The notes beneath the pieces are model-generated. The model searched no databases. It was not told where the DNA came from and saw only the letters and a list, made by a program, of their open reading frames with translations. From contig DXEF01000057.1 in NCBI GenBank assembly GCA_019115085.1, positions 1 through 51,661 of the forward strand: a stretch of 51,661 bases of DNA. The letters run 5' to 3'. Of the stretch, positions 1 to 51,661 are shown one piece after another. Within the stretch, counting starts at the first letter, position 1. Each line of letters opens with the position of its first letter. Source of the DNA: Candidatus Agathobaculum pullicola (GTDB lineage Bacteria > Bacillota > Clostridia > Oscillospirales > Butyricicoccaceae). The position numbers and the translations under genes are program-made.

Positions 1-1241
1 GTGACCGACTCGTCCGGCAGACCGAGCGACAGGGAAAAACCGCGCGACTCGATTTCCGGGTACTTTTCCGCCAGATAGCTTTTGCAGAATTCGCATAGAT
101 CAGCGGTTTCCGCCTGCAAAACATAGTCCGGATGGTCAAGGCGGACGTAATCAAACAGGGAGTTCATCAAAACGGTGCTGTCTGAGGCCTTGCGGCAGAT
201 GGTTTCCAGATATTGCTGCTGCTTGTCGGACGGAACCACGCCGTCGACCAGCGCCTGCGCATAGCCTTGAATGACGGTTAGCGGCGTTTTCAAATCGTGG
301 GAAAGGTCGGCGAGCATGCGTTGTTTGTCCTCATTGGCCGCCTGCTTTTCTGCACTGACCTGCTCCAGTCGGTCGAGCAGATGGGTGAAACTGTCGGTCA
401 CCTGCCGAAATTCGATGGGAAGGGTTTCGATGTTCACCTCCACCCGACGGCCTGTGCCGTAAGCGACAATTGCTTTGTGCAGCGGCAGGATGGAGCGGCG
501 GATCTTACGGCTGAACAGAATGGCAAGCAGAAGGATGATCAGCAGAATGATGGGGAGCGAGAGCAGCGACAACCGATTGGCGCTCTCCAGTGCTTTGAGA
601 TAGGCGGTTTCGGTAAAGCGCGGACAAACAAAAACCAGTGTGCGCTCTTCGCCGGTCGCAGTGCTGTAAACCGCCTTGGAAATATCCCACTGCCCCTGAT
701 AAATGCCTTGCAGCAATTCAAATTCCCGGTCGGATAATTGCTCCAGCCAAGGAAATAAATCGCCTTCGACAATCCGGTAATTTTCGTCGACAATGCAGTA
801 ATCCAAAAAATCCGCCTCGCCGTTTTCTCTGTCATAGCGGTGCAGCGCAATATAGTAATAGCCTTCTTTCGGCATATCGGCCATTTCCTGCACGGTGTAG
901 TACAGGTCGGAATCATACTCGTTAATCATCCAGAGGTCATCTGCGTGAAAATGCTCTTTAAACTCGTTGTCTGAGACATAAAGAATACTGCTGTCTGCGT
1001 CAAACACCATAAAAGCGCAGCCGTTAAAGCGGCGCATGGGAATGGAGGCAAAATCATCCTGTTCCAGCGCGTCGAGGTATTGCAGCATCGTACCGAGAGA
1101 AGGAAAGGCATTATCCAGACGCATGGAAATCAGTGCGTTGAGTGCGGCGTTGCTGATAAATACCAGCAGCGAACAGAGGATGAAATAGGAAATGCAGGTG
1201 CGAAGAAAACTTTTGCCCAGCAGCAGTTTATTGGTCTTCAA
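1..1241 (-). CDS. Sensor histidine kinase, 3' end outside window
   Basis: Membrane sensor kinase of a two-component system; it should phosphorylate the response regulator encoded just upstream (1228-1926). About 413 residues are visible. There is an N-terminal membrane segment (about 10-32), an extracytoplasmic sensor region of roughly 190 residues, a second membrane segment ending in a basic stretch (about 228-252), a HAMP-like linker, and the H-box LSHDLKTPLTV with phospho-acceptor His near residue 315. The ATP-binding domain lies beyond the window edge. I place the start at a TTG (1241-1239), because no ATG precedes the first membrane helix and a G-rich stretch (GGGGGTGG) sits about 8 bases upstream. 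This start overlaps the last codons of the regulator gene, implying translational coupling. The signal sensed cannot be told; the adjacent MATE gene suggests a drug or envelope stress, which is inference. Confidence 0.88.
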   Translation of the reverse strand, partial: MKTNKLLLGKSFLRTCISYFILCSLLVFISNAALNALISMRLDNAFPSLGTMLQYLDALEQDDFASIPMRRFNGCAFMVFDADSSILYVSDNEFKEHFHADDLWMINEYDSDLYYTVQEMADMPKEGYYYIALHRYDRENGEADFLDYCIVDENYRIVEGDLFPWLEQLSDREFELLQGIYQGQWDISKAVYSTATGEERTLVFVCPRFTETAYLKALESANRLSLLSLPIILLIILLLAILFSRKIRRSILPLHKAIVAYGTGRRVEVNIETLPIEFRQVTDSFTHLLDRLEQVSAEKQAANEDKQRMLADLSHDLKTPLTVIQGYAQALVDGVVPSDKQQQYLETICRKASDSTVLMNSLFDYVRLDHPDYVLQAETADLCEFCKSYLAEKYPEIESRGFSLSLGLPDESV

Positions 1242-1926
1242 TTTTGTAACCCACCCCCCTGACTGTTTTGATATACTGCGGATTGGCCGGATCGTGCTCT
1301 ATCTTGGCGCGCAGGTTGGAGATATGCACCATCATGGTGCTGTCATCGCTCTCGTAAAAGGTGCCGCCCACACATTCATACAGCTGCGCGCGGGTGAATA
1401 CCCGGCCGGGGCAACGCATCATTTCCGCAATGATTTTCAGCTCAGTGGACGTCAGTGGCACGGTCAGGCCGTTTTTCTGCAGCACGAATTTATCGGTGTC
1501 CAGTTCCAGCTCACCGACAGAAAGAACGCGCGGCGCAGCAGTAGGCACGCTATCCGAACCGAGTTGATAATACCGACGCAGCGCGGATTTGACATAGGCA
1601 ACGACCTCGAGCGCGTTGAAGGGCTTGGTGATATAGGCGTCCGCGCCAATGTTCAGCCCGAGCACCTTGTCTGTGTCCATGCTTTTGGCTGACAGAATGA
1701 TAATGGGCAGGTTACTGAATTCGCGCACGCGCTGGATCAGCTCATACCCGTTCAGGCCGGGCATCATAATATCCACCAGCGCCAGCGAGATCCCGCCCGC
1801 CCGGATGCGCTCAAGCGCCTCGGCGCCGTCCATGACGGACTGCACGGAAAACTCGCTGCTCAGATATAGCGTCAGCAGTTCGATGATGTCGCGGTCATCC
1901 TCGGCAATCAGAATGGTATATTTCAA
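1228..1926 (-). CDS. OmpR/PhoB-family response regulator
   Basis: DNA-binding response regulator, 232 residues, the usual length for the family. The receiver domain (about 3-115) shows the acidic pair E9/D10-D11, phospho-acceptor D52 in LALVDIMMPG, a conserved Thr/Ser position (ILSAKS) and a Lys (ITKPF). The C-terminal winged-helix domain (about 135-230) ends in the typical RGVGYKI motif. It is the first gene of an operon with the kinase at 1-1241 and overlaps it by 14 bases. The ATG at 1926 is preceded by an AGAGA-type site. Divergent transcription from the MATE gene raises the possibility that it regulates that exporter; this is inferred only from position. Confidence 0.93.
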   Translation of the reverse strand: MKYTILIAEDDRDIIELLTLYLSSEFSVQSVMDGAEALERIRAGGISLALVDIMMPGLNGYELIQRVREFSNLPIIILSAKSMDTDKVLGLNIGADAYITKPFNALEVVAYVKSALRRYYQLGSDSVPTAAPRVLSVGELELDTDKFVLQKNGLTVPLTSTELKIIAEMMRCPGRVFTRAQLYECVGGTFYESDDSTMMVHISNLRAKIEHDPANPQYIKTVRGVGYKIEDQ

Positions 1927-2008
1927 GATTCTCTCTCCGTTTCCGCTGCCCGGCGGATAAATCCGCCGGAAATCCTTTTATTGACAGACACCTAATGTGC
2001 TTTTCTTA

Positions 2009-2037
2009 ATACTACTATAATCTTCCACCAATAGCAA
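2009..2037 (-). promoter_or_regulatory. Likely promoter of the response regulator/kinase operon
   Basis: On the minus strand, TTGCTA (2037-2032) and TAGTAT (2014-2009) are separated by 17 bases, a reasonable sigma-A type match, about 80 bases upstream of the regulator ATG. Seen by eye only. Confidence 0.4.
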
Positions 2038-2057
2038 GGGTGACCGAGGGAAAAGGA

Positions 2058-2087
2058 TTGACAGAGTCTTTTAGCAGGGCTTAAGAT
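2058..2087 (+). promoter_or_regulatory. Candidate promoter of the MATE gene
   Basis: TTGACA (2058-2063), an 18-base spacer, then TAAGAT (2082-2087). If used, the transcript begins near 2094, after the first in-frame ATG (2089). That supports translation from 2110 or 2116, but leaves a very short 5' leader. Confidence 0.35.
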
Positions 2088-2115
2088 TATGCAGGGAAAG
2101 AAAGGATGTATGGAA

Positions 2116-3477
2116 ATGAGGAAGTCTTATGAAATCGACATGACGCGCGGGCCGCTGCTGAGTCGGCTTCTGCTGTTTGCGCTGCCGCTGATTTGTTCGG
2201 GCGTGCTGCAGCTGTTGTTCAACGCAGCGGATATCGTGGTTGTCGGTCGGTTTGCGGGCAGCCACGCGATGGCCGCGGTTGGCTCCACCAGCTCGCTGAT
2301 CAACCTGCTGGTCAATTTTTTTATCGGCATTTCGGTCGGCGCAAACGTGCTGGTGGCGCGCTTTTGCGGCGCCAACGACTTTGACGATGCGCAGGAAACC
2401 GTGCAGACCGCTTTGATTACTGCGGTGGCAGGCGGTGTAATCCTGATTGTGGCAGGCATCTGTCTGGCGCGGCCCATGCTGGTGTGGATGGCGACGCCGG
2501 CGGAGGTGCTGGATCAGGCGGTACTGTACATGCGTATTTACTTTATCGGCATGCCCGCGACCATGCTGTATAACTTCGGTGCGGCGATTTTGCGCGCGGT
2601 GGGTGATACCCGGCGTCCGCTGTATTTTCTGCTGCTGAGCGGCGCGGTGAATGTGGTGTGCAACCTGTTTTTCGTTATCGTGCTGCATATGGGTGTGGCG
2701 GGCGTTGCCACGGCAACCGTGATTGCGCAGGTGATTTCTGCGGTGCTGATTGTACTGTGTCTGATGCGGGTGGACGGCATGTGTAACGTCAACCTCAAGC
2801 GGCTGCGGTTTCATCGGGACAAATTCGCCCGCATCATGCAGGTTGGACTGCCGGCGGGTCTGCAAAGTGTGATTTTCAATATCTCAAACGTGCTGATTCA
2901 GTCGTCTATCAACTCGTTCGGCGCGATTGCGGTCGCGGGCAACACCGCGGCAAGTAACATCGAAGGCTTTGTCTATACCTCGATGAATGCGTTGTATCAA
3001 ACCTCGCTCAGCTTTACCAGCCAGAATCTCGGCGCAAAGCAGTACCATCGCATCGATCAGGTACTGGTGCGCTGTCTGGTGATGGTTATTTTGATCGGCG
3101 TGGTGCTGGGCAACGGCGCGCACCTGCTGGGACAAAGCCTGCTGGGCATATATTCCACAGATCCGGAGGTTATCACCTACGGCATGATGCGTCTGGGTGT
3201 GGTAAGCGTCACCTATTGCCTGTGTGGTATGATGGATGTGGTCGCGGGCAGCGTGCGTGGCCTTGGGTATTCCATCCTACCGATGCTGGTGTCGCTGTCA
3301 GGTGCGTGTGTGTTTCGTATTATTTGGATTTTCACTGTGTTCCGGTGGCAGCACACACTGTTTAGCCTGTATGTGTCCTATCCGATTTCGTGGACACTGA
3401 CCATCTGTGCGCATGTGGCGTGTTATTTCGTGGTACGGCGGCGGGTCTTTCCAAAGGCTGAAGGGCAGACCGCATGA
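2116..3477 (+). CDS. MATE-family efflux transporter
   Basis: Multidrug and toxin extrusion (MATE, NorM/DinF superfamily) antiporter of the cytoplasmic membrane, exporting organic cations or drugs in exchange for Na+ or H+. About 453 residues with some 12 hydrophobic segments. Family-typical stretches are the N-terminal TRGPLLSRLLLFALPLICSG and LFNAADIVVVGRF, plus the internal repeat beginning FARIMQVGLPAGLQS, reflecting the two six-helix halves. Three in-frame ATGs exist (2089, 2110, 2116). I prefer 2116 because GAAAGAAAGGA (2095-2106) sits 9 bases upstream. The gene diverges from the two-component system and is closed by a strong terminator. The substrate is unknown. Confidence 0.93.
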   Translation: MRKSYEIDMTRGPLLSRLLLFALPLICSGVLQLLFNAADIVVVGRFAGSHAMAAVGSTSSLINLLVNFFIGISVGANVLVARFCGANDFDDAQETVQTALITAVAGGVILIVAGICLARPMLVWMATPAEVLDQAVLYMRIYFIGMPATMLYNFGAAILRAVGDTRRPLYFLLLSGAVNVVCNLFFVIVLHMGVAGVATATVIAQVISAVLIVLCLMRVDGMCNVNLKRLRFHRDKFARIMQVGLPAGLQSVIFNISNVLIQSSINSFGAIAVAGNTAASNIEGFVYTSMNALYQTSLSFTSQNLGAKQYHRIDQVLVRCLVMVILIGVVLGNGAHLLGQSLLGIYSTDPEVITYGMMRLGVVSVTYCLCGMMDVVAGSVRGLGYSILPMLVSLSGACVFRIIWIFTVFRWQHTLFSLYVSYPISWTLTICAHVACYFVVRRRVFPKAEGQTA

Positions 3478-3526
3478 AAAAGAGCGTGCAAACCGGAAAA
3501 CGGTTTGCACGCTCTTTTGTTTTTTT
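3478..3526 (+). terminator. Intrinsic terminator after the MATE gene
   Basis: A long perfect stem (AAGAGCGTGCAAACCG and its complement, small GAAAA loop) is followed by TTTTGTTTTTTT. It begins immediately after the stop codon. Confidence 0.92.
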
Positions 3527-3641
3527 CGTGGTGGGACGCAGTCCGTGCGGTGAAATGGCCTTTCTGATATCCTCAGCATAGCATTACGTGGGGGCGCGTG
3601 CAAGCGGAGGATAAAAATTTGACCGGCCGATGAAAAAAAGC

Positions 3642-3670
3642 TGGGCATCTGTCGGCGCATATGATATAAT
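3642..3670 (+). promoter_or_regulatory. Likely promoter of the EIIC-like gene
   Basis: Perfect TATAAT (3665-3670) with TGGGCA (3642-3647, 4 of 6 matches to TTGACA) at 17-base spacing, about 65 bases upstream of the chosen start. Confidence 0.45.
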
Positions 3671-3737
3671 GGGTCGGAAAGCTGTCTTGACAGCAAAATT
3701 GACATATTGCCGCACGACGCGGAAAAGAAGGGGTAAC

Positions 3738-4826
3738 ATGGACAAGGTAAAAGAATTTCTCAAACGCAAGGATATCGTGATTTCGGTCAAACGATACGGT
3801 ATTGATGCGCTCGGTGCGATGGCGCAGGGCCTATTCTGTTCTCTGCTGATTGGTACCATTATCGACACGGTGGGCAAGCAGCTGGGTATCCCGTTTCTGA
3901 CGATGACGGTCGCGACGGTAAACGACACGGCGTATACGGTTGGCTCACTGGCTTCGGCCATGAGCGGTCCGGCGATGGCGGTTGCCATTGGCTATGCGCT
4001 GCGCTGTCCGCCGCTGGTGCTGTTTTCGCTTATCAGCGTGGGTTTTGCGTCCAATGCGCTGGGCGGTGCGGGCGGACCGCTCGCCGTGCTGTTTGTGGCA
4101 ATTTTTGCGGCGGAGCTTGGTAAGGCAGTCGCGGGTGAAACGCGCATTGATATTCTGGTTACACCGTTGGTGACGATTGGTGTGGGCGTAGCACTTTCCG
4201 CATGGTGGGCGCCTGCGCTGGGTGCTGCGGCGATGCAGGTGGGCAGTCTCATCATGTGGGCAACCAATTTGCAGCCGTTCCTAATGGGTATTCTGGTGTC
4301 CGTGCTGGTCGGCGTGGCGCTGACGCTGCCGATTTCCTCGGCCGCTATCTGCGCGGCGCTCGGCTTGACCGGCTTGGCCGGCGGTGCGGCGGTTGCGGGC
4401 TGCTGTGCGCAGATGGTCGGCTTTGCGGTCATGTCTTTCCCGGAAAACCGCTGGGGCGGTCTGGTATCGCAGGGCATTGGCACCTCCATGCTGCAAATGG
4501 GCAACATTGTGAAAAATCCGCGCATCTGGATTGCACCCATTCTGACTTCGGCCATCACCGGTCCGATTGCAACCTGCCTGTTCCGGCTGGAGATGAACGG
4601 CCCGCCGGTATCCTCCGGCATGGGCACTTGCGGTTTGGTAGGTCAGATTGGTGTGTATACCGGCTGGCTGGATGATGTGGCTGCCGGCGTCAGGACGGCG
4701 GTTGGCGCGCAGGATTGGGTCGGTCTGGTGCTGATTTCGTTCATACTGCCCGCAGTGCTGTGTCCGCTCATCAATCTGGCGCTGCGCCGCATCGGCTGGG
4801 TGAAAGACGGCGATATGACATTATAA
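3738..4826 (+). CDS. PTS EIIC-like membrane transporter (PTS_EIIC_2 family)
   Basis: Integral membrane protein of 362 residues with about ten hydrophobic segments, matching from memory the PTS_EIIC_2 family of stand-alone EIIC-like permeases. Small-residue-rich helices (GSLASAMSGPAMAVAIGYAL, LPISSAAICAALGLTGLAGG) and a conserved-looking loop (NGPPVSSGMGTCGLVGQIG) are visible. No EIIA or EIIB domain or gene lies nearby, so whether it works as a true sugar PTS component is open. Start at 3738 follows AAGAAGGGG. An in-frame ATG at 3630 is rejected because the promoter lies inside that extension. Flanked by terminators, so monocistronic. Confidence 0.8.
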   Translation: MDKVKEFLKRKDIVISVKRYGIDALGAMAQGLFCSLLIGTIIDTVGKQLGIPFLTMTVATVNDTAYTVGSLASAMSGPAMAVAIGYALRCPPLVLFSLISVGFASNALGGAGGPLAVLFVAIFAAELGKAVAGETRIDILVTPLVTIGVGVALSAWWAPALGAAAMQVGSLIMWATNLQPFLMGILVSVLVGVALTLPISSAAICAALGLTGLAGGAAVAGCCAQMVGFAVMSFPENRWGGLVSQGIGTSMLQMGNIVKNPRIWIAPILTSAITGPIATCLFRLEMNGPPVSSGMGTCGLVGQIGVYTGWLDDVAAGVRTAVGAQDWVGLVLISFILPAVLCPLINLALRRIGWVKDGDMTL

Positions 4827-4855
4827 AAAGAGGAGGCCGTGCGGCCTCCTCCTTT
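4825..4855. terminator. Bidirectional terminator between convergent genes
   Basis: GAGGAGGCC/GGCCTCCTC stem with a GTGC loop lies between the convergent EIIC-like and DUF554 genes. The T-run is better on the minus strand (CTCTTTTTATA), so it probably serves mainly the DUF554 gene. Confidence 0.8.
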
Positions 4856-4860
4856 CATGC

Positions 4861-5607
4861 TCACAGTGTGCCCAGCGCGGGAAAAAAACGCGCGAGAAAG
4901 AAGAAAATGATAGGAAAGAGCACGGCGGGCAGTAGGTTGCCGACCTTGACCTTTTTGTCAAACATCAGGTTAAAGCCGATGGCGAAAATCAGCACCGAGC
5001 CGATGCAGGATATCTGGCTGATGAGCGCGTCGGTCAGCCACGGGCGGATGAATCGCGCCAGCAGCGTGATGCCGCCCTGATAGAGGAAAAGCGGCAGGAT
5101 GGACAGGTAAACCCCCTTGCCCAGTGACGCTGCGAAAATCACGGAGGATACACCGTCGAGCACCGCTTTGGCAATCAGAATGGAGGGGTTGCCGTTCAGC
5201 CCATCCTCGAGCGCGCCCACAATTGCCATAGCGCCCACGCAGAACAGCAGAGATGCGGCCACAAAGCCCTGCACGAACTTTCCGTCCTCGCTGCTGCCGG
5301 AAAAGCGGGTCTGACACCACGAGCCGAAATCGTTGAGTCGTGTTTCGATATCCAGCGCTTCACCGACAACCGCGCCCAACACCAGACTGAGCACCAGCAG
5401 CATGGTATGCTGCGTGGAAAGCGCGCCGCCCTCGATGGTCAGAAGACCGCTCGCCGCGCCGCCGATGCCAATGAAAAATGTACATAGGCCGAGCGCCTGC
5501 ATGATGGTGGTTTCAAAACGCCGCGGCAGTCCGCCCTTGAGAAAAACGCCGAGTGTGGTGCCTGCGGCGATGGTGGCGCAGTTGACTATGGTGCCAAGTC
5601 CGATCAT
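4861..5607 (-). CDS. DUF554 family membrane protein (YqgA/YdfK-like)
   Basis: Predicted inner-membrane protein of 248 residues, the normal length for DUF554. The N-terminus (MIGLGTIVNCATIAAGTTLG) and glycine-rich helices are typical; about six to seven membrane segments can be drawn. A central segment (AKAVLDGVSSVIFAASLG) matches the conserved family core. Function is not established; the family is usually annotated as a possible transporter. Monocistronic, with a good promoter upstream and a shared terminator downstream. Confidence 0.88.
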   Translation of the reverse strand: MIGLGTIVNCATIAAGTTLGVFLKGGLPRRFETTIMQALGLCTFFIGIGGAASGLLTIEGGALSTQHTMLLVLSLVLGAVVGEALDIETRLNDFGSWCQTRFSGSSEDGKFVQGFVAASLLFCVGAMAIVGALEDGLNGNPSILIAKAVLDGVSSVIFAASLGKGVYLSILPLFLYQGGITLLARFIRPWLTDALISQISCIGSVLIFAIGFNLMFDKKVKVGNLLPAVLFPIIFFFLARFFPALGTL

Positions 5608-5648
5608 GTTGTGTATTACCCCTCTTTTGCTTTACTATACTAAATTAA

Positions 5649-5677
5649 ATTGTACGGCAAAACAGGGTCAAAGTCAA
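5649..5677 (-). promoter_or_regulatory. Promoter of the DUF554 gene
   Basis: Minus strand TTGACT (5677-5672), 17-base spacer, TACAAT (5654-5649), about 40 bases upstream of the start codon; AGAGGGG serves as ribosome binding site. Confidence 0.6.
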
Positions 5678-5692
5678 ATGTTTTTCCTGCGT

Positions 5693-6406
5693 TCAGGTGC
5701 GGCGGCGGTATTCTTCATAGGCTGCAATCACAGCGGTGAGTACGGAGCAGAACAGGAAGATCACCCAGCCTGGATGCCACAGATTATAGAACACACCAAT
5801 GCACACATAAACTGCTGCTGCGACCGGAAACGCAATCGAGGCGAACAGATTGCTGATAGGGTGTCGCTTCTCATCCTCCCTATCGGGGATATCATCTTCG
5901 CCGTAGCCAAGACCGTGAAGCTCGCGATAATAGGCATCTTTTCGACCGGACAGGATGCACAAAGCCACGCCTGTCGCGATTATAGCGAACATCACAAAGG
6001 TGCCGAGTGTTTTGAGGTGCAGCGTATCATCAAAAAAAGAGCGGGTGAACGGCGACAGGATGAACAGCGCGACCGCGGTTGCAATCATAATGTGCTTGCG
6101 CGTTTGGTAGCGACCATACTCCTGTACAACGGCAGGGTCGGGCTGTGCGGTTTTCGCGTGCGGTACAGCGTCCGGCTCTGCGGATGCGGGCGCATCGGCA
6201 AAGCCGAATGTCTCGCGCAGTTCATCGGCTGAACCAATGGATGCAATGACAATGCCGGTCGCCTCGGCTTCGTTTTTGCCCTCTTTCAACAGGGTATGAT
6301 ACTTTTCTTCTAAATTCGACAGCATATCGGCTTTGATGCGCTGCGTGTCCGCGTTCTGCGGCAGTGTAGCGAACAATGCTTCTACATAGTTACGTATCAC
6401 TTCCAT
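5693..6406 (-). CDS. DUF1700/HAAS-type membrane protein, PadR partner
   Basis: 237 residues. The N-terminal 70 residues form a soluble helical region (IRNYVEALFATLPQNADTQRIKADML...EEKYHTLL) like the HAAS/DUF1700 domain commonly found next to PadR regulators. Four hydrophobic segments follow (about 105-125, 134-154, 185-205, 210-230). Its start overlaps the padR-like gene by 17 bases, so the two are translationally coupled. In such pairs the membrane protein is thought to be the regulated target and possibly a sensor of envelope stress; this is general knowledge of the arrangement and not shown here. SD GGAGG lies about 9 bases before the ATG. Confidence 0.78.
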   Translation of the reverse strand: MEVIRNYVEALFATLPQNADTQRIKADMLSNLEEKYHTLLKEGKNEAEATGIVIASIGSADELRETFGFADAPASAEPDAVPHAKTAQPDPAVVQEYGRYQTRKHIMIATAVALFILSPFTRSFFDDTLHLKTLGTFVMFAIIATGVALCILSGRKDAYYRELHGLGYGEDDIPDREDEKRHPISNLFASIAFPVAAAVYVCIGVFYNLWHPGWVIFLFCSVLTAVIAAYEEYRRRT

Positions 6407-6737
6407 GCTTCATATCCTCCTTTGCAAAACGGTCAACTACAGTTTTGAGCACGCGCCATTCCGCACATTTTGCGGCATAGGCGCGGCGTCCCTTCTCTGT
6501 GACGGTGTAATAGGTGCGCGGCCTGCCCTGTGTCTCACTGCCCTGATAGGGCACAATGCAGCCCTGTTTTTCCAGCCGTCCGAACGCGGAATACAGCGTC
6601 GTTTCCTTGATCGGGTACTCGCCGCCACTGCGCTGCTCGATTTCGCGGGAAATCGCATAGCCGTATGAATCCCCCTCGCACAGCAGGCACAGAATCAGCA
6701 TATCGTTATAACCGCGCATCACATCGCTGCCCAGCAT
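6390..6737 (-). CDS. PadR-family transcriptional regulator
   Basis: Winged-helix repressor, 115 residues, PadR-s1 type. Characteristic stretches are MLILCLLCEGDSYGYAISREI and the wing region TLYSAFGRLEKQGCI...GRPRTYYTVTEKGR. The start at 6737 is chosen because AAGGAGG lies 7 bases upstream and the family begins there; a longer in-frame ORF to 6800 would run through the promoter. Operon with the DUF1700-like gene. PadR proteins usually repress their own operon until a ligand or stress releases them. Confidence 0.93.
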   Translation of the reverse strand: MLGSDVMRGYNDMLILCLLCEGDSYGYAISREIEQRSGGEYPIKETTLYSAFGRLEKQGCIVPYQGSETQGRPRTYYTVTEKGRRAYAAKCAEWRVLKTVVDRFAKEDMKHGSDT

Positions 6738-6771
6738 GGCGTGCCTCCTTACTACTCTATCTGATGCAGTA

Positions 6772-6805
6772 ATCATAACATAGCTACTACGACAGGTCAA
6801 GTAGT
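6772..6805 (-). promoter_or_regulatory. padR operon promoter with candidate operator
   Basis: Minus strand TTGACC (6800-6795), 17-base spacer, TATGAT (6777-6772). An inverted repeat ACTAC-N10-GTAGT (6786-6790 / 6801-6805) overlaps the -35 box, the expected place for an autorepressor. Further CTACT motifs lie nearby at 6751-6758. Confidence 0.55.
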
Positions 6806-6821
6806 TTGCGGGGACTTTTAC

Positions 6822-6852
6822 AAAGTAAAAAGAGCGGCCCGGTCGGGCCGCT
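6822..6852 (-). terminator. Intrinsic terminator (G+C-rich stem)
   Basis: AGCGGCCC/GGGCCGCT stem. Read on the minus strand it is followed by CTTTTTACTTT. It lies between the zinc-ribbon gene and the padR promoter, so it ends transcription coming from the zinc-ribbon gene. Confidence 0.8.
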
Positions 6853-6864
6853 TTTCACGCGGTT

Positions 6865-7086
6865 TCAGCAGTTTTCTAAATCAATAATCAGTTTTTTACA
6901 GTAGGAACAGTGCCATGCACGCGCTTCGGCGCGCTGTGTGGGCGTATGGGAGCCGACCGTCAGCCCACCGCAGGCCCATAGGCCGAACAACATTTTCTTG
7001 TCCTGCGGCTGCCAACGCAGCGCTTTGTGGTCGCCCAACAGTTTGCCGTCGAGCATTTCTTTTCCGCAGTAGGGGCATTGCATCAT
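6865..7086 (-). CDS. Small zinc-ribbon protein (DUF6487-like)
   Basis: 73 residues. Two CxxC pairs, CPYCGKEM at the N-terminus and WHCSYCKKLIID near the C-terminus, flank a central segment (KALRWQPQDKK) and should bind one zinc ion. From memory this resembles the DUF6487/PF20097 family of small Firmicutes zinc ribbons of unknown function. SD AGGGAGG lies 9 bases upstream. Placed between tmcAL and a terminator, it may be cotranscribed with tmcAL, whose stop is 41 bases upstream. Confidence 0.75.
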   Translation of the reverse strand: MMQCPYCGKEMLDGKLLGDHKALRWQPQDKKMLFGLWACGGLTVGSHTPTQRAEARAWHCSYCKKLIIDLENC

Positions 7087-7126
7087 CGGTCATACCTCCC
7101 TTAAAAGATGTCGGTGAGTGAACAGA

Positions 7127-8332
7127 TCATGACAGGCAAAACGGAGATTTGCGGAAGTGGTCGCCGCCGACGCGCAGCGCGGCATCGGGATAGGCGAGGG
7201 CGTACAGGTCATCCGCGAGCACATCGTGCGCCAGAGCGGATTGCAGTGCATCCGGCAGTGTGCGTTCGGTGACCGGTTTAACGATGACCGGCAGCTTGCA
7301 GGTGTCTTTCATGCGTCGCAGGACCTCCCGGCCGCGCGCACCGACGGCCAGCACGCGGACATAGTCCGCGGTCGGCGGGACGCTGGTCGGCAGATCAAGC
7401 CACGCCCGCATGAGCGCGCGGCGCACCCGCGCGAGCGGATAGCGGCGGGCTTGGGCAGCAGCGCAGACCGCCGCAAAGCTCGTATGGTCGCGGATGGCGG
7501 CGCACAGGCGGTGTTCCAGTCCGTCGCCGCCGCAATAGCGGGCGAGCGCATCGGGCGTCAGCCGCCGCAGGTGTGCGAGGATGACTTGGTCGACCGCGTT
7601 TCGTGTTACCGGCGCTGCGCCCTGTTCTATCGCTTGTGTAAGCGCCGCAAACGATGCCTCTGGCATCAGCGGATGGCAGGCATCCGCATCGCCTTGTGCA
7701 ATCCGCTTACGAAGATAGGATGCTGAGGGCAGACCGTCCGCCGGGATATCGCTGTCATGCGCGCCGCCTGCACGTAAGACGGCAAGCGGCTGCACCGTGC
7801 TCTCGAGCGTGTCCAGCGCACACAGATATTCTATCGCAAGGGTGTTGTTGGGGCTGGTCAGCAGCGCGCCGGCTTCCGGGTCGGCTGCGCTGACCGCCTG
7901 CTGCATGGCGGCGGCATAGGGCAGCCCGGCCGCAAGGGCCTGCCGCAGCGCGTCTGTGTGTTCTCCTTCCGCGCGCGACAGGTCGGCCGCGCGGCGCAGC
8001 AGGGCAAGGTCGGCGCGCTCCGCGCCGAAAGAGAGATGCGTCACACAGCCCAGCGCGTCCAGCAGCGCGACTGCGCCGAACGCAAAACCGGACGCCGACC
8101 ACAGGCAGGCGGACAGCGGTGTTTCCAGCACCAGATCCACGCCGCACCGCACGGCAGCTTCGGCACGGAGGTACTTTTCCATAACCGCAAGGTCGCCGCG
8201 CTGGACAAAATTGCCGCTCATCGCGCACACAATGGCCGTGTCCGCGCCCAGCGCACAGCGGGTTTGGGCAAGGTGATGTGCGTGTCCTGCGTGGAACGGA
8301 TTATATTCGGCAACGATGCCGCAGACGGTCAT
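7127..8332 (-). CDS. tmcAL: tRNA(Met) cytidine acetate ligase TmcAL
   Basis: 401 residues. The N-terminal nucleotidyltransferase motif GIVAEYNPFHAGHAHHL (HIGH-like) and the SGNFVQRGDLAVM segment are diagnostic of the YlbM/TmcAL family. TmcAL uses ATP and acetate to form acetyl-adenylate and makes N4-acetylcytidine at the wobble position of elongator tRNA-Met. It is transcribed away from ackA, giving an acetate-using and an acetate-producing enzyme around one control region. SD AAAGGAG before the ATG. Confidence 0.92.
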   Translation of the reverse strand: MTVCGIVAEYNPFHAGHAHHLAQTRCALGADTAIVCAMSGNFVQRGDLAVMEKYLRAEAAVRCGVDLVLETPLSACLWSASGFAFGAVALLDALGCVTHLSFGAERADLALLRRAADLSRAEGEHTDALRQALAAGLPYAAAMQQAVSAADPEAGALLTSPNNTLAIEYLCALDTLESTVQPLAVLRAGGAHDSDIPADGLPSASYLRKRIAQGDADACHPLMPEASFAALTQAIEQGAAPVTRNAVDQVILAHLRRLTPDALARYCGGDGLEHRLCAAIRDHTSFAAVCAAAQARRYPLARVRRALMRAWLDLPTSVPPTADYVRVLAVGARGREVLRRMKDTCKLPVIVKPVTERTLPDALQSALAHDVLADDLYALAYPDAALRVGGDHFRKSPFCLS

Positions 8333-8384
8333 AAACAGGCTCCTTTAAATCGCAAATATATAGGGACACGGTATAAATTTTGGC

Positions 8385-8413
8385 TTGTACATTTACGCCA
8401 AATCGTGTAATAT
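8385..8413 (+). promoter_or_regulatory. Promoter of ackA
   Basis: TTGTAC (8385-8390), 17-base spacer, TAATAT (8408-8413). Transcription would start near 8420, before the chosen ackA start and after the in-frame ATG at 8414, supporting the downstream start. Confidence 0.55.
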
Positions 8414-8488
8414 ATGAATATAGCTTTATTATATCGGCTTCCGCGGCTTTGTGCAAGCCGCCAAATACGGCAAAAGGGAGTTTTGCAA

Positions 8489-9694
8489 ATGAAAGTTCTT
8501 GTTATTAATGCAGGCAGCTCTTCGTTAAAGTATCAGCTGCTTGATACAGAGTCCGGCGAAGTTATGGCTAAGGGTCTGTGTGAGCGCATCGGCATCGACG
8601 GCGTATTGACGCACACCGGCAACAAGTCGGATGAGAAATTTAAGTTTGATATCGCAATGCCGACGCATAAGGAAGCAATCCAGTCGGTTATCGACGTACT
8701 GCTGGATCCGGAAAAGGGCGTTATCTCTTCGATGAGGGAGATCGACGCGGTCGGTCATCGTGTGGTACACGGCGGCGAGTTCTTCTCGGACAGCGTCATC
8801 ATCACCGAAAAGGTCATCAAGGCGATCGAGGACTGCGTACCGCTGGCACCGCTGCATAATCCGCCCAACCTCATCGGTATACAGGCCTGCCGCGACGTTA
8901 TGGGCCCGGATGTGCCGATGGTTGCGGTATTTGACACCGCCTTCCATCAGACCATGCCGCAATCGCATTACATGTATGCGATTCCATATGAGTACTATGA
9001 GAAGTACAAGATCCGTCGCTATGGCTTCCACGGTACCAGCCACAAGTATGTTTCCCAGCAGGCAGCCGAGATGCTCGGCCGTCCGCTCGAGGAACTGCGC
9101 CTGATTACCTGCCATCTGGGCAACGGTTCTTCCATCTGCGCGATCAACCGCGGCAAGAGCTATGATACCTCGATGGGCTTCACACCGCTCGACGGTCTGC
9201 CGATGGGCACCCGTGCGGGCAATCTGGACCCGGCTATCATCGAGTTTCTGGCGGAGCATGAGAACATCTCTGCGGCAGATGTTATCAATATCCTCAACAA
9301 GAAGTCCGGTATGCTGGGCATTTCGGGCGTTTCGTCCGACTTCCGCGATCTGGACACTGCCATTGCCGACGGCAATGCGCGTGCGGCTCTGGCAAAGGAA
9401 ATGTTCAACCTGTCGGTTAAGAAGATCATCGGCTCGTACATTGCGGAGATGGGCGGCGTAGACGCTATCATCTTTACCGCGGGCGTCGGCGAAAACGACC
9501 GTTCGGTTCGTTGGGACGTGTGCGAGCACATGGAGTATCTCGGCATCAAGATCGATCCGGAGAAGAACAAGTACCGCGGCAAGCAGATGGATATTTCCAT
9601 CGACTGGGCGCGCGTGCGTGTGCTGGTCATCCCCACCAACGAGGAACTGATGATCGCCAAGGATACCGAGCGGCTGGTAAACGAAGCAAAGTAA
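8489..9694 (+). CDS. ackA: Acetate kinase
   Basis: Catalyses acetyl-phosphate + ADP to acetate + ATP, the energy-yielding step of fermentation. 401 residues, full length. The N-terminal [12 protein letters not shown] with Asn7, GHRVVHGG, the [13 protein letters not shown] block with the catalytic His, GTRAGNLDP with the catalytic Arg, and the C-terminal TNEEL are all present. Start 8489 follows AAAAGGGAG; the 25-residue in-frame extension to 8414 is not family-like. No pta is seen in the window. AAG, ATC and GGC codons dominate, as in strongly expressed genes of this region. Confidence 0.97.
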
Positions 9695-9715
9695 CAAAAA
9701 GAACGGAAAACGGGG

Positions 9716-9743
9716 CGGGGCAACAAGGCTTTGCCCTGTTTTT
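9716..9743 (+). terminator. Terminator after ackA
   Basis: CGGGGCAA/TTGCCCTG stem (one wobble), 7-base loop, followed by TTTTT. The downstream CPBP gene begins 20 bases later. Confidence 0.7.
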
Positions 9744-9763
9744 CTGCCGTCAGGGAGGGCAAT

Positions 9764-10657
9764 ATGCAGGAAAACGCACTTCGACAGGAACGGAAATACT
9801 GCGCGCGGCTGGGCTGGGCGCTGGTGCTGACAATCGTAATCATGCTGGTATGGCAGGTGGGGCTGATGGTTTTGTCGCTGGCCGGACGGCTGGCTGGCAG
9901 CGAGAGCACCTATATGCTGCTGGCACTTGTGGGCTATTACCTGCCCGCGCTGCCCCTGTCTTATTGGCTGTGCCGCAAGATACCCGTTCCGGAGCGCGCG
10001 CAGCGTCCGTTGACCGTGGGGCTGCTGGTGCGCTGGTTTGTCATCGGCATCGGACTGATGTGGGTGGGGTCGCTGATCGGAGCATGGCTCAATGATCTGG
10101 TCTATCAGATAGCGAATCTGGAGACAGTCGATATGGTGACCGAAGCCTTTAACGAAATGCCGCTGGCGGTCATTCTGCTGGGCGCGTGCGTGCTTGGCCC
10201 GCTGTGTGAGGAACTGTTGTTCCGCGGTCTGATGGCGGGACGGTTGGCACGATATGGCCAAAAGCCGGCTGCGTTGGTATCCGCGCTGCTGTTCGGACTG
10301 TATCACGCGAATCTGTCGCAGTTTTTCTATGCGTTTTTGCTTGGATTGCTGCTGGCGTATGCGTATTTTTACACCGGAAAGCTCAAAACAGCGGTAGTGC
10401 TGCACATGCTGTTCAACTTATACGGGTCGTTTGTGATCTATCTGCTGCCCGAGGAAGGGGTGTGGCCTGTGCTGTACGCGCTGAGCTGGCCGGTGCTGAC
10501 CGTTGTGAGTGCGGTGCTGCTGGTGCGCGGCAGAAAGCAGCAACTGTGGGCGCACGGACCGTGCGCGCCGTCCATGCGGATCGTATTTGGCAGCGTCGGC
10601 ATGGCACTGGCTATCATCCTCTGCTTTGTGCAGGCGGCAACCATGTATGTTTATTAG
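9764..10657 (+). CDS. CPBP family intramembrane metalloprotease
   Basis: 297 residues, about eight hydrophobic segments. It carries the CPBP (Abi/Rce1-like) motifs EELLFRG, FGLYHANLSQ and HMLFN, supplying the Glu and His residues of the intramembrane active site. Such proteins cleave or process membrane peptides; in Gram-positives some serve bacteriocin self-immunity. No bacteriocin gene is next to it, so the substrate is unknown. Start at 9764 follows AGGGAGG. The PHP gene follows after 17 bases, so the two may be cotranscribed. Confidence 0.9.
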   Translation: MQENALRQERKYCARLGWALVLTIVIMLVWQVGLMVLSLAGRLAGSESTYMLLALVGYYLPALPLSYWLCRKIPVPERAQRPLTVGLLVRWFVIGIGLMWVGSLIGAWLNDLVYQIANLETVDMVTEAFNEMPLAVILLGACVLGPLCEELLFRGLMAGRLARYGQKPAALVSALLFGLYHANLSQFFYAFLLGLLLAYAYFYTGKLKTAVVLHMLFNLYGSFVIYLLPEEGVWPVLYALSWPVLTVVSAVLLVRGRKQQLWAHGPCAPSMRIVFGSVGMALAIILCFVQAATMYVY

Positions 10658-10674
10658 AAAGGCGGAAATAGGCA

Positions 10675-11475
10675 ATGCGAGTGGATTTGCATATGCACAC
10701 GGGGTATTCGGCGGACGCTGCGTTCCCACAGACCGTGGCGGATAAAGTGCGCGCCTGCCGTGCGGCAGGGCTGGACATCATCGGCATCACCGACCATCTG
10801 GATTTTTACCGTACCCATGGCCCGGCGGAAAACCGGGACGCGGAAGCCTGCCTGCGCGACGTGCGGGCGGCCAAGGAAACAGCGGAAGGCATCGAGGTAT
10901 TGGTCGGAATTGAAATCGGACAGATCCACGCCGATCCTGCGGCGGATAACTTTGTGCGCGGGCATCAGCTGGACATGGTAATTGGCTCGCTGCATGCGAT
11001 GCCCAACGATTTGGATATTTATTTCCACGACTACGAGCATCTGGATTGCGATGCGTTTTTGCAGGAATATTTCGATCAGGTGCTTGAAATGGAGGCACAC
11101 GGCGGCTTTGACGTGCTGGCGCACATCGACTATCCGCTGCGTGTGATGAAGCACGGCGACTATGTGCCTTCTTTCGACCAATATATGGACCGTGTGCAGC
11201 AGGTGCTGCGCTCGTGCATCGATCGCGGCTATGCGCTCGAACTCAATGCCGCGGGGCTGGCCGGATGGCAGAAAAAAGTCGGTCCGCCGCAGAATATCCT
11301 ATATGAATACCGCCGCATGGGCGGGGAGCGCATTTCGATTGGCTCGGATTCGCACACGCTGGACACAGTCGGCCGCGGCGTGGCGGATTGCACGGCGAAC
11401 GCGCTGGATGCGGGCTTTACAACAGTTACGGTGTTCCGTGGACGCAAGCCGGAACAGGTGTCACTCACCAAATAA
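10675..11475 (+). CDS. hisK: PHP-domain histidinol-phosphatase
   Basis: 266 residues, HisJ/HisK-type histidinol phosphatase of the PHP superfamily, converting L-histidinol phosphate to L-histidinol. Metal-ligand motifs are visible: DLHMHTGYS at the N-terminus, GITDHLD, GIEIG, SLHAM, DVLAHIDYP and the C-terminal GSDSHT. No other his genes lie in the window, so a different phosphoester substrate cannot be excluded. SD AAAGGCGG; the stop is 13 bases before ispE. Confidence 0.85.
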   Translation: MRVDLHMHTGYSADAAFPQTVADKVRACRAAGLDIIGITDHLDFYRTHGPAENRDAEACLRDVRAAKETAEGIEVLVGIEIGQIHADPAADNFVRGHQLDMVIGSLHAMPNDLDIYFHDYEHLDCDAFLQEYFDQVLEMEAHGGFDVLAHIDYPLRVMKHGDYVPSFDQYMDRVQQVLRSCIDRGYALELNAAGLAGWQKKVGPPQNILYEYRRMGGERISIGSDSHTLDTVGRGVADCTANALDAGFTTVTVFRGRKPEQVSLTK

Positions 11476-11488
11476 GTAGGGAGAAATC

Positions 11489-12388
11489 ATGTTATCTGAT
11501 AATAAAACCGAAATTACGCCCACTGAAATCACCTTGCATGGGCGTGCAAAGATCAATCTGACGCTGGATGTGACCGGCCGCCGGGACGACGGCTATCATA
11601 CGGTCAAAATGGTGATGCAGTCGGTTGCACTGCATGATGATATCCGAGTGGTGGTCACCCGCGGCGAAAAAAAGCCACGCGGCATTGTGCTCAGCTGTAA
11701 CCTGCCCTATTTGCCGCGGGACGAGCGCAATCTGGCCTACCGCGCGGCGGAACTGTTCTATCAAAAGACGGGTGCGCTGCTGGAAACATGCGAAATTTAT
11801 ATCGAAAAGCGTATTCCAGTGGCTGCGGGACTGGCCGGCGGATCGACCGACGCGGCGGCGGTGCTGCGCGCGCTCAATGCGCTGCACGAGACCGGTCTGA
11901 CCGACGACGAGCTGTGCGAGATGGGGCTGAAGCTCGGCGCGGATGTGCCGTACTGTTTGCGTGGCGGCACAATGCTGGCCGAGGGCATTGGGGAGGAGCT
12001 GACCGCGCTGCCGCCCATGCCGCATTGCTGGGTCGTGTTATGTAAGCCGCCGTTCGGTGTTTCCACCAAGGAGGTCTATGATGAGATTGACGCGGTGGAG
12101 CTGAAAGACCGGCCGGATACGGCAGGCATGATCCGCGCACTGGAAAACAGTGACTTTTCGGGCGTTTGTAAACGCCTTAGCAACGTGATGGAGCGGGTTA
12201 CCGCAACCAAACGCCGTCAGATCGGAGAGATCAAGGCGTGTCTTGAGGAAAACGGCGCGGACGGCACACTGATGAGCGGCTCAGGCCCGACCGTATACGG
12301 CCTGTTCTCGGACGAGGGTCGCGCCAGGACCGCATCAAAAATGCTGTCCCGTCGCTTTGTAGACACCTTTTTGACCGAAACGGTATAA
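11489..12388 (+). CDS. ispE: 4-diphosphocytidyl-2-C-methyl-D-erythritol kinase
   Basis: IspE, fourth step of the MEP (non-mevalonate) isoprenoid pathway: ATP-dependent phosphorylation of CDP-methylerythritol. 299 residues, typical length. GHMP-kinase motifs are intact: GRAKINLTLDVTGRRDDGYH, the ATP loop PVAAGLAGGSTDAAA and the C-terminal GSGPTVYGLF. SD TAGGGAGAAA lies before the ATG. Probably the last gene of an operon with CPBP and hisK. A hairpin at 12394-12436 starts 5 bases after its stop. Confidence 0.96.
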   Translation: MLSDNKTEITPTEITLHGRAKINLTLDVTGRRDDGYHTVKMVMQSVALHDDIRVVVTRGEKKPRGIVLSCNLPYLPRDERNLAYRAAELFYQKTGALLETCEIYIEKRIPVAAGLAGGSTDAAAVLRALNALHETGLTDDELCEMGLKLGADVPYCLRGGTMLAEGIGEELTALPPMPHCWVVLCKPPFGVSTKEVYDEIDAVELKDRPDTAGMIRALENSDFSGVCKRLSNVMERVTATKRRQIGEIKACLEENGADGTLMSGSGPTVYGLFSDEGRARTASKMLSRRFVDTFLTETV

Positions 12389-12393
12389 TTCTT

Positions 12394-12442
12394 CCGCCTT
12401 CCGGACATACTGGGGACACCAGATGATGGAAGGCGGTATTTT
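12394..12442 (+). terminator. Hairpin: ispE terminator overlapping the next gene's RBS
   Basis: CCGCCTTCC (12394-12402) and GGAAGGCGG (12428-12436) form a 9-bp stem with a 25-base loop, followed by TATTTTTA. It could end the ispE transcript. The 3' arm is also the only ribosome-binding sequence of the small gene at 12444, so the same hairpin would mask that site. Confidence 0.55.
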
Positions 12443-12443
12443 T

Positions 12444-12656
12444 ATGACACAACAGACAAAACGGGCGGTTATCGCGGTCGTGACCGCATGCAGCGTGTTG
12501 CTGGCAGGGGCGTTCGCGCCGCAGCAGCCCAAAGCCGCATGGTGGTGCACGGCGTTTTCTGTGACCTGTAATGAGACGGCCGCGCCGTCGGAAAATGGAA
12601 ACTCGGTTACATTTCGGTGCAAATTAGTCGATTGGTGGTACGAGATCACGGGATAA
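12444..12656 (+). CDS. Small exported Trp/Cys-rich protein, unknown
   Basis: 70 residues from the ATG at 12444 (7 residues longer if read from 12423). Residues 1-32 look like a Sec signal peptide (basic MTQQTKR, hydrophobic AVIAVVTACSVLLAGAFA, then APQQPKA). The mature part of about 38 residues has two Trp pairs (AWWC, DWWYE) and three cysteines (WWC, VTC, FRC). I recognise no family. The ribosome binding site lies in the 3' arm of a hairpin. It ends just before the promoter of the DUF4330 gene. Coding status rests on the clean signal peptide and is not certain. Confidence 0.6.
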   Translation: MTQQTKRAVIAVVTACSVLLAGAFAPQQPKAAWWCTAFSVTCNETAAPSENGNSVTFRCKLVDWWYEITG

Positions 12657-12659
12657 AAC

Positions 12660-12688
12660 TTGCCGCGCCTGTCCCTCTGTGGTATAAT
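12660..12688 (+). promoter_or_regulatory. Promoter of the DUF4330/ligase operon
   Basis: TTGCCG (12660-12665), 17-base spacer, perfect TATAAT (12683-12688); start codon 68 bases downstream behind ACGGAGGAAA. Confidence 0.65.
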
Positions 12689-12755
12689 AGCCGCAAAGCG
12701 GCATTCCTGTTTCATACCGGAAAACCGGCCGTAAACCTACCAACGGAGGAAAAAC

Positions 12756-13268
12756 ATGAAGATTATCAATGAAAAGGGCAAGCTGTTCGGCATTATTAAT
12801 ATCGTCGACCTGCTTGTACTGGTGGCGGCTATTGCTGTTATTGCGGGCGTAGGCTATAAGCTGTTTGCGCCGCAGATCGCCAATGCAGCCGCAAAACAGG
12901 TACCCATGACTGTCACCATCCGCGTGCGCGGCGCAACACCCTTCTTGGTGCAAGAGGTGCAGCGCAACAGTCAGATCGGCAAGAAAATCGTCAGCGGCAG
13001 CTCGTACACCGACGCGGTCATCACGGACATGCAGATTGAGGACTATGTGCAGCAGGTGACCACAGCGGATGGCAGAATTGCCGATGCGCTCGACCCGAGC
13101 AAGAAGGATCTGGTATTCACGATTGAAACCACTGTGCCGGAAGGGACAGCGGCGCCTGCCATCGGCACGCAGGAGGTGCGCGCGGGCCGCACGTTTATTG
13201 TAAAGACCAACGATTTTGAGACGACCGGCAACATCGACATGGTCGATATCGCGGATTCAGCGGAATAA
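12756..13268 (+). CDS. DUF4330 family membrane-anchored protein
   Basis: 170 residues with one N-terminal membrane anchor (about 14-34, IINIVDLLVLVAAIAVIAGVG) and an extracytoplasmic beta-rich domain. The start KGKLFGIINIVDLLVL is typical of DUF4330. Function unknown; members are often encoded with O-antigen ligase-like proteins, as here, where the ligase start is 4 bases after this stop. A role in surface polysaccharide assembly is therefore inferred. Confidence 0.8.
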   Translation: MKIINEKGKLFGIINIVDLLVLVAAIAVIAGVGYKLFAPQIANAAAKQVPMTVTIRVRGATPFLVQEVQRNSQIGKKIVSGSSYTDAVITDMQIEDYVQQVTTADGRIADALDPSKKDLVFTIETTVPEGTAAPAIGTQEVRAGRTFIVKTNDFETTGNIDMVDIADSAE

Positions 13269-13272
13269 GCCT

Positions 13273-14892
13273 ATGAAAGCGATATTTCAAAACAGCCTGC
13301 TGGTGCGGGCGGCGATGCGTTTGCGTGAATGGTATCACAAGGGCGCAATCGCGGGATTTTTCCGGAAGGTCGCGGACGCATATCCGGATTCCCGGTTTCG
13401 CCGGATGTGGGATAGCTTTTGCACCGCGCCCATCTGTACGGCGGCCAACAGCCGCTATGCGCGCTTTATCGCCGCGCTGCGGCGTTTTGTCGAACGGGTG
13501 GGAGACGCGGCGGCGCAAAGCCTGATTTACCGAGTCTGCCTTGCCATCTGGAAGCCGGTTTCGACCTTCCTCGGCGGCGGTGTTATCGGCCGGGTGTGCC
13601 GGTTTTTCGGTGTGCGCGGTCTGCTGCTCGTGTGTCTGGCCATGTATTTGCCGCTGGATGTGCTCATTCGGTGGCTATCCACAACCAAGGGATATTTGCC
13701 CGGCTTTATTGGTTCGGTATGGGATGAATGTCTGATGCTTGCGGCGGTTGCCTATATCCTGTGGCACACAGCGATGCGCCGCGCGCCGCTCCAGTCGCGT
13801 GCAACGCCTGTGGATGCGTATTTGCTGCTGTTCATCGGCGTGGGCTTTTTCCTGATGTGCGCGGTGTCGCCCTATCCGTCCATTGCGGTGGCTGGCTTGC
13901 GCGCGGTGGTGCAGTACCTGTTCTGGTTTTTCCTTGTCACACGGCTGATTGAGGATGATCGCGACTTTGCGATTTTTTACGGCGCGCTGCTCGCCATGGC
14001 AATCCCCATCACGCTGCACGGCATTTATCAGTATATTGTCGCCGCGCCCATCCCGGCGGGCTGGGTGTCCCAGACCGAGGAAAGCGTGCGCACGCGCGTC
14101 TATTCGCTCACCGGCAGCCCGAATATCATGGGCAGCCTACTGGTGCTGTTCGCGCCCATGGCGGCGGGGCTTGCGTATTATTGCAAAAAAATGTGGGTCA
14201 AGGTGCTGGCCATCGGCGTGACCGGTATGATGTGCCTGTGCTGCATCTTCACCTTCTCGAAGGGCGCGTGGGGCGGCTTGGCGGTCGCGGTAATTGTGTT
14301 CGCCATCTTCCTGGACCGCCGCCTGATTGCGTTGATGTCGGTGGCCGGTGCGGGCGCGCTGCTGGCCATCCCCTCGATTGCCAGCCGTATCACCTATATG
14401 TTCACGGCGGACTATATGGAGGCCAGCCAACGGGCGGGCCGTATGGTGCGCTGGGAGACCGGACTGAACCTGCTGCATGAGTCCAATCCGTGGCTGGGCT
14501 TCGGACTGGGCCGCTTCGGCGGCGCGGTTGCCATGCAGAACAAAATCATCGAAGAGACGGACAACTTCGAGTATTTCTACATGGACAACTATTATCTGAA
14601 AACGCTGGTGGAGATGGGCTATGTCGGCTTGATTTTCTTCATCATTCTGCTCATTGGTATGGTGCTCTGGTGTCTGCGTGCAATCGGTCGGACGAATTTT
14701 AATCAGACCGACCGTACCCGTGCGCTTGCAGTGTCCATGTTCGCGGGCATGTGCGGCGTGCTGGTGCACTGCTATTTCGAGAATATCTTCGAGGTACCGT
14801 ATATGATGGCGTACTTCTGGAGTATGGCGGCGGCGGTGCTGTATCTGGGATATTTCCGCAAGCGCAAGAGCGGCCCGACAGGAAAGCACTGA
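13273..14892 (+). CDS. O-antigen ligase/Wzy-like polysaccharide polymerase
   Basis: 539 residues, polytopic (about 10-12 helices), Wzy_C/O-antigen ligase family. The extracellular loop before SPNIMGSLLVLFAPMAAG and the later NPWLGFGLGRFGG...NYYLKTLVEMGYVGL segment are the family hallmarks. The N-terminal 115 residues form a basic cytoplasmic extension with an amphipathic look. It should polymerise or transfer lipid-linked glycans on the outer face of the membrane. Start 13273 is chosen over an in-frame ATG at 13216 inside the upstream gene. Second gene of the DUF4330 operon, closed by a strong terminator. Confidence 0.88.
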   Translation: MKAIFQNSLLVRAAMRLREWYHKGAIAGFFRKVADAYPDSRFRRMWDSFCTAPICTAANSRYARFIAALRRFVERVGDAAAQSLIYRVCLAIWKPVSTFLGGGVIGRVCRFFGVRGLLLVCLAMYLPLDVLIRWLSTTKGYLPGFIGSVWDECLMLAAVAYILWHTAMRRAPLQSRATPVDAYLLLFIGVGFFLMCAVSPYPSIAVAGLRAVVQYLFWFFLVTRLIEDDRDFAIFYGALLAMAIPITLHGIYQYIVAAPIPAGWVSQTEESVRTRVYSLTGSPNIMGSLLVLFAPMAAGLAYYCKKMWVKVLAIGVTGMMCLCCIFTFSKGAWGGLAVAVIVFAIFLDRRLIALMSVAGAGALLAIPSIASRITYMFTADYMEASQRAGRMVRWETGLNLLHESNPWLGFGLGRFGGAVAMQNKIIEETDNFEYFYMDNYYLKTLVEMGYVGLIFFIILLIGMVLWCLRAIGRTNFNQTDRTRALAVSMFAGMCGVLVHCYFENIFEVPYMMAYFWSMAAAVLYLGYFRKRKSGPTGKH

Positions 14893-14924
14893 ATGTTTTT
14901 TGCAAAGAAAACAGTATAATTCAT

Positions 14925-14963
14925 AAAAAGGACGACAAAACTGCGGTTTTGCCGTCCTTTTTT
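14925..14963 (+). terminator. Strong intrinsic terminator
   Basis: AAGGACG.CAAAAC pairs with GTTTTG.CGTCCTT around a TGCG loop (one mismatch), followed by TTTTTT. Ends the DUF4330/ligase operon. Confidence 0.9.
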
Positions 14964-14994
14964 GCGCACTTTACACAATCCTTTTTGCTTAACG

Positions 14995-15043
14995 TGGATT
15001 TTACAAACACGGACTTTTGGATTTTACATTGTCCCCGTAATAT
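14995..15043 (+). promoter_or_regulatory. Candidate Pho box and pst promoter
   Basis: The 11-base sequence TGGATTTTACA occurs twice (14995-15005 and 15018-15028), 23 bases apart, about two helical turns. A further TTTACA lies at 14970-14975. This resembles the TT(A/C/T)ACA direct repeats bound by PhoP in Firmicutes. The second repeat ends 9 bases before TAATAT (15038-15043), where a -35 box would otherwise be. Activation by the downstream PhoP is the natural inference. Confidence 0.6.
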
Positions 15044-15093
15044 AGGCTTGTAACGAAAAACAAGTTCTGAATGAAAAAGGAGAAATTTGAGCA

Positions 15094-15987
15094 ATGAAAA
15101 AGAGTGTATCCTTGCTTCTGGCGGGCCTGATGTTGTGCGGCGTGCTGGCCGGCTGCGGCGGCAATGACGCCTACGGCGCAGGCGAAGGCGGCGCGGCTGA
15201 CAGCGCCTCTGCCGGCATGTCCGGCACGATTACGGTGATCTCCCGTGAGGACGGTTCGGGCACGCGCAGCGCATTTGTTGAACTGACCGGTGTGGAAGAT
15301 GATAACGGCGACAATACTACGGTTGATGCGGAAATCGCCAACAAGACCGATGTGGTGCTGACCAGCGTGGCCGGCAACGAGAGCGCCATCGGCTATGTGT
15401 CGCTCGGCTCTCTGAATGATACCGTCAAGGCAATTCAGGTAGATGGTGTGGACGCTACGGTCGAGAGCGTCAAGAGCGGCGACTACACGCTGTCCCGTCC
15501 GTTCAACATTGCCACCAAGGGCGAGCCGACCGGCGTTGCGGGGGACTTCATTCGCTTTATTCTGAGTGCTGACGGTCAGGCAATCGTGGAGGAAGAAGGT
15601 TACATTAAGGTCAACGATGCAGCGGAAGCCTTCACAACCGACGGTTCGGAAGGTCAGATTGCGGTTGGCGGCTCTTCCTCGGTTTCTCCGGTGATGGAAA
15701 AGCTGATTGAGGCCTATCAGGCGGTTAACCCCAAGGCGAAGATTGAGTTACAGACCTCGGATTCCACCTCCGGTATGACCGGCGCGATGGACGGCACCTT
15801 TGCCATCGGCATGGCTTCTCGTGAACTGAAGGACGAGGAGAAGGCGGAACTGACCGGTACCGCTATCGCGCTGGACGGCATCGCGGTGGTAGTCAACCCG
15901 GCCAGCAGCATTGACGGCTTGACGATGGACCAGATTCGCAGCATCTACACCGGCGAAACCACCGACTGGGCCGACGTAGCCGCGTAA
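15094..15987 (+). CDS. pstS: Phosphate-binding lipoprotein PstS, circularly permuted
   Basis: Periplasmic-type phosphate receptor of the Pst ABC transporter, anchored as a lipoprotein (signal peptide LLLAGLMLCGVLAGC, lipobox Cys near 21). 297 residues. The domain order is permuted relative to classical PstS. The half that is normally C-terminal (ITVISREDGSGTRSAF ... GYIKV) comes first at about 46-172. The half that is normally N-terminal (IAVGGSSSVSPVMEKLIEAY ... GETTDWADVA) comes last at about 188-297 and runs to the stop codon. Phosphate-binding serines and the SGTR motif are kept. First gene of the pst-pho operon; SD AAAGGAGAAA. Confidence 0.93.
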   Translation: MKKSVSLLLAGLMLCGVLAGCGGNDAYGAGEGGAADSASAGMSGTITVISREDGSGTRSAFVELTGVEDDNGDNTTVDAEIANKTDVVLTSVAGNESAIGYVSLGSLNDTVKAIQVDGVDATVESVKSGDYTLSRPFNIATKGEPTGVAGDFIRFILSADGQAIVEEEGYIKVNDAAEAFTTDGSEGQIAVGGSSSVSPVMEKLIEAYQAVNPKAKIELQTSDSTSGMTGAMDGTFAIGMASRELKDEEKAELTGTAIALDGIAVVVNPASSIDGLTMDQIRSIYTGETTDWADVAA

Positions 15988-16008
15988 GAATAATCGAACA
16001 CGGGAAGC

Positions 16009-16030
16009 AGGGCGAAATCCGTTTCGCCCT
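16009..16030 (+). terminator. Hairpin between pstS and pstC
   Basis: AGGGCGAAA / TTTCGCCCT with a TCCG loop and an outer GGGAA/TTTCCC arm; no long T-run follows. Probably a partial terminator or mRNA-stabilising element that lets pstS be made in excess over the membrane subunits, a common arrangement in binding-protein operons. Confidence 0.65.
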
Positions 16031-16055
16031 TTCCCACTGCCTAAGGGGTGAAAAC

Positions 16056-16958
16056 ATGAACGAATCCGCAACCCGGCAGAAGGGCGGCATGAGAAACCTA
16101 CTGGAAAAGGTGATGCACGGCGTGTTTTTTGTCTGCGCGCTCGCGTCTATTCTTGCGGTAGCCCTGATCTGCGTTTTCCTGCTTGTCAACGGCATCCCTG
16201 CCATTGGCGAAATTGGTTTACTGGATTTCCTGACCGGCACAACCTGGAAGCCGGGCAACGATGTTTACGGTATTCTGCCGATGATTGTCGGCAGCATTTA
16301 CATTACAGCCGGCGCCATCATCATCGGCGTGCCGATTGGCCTGCTGACCGCAATTTTTATGGCATTTTATTGTCCCAAGCGCATTTACGGCGTGCTTAAG
16401 CCTTGCACCGAGCTGCTGGCAGGCATACCATCCATCGTGTACGGGTTTTTCGGCATGGTGGTTATCGTCCCGGTGGTGCTTGATGTGGCCAAATTCTGCG
16501 GCTCAAGGATATCCTCCGGCTCGACCATCCTGTCCGCGTCCATCCTGCTGGGTATCATGATCCTGCCGACCATCATCGGTGTATCCGAAGCGGCGCTGCG
16601 CGCGGTGCCGAACGCTTATTATGAGGGCGCAGTCGCCATGGGCGCCACCCATGAGCGCGCGATTTTCTCGGTCATGCTGCCGGCTGCGAAGTCGGGTGTG
16701 CTGGCCGGTATTGTGCTGGGCATCGGCCGCGCTATCGGTGAGACGATGGCGGTCATCATGGTCGCGGGCAACCAGCCGCGACTGACGGGCAGCCTGCTCA
16801 AGGGCATCCGCACGATGACGGCGAACATCGTCATTGAAATGGGCTACGCAACCGGCCTGCACCGCGAGGCGCTGATCGCCACGGGTGTGGTTTTGTTCGT
16901 GTTCATTCTGCTGATTAACCTCACCTTCTCGGTGCTCAAAAGGAGGAAGGACGCATGA
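16056..16958 (+). CDS. pstC: Phosphate ABC transporter permease PstC
   Basis: 300 residues, about six membrane helices. Membrane subunit of the PstSCAB Pi importer, pairing with PstA. The ELLAGIPSIVYGFFGMVVI segment and the EAA-type loop (EGAVAMGATHERAIFSVMLPAAKSGVLAG ... GRAIGETMAVIMVAGN) identify it. ATG at 16056 follows AAGGGG. Its stop overlaps the pstA start by four bases (ATGA). Confidence 0.96.
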   Translation: MNESATRQKGGMRNLLEKVMHGVFFVCALASILAVALICVFLLVNGIPAIGEIGLLDFLTGTTWKPGNDVYGILPMIVGSIYITAGAIIIGVPIGLLTAIFMAFYCPKRIYGVLKPCTELLAGIPSIVYGFFGMVVIVPVVLDVAKFCGSRISSGSTILSASILLGIMILPTIIGVSEAALRAVPNAYYEGAVAMGATHERAIFSVMLPAAKSGVLAGIVLGIGRAIGETMAVIMVAGNQPRLTGSLLKGIRTMTANIVIEMGYATGLHREALIATGVVLFVFILLINLTFSVLKRRKDA

Positions 16959-17839
16959 CAAGCGAAGCGACGACTGCTGTCAGAAAGGCGGCGCTCCGAA
17001 CGTCGGAAAAACGACCGCGGGTGTACGGTCGCGGCAAAGCACGCCTGCAAAAAGGGCTGGTGTACGGCGCGGCAATCCTCACCTTTGCTGTGCTGCTGTT
17101 TCTGATTGCGTACATCCTGATAAACGGCGTGCCGCATCTCAAACTATCGTTGTTTGAGTGGAAGTATAACTCGGATAACGTATCCATGATGCCGGCCATC
17201 ATCACAACCGTGGAGATGACGCTGCTTGCATTGCTGCTGGCGGTGCCGTTCGGCCTGTTCACCGCGGTGTACCTGAATGAATATGCCTCCCGCGGCAACA
17301 AACTGGTGGGTATCATTCGCATCACGACCGAGACGCTGTCCGGTATTCCGTCGATCGTTTATGGTCTGTTCGGCATGCTGTTTTTTGTCACGCAGCTGCA
17401 CTGGGGCTACTCGCTGCTCGCGGGCGCAATGACGCTGGCCATCATGATTCTGCCGCTTATCATGCGCACGGCGGAAGAAGCGCTCATCTCGGTGCCCGAT
17501 ACCTACCGCGAGGGCTCGTTCGGCCTGGGCGCAGGCCGTCTGCGCACGGTGTTCCGCATCGTGCTGCCCAGCGCGATGCCGGGTATCCTGTCCGGTATCA
17601 TTCTGGCGATTGGTCGCATCGTGGGCGAAACCGCGGCGCTGATTTTTACGGCCGGTACGATGGCGCAGATCCCGGGACTGTTCCAGTCCGGCCGTACGCT
17701 GGCTATCCACATGTATGTGCTGTCCGGCGAGGGTCTGAATATGAACGAAGCCTATGCTACAGCGGTGGTCCTGCTGGTAGTCGTGCTGCTGATGAACACC
17801 ATTTCGGCGATTGTTGCCAAAAAGCTGACCAAAAAGTAA
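16955..17839 (+). CDS. pstA: Phosphate ABC transporter permease PstA
   Basis: 294 residues. Second membrane subunit of the Pi importer. It has a basic cytoplasmic N-terminus (about 30 residues with many Arg/Lys), then about six helices, ETLSGIPSIVYGLFGMLFF and the EAA loop YREGSFGLGAGRLRTVFRIVLPSAMPGILSG...GRIVGETAALIFTAG. Translationally coupled to pstC; pstB follows after 12 bases. Confidence 0.96.
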   Translation: MTSEATTAVRKAALRTSEKRPRVYGRGKARLQKGLVYGAAILTFAVLLFLIAYILINGVPHLKLSLFEWKYNSDNVSMMPAIITTVEMTLLALLLAVPFGLFTAVYLNEYASRGNKLVGIIRITTETLSGIPSIVYGLFGMLFFVTQLHWGYSLLAGAMTLAIMILPLIMRTAEEALISVPDTYREGSFGLGAGRLRTVFRIVLPSAMPGILSGIILAIGRIVGETAALIFTAGTMAQIPGLFQSGRTLAIHMYVLSGEGLNMNEAYATAVVLLVVVLLMNTISAIVAKKLTKK

Positions 17840-17851
17840 TCGGAGGAAGCT

Positions 17852-18607
17852 ATGGAGCAGAATAAAATTGAGATTCGGGACATGAACCTCTATTACGGGG
17901 ACTTTCATGCCCTGCATGACATTGACTTGGATATCAAGGCCAATGAGATTACGGCATTCATCGGGCCGTCCGGCTGCGGCAAGTCAACGCTTTTGCGCTC
18001 ACTCAACCGCATGAACGATCTGGTGGAGGGCTGCAAGATTACGGGTGATATCCGTCTGGATGGCGAGGACATCTATCACGACTGCGACGTAAACATCTTG
18101 CGCCGCCGCGTGGGCATGGTGTTCCAGAAGCCGAATCCGTTCCCGATGTCCATTTACGACAACATCGCTTACGGTCCGCGCACGCACGGCATCAAGAGCC
18201 GTGTCAAGCTCGACGAGATCGTCGAGACTTCGCTGCGTCATGCCGCCATCTGGGACGAAACCAAGGACTGCCTGAAAAAGTCTGCGCTGTCCATGTCGGG
18301 CGGCCAGCAGCAGCGTATCTGCATCGCCCGCGCGCTTGCAGCGGATCCGGAAGTGCTGCTGATGGACGAGCCGACCTCCGCGCTCGACCCAATTTCCACC
18401 GCGAAGATTGAAGACCTTGTACTCGAGCTGAAAAAAGATTATACTATCGTTATGGTCACGCACAACATGCAGCAGGCCACCCGTGTATCCGATACCACCG
18501 CGTTTTTCCTGCTTGGAGACATGATTGAGGTGGGAGACACCGAAAAGCTGTTCTCCATGCCGGCGGATAAGCGCACCGAGGATTATATTACGGGGAGGTT
18601 TGGCTGA
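17852..18607 (+). CDS. pstB: Phosphate ABC transporter ATPase PstB
   Basis: 251 residues, standard length. Walker [13 protein letters not shown]-loop [20 protein letters not shown] (PstB-specific), signature [10 protein letters not shown], Walker [13 protein letters not shown] and the H-loop VTHNMQQA are intact. Supplies ATP hydrolysis for high-affinity Pi import. SD CGGAGGA. The stop codon overlaps the phoU start (TGATG). Confidence 0.98.
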
Positions 18608-19254
18608 TGAGAAACCGTTTTGAGTCCCAGCTTCTGGAGTTGAATAACGAGTTGATAGCCATGGGTGCGCTGTGCGAAAACGCGATTGCAAGCTCGGTCA
18701 AGGCGATGCTTGGCGGCGATACCCAGCTGGCCGCGTCCGCTATTCGCATCGATCAGGAGATCGACCGCAAGGAGCGCGAGATTGAGTCCATGTGCCTCAA
18801 GCTCTTGCTGCAGCAGCAGCCGGTGGCAAGCGACTTGCGCCTGATTTCGTCTGTTCTGAAGATGATTACGGATATTGAACGCATCGGCGATCAGGCGAGC
18901 GATATTGCAGAAATTGTCACCTACTTGTCCGGCGCATGCGGCCACAACCGGCATATCGAGGAAATGGCGCAGGCGACCATCAAAATGGTGACCGACAGTT
19001 TGGATGCTTTTGTGCGCCGCGACCTGACGCTTGCGTGGAGTGTCATTGAGTACGATGACGTGGTCGATCATCTGTTTGCCGAGTGCAAGAAGGATTTGAT
19101 TGCGGAAATTGCACAGAACGCGGACGACGGCGAGCGTGTGCTGGATATTCTCATGATTGCCAAGTATCTGGAGCGCATCGGGGATCACGCGACCAATATT
19201 GCCGAATGGGTGGAGTTTTCCATCACCGGCACGCACAAGGCGTCGGCTGACTGA
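18607..19254 (+). CDS. phoU: Phosphate signalling regulator PhoU
   Basis: 215 residues, all-helical, two PhoU repeats (about 8-95 and 115-205). The metal-contacting ERIGDQASDIAE and ERIGDHATNIAEW motifs are clear. PhoU links the PstSCAB transporter to the sensor kinase and keeps the Pho response off when Pi is plentiful. Coupled to pstB by a one-base overlap and located directly before phoP-phoR. Confidence 0.97.
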   Translation: MRNRFESQLLELNNELIAMGALCENAIASSVKAMLGGDTQLAASAIRIDQEIDRKEREIESMCLKLLLQQQPVASDLRLISSVLKMITDIERIGDQASDIAEIVTYLSGACGHNRHIEEMAQATIKMVTDSLDAFVRRDLTLAWSVIEYDDVVDHLFAECKKDLIAEIAQNADDGERVLDILMIAKYLERIGDHATNIAEWVEFSITGTHKASAD

Positions 19255-19289
19255 GGTGCGCATAAGCGATAAAAAAGGTTTGGAAATGC

Positions 19290-19306
19290 AGCTGCCGGGG
19301 GCAGCT
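19290..19306 (+). other. Short hairpin between phoU and phoP
   Basis: AGCTGCC / GGCAGCT with a GGG loop, ending 5 bases before the GAGGAGG ribosome binding site of phoP. There is no T-run, so a processing, stability or partial attenuation role is more likely than full termination. Confidence 0.45.
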
Positions 19307-19322
19307 TTGAGGAGGAAACGCA

Positions 19323-20009
19323 ATGATTTATTGCGTGGAGGACGATGCAGGTATTCGGGAGCTGGTCGTCTATACACTGCAAAACACGGGCATGCAAGCC
19401 CGTGGGTTGGAGGACGGCAGCGCGCTGTTTGCGGCGCTGCGTGAGAAAAAGCCGCAGCTGATCCTGTTGGATATTATGCTGCCGGGGGAGGATGGCATCA
19501 GCATCCTGCGCCGGCTGCGCCAAACACAGGAGACGGCCGATATCCCGGTCATTCTGCTGACGGCGAAAAACACGGAATATGACAAGGTGGTCGGGCTGGA
19601 CAGCGGTGCGGACGATTATGTCGCCAAGCCCTTCGGCATGATGGAGCTGGTGGCGCGTATCCGCGCGGTGCTGCGCCGCACGCAGACCGAGCCGGGCGGC
19701 GCAGAGGACGCCCGGCTGTTGGTCGCTGGGGATATTTGCGTGGATGAGCGCGCGCACAGCGTATTTGTCGGGGAGCAAGAGGTGCAGCTGACGCTCAAGG
19801 AGTACCAGCTGCTGCGTCTGCTGATGAAAAACCGCGGCGCGGTGCTCACGCGCGATGTGCTGCTGGAGAATATTTGGGGCTATGGAAACGAGAGCGAAAC
19901 CCGCACGGTCGATGTGCATATCCGTACCCTGCGGCAAAAGCTGGGCGCGGCGGGTTCGATGATTGAAACCGTGCGCGGCGTGGGCTACCGTATGGGAGAG
20001 CACGCATGA
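19323..20009 (+). CDS. phoP: Phosphate-regulon response regulator PhoP/PhoB
   Basis: 228 residues, OmpR family. Receiver domain with acidic residues near the N-terminus (VEDDAG), phospho-acceptor D50 in LILLDIMLPG, LLTAK and AKPFG; the winged-helix domain ends RGVGYRMGEH. Its place between phoU and a PAS-containing kinase makes it the PhoP/PhoB orthologue. It likely activates its own operon through the repeats at 14995-15028. Overlaps phoR by 4 bases. Confidence 0.93.
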   Translation: MIYCVEDDAGIRELVVYTLQNTGMQARGLEDGSALFAALREKKPQLILLDIMLPGEDGISILRRLRQTQETADIPVILLTAKNTEYDKVVGLDSGADDYVAKPFGMMELVARIRAVLRRTQTEPGGAEDARLLVAGDICVDERAHSVFVGEQEVQLTLKEYQLLRLLMKNRGAVLTRDVLLENIWGYGNESETRTVDVHIRTLRQKLGAAGSMIETVRGVGYRMGEHA

Positions 20010-21661
20010 GAAAGCGCGTTTTCAGCAGTATTTTCCTCACCGCGCTGGTCACGCTGGCCGTAACCGTATCCCTGCTGCTGATGGCGGTGCATTCCGGGCT
20101 GTCGCAGGATTTGCGGGAGCGGCTGAGCGAGGAGTGCAACTATATCGCCGCGGCAGCGGTGTCCGGAGAGCAACAGGAACTGCAGCATATCGGCAGCGTA
20201 TATGCCGACCGGATTACGCTGGTCGATACGGACGGCACAGTGCTGTATGACAACAAGAGCGACGCGGCGCAAATGGAAAACCATGCTTCACGTCCGGAAA
20301 TTGCCGAGGCATTGGAAAAGGGCGTGGGAGAGTCCAGCCGCCTGTCCGATACATTGGCTGAGCAGACCGCTTACTATGCGATCCGGCTGGCGGACGGCAC
20401 AGTGCTGCGCGTCTCCTCGACGGCGGACAGCGCGTTCGGCGCGTTATCGTCCGCGTCGCCGTGGATTGTGCTGATTGTGCTGCTGGCGCTGCTGGTAGCG
20501 GCGTTGCTGGCAAGCTGGCTGACCCATGTGTTTCTCGAGCCGATTGTGGCGCTTGATCTGCATGAGCCGCTCAAAAATGATGCGTATGATGAGTTGTCGC
20601 CGCTGCTGCACCGGATGGATAAGCAGAACCGTAAGATAGAGTCACAGCTGGGTGAACTCAAACGGCGGCAGGCGGAATTTGACGATATCACCGCCCGTAT
20701 GGACGAGGGACTGGTGCTGTTTTCCGCCGCGGGCGATATCTTGTTTGCGAACCGTGCAGTGCGTGTCCTGTTTCCCAATGACAGCGCGGCCGGCGGTTAC
20801 ATGACGTTGTGCCGCGATGCGGAGTATATCCGCGTGGTGGAAAGGGCGCTCAGCGGCAAAAGCGCGCACGGACGAATGGAAAAGGACGGGCGTGTGTACG
20901 CGCTGACGGCAAGCTCGGTTGCCGGCGCAGGACAGAGCCATGCGGCGGTGTTGTTTGTGGTGGATGTCACCGAGCGCGAGCAGGCAGAGCGCCAGAGACA
21001 GGAGTTTACGGCGAATGTTTCGCACGAACTGAAAACCCCGCTGACCAGCATCATGGGCTTTGCGGAAATCATCGAAAACGGTATCGTTCGTGCGGAGGAT
21101 ATCGGTCGGTTTGCGGGCAAAATCCGGGGGGAAGCCCTGCGCCTGCTGACGCTCATCGAGGACATCATTCGGCTGTCCCAGCTGGACGAGGGTTTATCCG
21201 TACCGTTTGAGCCCGTTGAACTGTCTGCGCTGTGCGGCACGGTGTGCGACCGGCTCGCACACAAGGCGGCCGCGCACAAGATAACCTTGCATCTGACTGG
21301 TAAGCCGGTTACGGTGTCCGGTGAGCGGCGCACGCTTGAGCAGATGGTTTTTAATCTGGCGGACAATGCTATCGCATATAATAAGCCGCATGGAACGGTG
21401 ACAATCCAAACGGGAGAGGAAAACGGTGTGCCGTTTGTGCGCGTGTCGGATACCGGTATCGGTATCGCGCCCGCCGACCAGCCGCGCGTGTTCGAGCGGT
21501 TTTACCGCGTGGATAAGAGCCACAGCAAGCAGACCGGCGGCACCGGTCTTGGCCTGTCGATTGTCAAGCACGGTGCGGCGCTGCACCACGCGCAGATCGA
21601 TCTGCACAGCACACTGGGTCAGGGAACCGAAATTACGCTGCGCTTTCCTAAAGCAGACTAA
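20006..21661 (+). CDS. phoR: Phosphate sensor histidine kinase PhoR
   Basis: 551 residues. N-terminal membrane segment (about 7-29), a ~120-residue extracytoplasmic loop, a second membrane segment (about 150-172), a linker, a PAS domain (about 215-325), H-box ANVSHELKTPLTSIMGFAE with His340, then the ATPase domain (NLADNAIAYN, DTGIGIAP, GGTGLGLSIV). Autophosphorylates and controls PhoP. Full-length PhoR architecture; last gene of the seven-gene pst-pho operon. Confidence 0.95.
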   Translation: MRKRVFSSIFLTALVTLAVTVSLLLMAVHSGLSQDLRERLSEECNYIAAAAVSGEQQELQHIGSVYADRITLVDTDGTVLYDNKSDAAQMENHASRPEIAEALEKGVGESSRLSDTLAEQTAYYAIRLADGTVLRVSSTADSAFGALSSASPWIVLIVLLALLVAALLASWLTHVFLEPIVALDLHEPLKNDAYDELSPLLHRMDKQNRKIESQLGELKRRQAEFDDITARMDEGLVLFSAAGDILFANRAVRVLFPNDSAAGGYMTLCRDAEYIRVVERALSGKSAHGRMEKDGRVYALTASSVAGAGQSHAAVLFVVDVTEREQAERQRQEFTANVSHELKTPLTSIMGFAEIIENGIVRAEDIGRFAGKIRGEALRLLTLIEDIIRLSQLDEGLSVPFEPVELSALCGTVCDRLAHKAAAHKITLHLTGKPVTVSGERRTLEQMVFNLADNAIAYNKPHGTVTIQTGEENGVPFVRVSDTGIGIAPADQPRVFERFYRVDKSHSKQTGGTGLGLSIVKHGAALHHAQIDLHSTLGQGTEITLRFPKAD

Positions 21662-21681
21662 GGCTATACCGCGCGATTTGA

Positions 21682-21747
21682 TAATAATGCTCCTTTTATG
21701 AAAGACGGCGAGCTAAAACGCTGTCAATCATAAAAGGAGCATTGTTA
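21682..21747. repeat. Long inverted repeat downstream of phoR
   Basis: AATGCTCCTTTTATGA (21686-21701) and TCATAAAAGGAGCATT (21728-21743) are perfect complements. Pairing extends outward to about 20 bp with one wobble. The 26-base loop has its own GCG/CGC pair. The 3' arm contains AAAGGAG and reaches the A of the ATG of the ORF at 21747. No T-run follows, so it is not a standard terminator. Confidence 0.85.
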
Positions 21748-21848
21748 TGTCCAAACAAAGGGGATTGCGTATAGCAAAACAGAAAAATGGTGTGCGGAAG
21801 GTCAAAGATAAATTCAGCAAGTATGCGGCAGGACGGCTGAAAAAATGA
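21747..21848 (+). CDS. 33-residue strongly basic peptide, unknown
   Basis: Small ORF: ATG at 21747, TGA at 21846-21848. 13 of 33 residues are Lys or Arg and only one (Asp21) is acidic. The sequence begins MSKQRGLRIAKQKN and ends YAAGRLKK. AAAGGAG lies 7 bases before the ATG, a good ribosome binding site, but that site and the start codon are inside the 20-bp inverted repeat. No hydrophobic helix, no signal peptide. I recognise no family; a nucleic-acid-binding or antimicrobial-type peptide is possible. It may also be a chance ORF. Confidence 0.5.
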   Translation: MSKQRGLRIAKQKNGVRKVKDKFSKYAAGRLKK

Positions 21849-21865
21849 GAAGGAACACGCATGTA

Positions 21866-22558
21866 TCAAAGCTCGGCAACTGTAATAACGCCCTCGGTTG
21901 CACTAATCCAGTTGATCAGTGTGTTGATTGGGCATTTTCGATGCAGCCGCAGAGAGAAAATCGCGCAGGCATTGTGGCTTTCGCTGCCCGAGGCGCGTGT
22001 GATCTCAATGTCCATAATGGTCAGATTGTGTTGCCGGAAAAGCTGTAGCACACGCTCCAGACAGGTTTTGTCAGCGTATTCCATGTAGAGATTGACTTCC
22101 GGAACATGATCGAGAATACGGTATTCGATGCGTGAAAAGATGATCTCCGCTACCAGCACCAGCACCGTGGCACAGATACCGCCCTCGTAGAAGCCGGCAC
22201 CCAGCGCAAGGCCGATGATGGCGGCCGTCCACAGCCCGGCAGCGGTTGTCAGGCCTTTGACGCGTTGCCGCCGCGTGACAATGATGGTGCCCGCGCCAAT
22301 AAAGCCGATGCCTGCCACAACCTGTGCGCCCATGCGGGACATATCGGTATAGTAATGCAGGTTAAGATAGAGAAACTGACTGGTCATCGTGGTTATGGAT
22401 GCGCCCAAACAAATCAGGATATGCGTCCGGAAGCCCGCCGGACGGCGTTTATAGGCACGCTCAATGCCGATCAGCCCGCCGCACAGCACCGAAAGCAGCA
22501 TGCGCAGCGTGATTGAAGCCAGCGTAATGTCGCGCAGGCCGTCAAAAATGGGTAGCAT
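21866..22558 (-). CDS. MgtC/SapB family membrane protein (second of pair)
   Basis: 230 residues. The N-terminal MgtC domain (about 1-135, four to five helices) contains GGLIGIERAYKRRPAGFRTHIL and GIGFIGAGTI, both family signatures. A cytoplasmic C-terminal domain (about 145-230) resembles an ACT-like fold. MgtC proteins aid growth at low Mg2+ and, in Salmonella, inhibit ATP synthase. Convergent with phoR. Its start is 12 bases after the stop of the first mgtC-like gene, so the two are cotranscribed. Confidence 0.9.
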   Translation of the reverse strand: MLPIFDGLRDITLASITLRMLLSVLCGGLIGIERAYKRRPAGFRTHILICLGASITTMTSQFLYLNLHYYTDMSRMGAQVVAGIGFIGAGTIIVTRRQRVKGLTTAAGLWTAAIIGLALGAGFYEGGICATVLVLVAEIIFSRIEYRILDHVPEVNLYMEYADKTCLERVLQLFRQHNLTIMDIEITRASGSESHNACAIFSLRLHRKCPINTLINWISATEGVITVAEL

Positions 22559-22570
22559 GAACGATCCTCC

Positions 22571-23296
22571 TTAAAATTCGTCAATGGTGTAAACGCTGTC
22601 AAGCTCGGCGATGGCGGTCAGAATACGGGTGTGCGGCTGCTTTTGCTTTAGATGAATGGAAAAAACCGCGCTCGGGTTTTTGGAGCCTTCCGCGCCGCTG
22701 CGGTTGATATCCACATCGCAGATCTGCGCGCCCTGCTCCTTGATGCGGTTGATGATCGTGCCGATGTTGTCAAGGGAGTGAAATTCCACATAGATGTTGA
22801 TGAAGCGGGCGCGCTCAATCAGCATGTTTTCGATGATGGGCAGAAAGCGCATGCTCAGGAACATCAGCAGCACGCACAGGATGACACATTCGTAAAAGCC
22901 TGCGCCGATGGCCAGCCCCATGCAGGCGGACGCCCACAGACCGGCGGCGGTTGTCAGGCCCTTGATCGCTTGGCGGCCCGTGACCAGAATGGTGCCCGCG
23001 CCCAGAAAACCAATACCGTTGATGACTTGTGCGCCGAAGCGCGAAACATCGGTGCGCTGCCCGATGGACTCTGCCAGCGAGGGCCAGTGCAAATCCAGTG
23101 CGATGCTCTCGTATTGACCGAGCAGCATGGTCAGCGCGGCGCCCAGACAGACCAGCATATAGGTGCGGAATCCGGCTGGACGGCGCTTGCGTCCGCGCTC
23201 CAGACCGAGCAGGCCGCCGCTGATCATGGCAAGGGCCAGCCGAAAGAATAGGGAGACCGCATTAAGTTCGCGCATATACGACAAGAGTTCATACAA
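22571..23296 (-). CDS. MgtC/SapB family membrane protein (first of pair)
   Basis: 241 residues if read from the TTG at 23296-23294. It is paralogous to the downstream gene: GGLLGLERGRKRRPAGFRTYMLVCLGA and NGIGFLGAGTILV, then a similar C-terminal domain (INIYVEFHSLDNIGTII). I prefer the TTG because AGGTGAGG lies 9 bases upstream and because, in the alignment with the paralogue, it falls exactly at that protein's Met1. An ATG seven codons later (23275) is the alternative. It follows the DUF1667 gene on the same strand after about 60 bases. Confidence 0.87.
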   Translation of the reverse strand: MYELLSYMRELNAVSLFFRLALAMISGGLLGLERGRKRRPAGFRTYMLVCLGAALTMLLGQYESIALDLHWPSLAESIGQRTDVSRFGAQVINGIGFLGAGTILVTGRQAIKGLTTAAGLWASACMGLAIGAGFYECVILCVLLMFLSMRFLPIIENMLIERARFINIYVEFHSLDNIGTIINRIKEQGAQICDVDINRSGAEGSKNPSAVFSIHLKQKQPHTRILTAIAELDSVYTIDEF

Positions 23297-23359
23297 TTCG
23301 GGTAACCTCACCTTTCTGCATTGATGTGGCAGTGCTCCAGTGGGGGAGAGCATGCCGGG

Positions 23360-23704
23360 TTAAAGTGTTTTGGTGGCGACGATGTTGACATCCGTGTCCA
23401 AAATATGGGCGGCCAGCACCTGACCGACCTTGATCGGCGCCTGTACGTCCAGTGTGTTGATCAGTCGCATGCAGTCAAACATTTTCTCCTTGGGCAGCGG
23501 CTTGTCGGTCTTGACCGGAAGGCGCGGGATTGCGGCACCCTGCACGCGCACGGTTGAAGTAATGATGCGAACGGGGTGCAGCAGCTCGCTGCGGGCATAT
23601 TCCGCGCCGCGCGGACAGGCGTTGCCGGTTACAGCAAAGTCATTATCCTCGTCCACTGTGAGGTGACAGCCCTTGGGGCAGGTGATGCAGATTAGGTTGG
23701 TCAT
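23360..23704 (-). CDS. DUF1667 protein (glycerol-3-phosphate dehydrogenase-associated)
   Basis: 114 residues. N-terminal CITCPKGCHL and later NACPRGAEYA give four Cys placed like a small iron-sulfur or metal site. The family (DUF1667) is almost always the third gene of a GlpA-GlpB-like set in Firmicutes, as here, and may act as the electron-transfer or quinone-linking subunit; this is inferred from context. Starts by ATGA overlap with the upstream oxidoreductase. Confidence 0.88.
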   Translation of the reverse strand: MTNLICITCPKGCHLTVDEDNDFAVTGNACPRGAEYARSELLHPVRIITSTVRVQGAAIPRLPVKTDKPLPKEKMFDCMRLINTLDVQAPIKVGQVLAAHILDTDVNIVATKTL

Positions 23705-24963
23705 GCCTGTGCCTCCTCAATTGCAATCGTAACCGTGCCCTTGGCCTTGGCCAGCAGAGCGCACGGCAGCTTGATGTTTTCCATTTCGCCCGGCGCCATG
23801 TGCTCACGCGGGAAAGCGGCGATCTGCGCGCCGGTCTCATCGGTGATCACGATGCGGCTGCTGCCGCAGATGGCGCGCACACGGAAGAATACGTCGACCG
23901 TCTTGTAATCCGTGTCCTTGTGGATATGCTGCGGCACAGTGTAGCCCACCAGATTGCCGTTTTTCAGCTCGATCACATCATCCGTCGCAGCGCGCTGGCC
24001 GCGACAGTATGCGGCGGCGGCGCGGCCCGCCCGGGCGGCCTCCGCGGTGACGAAATCGACCAAATCATGTACGTGCAGTACGTTGCCGCAGGCAAATACC
24101 CCGGGCAGAGAGGTTTGCATATTTTCAAAGACAACCGGGCCGTTGGTGCGTGCGTCCATTTGGATGTTCGCCCCGCGCGACAGCTCGTTTTCCGGAATCA
24201 GGCCGACCGACAGCAGCACGGTGTCGCAGTCGAAGGTCATTTCGGTGCCGGGGATGGGGCGGCGGTCGGGGCCGACCTTGGAGACGATGACCCGCTCGAC
24301 ACGGTCGCGGCCCTGAATGTCGGTAATCGTGTGGGACAGATAAAGCGGGATGTCAAAGTCGTGCAGACACTGCACGATATTGCGCATCAGACCGCCCGAA
24401 TAGGGCATTACCTCGACACAGGCGAGCACCTTGGCGCCTTCGAGCGTCATCCGGCGCGCTATAATCAGGCCGATGTCGCCCGAGCCCAGAATAAGCACCC
24501 GTTTGCCGACCATATAGCCCTCGATATTCAGATACCGCTGTGCGGTGCCCGCGGTGAACACGCCTGCCGGACGGGTGCCCGGAATGGCGATAGCACCGCG
24601 CGTGCGTTCGCGGCAGCCCATGGCCAGCACGACGGCCTGTGCCTGCAACACTTCATAGCCGCCTGCCGCGGAGACGAGATGAATCTGCTTGTCGGGCGTG
24701 ATGTCGAGCACCATCGTGTCCAGTCGCACGTCTACGCCGGTCTGGCCGACCATGTCGATAAAGTGGCCGGCATATTCCGGGCCGGTCAGTTCCTCATGGA
24801 AGTAGTGCAGGCCGAAGCCGCTGTGGATGCACTGGTTGAGGATGCCGCCCAGTTCGCGGTCGCGTTCGACAATACAAACCGAGCGGCAGCCGTCCTCCCA
24901 CGCGGCCTGTGCCGCGCTCAGGCCGGCAGGGCCGCCGCCAATGATGACAAGATCGTAATTCAT
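23701..24963 (-). CDS. NAD(P)/FAD-dependent oxidoreductase (GlpB-like)
   Basis: 420 residues. N-terminal FAD-binding motif LVIIGGGPAGLSAAQAA, a second dinucleotide-binding motif (KRVLILGSGDIGLIIARR) and a C-terminal FACGNVLHVHDLVDFVTAEAARAG typical of pyridine nucleotide-disulfide-type oxidoreductases. Middle gene of the GlpA-like/GlpB-like/DUF1667 trio; likely passes electrons from glycerol 3-phosphate oxidation to NAD or another acceptor. ATG at 24963 overlaps the upstream stop (ATGA). Confidence 0.88.
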   Translation of the reverse strand: MNYDLVIIGGGPAGLSAAQAAWEDGCRSVCIVERDRELGGILNQCIHSGFGLHYFHEELTGPEYAGHFIDMVGQTGVDVRLDTMVLDITPDKQIHLVSAAGGYEVLQAQAVVLAMGCRERTRGAIAIPGTRPAGVFTAGTAQRYLNIEGYMVGKRVLILGSGDIGLIIARRMTLEGAKVLACVEVMPYSGGLMRNIVQCLHDFDIPLYLSHTITDIQGRDRVERVIVSKVGPDRRPIPGTEMTFDCDTVLLSVGLIPENELSRGANIQMDARTNGPVVFENMQTSLPGVFACGNVLHVHDLVDFVTAEAARAGRAAAAYCRGQRAATDDVIELKNGNLVGYTVPQHIHKDTDYKTVDVFFRVRAICGSSRIVITDETGAQIAAFPREHMAPGEMENIKLPCALLAKAKGTVTIAIEEAQA

Positions 24964-26405
24964 GCCTGCTCCCCTCCCTTGGTCACGCCGGTGAGAATAT
25001 AGGTGCCCTCGCCGTCCTGGCAAATGTCCAGCGGATTGCGGCCCAGCTCGCGGGCGAGAATGTCCAGCACGCGCGGACCGCAGAAGCCGCCCTGACAGCG
25101 TCCCATGCCCGCTCCGGCGCGGCGCTTGATGCCGTCGATGGAACAGGGCGGGATAGGGGAGTGAATCGCCGCGACGATCTCGCCCTCGGTGATCGTTTCA
25201 CAGCGGCAGATGACGCGGCCGTAACGCGCATCCTTGGCAATAGCGGCGGCTTTTTCTGCGTCGGACAGGTCTTTAAAGCGGATTTGCTCGCGTTGGCCGT
25301 TCCAAGCGGCCTTTTTCTCCAAAGAAAGGCCGCTCTTTTCCAACAGTTCGACGGCATACTCGCCGATGGCGGGCGCGGCGGACAGGCCGGGGGATTTGAT
25401 GCCTGCCAGATGCAGAAGATGCGGCATGCCCTTCGCGGGACGAATAATGAAATCCGCTTCGCTGGTATTGGCACGCACACCGGCGAAATTGCGAATGGAC
25501 TGACGGAAATCCACGTCCGGCACGCTCTTTCGACTGGTTTGGACAACCGAATCCATGCCGGAGCGTGTGTTTTCACGGCTGAGCGGACCTTCGACCTCCT
25601 GTGCGTTTGGGCCGACAATCAGGTTGCCGTGTACCGTCGGCGCAACCAGCACGCCCTTGCCCGCTGCGGTTGGGCACTGGAAGATGACACGGCTGACCAT
25701 GTCCCCGCTCGATTTGTCCAGCAGATAGTATTCACCGCGCGAGGGGTGCGCTTCCCATTCGGCAGCGCCCGATGCCATCGCACTGATTTCATGGCCCCAT
25801 CCGCCCGCGCAGCTGGCTACAAAGCGGCTTTCGCAGTCGCCGGAGGTGGTATGTATCAGGATGGAGTCGCCGTGCTCCTCCAAACCGGTGACTGCACTGC
25901 GCAGACGCAGTTCCACACCGTTGCGCACGGCGACCTCCGCTTGTGCGATGCACAGACCCCACGGGTCGATAATGGCAGCGGAGGGTGCATACAGCGCGGC
26001 ACACACGTTTTCCGATAAATTCGGCTCCATTTCGCGCGCCGCATCACCGTCCAGTATCTGTAGGTCGGGGACACCGTTGCGCTTGCCGTTTTCGTATAAA
26101 TGCTCCAGATGCACGCGATCTTCCGCGCTGAAGGCGACAACAAATGAGCCGATGCGTTTGTATTTGACCGAAAGCGACCGGCAAAGCTGCTCCATGATGG
26201 CAGAGCCGCGCACATTGAGCGCTGCCATCAGCGTGCCGTATGCCGGATCGTATCCCGCATGTACCACCGCGCTGTTGGCCTTGGTGGTTCCCATGGCAAC
26301 GTCGTTTTCCCGTTCCAAAACCAGTACACGCAACCGATATTGTGAAAGCGTGTAAGCCAGAGACGCGCCGATCACACCGCAGCCGATAATCGTTACATCA
26401 TACAT
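24960..26405 (-). CDS. FAD-dependent glycerol-3-phosphate dehydrogenase-like protein
   Basis: 481 residues. DAO-type FAD fold (TIIGCGVIGASLAYTLSQY at the N-terminus, LHLAGIKSPGLSAAPAIGEY near 375) followed by a C-terminal BFD-like [2Fe-2S] domain with Cys ligands in ICRCETIT and GRCQGGFCGPR. This is the GlpA layout. Probably oxidises glycerol 3-phosphate to dihydroxyacetone phosphate; a related 2-hydroxyacid substrate is possible. Start at 26405 behind GGAGGGG. An upstream in-frame TTG (26612) with a perfect SD would add a 69-residue unlike-family extension and is not used here. Confidence 0.87.
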   Translation of the reverse strand: MYDVTIIGCGVIGASLAYTLSQYRLRVLVLERENDVAMGTTKANSAVVHAGYDPAYGTLMAALNVRGSAIMEQLCRSLSVKYKRIGSFVVAFSAEDRVHLEHLYENGKRNGVPDLQILDGDAAREMEPNLSENVCAALYAPSAAIIDPWGLCIAQAEVAVRNGVELRLRSAVTGLEEHGDSILIHTTSGDCESRFVASCAGGWGHEISAMASGAAEWEAHPSRGEYYLLDKSSGDMVSRVIFQCPTAAGKGVLVAPTVHGNLIVGPNAQEVEGPLSRENTRSGMDSVVQTSRKSVPDVDFRQSIRNFAGVRANTSEADFIIRPAKGMPHLLHLAGIKSPGLSAAPAIGEYAVELLEKSGLSLEKKAAWNGQREQIRFKDLSDAEKAAAIAKDARYGRVICRCETITEGEIVAAIHSPIPPCSIDGIKRRAGAGMGRCQGGFCGPRVLDILARELGRNPLDICQDGEGTYILTGVTKGGEQA

Positions 26406-26537
26406 ACTTTCATCCCCTCCGTCATGGGTTGCAGAAATAAAAAAGCCAAAACAAACCGCTGTACAACAATTCGTGCACAGGAGCTCGCTTTGACTCATCT
26501 CTCCAAGAAAACGAAACCACTTTTCATTGATGAGTCT

Positions 26538-26566
26538 ACTATAACACAGCGTTTTTTTGATTGCAA
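26538..26566 (-). promoter_or_regulatory. Promoter of the glp-like operon
   Basis: Minus strand TTGCAA (26566-26561), 17-base spacer, TATAGT (26543-26538). Confidence 0.5.
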
Positions 26567-26791
26567 GAAAAAGATTGTGCTGGTGGTGATGATATGCGCC
26601 ATAACTCGACAAATCTGTTTATCACCTCCACTTTATTATATTCGCGTGCATTTTTCAATGGGAAAAAGTGATTTTATCATGCGGTAGAGGACGGAAGTTT
26701 TTGGGATTGAGCCGTTTACCGTATTCCGTTTATTTACTGATAAAGGATAAAACGGAAACGGGCCGGATATCGGAAAAAATATACGGCGCAA

Positions 26792-26821
26792 TCGACAAGC
26801 CCGGCAATTCTGTGGTATGAT
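26792..26821 (+). promoter_or_regulatory. Promoter of the 26878-28154 gene pair
   Basis: TCGACA (26792-26797), 18-base spacer, TATGAT (26816-26821) preceded by TGG, an extended -10 element. The ribosome binding site GGAGGTGA follows at 26864-26871. Confidence 0.5.
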
Positions 26822-26877
26822 AATAGGGCCTTGGAGAGGTGCATCCGTTGACTTACACGGCATGGAGGTGATACGGT

Positions 26878-27300
26878 GTGCATGTAATGCTCTGTTTGGA
26901 TAACAAGGACGGGATGCTGTTCAATCATCGACGGCAGAGTCAGGACCGTATTCTGCGCAGCCATATCCTATCCTTATGCGGCGCGCGGGGATTATGGCTC
27001 AATGCGTATTCCGCCGGACAGTTTACGCAGGAGGAGCACGCCCGTCTGCGGGTTGATGATCGATTTCTCGCGCTGGCTGGGGAGGGAGACTATTGTTTTG
27101 TCGAAGATCGGCGGATAGAGCCGTTTTTGGACAAGATAGAGCATATCATTCTTTTCGGCTGGAACCGTGCCTACCCGGCGGACCGGTATTTTGACCGGAC
27201 GGTACTGCGTCAGGGCTGGATCTTGCGGGAAACGGACGAATTTGTCGGTTGCTCGCACGCAAAAATCACAAAGGAAGTTTACGAAAAATGCAAAAAATGA
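26878..27300 (+). CDS. Conserved-looking 140-residue protein, unknown
   Basis: Starts at GTG 26878, six bases after GGAGGTGA (an ATG at 26887 is the alternative). Soluble, no signal or membrane segment. The N-terminus (MHVMLCLDNKDGMLFNHRRQSQDR) vaguely recalls dihydrofolate-reductase-type starts, but no catalytic motif is visible. Similar short Clostridia proteins have, I recall, been labelled ribonuclease Z without a metallo-beta-lactamase motif; I do not adopt that. Its last 13 bases overlap the nuclease gene in another frame, so the two are made together. Confidence 0.7.
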   Translation: MHVMLCLDNKDGMLFNHRRQSQDRILRSHILSLCGARGLWLNAYSAGQFTQEEHARLRVDDRFLALAGEGDYCFVEDRRIEPFLDKIEHIILFGWNRAYPADRYFDRTVLRQGWILRETDEFVGCSHAKITKEVYEKCKK

Positions 27301-28154
27301 TGAGAAAAGTGTTGCCGGTGCTGCTGTGTATGCAGTTCTTGCTCTCCGGCTGCGCAATGCTGCGACCGCAGCAGGCCGTTTCGCTGGAGGATGTTCCGGC
27401 ATACAACGGCGAGCCGTATGTGGAGATAGACGGCAACGTGCCGGATTTTCCGGAGGAGGACAAGGCGCCGCAATCGTTTGAAAGCTACGCGCCGCTGGAC
27501 TTTTTGGGACGGTGCGGCACGGCCTATGCCTGCATTTCCACCGATCTGATGCCGACCGAGGAGCGCGGCTCGATTGGACAGGTCAAGCCATCCGGCTGGC
27601 AGACGGTCAAATATGATTTTGTGGACGGAAAGTATCTGTATAACCGCTGCCATTTGATTGGATATCAACTGACGGCGGAAAATGCGAATGAGGAGAATTT
27701 GATTACCGGCACGCGATATTTAAATGTAGAGGGTATGCTCCCGTTTGAAAATCTGGTGGCAGATTACATCAAAGAGACCGGAAACCATGTATTGTACCGT
27801 GTCACACCCATCTTTGAGGGAGATAACCTCGTGGCCTCCGGCGTGCAGATGGAGGCCCTTTCGGTGGAGGACGAGGGGGATGGTATTTGCTATAACGTAT
27901 ATTGCTATAATGTGCAGCCCGGTGTGCAGATTGATTATGCAACCGGAGAGAGCCGCGAGGCGGACGCCACGCAGACGGATGGGGCGCAAGAGACACAGGA
28001 ATATGTGCTGAACACCAGTTCCAAGAAAGTCCACCTGCCGGATTGTTCCAGTGTCGTAAGCATCGGAGAAAAGAATAAACAATATTATACCGGAAGCTAC
28101 GAGGATTTGCTGGAGCAGGGGTATTCCCTTTGCGGCAACTGCTTGGGGAAATAG
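27288..28154 (+). CDS. Lipoprotein DNA/RNA non-specific endonuclease
   Basis: 288 residues. Lipoprotein signal (MRKVLPVLLCMQFLLSGC, lipobox Cys near 21). The nuclease core (about 60-205) carries RCHLIGYQLTAENANEENLITGTRYLNVEGM, the DRGH/NUC1-like beta-beta-alpha-Me region with the catalytic His in CHLIG and the metal-binding Asn. The C-terminus (VHLPDCSSV...YSLCGNC) is a small Cys module found on other secreted clostridial nucleases. Probably degrades extracellular nucleic acid for nutrients or defence. Start 27288 behind AAGGAAG. Confidence 0.88.
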   Translation: MQKMMRKVLPVLLCMQFLLSGCAMLRPQQAVSLEDVPAYNGEPYVEIDGNVPDFPEEDKAPQSFESYAPLDFLGRCGTAYACISTDLMPTEERGSIGQVKPSGWQTVKYDFVDGKYLYNRCHLIGYQLTAENANEENLITGTRYLNVEGMLPFENLVADYIKETGNHVLYRVTPIFEGDNLVASGVQMEALSVEDEGDGICYNVYCYNVQPGVQIDYATGESREADATQTDGAQETQEYVLNTSSKKVHLPDCSSVVSIGEKNKQYYTGSYEDLLEQGYSLCGNCLGK

Positions 28155-28170
28155 CAAAGGAGTCAGACGG

Positions 28171-28213
28171 AAAAAGCCGTTTCTCTGCGTCAAAGGCAGA
28201 GAAACGGCTTTTA
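28171..28213. terminator. Bidirectional terminator between convergent genes
   Basis: AAAAGCCGTTTCTCTGC and its complement form a perfect 17-bp stem with a short loop, A-run on one side and T-run on the other. Serves both the nuclease gene and the convergent CNNM-type gene. Confidence 0.92.
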
Positions 28214-28233
28214 TGGTTTGGTATATGTATTGG

Positions 28234-29496
28234 TCAGGCAGTCGGTGTCTCACAGTTTTCGTGCTCAATGATTTTGATGAGCGTGACATGCCGGTCATCG
28301 GCATCCTGTACGACAAAATCCAGATTTTTATAGGTAAGCGTTTCCCCCTGCTTGGGGATATGCTCGAGCTGATCGATCATCCAGCCGTTGACCGTAGTAT
28401 AGGTATCCGCTGCCTCGTCATTCTCATAGCCGAAGTTGGTCAGCACATCCTCGAAATCAGCGGCGCCGCGCGCCAGATATTCATGGTTTCCGGTTTTCCA
28501 GCATTGCTCGACAACACGGTCGTGCTCGTCCCAGATTTCCCCGACCAGTTCCTCCAGCACATCCTCCAGTGTCACAATGCCCAGTGTGCCGCCATACTCA
28601 TCCGCCACCACGGCGATATGCGATTTGTTTTTTTGCAGCATTTTGAGCAGCTCACCGATTTTCATGGTTTTAGCAACGAAAATCGGGGGCTTGACAATCA
28701 CGTCAATCGAGCGGTTGGAGGGGGCGACTTCGTTATAGAAGTCCTTCTCATGAATGATGCCGACGATATTGTCGATAGAATCCCGATAAACCGGCAAGCG
28801 GGAAAAGCCGGTTTCCTTAAACAGCTTGGCAATGGTTTGATTATCCGTATTCTCCGAGATGCCGACGATATTAACGCGCGGGGTAAAGATTTCCACAACC
28901 TCCACGTCGCTAAATTCAATTGCGCTGCGGATGAGGTCGCCTTCCTGCTCGTCGATACCGCCTTCGCTTTCGGCTTCATCGACCATGGTCAGCAGTTCCT
29001 CTTCCGAGATTGAGGTATCCTCCGCGGTTTTGAAAACCAGAGAAAGCAGCTTTTTCCACTGGACAAACAGAAAGTTGATCGGCGTGAGAATATAGATAAG
29101 AACCTGAATGATCGGCGCGGATAAGCGGGCAAACAGCTCCGGCGATTCCTTTGCCAAGGTTTTCGGGGAAATCTCACCGAAAATCAGCACGACAACGGTA
29201 GTGACAATGGTGGAGAGGGATGGTCCGGTTTCTTCACCCGCCCAACGGATAAACAATACCGTTGCAACCGATGCGGACGCAATGTTGACGATATTGTTGC
29301 CGATGAGGATAGTGGACAGCAATTTATCGTACTGGTCGGCGAGCCGCAGCACCAATGCCGCCCGCTTGTCGCCCTTTTCGGCAAGGCTTTTGATGCGGAT
29401 ACGGTTGAGAGAGGAAAAAGCGGTCTCCGTAGAGGAGAAAAACGCGGACATAATAAGGCAGGCGATAATGATGATAATACCTACTGATGTGTTCAT
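28234..29496 (-). CDS. CNNM/CorC (HlyC/CorC) family transporter
   Basis: 420 residues. N-terminal DUF21/CNNM membrane domain (about 1-185, SAFFSSTETAFSSLNRIRIKSLAEKGDKRA with the conserved Glu in SSTETA), a CBS-domain pair (about 205-330; VYRDSIDNIVGIIHEKDF, VVADEYGGTLGIVTLEDVLEELVGEI), and a C-terminal CorC_HlyC domain (about 340-415). Relatives include MpfA of Staphylococcus and YhdP/YqhB of Bacillus, which export or tolerate Mg2+; CBS domains bind Mg-ATP. Old label: hemolysin. A 155-base leader with a short ORF precedes it. SD AAAGGA. Confidence 0.92.
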   Translation of the reverse strand: MNTSVGIIIIIACLIMSAFFSSTETAFSSLNRIRIKSLAEKGDKRAALVLRLADQYDKLLSTILIGNNIVNIASASVATVLFIRWAGEETGPSLSTIVTTVVVLIFGEISPKTLAKESPELFARLSAPIIQVLIYILTPINFLFVQWKKLLSLVFKTAEDTSISEEELLTMVDEAESEGGIDEQEGDLIRSAIEFSDVEVVEIFTPRVNIVGISENTDNQTIAKLFKETGFSRLPVYRDSIDNIVGIIHEKDFYNEVAPSNRSIDVIVKPPIFVAKTMKIGELLKMLQKNKSHIAVVADEYGGTLGIVTLEDVLEELVGEIWDEHDRVVEQCWKTGNHEYLARGAADFEDVLTNFGYENDEAADTYTTVNGWMIDQLEHIPKQGETLTYKNLDFVVQDADDRHVTLIKIIEHENCETPTA

Positions 29497-29543
29497 GTTA
29501 TGTTCCTTTCGAAGTGTTTTTTAAAGTGCAGTCGTTATCGGCG

Positions 29544-29606
29544 CTACTCCAAAAAAACTTCGATCGGACGAAACGGTAATCGGCCCGCAGGATCAGGGTC
29601 AGACAT
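29544..29606 (-). CDS. Leader peptide ORF, 20 codons, M-S-D-P-D-P start
   Basis: Upstream ORF in the leader of the CNNM-type gene: ATG at 29606-29604, TAG at 29546-29544. The peptide starts MSDPDPAGRLPFRP and ends EVFLE. It lies about 45 bases after the predicted transcription start; AAAGGTGG (29626-29619) is its only ribosome binding site, at a rather long 12-base spacing. The acidic-Pro repeat resembles E. coli MgtL (start MEPDPTPLPR), whose EPDP stretch destabilises ribosomes at low Mg2+. Function here is inferred from likeness and position only. Confidence 0.5.
   Translation of the reverse strand: MSDPDPAGRLPFRPIEVFLE
29551..29574 (-). terminator. Candidate attenuator inside the leader ORF
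   Basis: On the minus strand TTTCG-TCCGAT-CGAAG forms a weak 5-bp stem (29573-29558, one wobble) followed at once by seven Ts (29557-29551). The CGAAG plus T-run can instead pair with AAAAAACACTTCG (29522-29510), just before the main ribosome binding site. Two exclusive folds are therefore possible. The short stem makes termination uncertain. Confidence 0.35.
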
Positions 29607-29657
29607 AGAAACAGGATACCACCTTTCTTTGTAAATCATGACAAGTTAATGCTGTAT

Positions 29658-29686
29658 ATTATACAGAGTTTAATGTATTTCGTCAA
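29658..29686 (-). promoter_or_regulatory. Promoter of the CNNM-type gene
   Basis: Minus strand TTGACG (29686-29681), 17-base spacer, perfect TATAAT (29663-29658), about 160 bases upstream of the coding start. Confidence 0.7.
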
Positions 29687-29733
29687 GATGGCCGTGCCCG
29701 GTTTGCCAGTGACAAGCGGGCGCAAGCGTGTTT

Positions 29734-31113
29734 TTATTTCAGCTTTTCGCTGTTGGCAAAGCGGAAAACGGTCATAAACAGGATTTTGATGTCCAGCAGA
29801 AACGTCCAGTTTTCAATGTAATACAGGTCGTGCTCAATGCGCCCCTGAATCGAGGTATCGCCGCGGAAACCGTTGACCTGCGCCCAGCCGGTAATGCCGG
29901 GACGCACTTGGTGCTTGACCATGTAAAGTGGGATTTCCTCCTTAAACTGATTGACAAAATAGGGGAGTTCGGGCCGTGGGCCGACCAGACTCATATCCCC
30001 TTTGAGCACATTAAAAAATTGCGGCAGCTCGTCGATGGAGAATTTGCGGATGAAAGAGCCGAATTTAGTCTTTCGGGGATCGATGTTGGTGCTCCAGCCG
30101 GTGGTTTGCTTGTCATTGACCCGCATGGAGCGGAATTTGTACATATAAAACGTCTTTTTGTTCAGTCCAACCCGTTCCTGCTTAAATAAAATAGGGCCGG
30201 GAGAGGATAGCTTGACGCCGACAACCGCAAACAGCATGAGCGGTGAAGTGACCAAAATGAGCAGCAGAGAACCGATGATGTCCATGCCGCGTTTGACAAA
30301 TGCGTTTCCGATATTATCCAGCGGGATGTGTCGGATATTGACCAGTGCGATTCCCCCGACCTCGTCGTACACCGGATGCGCAGGCATAAAACGACTGTAA
30401 AAAGGAATCAGGGAGACCTTGATGCCGTGCTTTTCACTGTTTGAAATGATACCCTGTAAATAGGAATATTCATCCGCCTCCAAAGCGATGACTACTTCAT
30501 CCGGATTAATCCGGTCGAGCACTTTGGAAAGGGCGTTGTAGTTGCCCAGATAGGAGATGCCGGGCAAGCAGTCATGCGGGGCAAGGTAGTGATCGATGGA
30601 AAAGCCCAACGTGCGGTCCTGACGGATTGCCTGATAGTAGGTGCGCGCCTGTTCGCCGCATCCGATGAGCAGCACATGCTTGAGGTTGTAGCCTTTTTCG
30701 CGGAGGGTGCGCAGGGTGCGCCGCAAAAACCAGCGCTTGACGGTGATAAACAGCGTGGCCAAAGCAAAAAAGATAAGCAGCGTCCAGCGAGAAAGGTGAA
30801 ACTCCTTGAAAACAAAGAAAAATGCCAGCATCAGTCCGAACAGGATGGCATTGCAGCGGAGCAGCAGACTGAATTCGGTTAAAAAGTTTTTGGAGCGGAA
30901 TGAATCATAGAGTCCCATCAAACTGTATAGGAACCACAGAAGAGGGATGATGCAAACGGTAGCATACAGGTAATAAGAAAGCGCAATATGGCCGGGTTCG
31001 CCCTGAAAAAGCACAAAGCGGATAAAATAGGCCAGCAGCATGCAGGGGAATAAAAGCAGCACATCGGTCAGCCCATTGATCTGGTTGAGCGTTTTTTGGT
31101 TTTCTTTGATCAC
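29734..31113 (-). CDS. Undecaprenyl-phosphate sugar phosphotransferase
   Basis: 459 residues. Polyprenyl-phosphate hexose-1-phosphate transferase of the WbaP/CpsE type: four N-terminal helices, a Rossmann-like middle domain (about 115-240, [16 protein letters not shown]), one helix (about 270-292) and a C-terminal catalytic Bac_transf domain with [33 protein letters not shown] and [12 protein letters not shown]. Adds the first sugar phosphate to undecaprenyl phosphate to start an exopolysaccharide or capsule repeat. GTG start at 31113 with GGGAGG 8 bases upstream. Divergent from a GT4 glycosyltransferase. Confidence 0.93.
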
Positions 31114-31194
31114 CGGTCGATCCTCCCAAACAAATGGATTGTTTTTATTTTACCATATCCGACCGCAATATTCTACAGGAGAACCACTCTTAAC

Positions 31195-31223
31195 TTGACA
31201 AAAAGTGCGGTATGCGGTAATAT
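31195..31223 (+). promoter_or_regulatory. Promoter of the GT4 gene
   Basis: Perfect TTGACA (31195-31200), 17-base spacer, TAATAT (31218-31223). Confidence 0.7.
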
Positions 31224-31292
31224 TTTAAGCGAATAAAGAACAGGACGCGGGTGGGAAAAGTCGCCTGCGTTTTCTTTTGGAGGCGTGTCGTT

Positions 31293-32417
31293 ATGCGAGC
31301 AAAGGGGAAAGTGCTGTATATTGCCTCGACATTTGGACATCTCGCATCCTTTCATCAGCCATATTTGCAGTGGTTCGCTCTTCAGGGATATGAAGTGCAT
31401 GCGGCTGCGGGCGGAACAGCATGCAATTTGGCTGGAGTGAGCCGCTGCATCTCATTGCCGTTTGAAAAAAGCATGTTTTCTCCGAAAAATCTGGCCGCTG
31501 TGTGGGCGTTATATCGACTGATGCGGGCGGAGCGGTATAAAATGATAAGTCTGCATACTGCTCTGGCGGCGTTTTTTGCGCGGCTGGCGGTTGTTCCGTT
31601 AGGAAAACAAGGGCCATGTGTGCTCAATACAGTGCATGGCTATTTGTTTGATGGGAATACGCCGTGGGCCAAGCGTATGCTGCTGCTGGGCGCGGAGCGG
31701 ATGACGGCGCCGGTAACGGATTGGCTGCTGACCATGAATCGGCAGGATGCGGAAATCGCATGCAGGTATCGTCTGGGGAAAAAGCATATGCTGACAAAAG
31801 GCATGGGCGTGGATTTCACACGGTTTACGCCGCCCAAACAGAATCAGCGGGAGGAGCTGCGATTGCAGTTGGGACTCAAGCTGTCCGATCTGGTTCTGAT
31901 TTATGCGGCGGAGTTTTCCGAGAGAAAAAACCAGAGCATGCTGATAGAGGCGATGCAAAGCCTGCCCGAGCATGTCGTGCTGCTGCTGCCGGGACAGGGA
32001 AAAACGCGGGAGGCATGTCGAATGCAGGCGGGAAAAGCCGGACTGACCGATCGCATACGGTTTCCGGGATTTGTGCGGGACATGGAGAACTGGTACCGTG
32101 CATCGGACATCTGCGTGTCATCCAGCCGAATTGAGGGGTTGCCCTTCAATATGATGGAGGCAATGGCTTGCGGTCTGCCGGTGGTTGCCAGCGATATCAA
32201 AGGACATCAGGATTTGGTGTGTGATAAAGAAAATGGTTTGTTATACCCGTTTGGAGACGCGCAGGCATTTGTAAATGCGGTGCAGCGCATGCAGGATGAA
32301 AATATGCGGCAACGCATGGGAGAGGCTGCAAGGCGTTTCGTGCAGCAGTTCGGTATCACGGAGGTTTTCCCGGAATTGACATCCTTGTACGAAAAGGCGG
32401 CAAAAGACTTTCGCTGA
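31293..32417 (+). CDS. Family 4 glycosyltransferase
   Basis: 374 residues, GT-B fold. N-terminal domain opens LYIASTFGHLASFHQPYLQWF, as in capsule/EPS enzymes of the EpsD/CpsF-like group. The C-terminal donor domain has the GT4 signature SSRIEGLPFNMMEAMACGLPVVASDIKG (E-x7-E motif). Cytoplasmic; should add a sugar to the lipid-linked intermediate begun by the divergently encoded transferase. Start 31293 behind TTGGAGG; an in-frame ATG at 31251 lacks an SD. Confidence 0.92.
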   Translation: MRAKGKVLYIASTFGHLASFHQPYLQWFALQGYEVHAAAGGTACNLAGVSRCISLPFEKSMFSPKNLAAVWALYRLMRAERYKMISLHTALAAFFARLAVVPLGKQGPCVLNTVHGYLFDGNTPWAKRMLLLGAERMTAPVTDWLLTMNRQDAEIACRYRLGKKHMLTKGMGVDFTRFTPPKQNQREELRLQLGLKLSDLVLIYAAEFSERKNQSMLIEAMQSLPEHVVLLLPGQGKTREACRMQAGKAGLTDRIRFPGFVRDMENWYRASDICVSSSRIEGLPFNMMEAMACGLPVVASDIKGHQDLVCDKENGLLYPFGDAQAFVNAVQRMQDENMRQRMGEAARRFVQQFGITEVFPELTSLYEKAAKDFR

Positions 32418-32448
32418 AAAGGATTGTATTATATAATAAGGTATCAAT

Positions 32449-32476
32449 GAAAAAAACGCTGCACATGCGGCAGCGT
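32449..32476 (-). terminator. Minus-strand terminator upstream of a plus-strand gene
   Basis: ACGCTGC/GCAGCGT stem with a 7-base loop. Read on the minus strand it is followed by TTTTTTT, a textbook terminator, yet no minus-strand gene is nearby. On the plus strand it is a hairpin just before the GAAGGAGG of the next gene. Confidence 0.6.
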
Positions 32477-32493
32477 GAAGGAGGACACTAATC

Positions 32494-35253
32494 ATGAAGG
32501 GAAAAACGGCTCAACCGGTTAAGACAGAGCGATGGTGGCTGTATATCATTGCAGCTATCACGGTATTTTTTATACTGAGCTTTGAAAATAACGGTTCTTA
32601 TTATACGCAGAAGGTAGTCGGACTACTGGGGACGGTGGCCGTGCTATGCGGCCTGCTTTTTGCGGACAAGCAGCGTGTCAAACGGCTGCTGACGCCGCCG
32701 GCATTTGCGGTGTTTGCGTATATGCTTCTGGCGGGCATTTCGACGCTTTACGCACGTTCCGGTAAGTTTGCGGTTGCTGAATTTGCTTGTCTGCTGGCTG
32801 CGTTTGCCGTATTTATGGTCATTGTGCTGTATGCGCAGGATAGCAAAACCGCATTCCGCCGTACAGCAGCTGTTTTGGCATGCGCCGCGGCGCCTGTGGG
32901 TGTGCTGTCGATTGACGCTGCGTCCAGCAATATTCTGATGCGTCCGTTTCGGGTGCTCATGGAAGCGATTGGAGCGGGCTACGGCGATACCGGTTCGTAT
33001 TTCTATTCGCGTCTGCATACCATTTTCGGCAATCCGAACACATATGCCGGCCTGATGTCGATTGCGTGCCTGCTCTCGTTGTGGCTGGTGCTGACGGCGG
33101 AAAGCAGAAAACAGAAAATCCTGTGCACCATTCTGCTGATGATCAATGCGGTATCCTATCTGCTGGCGTTTTCCATGGGTTCGCTTGGTGTGTTTGTGGT
33201 GGCTTGTCTGCTGATGCTTGCACTCAGCCCCAAAGAACAGAGAACCGGCTTTCTCCTGCTGCTGGTGCAGACTGCCGTGGTTGCGTTGGTTGTGGGTGCG
33301 GTATCGGTCAAGGGGTTTGGCGATACCGTGACGGGTTCGCCGCTTCCGATCCTGATGCTGGTGCTGGGCTGCGCTGCGGCCTGCGCGCTGGAGGTATGCG
33401 TGCGTGATAAGGCATCGGCAGTGCTGTCCGGCAAGGGAAAGATACTGCTTGCCGCCATTGCGGGTATCGTAGTGGTGGTTGTGATTTATTTGATTGCCGC
33501 GCTTTCGGTCACCGGCGCTTATACTTTCGGTACAGAGGGCGACTTCCGACGCACGGCGGATCTCGGTGCGGGAGACTATACCTTGACGATTGAAGCAAGC
33601 GCACCGGTAGACGTGCGTGTTGCCTATAAAAATACCAATAACCTCATCCAGAACAATGAAACCGATGTGGCAAGCGGAACCTCTGATGCTCCGATCACCT
33701 TCTCGGTGCCGGAGGACAGCGAATTGGTATTCTTCTATTTTTCCAGTAGCCAGCCGGGCACAACGGTCAGCAGCGCCGCGTATGATGGAACGGAAAGCGG
33801 CAGCATCAAGCTGGGTTATAAGCTGCTGCCTGCTTTCATTGCCGACCGTATTCAGGACTTGTCGGCCAACGGCAACGTCGTGCAGCGCCGTGTGTATTGG
33901 CAGGATGCCATCAAGCTCTGGCAGACCGCACCGGTCTTTGGCCGTGGACTTGGCGGTTTTGAGAACGGCGTCGTGTCCGTGCAGGATTATTACTATGAAA
34001 CCAAATACGCCCATAACCATTATGTCGAAGCGTTGTGCGACCTTGGCGTGCTGGGATTGGTAGCATTCCTTGCCGTGCTTGGCACCGCTGTTTGGGCGCT
34101 GGTCAAGAGCCGTAAGCAAAAGCCGCTCATGGTGATGCTGCTCGGGGCCTGCGTGGTGCAGATGTTCGGTCAGGCGATCAGTGACGTCACTTGGTCGGTC
34201 GGCGGCTGCTTGCCGATGTTCTTCGCAGTGCTGGCGCTGATTACGCTGTATTGCGGCGACTGTCTGCGCATTAAAGTGCCGGAAGGCAGCAAGGGCGGCG
34301 CGGTGCGCTGGCCGGTTGCCGCGATATCGGCCGTATTCATTGTGCTGATTGGCCTGAATCTAATGGCACAGAGTATTTTTTACGGGAATGGCCTGACGCT
34401 GGACAAACTGAAAACCTGTGCCAAAATTGACTTGTTTGAGAAAAACGATTATAAGCTGACCTACCTGCTCTCCGGCGGCAATGAGGAGGGGGTGGCGGAT
34501 CGGTATGCCGCTGATCTGGCGGCGACGGAATCCAACTCCATCACCATCCCGTTGGCACAATATTATGCAGGAACCGGACAGTATACCAAGGCGTTGGATA
34601 CGCTGGATCAGGGAACGGGATACATGCGCGCAGATAAAGCCGCGTGGCAGCAGATGTTTGATGTGTATGAATCCATCATCGACCCCGTTGGGCAGTTCAA
34701 CGCAGTGCAGCTCTTCGCGGATGACAGTTATATACAGCGCATGGTGGCAGGGTATGAAAAGCTGCGGCAGGTCAATGCCGAGCAACTGGATGAGGTGCTG
34801 CTGACAGCGAAGAACAATGCGTTTTTGAATAAACTGCTGGCAGTGGCCGTCCTGGAGCCATACAATCAGAGCGATGCGCTTAGCATATTCTCTAATTTAG
34901 GCTTGGATACGGCAACGGCGCCGGATGTCAATGGTGACGGAGTGCCGGACTGCGCGACGGTGCAGGAAGGCGAGGTCGTCTGGAATGCAAACGGCTCGTT
35001 TACGGCGCAAACGGACAGCTTGGTTTTGTTCAGCACTGTGACAATAAATGAAGGATTATATCGGTTGACGATACAGAGCAGCGATAAGACCGGCGCGGTG
35101 GAAGGTTATATGGGTGGCAATGCCGTAGCAATTGACGCGGCCACTGGCGAGAGCGCGCCGATACAGGATTTGGGCGGTGCCTTTGAGGGTAATGTGTCCG
35201 TGCGCGTAAAAGCGGGTACAACGGTTGGCAGAGTGACCTATAACCGCGAATAA
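32494..35253 (+). CDS. Large O-antigen ligase/polymerase with extracellular modules
   Basis: 919 residues. About 11-12 membrane helices with the O-antigen ligase (Wzy_C) hallmark segments FGNPNTYAGLMSIACLLSL and VFGRGLGGFENGV...AHNHYVEALCDLGVLGL. A beta-rich insertion of about 100 residues (around 345-445, containing DLGAGDYTLTIEA) sits in a big extracellular loop. After the last helix come TPR-like helical repeats (about 640-790), an EF-hand-like DVNGDGVPD (about 810), and a second beta-rich module with a similar core (INEGLYRLTIQSS). Probably polymerises or ligates surface polysaccharide. SD GAAGGAGG. Confidence 0.87.
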   Translation: MKGKTAQPVKTERWWLYIIAAITVFFILSFENNGSYYTQKVVGLLGTVAVLCGLLFADKQRVKRLLTPPAFAVFAYMLLAGISTLYARSGKFAVAEFACLLAAFAVFMVIVLYAQDSKTAFRRTAAVLACAAAPVGVLSIDAASSNILMRPFRVLMEAIGAGYGDTGSYFYSRLHTIFGNPNTYAGLMSIACLLSLWLVLTAESRKQKILCTILLMINAVSYLLAFSMGSLGVFVVACLLMLALSPKEQRTGFLLLLVQTAVVALVVGAVSVKGFGDTVTGSPLPILMLVLGCAAACALEVCVRDKASAVLSGKGKILLAAIAGIVVVVVIYLIAALSVTGAYTFGTEGDFRRTADLGAGDYTLTIEASAPVDVRVAYKNTNNLIQNNETDVASGTSDAPITFSVPEDSELVFFYFSSSQPGTTVSSAAYDGTESGSIKLGYKLLPAFIADRIQDLSANGNVVQRRVYWQDAIKLWQTAPVFGRGLGGFENGVVSVQDYYYETKYAHNHYVEALCDLGVLGLVAFLAVLGTAVWALVKSRKQKPLMVMLLGACVVQMFGQAISDVTWSVGGCLPMFFAVLALITLYCGDCLRIKVPEGSKGGAVRWPVAAISAVFIVLIGLNLMAQSIFYGNGLTLDKLKTCAKIDLFEKNDYKLTYLLSGGNEEGVADRYAADLAATESNSITIPLAQYYAGTGQYTKALDTLDQGTGYMRADKAAWQQMFDVYESIIDPVGQFNAVQLFADDSYIQRMVAGYEKLRQVNAEQLDEVLLTAKNNAFLNKLLAVAVLEPYNQSDALSIFSNLGLDTATAPDVNGDGVPDCATVQEGEVVWNANGSFTAQTDSLVLFSTVTINEGLYRLTIQSSDKTGAVEGYMGGNAVAIDAATGESAPIQDLGGAFEGNVSVRVKAGTTVGRVTYNRE

Positions 35254-35258
35254 AAGCG

Positions 35259-35281
35259 AATATTGCGGCCGTTGCAATATT
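35259..35281 (+). other. Hairpin after the ligase gene
   Basis: AATATTGC / GCAATATT with a 7-base loop, 6 bases after the stop codon, not followed by Ts. Possibly an RNA 3'-end or processing element; weak as a terminator. Confidence 0.4.
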
Positions 35282-35310
35282 ACACCCGTGTTACATTCGT
35301 GCCGCTTTGC

Positions 35311-35339
35311 TTGACCCTCAAAAAAACCTGTGGTATTAT
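35311..35339 (+). promoter_or_regulatory. Promoter of the S-layer gene
   Basis: TTGACC (35311-35316), 17-base spacer, TATTAT (35334-35339). The leader carries a small GAGC/GCTC hairpin and then TAAGGAGG, a near-perfect SD, fitting strong expression. Confidence 0.65.
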
Positions 35340-35389
35340 AATTTCCGAAAAGAGCACAATGCTCAAAAAATTTAAGGAGGAAAAATCCC

Positions 35390-38017
35390 ATGAAGAATCT
35401 TAAAAAGGTTCTCGCACTGGTGCTGGCGTTCGCTTGCGCGTTCACCATGTTCGCTGGTGCGGCATTCACGGATGCGGCTGACATTCAGCAGACCGAAGCC
35501 GTAGAAATGCTCTCTGCGTTGGGTGTCATCAATGGTTACACTGATGGCTCTTTCAAGCCCAACGACACGATCTCTCGCGCGGAAGCTGCGAAGATGATCT
35601 ACACCATCTGGAACGGCGGCAATGACAACGCGTCTGCTTTCGCAGGCAAGTCTGTTTTCACCGACGTTTACTCCGGCCACTGGGCAGAAGGCTACATTAA
35701 CTTCTGCTACACCAATGGCATCATCAACGGTAAGGGCAACAGCAAGTTCGCTCCGGACGACAAGGTTACCGGTACCGAGCTGGCTAAGATGCTCCTCATC
35801 TGCATGGGCTATCAGGCTGACAAGTCCGGCCTGACCGGCACTGGCTACACCCAGCGCACCAACGCTCTGGCTTCCCAGAATGGCCTGTATGACGATGTGA
35901 CCGCAGCTGTTGGCGAGGCTATGCCGCGTCAGTTCGCTGCTCAGATCATGTACAACGCTCTGGGCGCTGACACTGTTAAGTGGAGCACCGATGCCAATGC
36001 GTACGAGAAGGTTACCACCACCGTTATGCTCGGCACTCCGAACGGCGACGGCACCTTCACCTTCCAGACCACCGTTGTAAACGAGACCATGGGCAAGAAG
36101 TGCATGGATCTGGTTACCACGAAGGATGTTCTCCTGACCAAGGTTGAGAAGGAAGACGCTCGTGACACCTACGCTCTGTACATGAACGGCAGCAACAAGG
36201 CAAGCTATACCCGCGTTGCAAACGATTACACCAACCTGGTTGGTCAGAACGTTAACGTTATGTACAAGGATAACGACACCACCAAGGTTTATGGCGTTTA
36301 CGCAAATGAGGACTCTAAGGTTGTAGCTACTGGCTACATCGGCCAGTTGGACAATGGCTCCAGCACCTCTAAGATCAAGCTGGCTGGCACCGAGTACAAC
36401 TTGGATGGCACCAATGCTACCAACATGGTTTACGAGCTGAACCGCGACGTAAATACGGTTGCAGCATCTACCCTGTCCTCTAAGGTCATCAATGATGGCG
36501 CTAACGGCCGCACCCGCAATGCTGCTGCTGGCGAGATCAAGCTGGTTGACAACACCGGCAACGGCAAGGTTGATACCGTAGTATTCACTCCGGTTAAGGT
36601 TGGCAAGGTTACGGCTGTTACCAAGACCTCTGTCACCATCGACAACGGTGTTGGCACTGTCAAGTTCGCTGACGATACCATCTATGACGGCATCGCGAAG
36701 GGCGACTATGTCCGTGTTATCGCTTCCGACAACACCACCGAGGGCGGCAACCACATCGAGAAGCTCGACGTTGTGAACGCTAAGGTTGAGGGCGAGCGCA
36801 CTGCTTCTAACGAGGTTAAGGTTGACGGCACCTGGTACAAGCTGGCTTACGACGGCGCAAGCTACGTAACCGCTACCACCGGCACGACCTACAATCTGGT
36901 TATCGTTGGCAACACCGTTCTGTACGCTGACGAGACCGAAGGCAGCATCGCAAATGTTGCATTCGTAAGCGCTACTGAGGCTCCGGCAACTGTTCTGGGC
37001 ACCAACAACAAGACTGTTAAGGCTCGTATGTACTTTGCAGACGGCACCGATGCTACGGTTACCATCTCCAAGGAAGCTGGCACTAAGCTGACTGGCGACG
37101 TAACCTTTGCTGACAACACCATGGTTACCTACACCAAGCTGTCTGACAACACTTACGATGTTGAGAAGCTGAGCGCTTCCAACCTGGCTGGCTGCAAGAC
37201 CTTTGTTGCCAATGGCTCCATTGCTTCTGGCGCTACCAGCACGTACTACGACTCCAAGATCAGCGGCTTCTCCATCGCGGACGATGCTGTGATCTTCGTT
37301 AAGACGGGCGGTGACAAGGCTGAGACCAAGGTTCTGACCGGTGCTCAGGTTAAGAGCTGGGATAAGGAAATCAAGGACGCTAGCAATGCTGTAGTTGCCT
37401 TCAACACTTCTTATCTGACCGATGAGAGCAATGGCATTGACTACATCAAGGCTGCTACTCTGGTTACTGGCTCTAACATCTCTGTTCCGGGCGCTGCGGA
37501 CACCTCTTACGCTTACGCAGTAACCGATCAGTACACCACCACCAGCACGCCGAACGGCGAGAAGAAGATCGCTGTTGAGGCTTGGAATGGCACTGAGACC
37601 GTTACTCTGTACGCTGACGGCCTGTCCTTCGGCACCACGATCTCTGCTGGCAAGCTGTTCTCCTACAGAGTAAACGGCAGCTACATCGAGGGCGTTACTG
37701 TTGCGACTTCCGAAGCTGCAGTACTTGGCTTCGACGGCAAGGCTGAGGGCGAGATCAAGATTCAGGATGCTGGCGTTGCTTCTGACAAGACCTACACGCT
37801 GGCTAAGGATTGCGTCGTCCTGACTGTTGACGATGCCAAGACCGCAGGCATGGCTGGCGCAGGCATTGACAGCATCGTTGAGGCTGGCTACAACACTGCT
37901 GGCACGAAGCGTCTGGTCAACATCTCTTACCTGCTCGATAGCGACGGCAAGATTGCTGTTATCGTAATCGACGCTGAGAACAACAAGATGGATCCGGAGA
38001 CTGTTGCTGGTGTCTAA
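35390..38017 (+). CDS. SLH-domain S-layer protein
   Basis: 875 residues. Signal peptide (MKNLKKVLALVLAFACAFTMFAGA, cleavage near 25-30). Then two clear SLH repeats (about 27-75, GVINGYTDGSFKPNDTISRAEAAKM; about 85-140, HWAEGYINFCYTNGIINGKG...FAPDDKVTGTELAKM) and a weaker third to about 195, which bind pyruvylated cell-wall polymer. The remaining 680 residues are Thr/Asp/Val-rich beta domains without cysteine clusters. Codon use is extreme (AAG for Lys, GCT, GTT, GGC, ACC) and unlike the neighbours, as expected for a major surface protein. Own promoter and terminator. Confidence 0.92.
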   Translation: MKNLKKVLALVLAFACAFTMFAGAAFTDAADIQQTEAVEMLSALGVINGYTDGSFKPNDTISRAEAAKMIYTIWNGGNDNASAFAGKSVFTDVYSGHWAEGYINFCYTNGIINGKGNSKFAPDDKVTGTELAKMLLICMGYQADKSGLTGTGYTQRTNALASQNGLYDDVTAAVGEAMPRQFAAQIMYNALGADTVKWSTDANAYEKVTTTVMLGTPNGDGTFTFQTTVVNETMGKKCMDLVTTKDVLLTKVEKEDARDTYALYMNGSNKASYTRVANDYTNLVGQNVNVMYKDNDTTKVYGVYANEDSKVVATGYIGQLDNGSSTSKIKLAGTEYNLDGTNATNMVYELNRDVNTVAASTLSSKVINDGANGRTRNAAAGEIKLVDNTGNGKVDTVVFTPVKVGKVTAVTKTSVTIDNGVGTVKFADDTIYDGIAKGDYVRVIASDNTTEGGNHIEKLDVVNAKVEGERTASNEVKVDGTWYKLAYDGASYVTATTGTTYNLVIVGNTVLYADETEGSIANVAFVSATEAPATVLGTNNKTVKARMYFADGTDATVTISKEAGTKLTGDVTFADNTMVTYTKLSDNTYDVEKLSASNLAGCKTFVANGSIASGATSTYYDSKISGFSIADDAVIFVKTGGDKAETKVLTGAQVKSWDKEIKDASNAVVAFNTSYLTDESNGIDYIKAATLVTGSNISVPGAADTSYAYAVTDQYTTTSTPNGEKKIAVEAWNGTETVTLYADGLSFGTTISAGKLFSYRVNGSYIEGVTVATSEAAVLGFDGKAEGEIKIQDAGVASDKTYTLAKDCVVLTVDDAKTAGMAGAGIDSIVEAGYNTAGTKRLVNISYLLDSDGKIAVIVIDAENNKMDPETVAGV

Positions 38018-38058
38018 TCTCTGATTTAGATATTACGTTATAGTCTCTAAACAGGAAA

Positions 38059-38086
38059 CCCCCGAGCGAAAGCTCGGGGGTTTTTT
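38059..38086. terminator. Terminator after the S-layer gene
   Basis: CCCCCGAGC-GAAA-GCTCGGGGG with six Ts on the plus strand and GGGTTT on the minus; a very stable GNRA-loop hairpin that also ends the convergent gene. Confidence 0.95.
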
Positions 38087-38089
38087 GTA

Positions 38090-38821
38090 TTAAACAAGAG
38101 CAATATAATTATAAACGACGTTGGAGCGGTTGGATGCCAAGCAGTTATTTGAGCCGCCAACGGTCACTACAAAGCCATTTTCGCAAATAGAAAGCACAGG
38201 GCCGACCTCACCATAATAATAAGCATTGGAAGTGTCGACAGCAAGTCCACCGAAACAGGCGATTTCATTTTGTGAATCCATGACACCGTAATTTGTCATG
38301 AGCAAAACGGCTTTTGGTGTTTTGCCAATATAGATAACACGGTTTTGAGTATTATCGCCAACATATCTGTCATAAATGACCTCGCATTTTTCCGCAACTT
38401 TGGCGGTTTGCGAATGGATCTGCCTTTGTAAATTGTCGAAAGCAGCCTCACGCCCACTTGTTTCTGCCATCACCGATTGTTCAATTTCTGTGAAATGATC
38501 GCGCACATCCTGTGCCAGTTTGTCGTTGGTCACACTGCCGGAGGGAATGTTGCCAAGCACTGCATCCGAAATCTGGGACTGTACATTTTCGACCGCGCTC
38601 TGCACAGTGTCGGCAGGCACACCTGCAGTGCGCTGGAAGCCTAACCCAGCAGCGGCAGTGGTGGCGGTGAGGGAATCACATAACGTGTTATGTGTCTGAC
38701 GAAGTTCCTCCGGACTACTGTCAAAATAGGCTTTTAGATCATTGGGCTGCATATTGGGCTGGTCAGGTAGGGAAGAAATTTTTTTGGTGAAATTCAACAG
38801 CTTGTTTTGTGAAAAACTCAT
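38090..38821 (-). CDS. Phage-tail-fibre-like protein, orphan
   Basis: 243 residues from the ATG at 38821, 5 bases after AAGGAGG. No signal peptide. Residues 1-150 are helical and Gln/Asn-rich with a linker (GNIPSGSVTNDKL) typical of phage tail-fibre proteins. The C-terminal 95 residues (NRVIYIGKTPKAVLLMTNYG, CFGGLAVDT, ICENGFVVTVGG, NYIALV) resemble the small beta-domain that ends many tail-fibre or baseplate proteins of Firmicutes phages. No other phage gene is nearby. Codon use (A+T-richer) differs from flanking genes, suggesting transfer. Function unknown. Confidence 0.65.
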   Translation of the reverse strand: MSFSQNKLLNFTKKISSLPDQPNMQPNDLKAYFDSSPEELRQTHNTLCDSLTATTAAAGLGFQRTAGVPADTVQSAVENVQSQISDAVLGNIPSGSVTNDKLAQDVRDHFTEIEQSVMAETSGREAAFDNLQRQIHSQTAKVAEKCEVIYDRYVGDNTQNRVIYIGKTPKAVLLMTNYGVMDSQNEIACFGGLAVDTSNAYYYGEVGPVLSICENGFVVTVGGSNNCLASNRSNVVYNYIALV

Positions 38822-38846
38822 GGAAACCTCCTTGCATGGTATGGAG

Positions 38847-38881
38847 CCGCGCGTGTATTGTGTTACGATACGTACGCGCGG
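38847..38881. repeat. Inverted repeat over the promoter of the tail-fibre-like gene
   Basis: CCGCGCGT (38847-38854) and ACGCGCGG (38874-38881), with inner GTAT/ATAC, form a long imperfect stem with a 9-base loop. It covers the -10 box and the start of the transcript: either an operator or a 5' hairpin. Confidence 0.6.
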
Positions 38882-38893
38882 AGCCAAATTCAA
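38865..38893 (-). promoter_or_regulatory. Promoter of the tail-fibre-like gene
   Basis: Minus strand TTGAAT (38893-38888), 17-base spacer, TATCGT (38870-38865). Confidence 0.4.
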
Positions 38894-38981
38894 ATTCTTT
38901 CAAGTGCGGGAGACAAGCATATCCATAGAATAGAAGAAAATGCAGAAAAAGCAAGATCAAAGATTACACCATCGGTTTTTC

Positions 38982-39009
38982 TTGCATTTTAGCGCGAATA
39001 TTGTATAAT
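38982..39009 (+). promoter_or_regulatory. Promoter of the symporter gene
   Basis: TTGCAT (38982-38987), 16-base spacer, perfect TATAAT (39004-39009); a leader of about 155 bases follows. Confidence 0.6.
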
Positions 39010-39015
39010 GATAAT

Positions 39016-39144
39016 ATCATGCGGCAGAGGTGCAAAGAGGCATCAACGTGCTGTGGCTCCCGCAAACAGGTCTGCATGGAATGGGTAGAAACGGCCCGTG
39101 CAAAAAGGGGAGCGAAGCCTGTGCTTCGCTCCTTTTCCTGTTTT
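39016..39144 (+). promoter_or_regulatory. Attenuator-type leader of the AgcS symporter gene
   Basis: The leader ends in a strong terminator: GGAGCGAAGC/GCTTCGCTCC (39109-39118 / 39123-39132), A-run before, TTTTCCTGTTTT after, 26 bases upstream of the coding start. GCTCCC at 39056-39061 is complementary to GGGAGC (39108-39113) in the terminator's 5' arm, so an anti-terminator can form. About 85 bases (39016-39100) precede it, beginning GCGGCAGAGGTGC; I cannot match them to a known riboswitch (glycine, lysine and T-box motifs are absent). Ligand unknown. Confidence 0.6.
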
Positions 39145-39169
39145 ATAACAGAGGGGAAGGGGTAATCAT

Positions 39170-40555
39170 ATGGAGACGTTCTCCCGCATCGTATCGGCGA
39201 TTGACAATTGGATTTGGGGCTTACCAATGATTGTTTTACTGCTTGGTACGCATATTTTTATGACGCTGCGCACTGGCTTTATCCAACGCAAGACATTCAC
39301 CGGCATTCGTCTGTCCCTGACCAAGGATCCGGATTCTCCGGGCGACGTCAGCCAGTTTCAGGCGTTGACAACCGCATTGGCCTCTACCATCGGTACGGGT
39401 AACATTGTCGGCGTTGGTACAGCGGTATTCCTTGGCGGGCCGGGGGCGGTGCTTTGGTGCTGGCTGACCGGTGTGTTTGGCATCGCAACCAAATATGCGG
39501 AAAGCCTGATTGCGGTAAAATACCGCGTGCAGACCAAGGACGGACGCATGCAGGGTGGCGCAATGTATGCGCTGGAGCGTGGGTTGCGCTTGAAATGGTT
39601 GGGAGTGGCGTTTGCAGCGCTGGCGATGCTGGCCTCGTTCGGTATCGGCTGTGGCACGCAGATCAATGCAATTTCGGAAATCATTCAAGGTAACAGTCCG
39701 ATTTATATTCCACCATTGGTTATCGGTGTCGTATTTGCGGCAATTACAGCCGTGGTTATTATCGGTGGTATTCAGTCGATCGCAATTGTTTGTGAAAAGC
39801 TGGTGCCGTTTATGGCAGCGTTTTATGTATTCGGCTGTCTGGTGATTTTGTGTATCAACTGGGATTTTATACTGCCGGCATTGCAGACAATTCTGGTGCT
39901 GGCATTTAAGCCGGGCGCAATGGCAGGCGGATTGGTAGGCGGCGGCCTGCGGCTGGCAATGCAATATGGTGTGGCGCGCGGACTGTTTTCCAACGAGTCT
40001 GGTTTGGGTTCTGCGCCGCTGGTTGCAAGTGCTGCGCAGACACGAAATCCGGTGCGACAGGCATTGGTATCCGCAACCGGTACATTCTGGGACACGGTTG
40101 TTGTCTGCCTGATGACCGGTTTGGTGTTGGTCACCACCATCATGAAAAACCCCAACATCAATATGGATATGATTGAGGACGGCAGTCAGATGACAACCGC
40201 CGCATTTTCGCAGATTCCGGTGCTGGGACCGCTGATTCTGGTCATCGGTATCATTACCTTTGCGTATTCGACGATTTTGGGATGGTCCTATTACGGAGAG
40301 CGCTGCTGTGAATACCTGTTCGGTCGCAAAGGCATGCTGCCCTATAAGCTGTTGTTCATTCTCGTTATTGTGATAGGGCCAGTATTGTCTCTCGATCTGG
40401 TATGGACGATTGCCAATATCCTGAACGCCCTGATGGCAGTGCCAAACCTGATTGCTGTATTGCTGCTATCCGGTGTCATCGCACGGGAAACACGGCACTA
40501 TCTCAATCATTTAGATGAAAAGGATACCACGGAAATTCCTGTGATCGATAAATAA
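39170..40555 (+). CDS. AgcS family sodium:alanine/glycine symporter
   Basis: 461 residues, about 11 helices. Na+-coupled importer of alanine or glycine (Alanine or glycine:cation symporter family). Signature segments: TTALASTIGTGNIVGVGTAVFLGGPGAVLWCW, GAMYALERGL, RGLFSNESGLGSAPLVASAA. The GNIVG stretch belongs to the Na+/substrate site in characterised members. SD GAGGGGAAGGGG. Expression is probably set by the upstream terminator/anti-terminator. Confidence 0.94.
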   Translation: METFSRIVSAIDNWIWGLPMIVLLLGTHIFMTLRTGFIQRKTFTGIRLSLTKDPDSPGDVSQFQALTTALASTIGTGNIVGVGTAVFLGGPGAVLWCWLTGVFGIATKYAESLIAVKYRVQTKDGRMQGGAMYALERGLRLKWLGVAFAALAMLASFGIGCGTQINAISEIIQGNSPIYIPPLVIGVVFAAITAVVIIGGIQSIAIVCEKLVPFMAAFYVFGCLVILCINWDFILPALQTILVLAFKPGAMAGGLVGGGLRLAMQYGVARGLFSNESGLGSAPLVASAAQTRNPVRQALVSATGTFWDTVVVCLMTGLVLVTTIMKNPNINMDMIEDGSQMTTAAFSQIPVLGPLILVIGIITFAYSTILGWSYYGERCCEYLFGRKGMLPYKLLFILVIVIGPVLSLDLVWTIANILNALMAVPNLIAVLLLSGVIARETRHYLNHLDEKDTTEIPVIDK

Positions 40556-40613
40556 AAGCAAGTTAGAGCGACAGGCGGCTACAGGGCCATCTGCAAAAGG
40601 ATGAAGCAAATCG

Positions 40614-42563
40614 ATGATACATTTTCAGAAGGCGAGACCGGGTGCGCATGAGGCGCGGAGACGCCGTCACGGCAAACACACAGAGAATTTGCAAGCAGGT
40701 AGCATACCATGGCGGCTTGCGGCGGGCTGGAATATTCCATTGGCGGTTTTGCTGGCGTTCGCCATCTGGTTTATGTGTTTAAAAACCATGCCGGTTATTC
40801 CGTATACTTTTTTCACCACGCCGCTGCTGGGATTTCTCAACTGGCTGCCTGTATTTTTGGTGTTGGCTGCGCTCACGTTTGCGCTTGGCAACGTATTTGG
40901 AGCGTCGGCGGTGACAATGGTTGTATTCGGCGTGCTTAATGTCGCCAATCAGCTTAAAATCGAAGCGCGTGACGATCCGGTTGTGCCGCAGGATTTGACC
41001 ATGCTGCGGGAGGCATTGACCGCGGCAGGCGGCTATAATTTGCGCATCGATTTGCCGCTCGTAGCGGCTTTTGTCGCGGTGTGCGTCGTTCTGATTGCGG
41101 CGGCGGTACTGGTGCGAACACGGAAAAGCGGTCGCAGTAGAGTGCTGGTACGATGCGGCCGTGCTGCGGGCTGCTTGCTCTGCCTGGCCATTTTGGCAGG
41201 TTTGACCCCTACGGTATATGCCTCCGCGGATCTGTTTAGCGCCTTCCCTTGCACCAATCGTTTTAATATGACGACGGTTTGTCGGGAGACAGGCTTTCAT
41301 TACACGTTTTTACGCAGTATGACACAGAACAATCTGCAAAAGCCGGAAGGGTTCTCCAAAACGGAGATCGAGGAGCGCATTGCGCAAACACAAACGACGG
41401 CAGCGGAGCCAAAGCCGGTGAATGTGATTTTTGTGATGAGCGAAGCGTTTTGCGATATTACCGATGCGGACGCATTTGCATGGACAGCGGACACCGATCC
41501 GCTTAAAAACTATCATGCGGTGCAGCAGTCAGAGCATGCGATTACCGGACGGCTGATTGTACCCAATTATGGAGGCGGTACGGCGAATACCGAGTTTGAT
41601 GTGCTGACCGGCATGCAGACCGCAATGCTGTCGGATGCAAGCGTGTCATCGTTTCGTGTGCTGCATAAAAATATGAATTCCATTTTTCGGGTTGCCGATG
41701 AAAACGGTTGGCAGACGGCGTTTATCCATCCCGGAAAAGCGTGGTTCTACAATCGGCAGAACATCTACAAATGGCTGGGCGCACAGGAAATTGTGTTCGA
41801 GGATGTATTTGCCGACGCTACGTATAAGGGCGGGTATGTTTCGGATGAATCGCTGACCGAATATCTGATTGCGGATTTTGAAAATCGGCAGGCGGTCGGT
41901 CAGCCGCAGTTTACCTATGTGACTACGATACAGAACCACATGGCTTATACTGAATCCAAATACGGTAAAGCGCGCGACCTGTATCAGCTGCAGCTGGCGG
42001 AAGAGCTACCGGAGGATGCCAAGACCATGCTGACGGTTTATACGCATGGCCTGCGGGACGCGGACGCAATGCTGGGTGATTTGGTGAGCTATTTTGAGCA
42101 GCAGGAAGAACCGGTGCTGCTGATCTGGTATGGCGACCATCTGCCCAGTTTAGGCGATAATTATTTGTGCTACCGCGCGCTTGGCATGGATATGACGGCG
42201 GACCGCAGCACACAGGACTGGCTGGACGCGTATGCGCCGCCCTTTGTGATGTGGGCCAATCAGGCGGGCGCGGACGCGCTGGAGTTCGATACCTTGGTCG
42301 AGCGTCTTGGTATTCCGCAAAACGGGATGCTGAGCGCGAGCTTTCTGGGTGCGGCCGTGCTGGATGCGGTGGGCTGTGGACAGAGTGACGAGCTTTTCGC
42401 CTTTGTAAACGAGCTGCGGCAAGAATGGCCGGTGGTGCAGCGCGGCACGGCGGTGGACGCGCAAGGAAACTATCTGCCTGTACTGGATAACACGGCCGAA
42501 GATGCTGTCAAAGAGTATCAGGATCGAATCTATTACCGCATGAAGTATGAAACCATAGAGTGA
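40614..42563 (+). CDS. LtaS-family phosphoglycerol transferase-like sulfatase-fold enzyme
   Basis: 649 residues. Basic cytoplasmic N-terminus (about 40 residues), four to five helices (about 40-215), then a large extracellular alkaline-phosphatase-fold domain (about 270-590). Metal-site motifs: NVIFVMSEAFCD, GGTANTEFDVLTG (nucleophile Thr region), NHMAYTES and IWYGDHLPSLG. Relatives polymerise lipoteichoic acid or transfer phosphoglycerol from phosphatidylglycerol to glycans. The exact acceptor here is unknown. SD AAAGGATG. It follows agcS after 58 bases without a clear terminator. Confidence 0.9.
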   Translation: MIHFQKARPGAHEARRRRHGKHTENLQAGSIPWRLAAGWNIPLAVLLAFAIWFMCLKTMPVIPYTFFTTPLLGFLNWLPVFLVLAALTFALGNVFGASAVTMVVFGVLNVANQLKIEARDDPVVPQDLTMLREALTAAGGYNLRIDLPLVAAFVAVCVVLIAAAVLVRTRKSGRSRVLVRCGRAAGCLLCLAILAGLTPTVYASADLFSAFPCTNRFNMTTVCRETGFHYTFLRSMTQNNLQKPEGFSKTEIEERIAQTQTTAAEPKPVNVIFVMSEAFCDITDADAFAWTADTDPLKNYHAVQQSEHAITGRLIVPNYGGGTANTEFDVLTGMQTAMLSDASVSSFRVLHKNMNSIFRVADENGWQTAFIHPGKAWFYNRQNIYKWLGAQEIVFEDVFADATYKGGYVSDESLTEYLIADFENRQAVGQPQFTYVTTIQNHMAYTESKYGKARDLYQLQLAEELPEDAKTMLTVYTHGLRDADAMLGDLVSYFEQQEEPVLLIWYGDHLPSLGDNYLCYRALGMDMTADRSTQDWLDAYAPPFVMWANQAGADALEFDTLVERLGIPQNGMLSASFLGAAVLDAVGCGQSDELFAFVNELRQEWPVVQRGTAVDAQGNYLPVLDNTAEDAVKEYQDRIYYRMKYETIE

Positions 42564-42599
42564 AAAAGAGCCGACGGCACAGCCGTCGGCTCTTTTTTT
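42564..42599 (+). terminator. Terminator after the LtaS-like gene
   Basis: AGAGCCGACGGC-ACA-GCCGTCGGCTCT followed by TTTTTTT; immediately after the stop codon. Also lies downstream of the convergent M16 gene. Confidence 0.95.
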
Positions 42600-42623
42600 G
42601 AGGTAGCACTATCATGGAATAGC

Positions 42624-43871
42624 TTATTGCAGCAGCGCGCGATAGGTTTCCGCGCGGTCGGGCTGGCCAACCACGGCGAGAGAAACCTGTTCAAAATCAA
42701 ATACACGGCGCGCCAACTGGAGCAAGTCATCTGCGGTGACCTTGTCATAAGAGGCAAGTACCTGCTCGACTGCGGCAACCTGTCCGCGTAACAGTTCGCT
42801 GCGTCCAATGGTCATCATGCGTGTGCCCGTGCTCTCCAGCCCCATGAGCAGCGTTGTTTTGACCTGTTCACGGCAGCGGGAAAGCTCGTCAGGGGTGGGC
42901 CCGTTCTCGCAGAATCGATGCAGCTCGCGCACAATCAGTTCGAGTGCCTTGTGCTCGGTTTCCGCGCCGAGACCGGTGTAAATGGACAGCAGACCAGTAT
43001 CCAGATGTGGTGTGGTGAAGGTGTAGATTGAATAGCAAAGGCCGTTCTGTTCGCGTACTCCCTGAAACAGGCGCGAGGACATGCCGCCACCAAGGATGGA
43101 ACTGAGCAGGTTCATTGCAAAGCGCTCCTCGGACAGCAGCGACACACCGGGGAACGACAGACACAGGTGGTTCTGTTCGATATCCTTTTCACGCAGCATC
43201 AAGCTGGACTGATAGACCGCGGGAGTGATCTGGTTGCGTCCATCGCCTTCCATGTGTGAAAACAACTCGGCAATATAATCCAGATCGTCTTCGGTAAAGT
43301 GGCCGGAAACGGCAACAACGGTATCCGCAGGACGGTAATAACGGTGCATATAGTCGTGCATCGCTTCGGAGTTGATGGTTTGCAGGGTTTCCGCCGTGCC
43401 GAGAATGGGACGGCCCAGTGCCGAGCTGTCATAGCATTTCTCAAACAGCTTGTCGATGGCGACATCCTCCGGAGAATCCTCGTACATGTCGATTTCCTCC
43501 AGTACAACGCCGCGCTCCAAATCAATATCCTCCTGCGCGAAACGCGAATTCATAAACATATCCGCCAAAATGGAGACGCCGGTTTTGAGACGCTTGTCCA
43601 GCACTTTCATGTAATAGCAGGTACATTCCTTGTCGGTAAAGGCGTTGGCTTGCCCGCCCAAGGCATCGATGGCGATAGCAATATGTTGGGCGGAACGTTT
43701 TTCGGTACCTTTGAAGATCATATGCTCAATAAAATGCGAAATACCGTTCAGCGCGGCCGGTTCATACCGGCTGCCGTTGCCGACCCAGATGCCAACGGAA
43801 GCTGTCCGCACGGTATCCAGCTTTTCCGAAATCAGACGCACTCCGTTGGGAAGAACACGTTTAACATACAT
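42624..43871 (-). CDS. M16 family zinc metallopeptidase
   Basis: 415 residues, pitrilysin/insulinase family, PqqL/YmxG-like group. Inverted zinc motif HFIEH (His46, Glu49, His50) and the third ligand region GVVLEEIDMYEDSPEDV. The C-terminal domain begins after about residue 210. Cytoplasmic single-chain M16B-type protease; its substrate is unknown. It follows the LCP gene on the same strand with a 12-bp inverted repeat between them. Confidence 0.93.
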   Translation of the reverse strand: MYVKRVLPNGVRLISEKLDTVRTASVGIWVGNGSRYEPAALNGISHFIEHMIFKGTEKRSAQHIAIAIDALGGQANAFTDKECTCYYMKVLDKRLKTGVSILADMFMNSRFAQEDIDLERGVVLEEIDMYEDSPEDVAIDKLFEKCYDSSALGRPILGTAETLQTINSEAMHDYMHRYYRPADTVVAVSGHFTEDDLDYIAELFSHMEGDGRNQITPAVYQSSLMLREKDIEQNHLCLSFPGVSLLSEERFAMNLLSSILGGGMSSRLFQGVREQNGLCYSIYTFTTPHLDTGLLSIYTGLGAETEHKALELIVRELHRFCENGPTPDELSRCREQVKTTLLMGLESTGTRMMTIGRSELLRGQVAAVEQVLASYDKVTADDLLQLARRVFDFEQVSLAVVGQPDRAETYRALLQ

Positions 43872-43907
43872 ACTGGTTGCTTTCCTCTTTCTGTATCAGT
43901 TATAAAT

Positions 43908-43937
43908 AGGGGGTATGATCGTGGTATCATACCCCCT
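43908..43937. repeat. Perfect 12-bp inverted repeat between the LCP and M16 genes
   Basis: AGGGGGTATGAT (43908-43919) and ATCATACCCCCT (43926-43937) with a 6-base loop. On the minus strand it follows the LCP stop and is followed by ATTTATA, so it may be a weak terminator or an RNA processing site separating LCP from M16 expression. Confidence 0.75.
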
Positions 43938-43954
43938 GTACGGATCATATTGAT

Positions 43955-45157
43955 TTAATAATACACCCGACTGCCGGATTCGTCCAGATAATAACGGTCG
44001 CCATCAGAGTCATAATAATCCCCTGTTGCCGGATCATACCGTCCGCCTTCTTCCGCAAGCGAAGCGGGATCGACAGTGCTTCCCGAAGAAGAGGTATCAT
44101 CTGTGGTGGGAGGTGCGGTCGGCGGTTCATCGTAATCAACGCCGCCCAGCGGCCCATTAGAGGTATCTGTAACCGTGTCGGAATCAGAAGCAGTCTCACC
44201 GGGGAATACATCGTTATAGATGTATTCATGGATATGGTCAGCGGCTACATCCAAATCATATAAAATGTACTGGCTGGAGGAGCCGTAATAATCCCATTCA
44301 CTATCTAACGGAACACGAGTATGCTCCAGTGTTGGGACGCCATTTTTGACAGCGCCAACGATTAACGGAGCGATCTCAGTTGGCTTGAGCGAGGTTGTCA
44401 CATAGGGGACAATTTTCTGCATCAAGCCGATTAACTCGCTCGCCCCCATGGACTGCACCTTGGTAAACATGGCTTGCAGCACAATGCTCTGACGTTCCAC
44501 ACGCGCCCAGTCATCGCCGGTGCCGCCCTTGCGGATACGGCCGTAGCACAGCGCCTGTACGCCGTCAAGCGTTTGCAGGCCGGTTTCTTCCACGCCGGAA
44601 AATTCCTTGCCCTGCTCGATGCCGTAATCTCGGATGACACGGTTTAGTTCAAGAAGCTCTGCGGTGGTTTCCACATTGATCTCTACGCCGCCAAGCGCGT
44701 CGATGATTTCGACCAGCTGCTCAAAATTCACCGCGATATATTCGGTGATGTCCGTTCCGAAATTCTCGTTGATGGTGCGAATAGCAAGGCTTGGCCCGCC
44801 GAGGAAATAGGCGGCATTGAGCTTGTCCTCGCCATGCTCGCTAATATTGACGAGAGAATCACGCATCAGGCTGATGAGCTTAATCTTGCCGCGCGTATTA
44901 TCCACGGTGACAATCATCATACAGTCTGAATGGCTTTGGGTATCACCCTCACGGGTGTCCAGACCAAACAGCGCAATGTTGGTGATGTTTTCATCCGCCT
45001 TGACACCTGCCGCCAGATTCTTTCCGAACAGGGAGGAATCATAGGTGAAGCCGAAAAAGGAACGATAAGCGTACAGGCCAAGGCAGAAAAGGATGGATAA
45101 AATGACCAGAACAGTCAGCACACGGACAAGTTTGCGCTGGAAGCGTTTGAGAGACAT
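43955..45157 (-). CDS. LytR-CpsA-Psr (LCP) family protein
   Basis: 400 residues. Short cytoplasmic N-terminus, one membrane anchor (about 12-32, VLTVLVILSILFCLGLYAYR), and an extracellular LCP domain (about 60-290) with NIALFGLDTRE, DCMMIVTVD, LISLMRDSLV, YFLGGPSLAIRTIN and YGRIRKGGTGDDWARVERQ, which contain the phosphate-binding Arg and Asp residues. Transfers lipid-linked wall polymers to peptidoglycan. The C-terminal 85 residues are low-complexity Ser/Thr/Asp/Pro and Tyr/Asp-rich, probably disordered. Start is 4 bases after the pyk stop, implying a pyk-LCP operon. Confidence 0.92.
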   Translation of the reverse strand: MSLKRFQRKLVRVLTVLVILSILFCLGLYAYRSFFGFTYDSSLFGKNLAAGVKADENITNIALFGLDTREGDTQSHSDCMMIVTVDNTRGKIKLISLMRDSLVNISEHGEDKLNAAYFLGGPSLAIRTINENFGTDITEYIAVNFEQLVEIIDALGGVEINVETTAELLELNRVIRDYGIEQGKEFSGVEETGLQTLDGVQALCYGRIRKGGTGDDWARVERQSIVLQAMFTKVQSMGASELIGLMQKIVPYVTTSLKPTEIAPLIVGAVKNGVPTLEHTRVPLDSEWDYYGSSSQYILYDLDVAADHIHEYIYNDVFPGETASDSDTVTDTSNGPLGGVDYDEPPTAPPTTDDTSSSGSTVDPASLAEEGGRYDPATGDYYDSDGDRYYLDESGSRVYY

Positions 45158-45161
45158 AGAA

Positions 45162-46625
45162 TCAATCCTGTACGAACTGTGCAAACGACCGTTCGGTCAG
45201 CTGATGCACACGCAGCGTGTTGGTATAGTTGACGTGGCCGACCGGCATACCGGCGGTGATGGTGATGATATCGCCCACGCGCAGATCCACAGCGGAAATA
45301 GCAGCCTGCTCAGACAGATCATACAGCTCGGTACCGGAGGTGGGACGCTTGGGAACGAGCACGGGGGTAACGCCCCATGACATGCTCAGACGATGGAAGG
45401 TCCTACCGCTCGGCGTTGCCGCAATGATCGGTGCGCCCGGACGGTAGGTGGATACCGCGCGTGCGGTCGAGCCGGATTCGGTAAACGCAACAATGCACTT
45501 TGCGCCCAGATCGGCGGTGGTAGAGCAGGTTGCGTGCGAAATGGCCAGCGTCTTGAGGTCGCCCGCAACATTCATGTTCTGGAACTCCAGACGGGTCGCA
45601 CGACGGCGGTCATAGTGGATGGTCTTTTCGGCATTCTCTGCGATCATGCTCATGGTGCGGACAGTATCAACCGGATATTTGCCGACCGAGGTCTCGCCGG
45701 AAAGCATAATGGCGCTGGTGCCGTCGTAAACAGCGTTTGCAACGTCAGAAACCTCCGCACGGGTCGGGCGCGGGTTCTTGGCCATGCTTTCAAGCATCTG
45801 GGTCGCGGTCACAACGCGCTTGCCGCGGGAGATACAGGTCTTGATGATATTCTTCTGGATTTCCGGCAGTACTTCAAACGGAACCTCTACACCGAGGTCG
45901 CCGCGGGCAACCATGACACCGTTGGCCTCGTCGAGGATCTCCTGAATGTTGTTGACGCCTTCCATGTTTTCGACCTTGCAGATGATTTCAACGTCTTCCT
46001 TGCCGTGTGCTTTGAGGATCGCCTTGATGTCGCGCACGTCTTGTGCGGAGCGGGTGAAGGAGGCGGCGATGAAATCAATGCCCTGCTCCAGACCGAACTC
46101 GATGTCCTCGCGATCCTTGTCGGACACGAACTGCATATTCAGCTTGATGCCGGGAACATTGATGGACTTACGGTTGGAAAGCGGGCCGCCGTTGAGCGCA
46201 CGGCAGACGATGTCCGTGCCGTCCTTGACCTCGATGACTTCGAAAGCAACCAGACCGTCGTCGATCAGGATGCGCGTGCCGGGCTGTACATCGGTCGGCA
46301 AGCCTTCGTAGGTGATGGAGACGATGGTGTTGTCGCCTTCGATGTCGCGGGTGGTCAGGGTAAACTCCTGGCCCTCGACAATTTCAATCTTGCCGTCCTT
46401 ATACGTCTTGGTGCGGATTTCCGGGCCCTTGGTGTCGAGCATGATGCCGACCGGCATACCCAGTGCTTCGCGCGCTGCCTTGACAGCATCCATACGGGCC
46501 TTGTGCTCCTCATGGGAGCCATGGCTGAAATTCATGCGGGCGACGTTCATGCCGGCCTTGATCATTTCGGGAAGAACCGCGTCGGTCGCAGGGCCAAGAG
46601 TACAAATAATTTTGGTTTTACGCAT
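45162..46625 (-). CDS. pyk: Pyruvate kinase
   Basis: 487 residues, normal bacterial length without the extra C-terminal phosphohistidine domain. TIM-barrel motifs MRKTKIICTLGPATD, MNFSHGSHEEH, ICKVENMEGV, GVMVARGDLGVE and TATQMLESM are intact, as is the C-terminal allosteric domain (IVAFTESGSTARAVSTYRP). Makes pyruvate and ATP from phosphoenolpyruvate. SD AGAGAGGAA; its own promoter lies upstream. Shares an operon with the LCP gene. Confidence 0.98.
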   Translation of the reverse strand: MRKTKIICTLGPATDAVLPEMIKAGMNVARMNFSHGSHEEHKARMDAVKAAREALGMPVGIMLDTKGPEIRTKTYKDGKIEIVEGQEFTLTTRDIEGDNTIVSITYEGLPTDVQPGTRILIDDGLVAFEVIEVKDGTDIVCRALNGGPLSNRKSINVPGIKLNMQFVSDKDREDIEFGLEQGIDFIAASFTRSAQDVRDIKAILKAHGKEDVEIICKVENMEGVNNIQEILDEANGVMVARGDLGVEVPFEVLPEIQKNIIKTCISRGKRVVTATQMLESMAKNPRPTRAEVSDVANAVYDGTSAIMLSGETSVGKYPVDTVRTMSMIAENAEKTIHYDRRRATRLEFQNMNVAGDLKTLAISHATCSTTADLGAKCIVAFTESGSTARAVSTYRPGAPIIAATPSGRTFHRLSMSWGVTPVLVPKRPTSGTELYDLSEQAAISAVDLRVGDIITITAGMPVGHVNYTNTLRVHQLTERSFAQFVQD

Positions 46626-46685
46626 CGAAACATATTCCTCTCTGTATCATCGCGTGTGTTAGTCTGACATTTTTTTAACAGCACT

Positions 46686-46714
46686 ATTTTAGCAGTTTTC
46701 CAGTCATTTTGCAA
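46686..46714 (-). promoter_or_regulatory. Promoter of pyk
   Basis: Minus strand TTGCAA (46714-46709), 17-base spacer, TAAAAT (46691-46686). Confidence 0.5.
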
Positions 46715-46782
46715 TCGCTGGGCGCACTGTGATTGCATTTTCATGCTTTTCGACAAAAAAGAAGGCGTGCGTTGCAAACATC

Positions 46783-46811
46783 TTGTGTTTTATGATATGG
46801 TCTTGTATAAT
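46783..46811 (+). promoter_or_regulatory. Promoter of the nucleotidyltransferase gene
   Basis: TTGTGT (46783-46788), 17-base spacer, perfect TATAAT (46806-46811). It lies inside a longer in-frame ORF, supporting the later start at 46932. Confidence 0.5.
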
Positions 46812-46931
46812 AATGAAGTATTCCAGACGGGCTGGGAGATTAAACATAGGAAAAAGTCCGTTTTGCTGGAGAAAAGATTGGCGAAAAAAGTATGCGGTGG
46901 CGCGGCCGCCGTAAAGAAGGAGAAGTGCGCA

Positions 46932-47852
46932 ATGGCAAAGCCGGTTTTGGTGATTATGGCCGCGGGTATGGGCTCGCGTTACGGCGGACTGAAGCAGATT
47001 GACCCCGTCGGCCCGAACGGGCAGATCATTCTGGATTATTCGATTTATGACGCCCATCGCGCGGGTTTTGAGCGGGTTGTGTTTATTATCCGACCAGAGC
47101 TGCATGAGGCGTTCGAGCGGGCCATCGGCCGCAAGGCACGCCGTTTTATGCAGGTCGATTACGCCTATCAGACGCTGGATAAGCTGCCGGAAGGTTTGCA
47201 TGCGCCCGAGGGACGTGAAAAGCCGCTCGGCACGGCGCATGCGGTATGGTGCGCAAGTGAGCTGACGGCGGGCGCGCCGATTGCGGTCATCAATGCGGAT
47301 GATTTTTACGGCGCGGATGCGTTTCGGAAAATGTATGATTTTCTGTCTGTCGCGCAGGACGATGATAAATACCGGTACTGTATGGTTGGTTATCAGGTTG
47401 AAAACACGCTGACTGAAAACGGCACGGTATCGCGCGGCGTGTGTACGGAGGATGAAAACGGTCTGCTGACCGGCATTGTCGAGCGCACCGCGATTTCGCG
47501 TACACCGGACGGGCGGATTGTCTACGCAGCGGACGGCGATGCGCCGGCAGGGGAAATCCCGGCGGGTACACCGGTCTCGCTCAATCTGTGGGGCTTTACG
47601 CCGTCGTTCCTGCCCACGCTGGAGGAGGGCCTGCGCCGCTTTTTTGCGGAAAAGCTGCCGCAGAACCCGATGAAGGGGGAGTATTATCTGCCGTTTGCCG
47701 TGGACGAGCTGATTCAGGCGGGCCGTGCGACCGCTCAGGTGCTGACTACCACGGCGCGTTGGTTTGGCGTTACCTATCGGGAGGATAAGCCGAGCGTATG
47801 CGCCGCCATTGCAGAGATGACCCGGCAGGGCGAATATCCGGCAGACCTGTAA
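46932..47852 (+). CDS. Sugar-phosphate nucleotidyltransferase-like protein
   Basis: 306 residues, GT-A type NTP transferase. N-terminal LVIMAAGMGSRYGGLKQIDPVGPNG is the nucleotide-binding signature, with GTAHAVWCA and INADDFYGADAF (metal-binding Asp). Likely activates a sugar or polyol phosphate with an NTP for envelope synthesis; the substrate cannot be told. No left-handed beta-helix domain at the C-terminus, so it is not a GlmU/RmlA-type bifunctional enzyme. ATG follows GAAGGAGAAG. An unknown gene follows after 14 bases. Confidence 0.87.
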   Translation: MAKPVLVIMAAGMGSRYGGLKQIDPVGPNGQIILDYSIYDAHRAGFERVVFIIRPELHEAFERAIGRKARRFMQVDYAYQTLDKLPEGLHAPEGREKPLGTAHAVWCASELTAGAPIAVINADDFYGADAFRKMYDFLSVAQDDDKYRYCMVGYQVENTLTENGTVSRGVCTEDENGLLTGIVERTAISRTPDGRIVYAADGDAPAGEIPAGTPVSLNLWGFTPSFLPTLEEGLRRFFAEKLPQNPMKGEYYLPFAVDELIQAGRATAQVLTTTARWFGVTYREDKPSVCAAIAEMTRQGEYPADL

Positions 47853-47866
47853 GCGGGAGGAATATA

Positions 47867-48388
47867 ATGGATTTTTCGGCCGAATTTATCGATTTGCGCA
47901 ATCGGTTGCTGCAGGGATTGCATCCTGCGTTTGTGTCCGAGCAAAACACCGAGGTTGCCGGGCGTATCGCGGCGCTGCTGAGCCGGTTTGACGTGACCAG
48001 TGAGAAAAAATTGCTGGGGATGATGTCGACGGGAACATCCAGTCATGCCCATGAGTATCGCTTGTTGTTTGCTGCGCCTGAATGTAATACAGAGACGCTG
48101 GCGGATTGGTGGGACTATGCCAAGCGGGCGGAGCAGGAGCTGGTGCGGCCCGATGCCATGCACGATTACTCTATTGTGTCCATCATTCTGGCAACGCAGC
48201 ATATAGAGCGTGATATGCAGAAGAAGGTGCGCCGGTTGAGCGCGGAGCGGCAGTTTGAGAGCGGCAAGCATGGCTGGTCATCCATACATTTTGCGGTTAT
48301 CGATTTGGAGGCGCGCAAGATATACACAAATCGTATGGGGGCGCCGCTGAAGAATATTTTGCAGCCGATTTTGAGAAAAAACACTTGA
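47867..48388 (+). CDS. Hypothetical protein, 173 residues
   Basis: Soluble protein without signal or membrane segments. The middle (MMSTGTSSHAHEYRLLFAAPECN, WWDYAKRAEQELVRPDAMHDYS) and the end (GWSSIHFAVIDLEARKIYTNRMG) look like a folded alpha/beta domain, but I recognise no family. GGGAGGA lies before the ATG. Cotranscribed with the nucleotidyltransferase (14-base gap). The secG promoter overlaps its stop codon. Confidence 0.75.
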   Translation: MDFSAEFIDLRNRLLQGLHPAFVSEQNTEVAGRIAALLSRFDVTSEKKLLGMMSTGTSSHAHEYRLLFAAPECNTETLADWWDYAKRAEQELVRPDAMHDYSIVSIILATQHIERDMQKKVRRLSAERQFESGKHGWSSIHFAVIDLEARKIYTNRMGAPLKNILQPILRKNT

Positions 48389-48413
48389 AATTTCACACTT
48401 ATTGTGCTATAGT
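48385..48413 (+). promoter_or_regulatory. Promoter of secG
   Basis: TTGAAA (48385-48390), 17-base spacer, TATAGT (48408-48413); the -35 box overlaps the upstream stop codon. Confidence 0.6.
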
Positions 48414-48487
48414 ATCATGTACGCAAATATAGCGTGCCATATTTTGGCGCGATAACGGAAAGAAAAAACAGTGGAGGAATCGTAATT

Positions 48488-48724
48488 ATGACTACCGCAC
48501 AAATTGCACTTTCGATTGTAATGATCGTTGCCAGCCTGTTCCTTATTGTTGTGGTCCTGCTGCAGAGCGGCGCACAGCAGGGTTTGGGCGCGATTTCCGG
48601 TGGCGCGGAAACCTTTTTCGGTGCAGGCAAGGCGACGGCAGCGGATAAAGTTTTTGCCCGTCTGACCTCGGTGGTGGGCATTGTGTTTGTCATCGCTGCG
48701 CTCGTGCTCAATCTGATTCACTGA
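48488..48724 (+). CDS. secG: Preprotein translocase subunit SecG
   Basis: 78 residues, two helices. The first helix (IALSIVMIVASLFLIVVVLLQSG) and the loop QQGLGAISGGAETFFG are diagnostic; the second helix is LTSVVGIVFVIAALVLNLI. Small membrane subunit that assists SecYE in protein export. Start 48488 behind GTGGAGGAA. The usual downstream rnr-smpB pair is not found; a small membrane protein gene follows one base after the stop. Confidence 0.96.
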   Translation: MTTAQIALSIVMIVASLFLIVVVLLQSGAQQGLGAISGGAETFFGAGKATAADKVFARLTSVVGIVFVIAALVLNLIH

Positions 48725-48725
48725 T

Positions 48726-48950
48726 ATGCAGACGGTGCAGCGCATGCTGCTGCTCGCGTTTGCGGTGCTGGCAGCGCTGACGGTTTTTCAGCAGATGCGG
48801 TATGGCATGATTTGCGGCCGCGTTGAAGGAACGGGCGACAAGCAGGCAGATCCCAAGGCGAAAGCATGCCGACGGCGCGCGGTATTGTGCGCGGTCGGGG
48901 CGGCGGTGTGTCTAGCTGTCAATATTGCAATTGGCGCTTTGAGCCGATAA
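48726..48950 (+). CDS. Small two-helix membrane protein, unknown
   Basis: 74 residues. Helices at about 5-25 (MLLLAFAVLAALTVFQQM) and 52-72 (AVLCAVGAAVCLAVNIAIGAL) with a basic loop between (KAKACRRR). The ATG lies one base after the secG stop, so it is translated with SecG. No family recognised. A small hairpin and a strong terminator follow. Confidence 0.7.
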   Translation: MQTVQRMLLLAFAVLAALTVFQQMRYGMICGRVEGTGDKQADPKAKACRRRAVLCAVGAAVCLAVNIAIGALSR

Positions 48951-48986
48951 ACATTGTCCCGGACTGTGACAGACAATGGATTGATG

Positions 48987-49022
48987 AAAGTGGTGCGTTG
49001 ATAAGAGCGCACCACTTTTTTT
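48987..49022 (+). terminator. Terminator of the secG operon
   Basis: AAAGTGGTGCG / CGCACCACTTT with a 10-base loop and seven Ts. A second hairpin (CATTGTC/GACAATG, 48952-48978) precedes it. Confidence 0.9.
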
Positions 49023-49095
49023 GATGCCTATTTTTGTAAGAGAAAGCGGCTTTGGAGGGGAAAATTCGATATTGCTTTCTTTTTTTGTTGGCATA

Positions 49096-49104
49096 TGGTA
49101 TAAT
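49096..49104 (+). promoter_or_regulatory. Extended -10 promoter of the DUF3842 gene
   Basis: TGGTATAAT is a perfect extended -10 (TGnTATAAT) element. No good -35 box at standard spacing; upstream is a T-rich tract. Confidence 0.45.
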
Positions 49105-49156
49105 TGTATCAATATATCTGCCGTTTTTTAACAGCTTATTGAGAGGTTTTTGTGAA

Positions 49157-49591
49157 ATGAGGAAGCAGTCAAATGTCTGCCGCATTCTGGTGGTTGACGG
49201 ACAGGGCGGCGGCATCGGAGGTCAGCTGGTAAAGCTGCTGCGGACCTGCCTGCCGGAACATTGTGAACTGATCGGTGTGGGCACCAATGCTTTGGCGACC
49301 AATGCGATGCTGAAGGCGGGCGCCGACCACGGTGCAACAGGAGAAAATGCCGTTGTGTTCAATGCTGCGCGCGCGGATGTGATTCTCGGCCCGATCGGTG
49401 TCGTGGTGGCCAACGGTATTCTGGGCGAGGTTTCTCCCCGTATGGCAACGGCTATTTCGGGTGCGGAGGTAAAGAAAATACTGATTCCATCCTCCACCTG
49501 CGGAATTTATGTCGCGGGGACCGAGGATTGCCGTCTAGAGGAATATCTGCGCCGTGCGGTGCAGGTTGTGATGCAGGTCATTGCGGAATGA
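49157..49591 (+). CDS. DUF3842 family protein
   Basis: 144 residues. Opens with RILVVDGQGGGIGGQLVKLL, a glycine-rich nucleotide-binding-like motif, followed by IGVGTNALATNAMLKAGAD and GENAVVFNAARADVILGPIG, all typical of DUF3842. Function unknown; cytoplasmic. Start 49157 behind TTGAGAGG. Its stop overlaps the start of the next gene by four bases (ATGA), so the two are coupled. Confidence 0.9.
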   Translation: MRKQSNVCRILVVDGQGGGIGGQLVKLLRTCLPEHCELIGVGTNALATNAMLKAGADHGATGENAVVFNAARADVILGPIGVVVANGILGEVSPRMATAISGAEVKKILIPSSTCGIYVAGTEDCRLEEYLRRAVQVVMQVIAE

Positions 49592-50664
49592 GTGCAGAGA
49601 ATGATCAGGCGCTGCTGCTGGCACATCGCGCGCGGTATCCGCTGATGGAGGCGCAGGACTGCGTAAAGCTACTGTATCAAAGCGAGTTTGGCCCAACCCA
49701 TTTGGGTGAAACCATAGAAATGTTGACCGATGGCATCGCAGAGGAATGGAAAGCGGTGCCGGAAACCGCGTTGCCGCTCAAACCGGAAAGAATTGGCGGC
49801 GGATTGTGTCGGTTTCCGCTGCGGCCCGGCGTGTTTTGTCAGGAGGCGGCGCGGCTGCTTGCCGGATTGATGCAGCAAACCGCGCTGCATTGCGGAGGAA
49901 AACCCGCGCGTTTGCGGCAGCGGCTGGAGCAGCTCAGCGCCGTGCAGCCCGATTTGCGCCGATGGCTGTCGGAAACGGCATGGGACTACGCTTCTCCGGT
50001 TCGGCATAGCGCGCGGTTTCGGGCGGCATATCAGCCGCATTATCGGCTGCTGCGGCAGGAATATGCCGGATATTTTCCGCTTTTGCTGTCAATTGTGCAG
50101 GAAATGCAGAAAAAGCGTCCGCTTATCATCGCCATTGACGGTTGCTGCGGCAGCGGCAAAACACAGCTGGCCGCGCTTTTGCAGAAATTGTTCTCGTGCC
50201 GGGTGTTTCATACCGACCATTACTATCTTCCGCTGCTAAGACGTGCGGCGGACTGGCAGCAAAAACCTGCCGGCAATATGGATTTGCAACGGTTGTGGAC
50301 AGAAGTCATACAGCCGGCGCAGAGGAGGGAAACGGTATACCAGCGTATATTCGACTGCGCAGCACAGCATCTGGCGCATCCGCAGGCTGTGGCACCGTCT
50401 CCGCTCACCGTAGTGGAGGGGAGTTATTCCCTGCATCCGCGGCTGGCCGATGCCTATGACATGCGTATTTTCCTGACCTGCGCGGAGAAAGAGCAGAAAA
50501 CACGGCTGCAAGCGCGGGAAGGAACTCGTTATGAGATGTTCGAACGTGTTTGGATACCGATGGAGAAGCGGTATCATGCCAAGTGCGATCCGCTTTCGTA
50601 TCATCCGATGGTGATAGACACCAGTTCGTTTTTTGGAGAATCATTCGATTCTCTGTCTATATAA
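49588..50664 (+). CDS. Two-domain protein with C-terminal uridine-kinase-like P-loop
   Basis: 358 residues. The N-terminal region (about 1-165) is an alpha-helical domain of unknown family, with MEAQDCVKLLYQSEFGPTHLGE near its start. The C-terminal region (about 175-358) is a P-loop kinase: Walker A IAIDGCCGSGKTQLA, then FHTDHYYLP (as in uridine kinase/phosphoribulokinase), TVVEGSYSLHP and a Lid-like region (KTRLQAREGTRYEMFERVWIPMEKRY). It probably phosphorylates a nucleoside or similar small molecule. Coupled to DUF3842 by ATGA overlap. Confidence 0.78.
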   Translation: MSAENDQALLLAHRARYPLMEAQDCVKLLYQSEFGPTHLGETIEMLTDGIAEEWKAVPETALPLKPERIGGGLCRFPLRPGVFCQEAARLLAGLMQQTALHCGGKPARLRQRLEQLSAVQPDLRRWLSETAWDYASPVRHSARFRAAYQPHYRLLRQEYAGYFPLLLSIVQEMQKKRPLIIAIDGCCGSGKTQLAALLQKLFSCRVFHTDHYYLPLLRRAADWQQKPAGNMDLQRLWTEVIQPAQRRETVYQRIFDCAAQHLAHPQAVAPSPLTVVEGSYSLHPRLADAYDMRIFLTCAEKEQKTRLQAREGTRYEMFERVWIPMEKRYHAKCDPLSYHPMVIDTSSFFGESFDSLSI

Positions 50665-50783
50665 ATTGATTTTGCTGCCAAGAAGGCGGTTTATGTTCCC
50701 CGGCACCTCCTGAAAAAAGCCATGAAGGCTGTGCTGTTTCAGAAGAAGCGGCTTGGAAAGACTTTTAAAGGAGTGTTTTTATC
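50665..50783 (+). other. Structured leader of the ECF S-component gene
   Basis: 119 bases without a convincing promoter. It can form nested stems: CTGAAA (50712-50717) with TTTCAG (50739-50744), enclosing AGCC/GGCT, and CTGCC with GGCGG earlier. ECF S-component genes are often riboswitch-controlled, but I see no TPP, cobalamin, preQ1 or folate consensus. TTAAAGGAG is the ribosome binding site. Confidence 0.3.
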
Positions 50784-51341
50784 ATGCAAAAATCCATTCG
50801 CAATCTGGTTTTGGCTGCATTGTTTCTGGCATTGGGACTGATTCTTCCGTTTTTTACCGGACAGATCCCGCAGATTGGAAGAATGTTGCTGCCAATGCAC
50901 ATTCCGGTGCTCATCTGCGGTCTCATCTGCGGCTGGCAGTATGGCGCAATCATCGGATTTGTTTTGCCGCTGCTGCGCTATGTTCTATTTGGTATGCCGC
51001 CGATTTTTCCGACCGGCATTGCGATGTCGTTTGAACTGGCGACCTACGGTTTGGTGGTTGGTGCGCTGTATGCACATTCCTGCTGGAAGTGTATCTTTGC
51101 GCTTTACCGGTCGCTGCTTGTCGCCATGATAGCGGGTCGCATCATATGGGGCGTGGCGGAGGTCGTGCTGCTGGGCTTGGGCGGTCAGGCATTCACATGG
51201 CAGTTGTTCCTGAGTGGTGCGCTGTTGACTGCGATTCCCGGTATCGCTCTGCAGCTGGTACTCATTCCGGCATTGATGATTGCATTGGATCGCACCGGCT
51301 TGGTTCGTTTTTCTAAAAAACCCGCAGCGGATGCAGTGTGA
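50784..51341 (+). CDS. ECF transporter S component
   Basis: 185 residues, six helices, the size and layout of energy-coupling-factor substrate-binding (S) subunits. The first helix (NLVLAALFLALGLILPFFTGQI) contains the AxxxA packing motif that docks onto EcfT. MLLPMHIPVLICGLICGWQYG and the later MIAGRIIWGVAEVVLLG resemble the PanT/QueT-type group. The vitamin or precursor transported is unknown. No EcfA/EcfT genes nearby, so it uses a shared energising module encoded elsewhere. Confidence 0.87.
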   Translation: MQKSIRNLVLAALFLALGLILPFFTGQIPQIGRMLLPMHIPVLICGLICGWQYGAIIGFVLPLLRYVLFGMPPIFPTGIAMSFELATYGLVVGALYAHSCWKCIFALYRSLLVAMIAGRIIWGVAEVVLLGLGGQAFTWQLFLSGALLTAIPGIALQLVLIPALMIALDRTGLVRFSKKPAADAV

Positions 51342-51376
51342 TGGTTTGATGAAATAAAATTGATAAAACGGCAAAG

Positions 51377-51412
51377 AAAAGCGGTGCTTTCATGAAGAAA
51401 GCACCGCTTTTT
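51377..51412 (+). terminator. Terminator after the ECF S-component gene
   Basis: AAAAGCGGTGCTTTC-ATGAA-GAAAGCACCGCTTTTT, a perfect stem of 15 bp with T-tail. Confidence 0.93.
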
Positions 51413-51661
51413 CGCTATTATGGGCAAGAATGCAACAGGGCGGCGACATTTGCCCCACGCCGGTGATATGTATAACGGTTTTGCCGCCTGCGATCAATTG
51501 CGCATGTGCGGCAAAGTCGCGCACAGAAAAATGATAGACAGCAGCCCGATATTTCACAAGGTAGCATCGTACCACTTATGCTGTAAAAATGACCATCTAT
51601 CAACGAAGAGTGGAAATCCCTGTTCGTTTTTCTTATACTATATTTGAGACAAGAGGTGGGA
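51413..51661. other. Unassigned 3' end of window; likely leader of a next gene
   Basis: No convincing coding region: short minus-strand frames (about 60 residues) run into the terminator and resemble nothing. GGCGGC (51439-51444) can pair with GCCGCC (51483-51488). Near the end are TATACT (51633-51638) and AAGAGGTGGG (51651-51660), fitting a promoter and ribosome binding site for a plus-strand gene starting just beyond the window. Confidence 0.35.

Follow-up and report, generated by a model that had tools for sequence, protein, structure and literature searches.

Short upstream ORFs that are translated before a Mg2+ transporter gene have been described in enterobacteria, and what we say of them is taken from parts of the cited papers. 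MgtL, the leader of mgtA in Escherichia coli and Salmonella, starts with an acidic-Pro run, EPDP (PMC11282234), and low Mg2+ makes ribosomes leave this run (PMC11282234, PMC11552253). The mgtA gene codes for an importer, it is controlled by Rho-dependent termination and ribosome drop-off turns it on. Ribosome destabilization (IRD) has been reported for consecutive negatively charged residues (PMC9718836), and acidic motifs that depend on EttA take effect in the first 30 residues (PMC11282234). In mgtQ, an 8 amino acid uORF before Salmonella mgtB, positions 2 and 5 are acidic and control is exerted on a hairpin which masks the Shine-Dalgarno (SD) sequence; destabilization at the acidic codons promotes the importer through alternative stems, and loss of uORF translation, including loss of the start codon, lowers mgtB (PMC8092293). 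Translation of corL, the uORF of corA, also shifts with Mg2+, but it belongs to an importer, its efficient translation represses, and it has few acidic or Pro residues (PMC11552253). On the efflux side, the enterobacterial genes corC and mgpA are induced when Mg2+ is high, the latter at neutral or alkaline pH. The authors of that study suggest an early IRD stretch in CorC (YbeX) itself, and a possible role of YoaL for MgpA (PMC12421838).

We have analyzed a stretch of 51,661 nucleotides from Candidatus Agathobaculum pullicola, which we call the window. Its minus strand contains a short leader ORF with an acidic-Pro start before a gene for a CNNM/CorC-type transporter. This is the same arrangement as in MgtL, and the two leaders have been compared over the acidic-Pro run only. 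Unlike mgtA, the gene belongs to an exporter family, drop-off is predicted to turn it off, and the place of Rho-dependent termination would be taken, in the leaders at large, by a terminator-like hairpin, an SD mask or stop-start coupling. MgtL proper is a leader of mgtA, the downstream gene in the window is a CNNM gene, and the Clostridia leaders are not filed as members of MgtL: MgtL and mgtQ are the systems nearest to them in their working. In the case of mgtQ, the difference is again that completion of the leader is predicted here to promote an exporter. In CorC the IRD stretch is part of the coding region of the gene itself and YoaL overlaps the region upstream of mgpA (PMC12421838), whereas the Clostridia leaders are separate ORFs before CNNM genes. 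Among the matches listed in a search of open-licence PubMed Central papers, none reports acidic leader ORFs before Clostridia CNNM genes. None of the eight uORF candidates of a 50-genome survey is named as an acidic CNNM leader in the parts of that paper used here (PMC11109978).

We consider it fairly probable that Mg2+ is sensed through destabilization of the ribosome at the acidic run and that the exporter is on when Mg2+ is ample, the mirror image of MgtL. Since export of the MpfA type and the low-Mg2+ drop-off of MgtL are taken together, this is the simplest reading. Nevertheless, the sign proposed here is not certain: in mgtQ, where an acidic uORF likewise controls an SD mask, it is the opposite one.

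The leader ORF and its transporter in the window and the genus

The features of the locus are collected in Table 1. The leader ORF reads ATG TCT GAC CCT GAT CCT ... GAG TAG and ends 47 nt before the CNNM/CorC gene, whose ATG is at 29496 and whose SD sequence, AAAGGA, covers 29509-29504. A first-pass annotation had claimed a 20-residue leader peptide starting with MSDPDP and an SD spacing of 12 bases. The ORF is found at 29606-29544 and kept in all nine close orthologs, and the 12-base spacer, a point against the proposed mechanism, can be read directly from the sequence; an AAAGG is also seen, by eye, on the 5' side of the leader in the other members of the genus. Comparison of these sequences confirms that the leader ORF is real. 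A longer reading of 31 amino acids from an upstream in-frame ATG has been rejected: this ATG is absent in L003 and L004, and in L007 the in-frame ATG lies elsewhere, at -167, so these three do not share a longer form of the leader.

Table 1. Features of the leader and of the CNNM gene in the window
Feature	Positions	Strand	Basis
Promoter-like site of sigma-70 type, TTGACG-17-TATAAT	29658..29686	-	11/12 matches; kept in 9/9 genus leaders
SD-like sequence of the leader ORF, AAAGGTGG	29619..29626	-	12-base spacer to ATG; read from sequence
Leader ORF, MSDPDPAGRLPFRPIEVFLE	29544..29606	-	ORF reading; 9/9 close orthologs; codons 2-8 synonymous-only
Acidic-Pro run Asp-Pro-Asp-Pro, codons 3-6	29589..29600	-	Invariant in 9/9 despite codon variation
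5' arm of the putative SD-masking helix, TCCGATCGAAGT, within the leader ORF	29557..29568	-	Predicted fold and genus consensus
3' arm of the putative helix, ACTTCGAAAGGA, takes in the CNNM SD sequence AAAGGA	29504..29515	-	Predicted fold and genus consensus
CNNM/CorC-type transporter, 420 aa, predicted Mg2+ exporter	28234..29496	-	Domains and match to CorB structure

The transporter has the domains of the CNNM/CorC family (CNNM, two CBS stretches and CorC_HlyC), and its best match among solved chains is archaeal CorB, 7m1t (E 1.9e-61). Export of Mg2+ by this protein is predicted from MpfA, a member of the CNNM family which is required for Mg2+ export (PMC6711546, in part). No MgtE match is found in the genome to which the window belongs (82% complete), MgtE being found in 31 of the 59 genomes of the order that were searched. 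Between the CNNM gene and a convergent endonuclease gene (27249-28154, plus strand) there is an inverted repeat with A and T tails, 28171-28212, which by eye resembles a bidirectional terminator serving both genes. The next gene upstream has the orientation of the CNNM gene (29734-31113) and codes for a sugar transferase, with the domains Bac_transf and CoA_binding_3; we would guess that it stands at the edge of a polysaccharide cluster.

A close ortholog of the CNNM protein (74-100% identity) is found in nine of the 25 genomes of the genus Agathobaculum, and five more have only distant CNNM proteins. The pattern ATGTCNGAYCCNGAYCCNGCN is present, in one copy, in exactly these nine genomes and in none of the other 16; the reversed pattern, used as a control, has no match in any of the 25. 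In each of the nine, it opens an ORF of 19 or 20 codons which starts 103-115 bases before the CNNM gene. The first eight residues, MSDPDPAG, are identical in all nine. Codons 4 to 8 each vary, and all the changes are synonymous; there is no such restraint in the central part of the peptide. Taking 0.27 as the probability that a random substitution at these codons is synonymous, the chance of finding only synonymous changes at five codons is 0.27^5 = 0.0014, a figure in which shared descent is not corrected for. Such variation is what a translated peptide would show, and the leader is probably translated. By analogy with MgtL, we propose that the Asp-Pro-Asp-Pro run is a sensor which destabilizes the ribosome.

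Acidic leaders before CNNM genes across Clostridia

In order to cover other CNNM genes, we have surveyed 220 loci: the 79 nearest named CNNM loci, and 30 plus 111 loci of the order, among the matches listed in 295 genomes. One locus of the same genus, L031, was excluded from the 80 best-listed named loci, and L282-L290 are outside the survey. A leader was counted when an ORF of 7-65 codons, preceded by an SD-like tetramer 5-18 bases upstream, started in the last 350 bases and its residues 2-8 contained either at least two acids and at least four residues that are acid or Pro, or else at least three acids and no Lys or Arg. An ORF of this kind precedes 71 of the 220 CNNM genes. Dinucleotide shuffling (30 rounds) gives means of 1.9 and 2.0 for the two halves of the criterion, with maxima of 5 and 6, and the reverse complements of the 220 leaders give 1 and 0. 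Since the criterion was framed after seeing examples, these controls, rather than the cut-off, bear the argument. Removal of seven near-identical leaders leaves 68 of 213 (34 of 79 named, 34 of 134 in the order), and the other 145 fail the criterion. A caveat to these counts is that the leaders are related by descent. Looser inspection adds plausible leaders, for example MDAGDSTPDPERNN and MDSCSSCDDGDPNN.

The association is with CNNM genes. In the same order, none of 30 TrkH leaders (cut from the domain match) and none of 30 MgtE leaders (cut from the inferred start codon) satisfies the criterion (Fisher 4e-9 against CNNM). The scoring leaders start with ATG (45), GTG (16) or TTG (11), never with CTG, and four of the 11 TTG leaders are false starts upstream of ORFs already counted under ATG. 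When the other 58 codons are used as pseudo-starts, the mean is 3.4 leaders and the maximum 18 (GAC), many of which sit inside the same ORFs. In a class-wide sample of 69 CNNM leaders, after dropping L381 as a duplicate place, 16 match, where shuffles give a mean of 1.1 and a maximum of 4 and reverse complements give 0; two of the 16, L380 and L413, seem by eye to be chance matches. The leaders of L410 and L425, in this sample, begin with MSDSSDSDSEPPSPQ and MEDSSVSDIEPPS; they have an acidic run, an EPPS element and, towards the end, a hydrophobic stretch.

The M-box (ykoK) riboswitch is also a Mg2+-responsive leader RNA; unlike the leaders described here, it is an aptamer RNA. In the window, no Rfam covariance model, the M-box included, reaches its threshold. 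In 20 leader-bearing sources the sole gathering match is a NiCo riboswitch and no M-box is found; weak matches (E up to 1) in 11 sources are all outside the leaders. The NiCo riboswitch (RF02683, 77 bits) covers L072:4-93, the most upstream part of a CNNM locus from a Clostridium sp., and is far from the leader.

What these leaders have in common is chemistry, not sequence. Examples of their N-termini are MSDPDPAG, MDEPP, MDDADSDAD, MDSDDGDY, MDGDSCDPDANTC, MDDVPL and MDDSPSP. The frequency of Asp or Glu is 0.87 at residue 2, 0.65 at residue 3, 0.47 at residue 7 and 0.02-0.14 at residues 11-26: the enrichment in residues 2-8 follows from the selection, the drop beyond residue 8 is not built in. 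The 15 non-redundant MDEPP leaders encode these five residues with ten different codon combinations. An acidic or acidic-Pro run at the N-terminus, as would be expected of IRD leaders, is found in the nine DPDP leaders of the genus and in 68 of 213 CNNM leaders. The first-pass annotation had asked for a conserved acidic-Pro ORF in relatives: it is present throughout the nine orthologs and, with differing acidic/Pro N-termini, before CNNM genes across Clostridia. Exact N-termini appear to be bound to lineages, as two class-wide peptide patterns found at 2 and 5 places in 291 genomes recover a short ORF before a CNNM gene in L355 only. The MDEPP pattern by itself occurs mostly by chance in the order (at least 108 of 295 genomes), and it was rejected as a marker: in 30 loci that were read, only L131 and L137 lie before listed CNNM places, and nine MDEPP places precede CNNM when both sets of places are compared by eye, among the matches listed.

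This chemistry bears on the nature of the signal. The same output, with the gene on when the leader is translated, could respond to something other than Mg2+: slow decoding of Pro and Asp would report EF-P, ABC-F, the state of translation or the supply of aminoacyl-tRNA. In fact, YfmR relieves Asp-Pro stalling in B. subtilis and the translation of polyacidic stretches is difficult (PMC11381351), and control of a Mg2+ operon by charged tRNA(Pro) exists in mgtP (PMC8092293), as described in parts of both papers. Proline, on the other hand, is missing from the run in many leaders, such as MDDADSDAD and MDSDDGDY, and it is CNNM genes, rather than TrkH or MgtE, that the leaders accompany. No single tRNA is common to all leaders, since their Asp, Glu, Pro, Ser and Gly vary; an amino acid attenuator of the trpL type was rejected, the leaders having a mixture of these residues before a transporter gene. 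Overall, we regard a signal other than Mg2+ as rather unlikely.

Output designs and the putative SD mask

Three kinds of output are seen repeatedly. The ORF may run up to a terminator-like hairpin, it may contain the 5' arm of a hairpin that masks the SD sequence, which is the type of the window, or it may be joined to the CNNM gene by stop-start coupling. Each of them fits the rule that a completed leader turns the exporter on. A hairpin was counted as terminator-like if its energy was -13 kcal/mol or lower and a T-rich tail followed; reads beginning with MNMD or MCEE, which are false starts, were left out. In 54 of the 68 leaders such a hairpin is present on the 3' side of the ORF start. The ORF stops inside the hairpin in 27 of them, past it in 20, no more than 12 bases before it in five and earlier in two. 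Therefore 52 of 54 ORFs reach or abut the hairpin; for the two alternative frames the figure is 47 of 108 (Fisher 3e-12). The median distance from the end of the acidic run to the 5' arm is 30 bases, and 14 of the 20 ORFs that run past the hairpin stop 21-32 bases beyond it. The presence of a hairpin does not by itself set these leaders apart: within the final 350 bases one occurs in 58 of 68 leaders with an acidic ORF and in 88 of 145 without, some of them belonging to the upstream gene. L108 has no hairpin in the main count, it is present in a laxer scan. Several ORFs (L154, L164, L172, L174, L209 and L268) read through the T-tract of the terminator, which gives them look-alike ends (AFLCFKR and similar).

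Among the 14 leaders without a downstream terminator-like hairpin, L051, L056, L080 and L195 show stop-start coupling: the leader ends at the CNNM start, and the CNNM SD sequence lies within the leader ORF. By eye, the end of the ORF or the bases flanking its stop fold against or beside the CNNM SD sequence in L223, L259 and L274, and the same is seen at the ORF end or stop region of L065, which fails the SD test.

Genome comparison thus establishes, at the level of sequence, a conserved ORF with an acidic/Pro N-terminus, its association with CNNM genes and its reach to the hairpin. The mechanism that we propose starts from a translated sensor peptide. The ribosome would meet the acidic/Pro run with a nascent chain of 2-9 residues. 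With ample cytosolic Mg2+ it would pass the run, finish the ORF and, as the 5' arm of a repressive hairpin is within or next to the 3' part of the ORF, disrupt that hairpin. In the window, completion of the leader would free the SD sequence of the CNNM gene; in most leader-bearing relatives it would prevent a terminator, and in a few it would bring the ribosome directly to the CNNM start. With low Mg2+ the ribosome would abort at the acidic run, the hairpin would stand and the exporter would be off. We infer translation, drop-off, Mg2+ as the signal, the sign of the response and the export function.

The geometry suggests a sign opposite to that of MgtL, where drop-off turns the gene on. In the opposite case, drop-off or pausing at the acidic run would activate the gene, as in mgtL-mgtA and mgtQ-mgtB. 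This is the sign of the experimentally studied acidic-residue cases considered here, mgtL (PMC11282234) and mgtQ (PMC8092293). The target of mgtQ is an SD mask, which would also be the target in the window. But with the 5' arm of the repressive hairpin in or beside the ORF, ribosomes which never arrive leave the hairpin intact, which counts against this sign, and in the four coupled leaders drop-off has no evident route to activation of the gene. CNNM members such as MpfA export Mg2+ (PMC6711546), and a start-to-stop change in YoaL lowers MgpA (PMC12421838). Activation by drop-off therefore seems unlikely to us.

The logic of a gene on when its leader is translated, put forward in the first-pass annotation, is retained: the ORF is conserved in relatives and the geometry fits. 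The terminator on which it had relied in the window, a hairpin with a T7 run inside the ORF, has been abandoned. The T7 run is found in only three of the nine genus leaders (L001, L002 and L006), in the predicted fold of the window it is paired within a long stem, and the terminator scan gives no match there. Attenuation suits the relatives, whose leader ORFs reach terminator-like hairpins, better than the window. The conserved element in the window is a weak SD-masking helix, so control there would be translational. The proposed pairing of the ORF with bases just before the main SD sequence has survived in part: the CGAAG of the ORF pairs in the genus consensus helix, but this consensus is weak, with 11 pairs, nine of which join ORF codons to the SD region, and -2.9 kcal/mol. 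Two of its pairs are changed on both sides, C-G to U-A and G-C to A-U, as one difference between two clades.

In predicted folds, SD masking is clear in L007-L009 only, where the SD sequence is unpaired with a probability of 0.05-0.06, compared with about 0.35 in spacer shuffles (1-3 of 60 shuffles as low). The other six leaders cannot be told from chance: the values are 0.17 in L003 and L005 (11 and 12 of 60 shuffles as low) and 0.37-0.51 in L001, L002, L004 and L006 (12-40 of 60). The window's own sequence is included here, with 0.37 compared with 0.42 in shuffles, 21 of 60 as low. In the model, a ribosome at the stop codon overlaps with no more than a minor portion of the 5' arm. It further opens the SD sequence in L001, L004 and L006-L009, leaves it unchanged in L003 and L005 and closes it somewhat in L002, the opening being modest in size. 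Unmasking in these models would depend on ribosomes in transit. SD masking is the weakest link of the proposed mechanism for the window itself.

For the genus of the window, the leader might then be merely a translational coupler or a relic which senses nothing. This would agree with the six leaders, out of nine, whose masking does not exceed that of the shuffles, and with the helix pairs, only two of which covary, as one clade difference. Against such a leader stands a DPDP run which is invariant under synonymous change, in orthologs down to 74% identity, in a peptide with a variable middle, and we find a leader of this kind quite improbable. Least probable of all is an RNA element, a riboswitch or a protein site, which by chance is open in one frame: riboswitches are frequent on metal transporter genes and short nucleotide strings such as GACAGT are common to some leaders (by eye), but no Rfam match is found in the window or in the leaders examined, third positions vary and CTG never replaces the start.

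Ribosome stability as a possible gauge of Mg2+ in Clostridia

Taking the leaders together, we lean towards a general scheme in which the Clostridia have chemically conserved, ribosome-destabilizing leaders, conserved in chemistry and not in sequence, as sensors of cytosolic Mg2+ that serve Mg2+ export. They would feed three interchangeable outputs, all of them on if the ribosome survives, and they would be a mirror image of MgtL which has arisen or diversified repeatedly in Gram-positives. If this is true, the stability of the ribosome itself gauges Mg2+ outside the enterobacteria, with a sign opposite to that of MgtL. The natural acidic leaders would then also be a ready set for testing which sequences dislodge ribosomes.
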